Assembly (NCBI GenBank): GCA_017649745.1
Contig: JAGCGE010000087.1
Coordinates: 1 to 8,032 of the forward strand
Source of the DNA: Clostridiales bacterium
GTDB taxonomy: Bacteria > Bacillota_A > Clostridia > Saccharofermentanales > Saccharofermentanaceae
DNA: 8,032 nucleotides
Reading direction: 5' to 3'
The position numbers were made by a program, and so were the translations under genes. Below the pieces are notes generated by a model that saw nothing but the letters and a program-made list of their open reading frames with translations, was not told the DNA's origin and ran no database searches. This document shows, one piece after another, positions 1-8,032 of this stretch. Each line of letters begins with the position of its first letter. Positions within the stretch are counted from its first letter, which is position 1.

Positions 1-283
1 ATAGCAGCCTTACAAAGCCTCTATAGAGGTGTCTATTAGAGTACTAATGCACTAAGAAGCACTCTTATGAATGCTCAAGAGAATATAGCAGCCTTATGAG
101 ACCTCTATAGAGGTGTCCTATTAGAGCACTAACACACTAAGAAGCACTCTTATGAATGCTCAAGAGAATATAGCAGCCTTACAAAGCCTCTATAGAGGTG
201 TCTATTAGAGTACTAATGCACTAAAAAGCACTCTTATGAATGCTCAAGAGAATATAGCAGCCTTAATAGAACCTCTATAGAGG
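1..283. repeat. 84-bp tandem repeat array, at least 3.4 units, with 12-bp palindromes
   Basis: Units start with ATAGCAGCCTTA at positions 1, 85, 170 and 254. The first three are 84, 85 and 84 bp long, and the fourth stops after 30 bp, at the end of its palindrome. Each unit contains the perfect palindrome CCTCTATAGAGG (18-29, 102-113, 187-198, 272-283). Each full unit also contains CTCTT/AAGAG inverted arms around ATGAATGCTC. Units 1 and 3 differ at one base. Unit 2 differs from them at about seven bases plus one inserted C, and its palindrome extends to 14 bp (ACCTCTATAGAGGT). The array continues past the left edge, since position 1 begins in the middle of the GAATATAGCAG junction. No ORF of useful size crosses it. 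Repeated palindromes in a gene-free stretch beside replication genes suggest iterons of an origin or binding sites for a regulator; this role is inference. Confidence 0.93.
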
Positions 284-308
284 AATTGTAATCATTTGTA
301 ACGTTAGC

Positions 309-338
309 ATTTGATCATTGTCGAATAATGATACAAAT
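309..338 (-). other. imperfect hairpin just after the last gene
   Basis: ATTTG-ATCATT (309-319) can pair with AATGAT-A-CAAAT (327-338), giving 5 plus 6 base pairs separated by one bulged A (333), with a 7-base loop. It lies 6 bases beyond the stop codon of the 93-residue gene in the direction of transcription, where an operon terminator would be expected. No T-run follows on the transcribed strand and the stem is AT-rich, so it is not a convincing intrinsic terminator. It could be an mRNA 3'-end structure. The remaining bases between the array and the gene (284-308) hold nothing I recognise. Confidence 0.4.
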
Positions 339-344
339 ATGACC

Positions 345-626
345 CTATTCTTCTACTAGCAACTTAATGTATTTGCCAGTTAGATCAAACTCAAGTATCT
401 CATCGATAGCTTGATTAATGGCATGCCAATAAATAGCTGGCGTAAGTTCATCAGTTGTATTAGCAACTTTGTCTAAATATGCACTTGTGTAATAGCCCAA
501 ATGTATAGAGCCATCACTTTCAATGTGCCAACCATGAGTAATGTCCCAAGCAAACCACTCATCCATATGAGTACGAGGATCATATGGGTTGTCTGTAGTG
601 GTGATCATGTACATTGGCTCATCCAT
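345..626 (-). CDS. small conserved phage protein of unknown function (93 aa)
   Basis: The protein opens MDEPMYMITTTDNPYDP and continues with MDEWFAWD, a GYYTSAYLDKVA segment and an acidic, helical C-terminal part (AINQAIDEILEF). The combination of a TTTDNPYDP-like start, an aromatic DEW-FxxD stretch and a GYxTxxYLxxI segment is familiar from small hypothetical proteins of phages of Gram-positive bacteria; this is from memory of the family, and no function is known to me. There is no signal peptide or membrane segment. The start is fixed by GGAGGG at 635-640, 8 bases upstream. A second Met four codons further in has no ribosome-binding site at a suitable distance. The reading frame stays open upstream to 830, but that part overlaps the preceding gene and gives an unlikely Leu/Arg-rich sequence. 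The SD overlaps the preceding gene's stop (TAGGAGGG), so translation is probably coupled. Confidence 0.85.
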   Translation of the reverse strand: MDEPMYMITTTDNPYDPRTHMDEWFAWDITHGWHIESDGSIHLGYYTSAYLDKVANTTDELTPAIYWHAINQAIDEILEFDLTGKYIKLLVEE

Positions 627-634
627 AAATATGA

Positions 635-640
635 CCCTCC
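635..640 (-). promoter_or_regulatory. ribosome binding site GGAGGG for the 93-aa gene
   Basis: On the minus strand GGAGGG lies 8 bases before ATG (624-626). It shares its first base with the last base of the upstream stop codon TAG (640-642). This decides the start of the 93-residue protein and implies translational coupling. Confidence 0.8.
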
Positions 641-3420
641 TAACTACGTAGCATAGAATTAACAGTAGTTGTGCTAAGACCAAGAGAATCGGCAATTTCT
701 GCTTGAGTCTTTCCAGAAGCACGCATGCTTTTCGCTCTAGATATGACACTAGGATTGATCTTCTTCTCAGTACGAGGTAATGCAAGCTCTTTGACTCGAT
801 CAGAATCTGCTGCTGATAGCAATGCCTCAAGCCTAGTCTTATGAATCGCTCCAGCCTGTATTGCTTCCCATTCTCTATCTGTTATGTCAAAGTCACTCTT
901 TTTAGCACCAGTACGTTCTCTAGCTTCTTTCAATGCTTGATTCTGAATTTTCTTAAGCCTATCTGGATCATCAGATATGTCCGGATTAGCTCTCTTTTTA
1001 GCTCGAACAACTGTTTCGGTTATTAATTGTGCTTGACGCTCCAAAGGCTTATTACGTTGAGCATTCTTATACTTAGCATCGAGTGAAGCGACCTCTTTTG
1101 CGTAAACTTTTCGAGCAGAAGGAGAATATGGCACAGCTTCAGTAGCTAATGCCTCTTTACGAGCACTATTAGCAAGACTCTTTAGTCTATTAGCATGATC
1201 AGCATAGATGCCTTCCATGATAGTACCAGATGAAAGACTATGAGCATCCTTAGCATCGGCCATGTTAGTAGTCTTACTTTGAGCTTTCTTAATATGACCC
1301 GTGTTTTCCCATAGCCCAGTTTCTTTATTCTTCTTACGCTCTTCATACTCACGGTCAGTATAAATATAACGCCGTTCACCGGTACGCTTATCAGGAGCAA
1401 TCTCCTTACGCTCACCTACACGCTTCTCACCTTTGGCTCTGGAGATTAGTGTTGCTGCACCAGCATTTGGACCACCTTGATACTTACGCTTTAAATCAGA
1501 TATACCATTTTCTCTAGCAGAACGACGCCAATCCAAATTATGCTTCTCAGCATCAATTACAACCATCGAATGTTTAACTGCACGAGTAAGTTCAGAATCA
1601 GTAGCACCCTTAAGAGTCATGTCAGTAATAAGATTGGAGACTTTACCCATCTCCATTTGCTTATTAAAGCCATTTTTCTTCGAAGTTTCAGGCATTCCAG
1701 GATATGCACGGTATTCGTCTTTAGGTTCAAAGTCTTTCAAACCCTTAAGAGGCTTCTGAGCTTTAAGATTTGTGCCACGAGTAGGAATAACTAATACAGT
1801 GTCACCATCGAAATCAGCTCCTGATAATATAGCAGCCGTCTTAGCATTGATTCCTACTGCATCTGGTGAATTCTTACCGACAACTTTAGCAGCAGCTTTC
1901 GAATTATTGTTTACAGTCAACAATGGAATTTCAAAACGACCAGCATGTGGATGTCGAACTAAAGCCACTTGTTCACCATTACGATAGTTTGGTGCAAATA
2001 TCTCAGTCTCTTTTAGACCAGGAACTGGTAATATAACATGACTTGATTGACGAGGTAATGCGGCAGCCTTTAAATGAACTGCTGCTGAATCACATTCATC
2101 AGCAAACTCTTGAAGAAGTTTCTTTTTTACTGTGGGATTAGTTAATGACATAATGTCGTCATATTCTGCTTGCCTAGCATCAGAAGCAATCTTTAGTTGT
2201 TGCTTAGCCATAGCTGGAGTTTGTTTAGATAAGAACTGGCTAGAAAGAGTAGGAGCCCAAGTCTCCCAATCACCTTCCTCGTTAACGATATTGATAGTGG
2301 ACAATTTCTTTTTACCATCTTTATCGGTAAAATATCTTTGTGCCATCGCGAGATCTTTCTCGCCCTTAATTGTGGCTCCAAAAGGATTATCCCAATCAAT
2401 TTCTCCAGTTTCTTTATTCTTTTTCAACTCTTTAAGAATGCTATTGTCTTTTGATCCAAAGATTGGAACATCTTTAGTTTTATTGGTGTTAAATATAACA
2501 TCCACACCATCAGGCATGTCATCTGAATAGACAGCCATTCCTTTCAAATAGTGAGAATCACCAACATTGATACGAACTTGAGCGTAATTCGCAGAACCTA
2601 AAGATATGTCCTCAACACCACGACGAAGCTCAATGACACCATCTTTCTCAATACCTCGTCCGCCATCAGGTCCAATGTCATCCTTATAGCGTATCATCAT
2701 TCGTTTGGGATCAAGAGCAACAGGTCTTTCAAGTCCAAGTTTAGAACGTCCAGTCGGACTACTATCATCATAAGGAGCATTAACAATACGAATATCGCCC
2801 TTATTATTCATCACCTCGGCCCAAGTAGTCCCAGGAGCAGCAAGAACTTGTACAGTTGTATCTTTTCCAGTACCAGCTTGAGTTACTTTAATGTTATGAA
2901 CTTCATAGCCTTCTGATTTAAGTTTTGAAACAGCATTATCCCATACGTATCGTGTTGTACCTATATACTGTTCGCTACCAGCTCCAACATCAATATAACC
3001 CCCTTTTTCATCTAAATCATTCTTAAGCTGTTCTGCCAAATCAGCAGTTCTATTAGCTCTGATTTGAATATCTTCCTTAAGAAGATTACGAACTTGAGAC
3101 TCATTGATTCCCATTCTTCTAGCAGCAGCTGACTGAGAATATCCTTTTTCGATTAAACGCTTAGCTTCAGCAACATCTTCAGCTCGATTCTCAGCTCGTG
3201 CTCGTGAAAGCGCGGCAAGCATGTCATTCTTACTCATACCCATACCGCGAGCGATTTCGGCATCGGTCATTCCTTGATGTCTCAAGTCTAAAATATATGC
3301 CCTGAAGTTTGCATTACGCTGATACGGATTATCGCCTGAGCCCCATGGATACCGACCTGAATGCCTAGGGGTACCATAATGCATCAAATATGACGCATAC
3401 TCTTTATCGGTTACATCCAT
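640..3420 (-). CDS. two-barrel RNA-polymerase-like protein with N- and C-terminal HTH motifs (926 aa)
   Basis: Residues 534-544 read GADFDGDTVLV. This matches the metal-binding DFDGD loop of the second double-psi beta-barrel of cellular RNA polymerase beta' and of single-chain relatives such as YonO of SPbeta and QDE-1; Asp536, Asp538 and Asp540 would hold the catalytic magnesium. About 45 residues earlier, RHPHAGRFEI (489-498) parallels the RAPTLHRLxI stretch that precedes NADFDGD in beta'. A candidate first barrel lies around 280-320 (YLKGMAVYSDD...NTNKTK), with Lys293, Lys314 and Lys316 as possible partners of the conserved beta-subunit lysines; this part is weaker inference. Residues 585-628 (KQMEMGKVSNLITDMTLKG and following) may be the bridge-helix/trigger region. 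HTH-like segments occur at about 50-72, 83-116 and 893-925. The SD AGGAGGAG (3426-3433) lies 5 bases before ATG, and the start overlaps the previous gene by 10 bases. The likely role is phage-encoded transcription, or primer RNA synthesis. A purely structural or regulatory role cannot be excluded. Confidence 0.75.
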   Translation of the reverse strand: MDVTDKEYASYLMHYGTPRHSGRYPWGSGDNPYQRNANFRAYILDLRHQGMTDAEIARGMGMSKNDMLAALSRARAENRAEDVAEAKRLIEKGYSQSAAARRMGINESQVRNLLKEDIQIRANRTADLAEQLKNDLDEKGGYIDVGAGSEQYIGTTRYVWDNAVSKLKSEGYEVHNIKVTQAGTGKDTTVQVLAAPGTTWAEVMNNKGDIRIVNAPYDDSSPTGRSKLGLERPVALDPKRMMIRYKDDIGPDGGRGIEKDGVIELRRGVEDISLGSANYAQVRINVGDSHYLKGMAVYSDDMPDGVDVIFNTNKTKDVPIFGSKDNSILKELKKNKETGEIDWDNPFGATIKGEKDLAMAQRYFTDKDGKKKLSTINIVNEEGDWETWAPTLSSQFLSKQTPAMAKQQLKIASDARQAEYDDIMSLTNPTVKKKLLQEFADECDSAAVHLKAAALPRQSSHVILPVPGLKETEIFAPNYRNGEQVALVRHPHAGRFEIPLLTVNNNSKAAAKVVGKNSPDAVGINAKTAAILSGADFDGDTVLVIPTRGTNLKAQKPLKGLKDFEPKDEYRAYPGMPETSKKNGFNKQMEMGKVSNLITDMTLKGATDSELTRAVKHSMVVIDAEKHNLDWRRSARENGISDLKRKYQGGPNAGAATLISRAKGEKRVGERKEIAPDKRTGERRYIYTDREYEERKKNKETGLWENTGHIKKAQSKTTNMADAKDAHSLSSGTIMEGIYADHANRLKSLANSARKEALATEAVPYSPSARKVYAKEVASLDAKYKNAQRNKPLERQAQLITETVVRAKKRANPDISDDPDRLKKIQNQALKEARERTGAKKSDFDITDREWEAIQAGAIHKTRLEALLSAADSDRVKELALPRTEKKINPSVISRAKSMRASGKTQAEIADSLGLSTTTVNSMLRS

Positions 3421-3986
3421 GCGTTCTCCTCCTCTTTCTTAAGCTCATTAAGTATGAGATCGAAATCTCTAATCCGCTGCATTATCTTCAGAATCTCAAC
3501 TGTTTCTGGAATATCGCTTTCGATGTCATCCATTTGATAGATCCGTAATTCAATGTCTATTTGATGAGGATCGACAACATATTCCAAACAAAACAGTGCC
3601 GCATAAATATACAACTGTTTCATGCTTGCGGGAGTGGTACCAGTTTTAAGATCATGTATTCGTAGTTTTTTAGTTCGCTCTTGATAGCCAATAGCATCAG
3701 CAGTCCCAAAACAATTGTCGGAATAATATAACACTTGTTCCGATGTCATTCGATACCCAATAGCATCATTAACGAACATGTTTAATGTCTTTTTGTTCTT
3801 AGGCATAGCTTGACCTAATCTAATGGCCATGCTTGCAAATTCGTGCAATTGCGTTCCTCTAAAGCGAGCTTGAGCATTAAAATATGACTCTTTCAACTTC
3901 TCATTATCATAGTTAAGCCATGAATATTTACTCGCCCCTAAGAACGCATGCTTACCTTCTAGATTGTAATGCTTCTTGAAGTTCAT
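3411..3986 (-). CDS. Cas4/RecB-like PD-(D/E)XK exonuclease (191 aa)
   Basis: The motifs of RecB/Cas4-type nucleases appear in order: GTQLHEFA with His48, FGTADAIG with Asp97, IHDLKTG with Asp112 and Lys114 (the D-x-K pair), and KQLYIYAAL with Gln124 and Tyr128 (the QxxxY motif). Asp97, Asp112 and Lys114 would bind metal and cleave DNA. No cysteine cluster of the iron-sulphur type found in Cas4 is visible; the few cysteines are scattered, so this is a minimal nuclease core. Phage relatives usually act in recombination or end processing together with an ssDNA-binding protein, which is encoded three genes upstream. The start is supported by AAGGAAG (3993-3999), 6 bases before ATG. The first 35 bases overlap the previous gene. 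The C-terminal EEENAWM codons also form the SD of the next gene. No CRISPR array or other cas gene is present, so a CRISPR adaptation role is not implied. Confidence 0.8.
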   Translation of the reverse strand: MNFKKHYNLEGKHAFLGASKYSWLNYDNEKLKESYFNAQARFRGTQLHEFASMAIRLGQAMPKNKKTLNMFVNDAIGYRMTSEQVLYYSDNCFGTADAIGYQERTKKLRIHDLKTGTTPASMKQLYIYAALFCLEYVVDPHQIDIELRIYQMDDIESDIPETVEILKIMQRIRDFDLILNELKKEEENAWM

Positions 3987-4329
3987 CTAATACTTCCTTT
4001 TTATTGTCCGGAGATATAAAACTAGCATACGACATTTTGTTTAACTTGTCAACATAGTAATCTTGATTAGGTCTATGACTAGCATTAGAATATCTTTTGC
4101 ATTCAAGCATAGCCCAATGATCATTATAGAGTATTAACAAGTCTGGTATGCCTTGATAGTAAGATGAATCGTTCTTTAAAACCATACAACCCGGAAATAT
4201 CTTTTTCAACTCTTTAATGAGAGCAGACTGAAATTGACTCTCTTTCTTCATTACCGCCCTCTCAGATACGAAAAAAAATAATAGACGTTTATCGCAAAAC
4301 GCACAAATATAGAAGGATTCGGATCGCAT
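3952..4329 (-). CDS. VRR-NUC-type endonuclease (125 aa, or 99 aa from an internal start)
   Basis: From residue 27 the sequence is a compact VRR-NUC/Holliday-junction-resolvase-like nuclease: an N-terminal helix with Glu30 and Gln34 (KESQFQSALIKELKK), GIPDLLIL with Asp63, LECKR with Glu76 and Lys78, then Gln89. Asp63, Glu76 and Lys78 form the PD-(D/E)XK metal site. In phages such stand-alone domains are thought to cut branched or flapped DNA. The start is uncertain. The first ATG (4327-4329) has an excellent SD, AGGAGGAG (4337-4344), 7 bases away. It adds 26 residues, rich in Phe and Leu, that are not part of the domain. The ATG at 4249-4251 begins exactly at the domain (MKKESQ) and has a weaker GAGG about 7 bases upstream. 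I list the longer form because of the SD. A run of eight T on the coding strand (4271-4278) lies between the two starts. Confidence 0.78.
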   Translation of the reverse strand: MRSESFYICAFCDKRLLFFFVSERAVMKKESQFQSALIKELKKIFPGCMVLKNDSSYYQGIPDLLILYNDHWAMLECKRYSNASHRPNQDYYVDKLNKMSYASFISPDNKKEVLDELQEALQSRR

Positions 4330-4336
4330 TCTCCGT

Positions 4337-4344
4337 CTCCTCCT
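4337..4344 (-). promoter_or_regulatory. strong ribosome binding site AGGAGGAG upstream of the VRR-NUC gene
   Basis: On the minus strand AGGAGGAG lies 7 bases before the ATG at 4327-4329. It is one of the best SD sequences in the window and is the main reason for preferring the 125-residue form over the domain-only form starting at 4251. Confidence 0.75.
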
Positions 4345-4350
4345 ATATAA

Positions 4351-4386
4351 GTGCGGGTTTTTTCTGCGCGGACATTATGTCCGCAC
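4351..4386 (-). other. overlapping inverted repeats at the helicase stop codon
   Basis: GCGGACAT (4368-4375) and ATGTCCGC (4377-4384) are perfect 8-base arms around one base, centred on the helicase stop codon (4375-4377). GTGCGG (4351-4356) is also an inverted copy of CCGCAC (4381-4386). Both pairings use bases 4381-4384, so only one can form at a time. A run of six T (plus strand, 4358-4363) lies between them. No T-run follows the stem on the transcribed strand, so this is not an ordinary terminator. It sits just upstream of the SD of the nuclease gene. Confidence 0.55.
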
Positions 4387-5589
4387 AAAGGCCAACTCAT
4401 TAAAACTCTTTTTGTTCTTTAGCGCTGATAATATAGCATTATCGATAGACGATGGAGAAACAAATCTGTAATAGTACAAGTCAGTGTATGGAGTATTGAC
4501 TCGATCAATACGTCCACTTGCTTGTTCCATAATCTTATACGAATAGTTTAACGAATAGAATATAACAGTATCTGTTTCTATGCAATTCCATCCTTCTGCA
4601 CCAGCAGTGTATTGTACTAAGTAAATCCACTTATCTGTTTTTGGAATTAGTTCATGTTTGTGTCCATTCCATTCGGCAATAGAATAATCAATCGAAGTAA
4701 AATATCTTTTTATTGTATGCAATTGTTCAAGCTCAACATCAAGATTGTAAAACACTATTACTTTATCATGAATTTTTAGAAGATGAGCAAGTGCATGTAG
4801 CCGACTGTCGTCACTATTAACAATCCTTCTAAGAATATAGCATAACTGCCCAGCATCTTGAATAGGTTCATTCGTGTATGGATTCCATCTACTTTTGTAA
4901 GCAAGATCATAAATATCTTTTTGGTATCCGACTGGAACATTAGTAAAATGGCGAGTAGTATTACGCTTATCTGACATTTGAACTAGTATCTGTTTCCTAT
5001 ACTGTTCAAGTTTAGTCGTTCCAATGTATCGAACAATTTTAGGGTATTTAGCAAACCTATCAAATATAGCATGTTCTCTAATGAATGCGGTTCGATTTCT
5101 GTAGAAACCATTAGCAACAAATATGGGAATGTAATCAGACCATGTGTCACCAGGAGTCGCACTTAACAGAATCCAATCATTAGCTTTAGCAATTTTTAAA
5201 AATGCTTTTACCCATGCACCAGAACCAACAACCCTTTGTTCGTCAAATATGAAAAACGCACCTTTAACATCAGAATATTTACTAATGTTGTTCCACGAAT
5301 CCACTTTTACAAATATCTTTCCAACACTAAAACGAGGATCAGTGGCCAATCCAAACTTTCTAAACTCATTATCCCATTCTAAAGTATCTCTTTTTCGAGC
5401 AGTAGTGATAATGTATAGATCTCTTGGATGCCTAGGTGTGACTAAAGTACGGTAATTACCATCGCATACTTTATTAAAAAAATATGCCAGTGCAGTAATA
5501 GACTTACCAGAACCGACCCCACCAACTAAGATGGAGCCGGTCCTAAGTTTATCTAATACTTCTTTTTGTTCAGGATATAACTCAACCAT
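4375..5589 (-). CDS. SF2 DNA helicase/ATPase (404 aa)
   Basis: An ATP-dependent DNA translocase of superfamily 2, probably the replicative or recombination helicase of the phage. Visible motifs are a Q-motif-like YPEQ (Gln8), Walker A GGVGSGKS (23-30), motif II DEQR (116-119), motif III SATPG (143-147), a VIVFYN strand opening the second RecA domain (277-282), motif V QYTAGAEGWN (326-335), and motif VI QASGRIDR with Gln356, Gly359, Arg360 and Arg363 as arginine fingers. Both RecA-like domains are complete with little added, so this is a minimal helicase, similar to the DEAD/SNF2-like ATPases in phage replication modules. The start ATG overlaps the stop of the ssDNA-binding protein gene as TAATG, and no clear SD precedes it. 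Translation probably depends on re-initiation, which would tie its amount to that of the upstream protein. Confidence 0.9.
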   Translation of the reverse strand: MVELYPEQKEVLDKLRTGSILVGGVGSGKSITALAYFFNKVCDGNYRTLVTPRHPRDLYIITTARKRDTLEWDNEFRKFGLATDPRFSVGKIFVKVDSWNNISKYSDVKGAFFIFDEQRVVGSGAWVKAFLKIAKANDWILLSATPGDTWSDYIPIFVANGFYRNRTAFIREHAIFDRFAKYPKIVRYIGTTKLEQYRKQILVQMSDKRNTTRHFTNVPVGYQKDIYDLAYKSRWNPYTNEPIQDAGQLCYILRRIVNSDDSRLHALAHLLKIHDKVIVFYNLDVELEQLHTIKRYFTSIDYSIAEWNGHKHELIPKTDKWIYLVQYTAGAEGWNCIETDTVIFYSLNYSYKIMEQASGRIDRVNTPYTDLYYYRFVSPSSIDNAILSALKNKKSFNELAFVRT

Positions 5590-6083
5590 TAATAGTCAAC
5601 AATAACACCGTTGTCATCTACGCTAGGAATGTCATAATACTTATTAATGAATGGATCCTCGACAACCGTAGCATAGATTGACTGCAAATATGCATTCACA
5701 CCAGTATCGCCATTAGGCCGACGCCAACGATTAGGACGAATTACAACATCAACATTCTCATACTCATAATCATCAAGCAAACCAATAGTTTGCTCAGTAA
5801 GATTACGCTTAACATGAGAATTGATAAGCATAGCAAGCGGAGCACGATACTTGTATCCAATGTTAACCTTAATATAACTAACCGGATCATAACCCTCACG
5901 AGGCTTAGTAGTCTTAACATTCATGCCATACTTGCGAGCCTGCTCAAGAGCCTCGCCATCCAATATGACATTAAAGTACCTCTCACCCTCATTATTATAA
6001 GGACCAGCAGCACCCTTAAAATTAGTATAGAAAATGAACTGAGCATTGGGGATGTTAATAGCGGGATACTTGTCGTTTGCCAT
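5589..6083 (-). CDS. phage single-stranded-DNA-binding protein (164 aa)
   Basis: The sequence has the pattern of an ssDNA-binding protein family often found next to DNA polymerase in phages of Gram-positive bacteria: an early NAQFIFYTNFKG strand (13-24), a YNNEGERYFNVIL strand (29-41), NVKTTKPREGYDP (55-67), YIKVNIGYKYRAPLAMLI (70-87), and a basic-aromatic RPNRW followed by GVNAYLQSIYATV (116-140). Alternating strands fit an OB-fold, and the end is acidic (DIPSVDDNGVIVDY), like the partner-binding tails of ssDNA-binding proteins. The family call comes from remembered family patterns, not a search. It would coat single-stranded DNA during replication and recombination and recruit the polymerase or helicase. 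The SD AAAGGAG (6091-6097) lies 7 bases before ATG. The gap to the polymerase stop is only 17 bases, and the stop overlaps the helicase start. Confidence 0.78.
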   Translation of the reverse strand: MANDKYPAINIPNAQFIFYTNFKGAAGPYNNEGERYFNVILDGEALEQARKYGMNVKTTKPREGYDPVSYIKVNIGYKYRAPLAMLINSHVKRNLTEQTIGLLDDYEYENVDVVIRPNRWRRPNGDTGVNAYLQSIYATVVEDPFINKYYDIPSVDDNGVIVDY

Positions 6084-6090
6084 AATATTA

Positions 6091-6097
6091 CTCCTTT
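6091..6097 (-). promoter_or_regulatory. ribosome binding site AAAGGAG for the ssDNA-binding protein
   Basis: On the minus strand AAAGGAG lies 7 bases before ATG (6081-6083), in the 17-base gap after the polymerase stop codon. It fixes the start of the 164-residue protein. Confidence 0.75.
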
Positions 6098-6100
6098 AAA

Positions 6101-8029
6101 CTAAATCTTCAACAATATGTCAGAAATATCAAGACCTAGATCACACAATTTATGATCACTATGGAAATGAGGACAATCAATACAATGGTCCATATAAAAA
6201 TCGCCACATGGCATCATGAATGGTAGATCTTTATTGTCGGCAACAAACCAATAGAAGTCGCCAAATTTAGAAATAGCGTCAACAGCATCGTCAACCAATG
6301 AATCAAAATATGACCTGTCAACAAACTTTTCTAGTTCAGTTCCTCGAACCTCTTCTGCTTCTAAGAATCGATAACCCTTACATCCGGAAGCATAAGAATA
6401 TCTTCCGTCCGATTCGATACGCATCAGAAGACCGCCACCATGTCCTGGTTGAATAGGACAGAATGAACCAGCACGACCAACAAACATATAATTATGATCG
6501 CCGTCAACAAGTTGTTCATTCTTGTCCAGATAGAATGCAGACTGTGTAGTCATTGTAACGCACATGTCTTTTAGTTCAATATCTTCATGTGTAAATATCT
6601 TTTTGAACACATAAGGCTCTTGGAACTGTTTTCCAGTTGCAGTCCATTGTCCGGGAGCTTGCGGTGAGGTAACCGTTTGCTTGCCGACAAACACTGCATT
6701 GTTAACCAAACAAATCTTTTCCCATTCGGCTTCTACTTCGAAAATATAACCGAACTTCTTACCAAACTCATAAACAAACTCTTCTATCTCTGGCGTTGGA
6801 TTAGCAATCTTTATAGAGTCCGTCTTAATATGCACCACAGTAAAACCACGGCTTTCGACTTCATCCTGAAGAGTTCGCATAAACAAAGCTCCTCGAAGAG
6901 CAACAATGTTGTTTTTGTTCCTACGATCTCTAAATGGATTGTCAAACGATGCTGATGTTAATCCATACACAGAATTGATTGCAGTCTTCAATGCGTTAGA
7001 CAAGTCTTTGGCCTCATTCTTGTCTTTCAAATATGACTTAAGTTTGCCATCAAACAGCTTACCAACAGCATCATAGTCGCCATGCTTTATGTATAGACGA
7101 ATGTTTACAAGATCTGCAAAACGATCAGTATACTCACCCAAATATCTTTCTTGGATAATCGAAGTAGGATGCATGGATGCGACATCGAATGTCTTACAAT
7201 GCTCATACATTCCAGGATTAGCATACACCCATCCACCACGACCAACATCGTCGCCTCGATACATGTTCTTCCCGTTCTTATAAATATAGCCCGGGAACTC
7301 TTCAGCAAGATCATACCAATGAAGTTGTGGTTTCTTGTTTCGCCCAAATATAATTCTAGTAGTAAGACTGTTTGTACTATCATTAACAGTCATGTCAGCA
7401 ATGTCTGCTAGAATCTCACGAGCTCTAAAGTCACCATGAAGATGATGAAATACAGCTTCTGTAGATATAACATCATTGTCACAGTATTCAGCTACCTTCA
7501 CCCAATCTTTTTCATCGACTGGTTGATCCCATGGAAGACCAAGTTCTTGGTGGTGCAATCCGAGTTCTATCTCCCACTTCTTAAGACTTTTCTTATGCCC
7601 AGCAGAAGCAAAGTCATACACATCAGTATATGACACATTAAATGCTTCGCCTAATAGATGATTGCCTTTGTTGCTTACAATATTCTGACTAAGACGATAG
7701 ATCTCTTCATTATTGTAACCGATATATCTAGCATACAAAATATGATTATCATACCTACGATTATTAAAACCAACTAGTTTGTAGTTAAATAATTCACCAA
7801 TTTCTTCTGGAGAAGGATTAATCATTCGAACACAACTAGCATCACCATCGAACTTCCAATTCACCAGTAGAAGATTTGGAAATACCTCACAGTCAAAGAA
7901 TACAAGACGATCGTCAAAATATCGCCCATCAGTTCTATTGTCACTAGGATCTTCCGACTTGAATGGCATTTCACTTGCAAGTTTCATGCAGTATTCTGAT
8001 TGATTTGTAGAATTCATTGCAAATATCAT
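6101..8029 (-). CDS. family B-type phage DNA polymerase with 3'-5' exonuclease (642 aa, 5' end uncertain)
   Basis: The N-terminal half carries the proofreading exonuclease: Exo I FFDCEVF with Asp46 and Glu48, Exo II FNNRRYD with Asn90 and Asp94, Exo III YCDND with Tyr182 and Asp186. The polymerase follows: motif A DVASMHPTSI (Asp282), motif B KTAINSVYG (Lys348, Asn352, Tyr355, Gly356), motif C HIKTDSIKI (Asp404). The first Asp of the usual DTD in motif C is replaced by Lys402; the catalytic Asp404 remains. Only about 66 residues separate motifs A and B, leaving no room for the TPR1 insertion of protein-primed polymerases such as phi29, so ordinary priming is more likely. The C-terminus has a Cys/His cluster (Cys608, His615, Cys616, Cys619, His621, His623, His626, Cys629) that may bind zinc. 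The ATG is 3 bases from the window edge and the codon before it is open, so the true start may lie further upstream. Met5 has no SD. Confidence 0.92.
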   Translation of the reverse strand: MIFAMNSTNQSEYCMKLASEMPFKSEDPSDNRTDGRYFDDRLVFFDCEVFPNLLLVNWKFDGDASCVRMINPSPEEIGELFNYKLVGFNNRRYDNHILYARYIGYNNEEIYRLSQNIVSNKGNHLLGEAFNVSYTDVYDFASAGHKKSLKKWEIELGLHHQELGLPWDQPVDEKDWVKVAEYCDNDVISTEAVFHHLHGDFRAREILADIADMTVNDSTNSLTTRIIFGRNKKPQLHWYDLAEEFPGYIYKNGKNMYRGDDVGRGGWVYANPGMYEHCKTFDVASMHPTSIIQERYLGEYTDRFADLVNIRLYIKHGDYDAVGKLFDGKLKSYLKDKNEAKDLSNALKTAINSVYGLTSASFDNPFRDRRNKNNIVALRGALFMRTLQDEVESRGFTVVHIKTDSIKIANPTPEIEEFVYEFGKKFGYIFEVEAEWEKICLVNNAVFVGKQTVTSPQAPGQWTATGKQFQEPYVFKKIFTHEDIELKDMCVTMTTQSAFYLDKNEQLVDGDHNYMFVGRAGSFCPIQPGHGGGLLMRIESDGRYSYASGCKGYRFLEAEEVRGTELEKFVDRSYFDSLVDDAVDAISKFGDFYWFVADNKDLPFMMPCGDFYMDHCIDCPHFHSDHKLCDLGLDISDILLKI

Positions 8030-8032
8030 TAC

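What the first reader, a model, noticed from the sequence alone, without database searches (positions are those of the whole stretch)
640..3420. Single-chain, DFDGD-bearing RNA polymerase-like protein framed by helix-turn-helix motifs
Seen: GADFDGDTVLV at residues 534-544, preceded by RHPHAGRFEI, an arrangement like RAPTLHRL...NADFDGD in beta'. Family knowledge: this Asp triad marks the two-barrel RNA polymerase superfamily, including single-chain members such as YonO and QDE-1. Unusual here: two HTH-like segments at the N-terminus (about 50-72 and 83-116) and one at the extreme C-terminus (893-925), and a location inside a replication operon. Inference: a self-contained phage transcriptase or primase whose HTH segments recognise promoters without sigma factor. 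Such proteins are easily annotated only as HTH DNA-binding proteins, so the enzyme could be overlooked.
Basis: partly seen in the sequence, partly recalled or inferred. Interest (0 to 1): 0.78.

Follow-up and report, generated by a model that had tools for sequence, protein, structure and literature searches.

The report
Phage RNA polymerase with head-protein tag
A phage encodes a one-piece RNA polymerase of the same fold family as cellular RNA polymerases, and its start carries a short peptide of the kind also found on proteins encoded beside phage packaging genes, which suggests that the enzyme may travel inside the virus particle.

Summary

It is not undescribed: PHROG 4291 ('RNA-dependent RNA polymerase') covers it end to end, and 249 of 50,697 phage records carry a near-full-length homologue; most of those listed are labelled 'HTH DNA-binding protein'.

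Near-identical peptides start two proteins flanking the terminase gene in a human-gut phage. A related peptide, Pfam DUF7211, occurs in the polymerase-bearing phages: in nine annotated genomes 32 of 32 copies lie from 1.4 kb before the terminase gene to the portal gene. A close relative of the window's phage has a second cluster elsewhere. Depositors of Lactococcus phage 1706 labelled its homologue 'structural protein'.

Best explanation: a virion RNA polymerase loaded through a shared tag and ejected with the DNA. The enzyme class is well supported; loading is inferred. Promoter recognition by the HTHs, and a primase role, are unsupported.

The parts
640..3420 (-). Single-chain two-barrel RNA polymerase, 926 aa (PHROG 4291)
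3316..3387 (-). N-terminal tag, residues 12-35 (LMHYGTPRHSGRYPWGSGDNPYQR)
   Evidence: Residues 12-29 rank 13 of 909 windows for conservation; 11-35 have pLDDT under 50; near-identical peptide on proteins flanking the terminase gene of a gut phage and on 120 of 120 listed relatives of one of them
3205..3315 (-). HTH-like segment 1, residues 36-72
   Evidence: Helices 36-48, 53-59, 64-91; Pfam HTH_68 at 43-63, below cut-off
3073..3186 (-). HTH segment 2, residues 79-116
   Evidence: Pfam HTH_23, 42.9 bits; helices
2281..2724 (-). Beta-like barrel region, about residues 233-380, with invariant K293
   Evidence: K293 75 of 75; the structural match to QDE-1 starts at 233; assignment to the beta-type barrel is inferred
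1783..2073 (-). Beta-prime-like barrel region, about residues 450-546
1801..1815 (-). DFDGD metal-binding motif, residues 536-540
   Evidence: aligns with rpoC NADFDGD over 25 columns at E 0.03
1534..1662 (-). Bridge-helix/trigger-loop-like helices, residues 587-629, invariant M591 G592 D600 D623 K626 H627
   Evidence: the naming is inferred from position only
643..753 (-). C-terminal HTH, residues 890-926, sigma region 4-like
   Evidence: Pfam Sigma70_r4_2, 39.2 bits; helices
345..626 (-). Small gene directly downstream, 93 aa, phrog_4303, unknown function
   Evidence: phrog_4303; ORF of 70-130 aa at this position in 71 of 78 loci, by eye all but one of one family; model pLDDT 88, no clear fold match
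3411..3986 (-). Cas4/PD-(D/E)XK-type exonuclease
   Evidence: phrog_3953, E 9.7e-75; gene at this place named Cas4 family exonuclease in phage Camille
3952..4329 (-). VRR-type nuclease (true start probably downstream of the listed ATG)
   Evidence: phrog_93, E 2e-18; gene at this place named VRR-Nuc in phage Camille
4375..5589 (-). SF2 helicase
   Evidence: phrog_62, E 1e-57; Pfam Helicase_C
5589..6083 (-). Phage ssDNA-binding/annealing protein
   Evidence: PF24083, E 1.8e-36; phrog_4787
6101..8032 (-). DNA polymerase, cut by the window edge; about 1317 aa in relatives, with a primase/helicase-like N-terminal half
   Evidence: phrog_4210 matched from 678 to 1291 of 1304; full-length ORF in L002
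1..283 (.). 85-bp tandem repeat, 3.3 copies, with the palindrome CCTCTATAGAGG four times

Best explanation
The protein is a single-chain two-barrel RNA polymerase that the phage loads into its own particle. Residues 12-35 are a disordered, near-invariant targeting tag, a variant of the DUF7211 peptide carried by a set of proteins encoded around the terminase and portal genes of related phages. During assembly the tag brings the polymerase into the prohead with these proteins. On infection it is ejected with the DNA and transcribes the first phage genes, perhaps guided by its HTHs. Shown here: family, fold, catalytic residues, HTHs, tag conservation, the sharing of the tag with proteins flanking the terminase gene, and association of DUF7211 with the polymerase. 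From others' labels: presence in virions of phage 1706. Inferred: that the tag loads the head, that the enzyme is ejected, and which genes it reads.
Against: The gene lies in the replication module, not with the head genes. In G001, which carries an 81%-identical polymerase, two tagged ORFs precede the terminase but a second cluster of tagged ORFs lies at 34-41 kb, far from it; G003 and G025 also have tags in separate places. So the tag is not confined to head-gene neighbours, and a non-head role is possible. The DUF7211 model reaches only 15 bits (cut-off 27) on 2 of 7 polymerase N-termini and nothing on the window's own. Direct polymerase-tag/DUF7211 similarity rests on 9 columns. Association is confounded by shared descent of one phage lineage. 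5 of 26 polymerase-bearing records had no DUF7211 match; virus records may be fragments. The 1706 'structural protein' label is the depositors'; the RefSeq record says RNA-dependent RNA polymerase, and I could not read the paper. No promoter was identified. The window holds no head genes, so its own phage's tagged proteins were not seen.
Confidence: 0.5

Rival explanations
1. A non-virion transcriptase, made after infection to read middle or late genes, like YonO or P23-45 gp64. The tag then does something else, such as tethering the enzyme to proheads, the portal or another common partner.
For: The gene is in the replication module. The fold match to P74 gp62 is about as strong as to QDE-1. 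YonO is a proven single-chain phage transcriptase (PMC5467207, passages read). In G001 many tagged ORFs are away from the head genes.
Against: It does not by itself explain why the N-terminus carries a peptide found on proteins flanking the terminase or the 1706 'structural protein' label.
Confidence: 0.32
2. A primer-making enzyme for phage DNA replication.
For: It ends the replication operon. No primase domain was among the Pfam families listed for the first 201 residues of five DNA polymerase fusions.
Against: The DNA polymerase fusion matches parts of several PHROG primase families, and in Camille residues 539-749 match a 'DNA polymerase/primase' family. Terminal HTHs and a head-type tag are not expected of a primase.
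Confidence: 0.06
3. A true RNA-dependent RNA polymerase, as the PHROG and RefSeq names say, making double-stranded RNA.
For: Closest solved folds include QDE-1 and plant RDR2.
Against: QDE-1 itself copies DNA and RNA (PMC2950127, title and abstract in listing), so the fold does not fix the template. DNA-binding-type HTHs and a dsDNA phage context argue for a DNA template.
Confidence: 0.05
4. A catalytically dead polymerase relic that works only as a DNA-binding regulator or structural protein.
For: No activity has been shown for this family in anything I could read.
Against: The triad, K293 and other active-site-region residues are identical in 75 of 75 sequences.
Confidence: 0.04

Closest known systems
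PHROG 4291 'RNA-dependent RNA polymerase' (phages 1706, ReqiPepy6, Mudcat, Camille and others)
   Same: End-to-end match, 1159 bits; the polymerase gene follows a VRR-type and a Cas4-like or RecB-like nuclease gene and precedes a small gene in Camille and HotFries as annotated, and in ReqiPepy6 and ReqiPoco6 by their 1706-based notes; the tag is present in Camille, 1706, ReqiPepy6 and ReqiPoco6
   Different: At most 51% identical to the named isolates listed; unnamed viral contigs reach 93%
Neurospora QDE-1 and plant RDR2
   Different: Cellular RNAi enzymes; only the core, about 230-850, aligns; the tag and terminal HTHs lie outside it
P23-45/P74 phage RNAPs gp64/gp62
   Different: gp64 is absent from virions (PMC10770324, passages read); that gp62 is its counterpart is inferred; chain of about 590 aa, without the flanking regions seen here
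P23-45 gp96 virion RNAP and crAss-like phi14:2 gp66
   Same: Single-chain two-barrel phage RNAPs; gp96 is carried in the particle (PMC10770324, sections read, passages)
   Different: gp96 is fused to the tape measure protein; here the tape measure is a separate gene in named relatives and the proposed delivery is a short N-terminal tag
YonO of SPbeta
   Same: Single-chain phage two-barrel transcriptase (PMC5467207, passages read)
   Different: No sequence comparison was made here; no tag in the passages read
Pfam PF23847 DUF7211 (25-residue family, unknown function)
   Same: Same L-H[YH]G start and WG; same phages; found around terminase genes
   Different: The polymerase tag is a longer variant (HYGTPRHSGRYPWGSG) that does not reach the DUF7211 cut-off
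T4 capsid-targeting sequences (recalled, no call)
   Same: Short peptide shared by several internal head proteins
   Different: Different sequence; cleavage and loading not tested here

Membership tests
Two-barrel (double-psi beta-barrel) RNA polymerases | DxDxD metal-binding triad | tested here: met
   DFDGD 536-540, 75 of 75 rows
Two-barrel (double-psi beta-barrel) RNA polymerases | Both barrels in the fold | tested here: met
Two-barrel (double-psi beta-barrel) RNA polymerases | Two basic residues from the second barrel facing the triad (definition read in PMC7824862, passages) | tested here: inconclusive
   K293 75 of 75 and K314 71 of 75; no coordinates to measure distances; hhalign with rpoB did not align this region
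Two-barrel (double-psi beta-barrel) RNA polymerases | Template-dependent RNA synthesis | not testable with these tools
   needs purified protein
PHROG 4291 | Full-length profile match | tested here: met
   6-925 to 6-906 of 909, 1159 bits
Virion RNA polymerases | Present in mature particles | not testable with these tools
   Only the depositors' label for 1706 orf75, repeated in ReqiPoco6 notes
Virion RNA polymerases | Fusion to the tape measure protein, as in P23-45 | tested here: not met
   Separate tape measure genes in Camille, Mudcat, HotFries
DUF7211 (PF23847) | Profile score over the 27-bit cut-off | tested here: not met
   15.3 and 15.2 bits for 2 of 7 polymerase N-termini, none for the window's
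YonO-like | Sequence or profile relation to YonO | not tested
   no YonO sequence was fetched
Sigma region 4 HTH | Sigma70_r4 profile over cut-off at the C-terminus | tested here: met
   Sigma70_r4_2 39.2 bits (cut-off 25.7), Sigma70_r4 27.3 (cut-off 24.1); HTH profiles cross-match, so function is open

The most novel reading that the evidence does not exclude
DUF7211 and its longer polymerase variant form a general loading code of one large phage lineage. Any protein bearing L-H[YH]G...WG is taken into the prohead and ejected with the DNA: an RNA polymerase, a 2'-5' RNA ligase-like protein and others, including the second cluster of tagged genes seen in a relative of the window's phage. The polymerase is thus an ejected transcriptase delivered by a portable 25-residue peptide. 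Its genome-wide signal may be the strand-polar pentamer ATATT, strongly enriched on the coding strand of many of these phages and scarce on the other.
Probability: 0.3. Interest if true: 0.82.

Novelty: new variant of a known kind. Interest (0 to 1): 0.62.

Why it matters
If true, a polymerase found in about 250 sequenced phage records, many from Arthrobacter, Gordonia and Streptomyces isolates, would be a virion enzyme delivered by a short portable tag rather than by fusion to a tail protein. That would give DUF7211 a function, make a list of ejected phage proteins readable from sequence, and offer laboratory phages in which virion transcription can be tested. It would also correct annotations: most listed records call the enzyme an HTH protein, and one tag-bearing short protein is named RNA dependent RNA polymerase in nr.

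Tried and rejected
Own genome: none is held for this window. DNA-level match of the window to phage records: none. phmmer against PDB sequences: no hit. hhalign of A1 with E. coli rpoB gave no barrel alignment, and with rpoC only 25 columns around ADFDGD (probability 1.6%, E 0.03), so the family assignment rests on PHROG and fold. I had noted by eye a likeness of residues 285-314 to rpoB (rpoB letters recalled); one search did not confirm it.

Tag regex: one search found nothing because of a wrong pattern; one search corrected it. One search counted 31 of 31 tags near the terminase, but on the forward strand and in parts of most records only; one search repeated this over the whole records with the Pfam model and replaces it. 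BitterVaud1's two matches (7024, 9205) are left out of the 32 because its genes carry no functions in the record. The claim 'head module only' was tested on the window's relative G001 and rejected: a second tagged cluster lies at 34-41 kb.

Homology of the L088 and L008 proteins next to terminase beyond the tag: BLASTP found none. L088-type proteins in viral contigs: one short contig only, so I could not see whether their genomes carry the polymerase. In one search five further genomes had weak partial matches to PHROG 4291 (19-26 bits), not counted; one of the 14 control genomes also rang.

ATATT as a promoter: 9 of 80 Camille sites lie 5-60 nt before a gene start against 7.0 expected, and 4 of 25 in HotFries against 1.8, so no clear promoter signal. 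It is not universal: rank 312, 909 and 385 of 1024 in Mudcat, 1706 and P078, and HotFries has it in the structural rather than the replication half. In nine minus-strand ORFs of low-GC loci ATATT was 6 sense to 17 antisense, too few and of uncertain reality; one annotated minus-strand gene of FP_oengus gave 2 sense to 3 antisense.
Full report
WHAT IS THERE. The ORF at 640-3420 (minus strand) encodes 926 aa and is intact. GADFDGDTVLV is at 534-544 and RHPHAGRFEI at 489-498, as reported. Upstream in the same direction lie a Cas4-like exonuclease, a VRR-type nuclease, an SF2 helicase, an ssDNA-binding protein and a DNA polymerase that runs off the window. In relatives the DNA polymerase is about 1317 aa with a primase/helicase-like N-terminal half. 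A 93-aa gene follows at 345-626.

WHAT THE ENZYME IS. The protein matches PHROG 4291, 'RNA-dependent RNA polymerase', over its whole length with 1159 bits. tblastn finds it in 250 of 50,697 phage records, 249 of them over at least 80% of the query: Arthrobacter 95, Gordonia 55, Streptomyces 54, Lactococcus 13 and others, all below 60% identity. Most of the records listed call it an HTH DNA-binding protein; several RefSeq records call it RNA-dependent RNA polymerase. The protein search scored 8000 candidates, its cap, and all 8000 were at E 0.001 or better. The nearest relatives in viral contigs reach 93% identity; a contig in a Bacillota MAG has 80% and one in a Blautia MAG from sheep abomasum 48%.

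THE TAG. Residues 12-29 rank 13th of 909 eighteen-residue windows for conservation, with mean top-residue fraction 0.88 against 0.69 for residues 233-757, yet 11-35 are predicted disordered. An HMM of this segment was run over 5945 ORFs from 99 loci. It found 89 polymerase ORFs and two others far above decoys: L088 at E 4e-14 and 3e-12. L088 is a phage scaffold from human faecal samples. The two ORFs, 197 and 185 aa, lie directly before and after the terminase large-subunit ORF (PHROG E 1.6e-99) and precede the portal ORF (E 5.3e-39). Both hit PHROG 4291 with their N-terminal parts. The database holds 484 proteins related to the first. Of the 120 listed, all carry the tag and 3 have HYGTPRHSGRYPWGSGKDPYQ, almost the polymerase's own string; their genomic contexts were not seen. 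In the reverse direction the L088 protein as query hit 124 phage records; 29 of the 30 listed match only within residues 15-48, and where I could compare, the places are those of the polymerase gene (compared).

DUF7211. The polymerase-bearing phages also carry a shorter relative of this peptide, L-H[YH]G..GMKWG. Of the 40 non-polymerase hits listed for the polymerase-tag HMM, two are the L088 ORFs and 31 fall in such proteins, mostly aligned at L-HYG, each too weak to stand alone (my count). Pfam knows the peptide as DUF7211, function unknown; 10 of 10 pattern-bearing proteins scanned pass its cut-off. The profile-profile score between the two tags is 24.0, against 200 column-permuted decoys with maximum 18.5, over 9 columns. 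The DUF7211 model itself stays under threshold on the polymerases. Searched over nine whole annotated phage records it matches 32 times, 31 over the cut-off, all 32 between 1.4 kb before TerL and the portal gene (in P078 the gene at the portal position carries another name); a tenth polymerase phage, BitterVaud1, has two; three phages without this polymerase have none (compared with the gene tables). ReqiPepy6 alone has eight, several reading DFLAHYGVKGMKWG, next to its polymerase's DDYLAHYGILRRSGRYPWGSG. In some proteins the tag is internal, for example Petito gp13, a 2'-5' RNA ligase-like protein, at 350-372.

AGAINST A HEAD-ONLY TAG. In G001 (the 82-kb contig of L007, polymerase 81% identical) two tagged ORFs precede the terminase, but a second cluster of tagged ORFs lies at 34-41 kb. 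Their functions are unknown. The tag is thus not confined to neighbours of head genes in the window's closer kin.

ASSOCIATION. A DUF7211-tag query hits 241 of 50,697 phage records at 927 places (E limit 10), with genus counts equal to those of the polymerase for Arthrobacter, Gordonia, Streptomyces, Curtobacterium, Microbacterium and Faecalibacterium; Lactococcus is 10 against 13 and Rhodococcus 5 against 4. I compared counts, not accession lists. In 291 genomes of one class, DUF7211 and a strong PHROG 4291 match occur in the same 3 and share a contig in each; one of the 3 was the seed. Of 26 polymerase-bearing records and genomes 21 have DUF7211. All this may reflect one phage lineage, so it shows association, not mechanism.

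VIRION EVIDENCE. In the depositors' record of Lactococcus phage 1706 the polymerase homologue orf75 and the doubly tagged orf7 are both 'structural protein'; ReqiPoco6 repeats this for its homologue. The RefSeq version of 1706 names orf75 RNA-dependent RNA polymerase. I could not read the original paper.

MECHANISM. I think it most likely that the tag brings the polymerase into the head together with DUF7211 proteins and that it enters the cell with the DNA to make the first transcripts. Tag sharing and fold are shown; loading, ejection and gene targets are inferred. The HTHs may bind promoters, but nothing here shows it.

COMPARISON. It would work like a virion RNAP such as P23-45 gp96 (PMC10770324, sections read, passages), but without fusion to the tape measure, which is a separate gene in relatives. 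The core resembles QDE-1 and P74 gp62 about equally. YonO was not compared by sequence.

STRAND-POLAR MOTIF. Against synonymous-codon shuffles ATATT ranks 1st of 1024 pentamers in 9 of 21 polymerase-phage sequences and within the top 8 in 13 of 21, but not in Mudcat, 1706 or P078; it is unremarkable in the controls (ranks 644 and 760; 489, 701 and 637, where phiC31 is run again). In phage Camille it occurs 80 times on the coding strand and 3 on the other. Its role is unknown.

Noticed in passing
Window coding strand; also L081+L089 (Camille), L095, L099, L008, L030, L042, L072, L092: Pentamer ATATT is strongly strand-polar: 56 (from base 301) to 7 in the window, 80 to 3 in Camille, top-ranked over synonymous shuffles in 9 of 21 sequences, mostly inside genes rather than at starts, denser in the replication half of Camille, FP_oengus, L008 and L092 but not HotFries. 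No bias in 1706, P078, Mudcat and controls.
   Followed up: partly
345-626 (-): Small 93-aa gene (phrog_4303) kept directly behind the polymerase: an ORF of 70-130 aa follows in 71 of 78 loci, by eye all but one of one family. Confident alpha/beta model without a clear fold match.
   Followed up: partly
L105 (G001 contig 34-41 kb): Second cluster of DUF7211-tagged ORFs, away from the terminase, in a relative whose polymerase is 81% identical. Functions unknown.
   Followed up: partly
1-283: 85-bp repeat in 3.3 copies with the perfect palindrome CCTCTATAGAGG four times, just beyond the last gene; possible site near the genome end, origin or protein-binding array.
   Followed up: no
6101-8032 (-): The DNA polymerase gene is cut by the window edge; relatives show a fusion of a primase/helicase-like half with the polymerase, about 1320 aa.
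   Followed up: partly
L096:6136-7695 (Gordonia phage Petito gp13): A 2'-5' RNA ligase-like protein carries an internal DUF7211 tag; tagged proteins annotated hydrolase and acetyltransferase also appear. Candidate ejected enzymes.
   Followed up: no
Protein P0138: A short relative of the L088 tagged protein is named RNA dependent RNA polymerase in nr, apparently because of the shared tag.
   Followed up: no
L086:2501-3889 (Lactococcus phage 1706 orf7): A protein labelled structural carries two copies of the tag, one near the start and one internal.
   Followed up: partly
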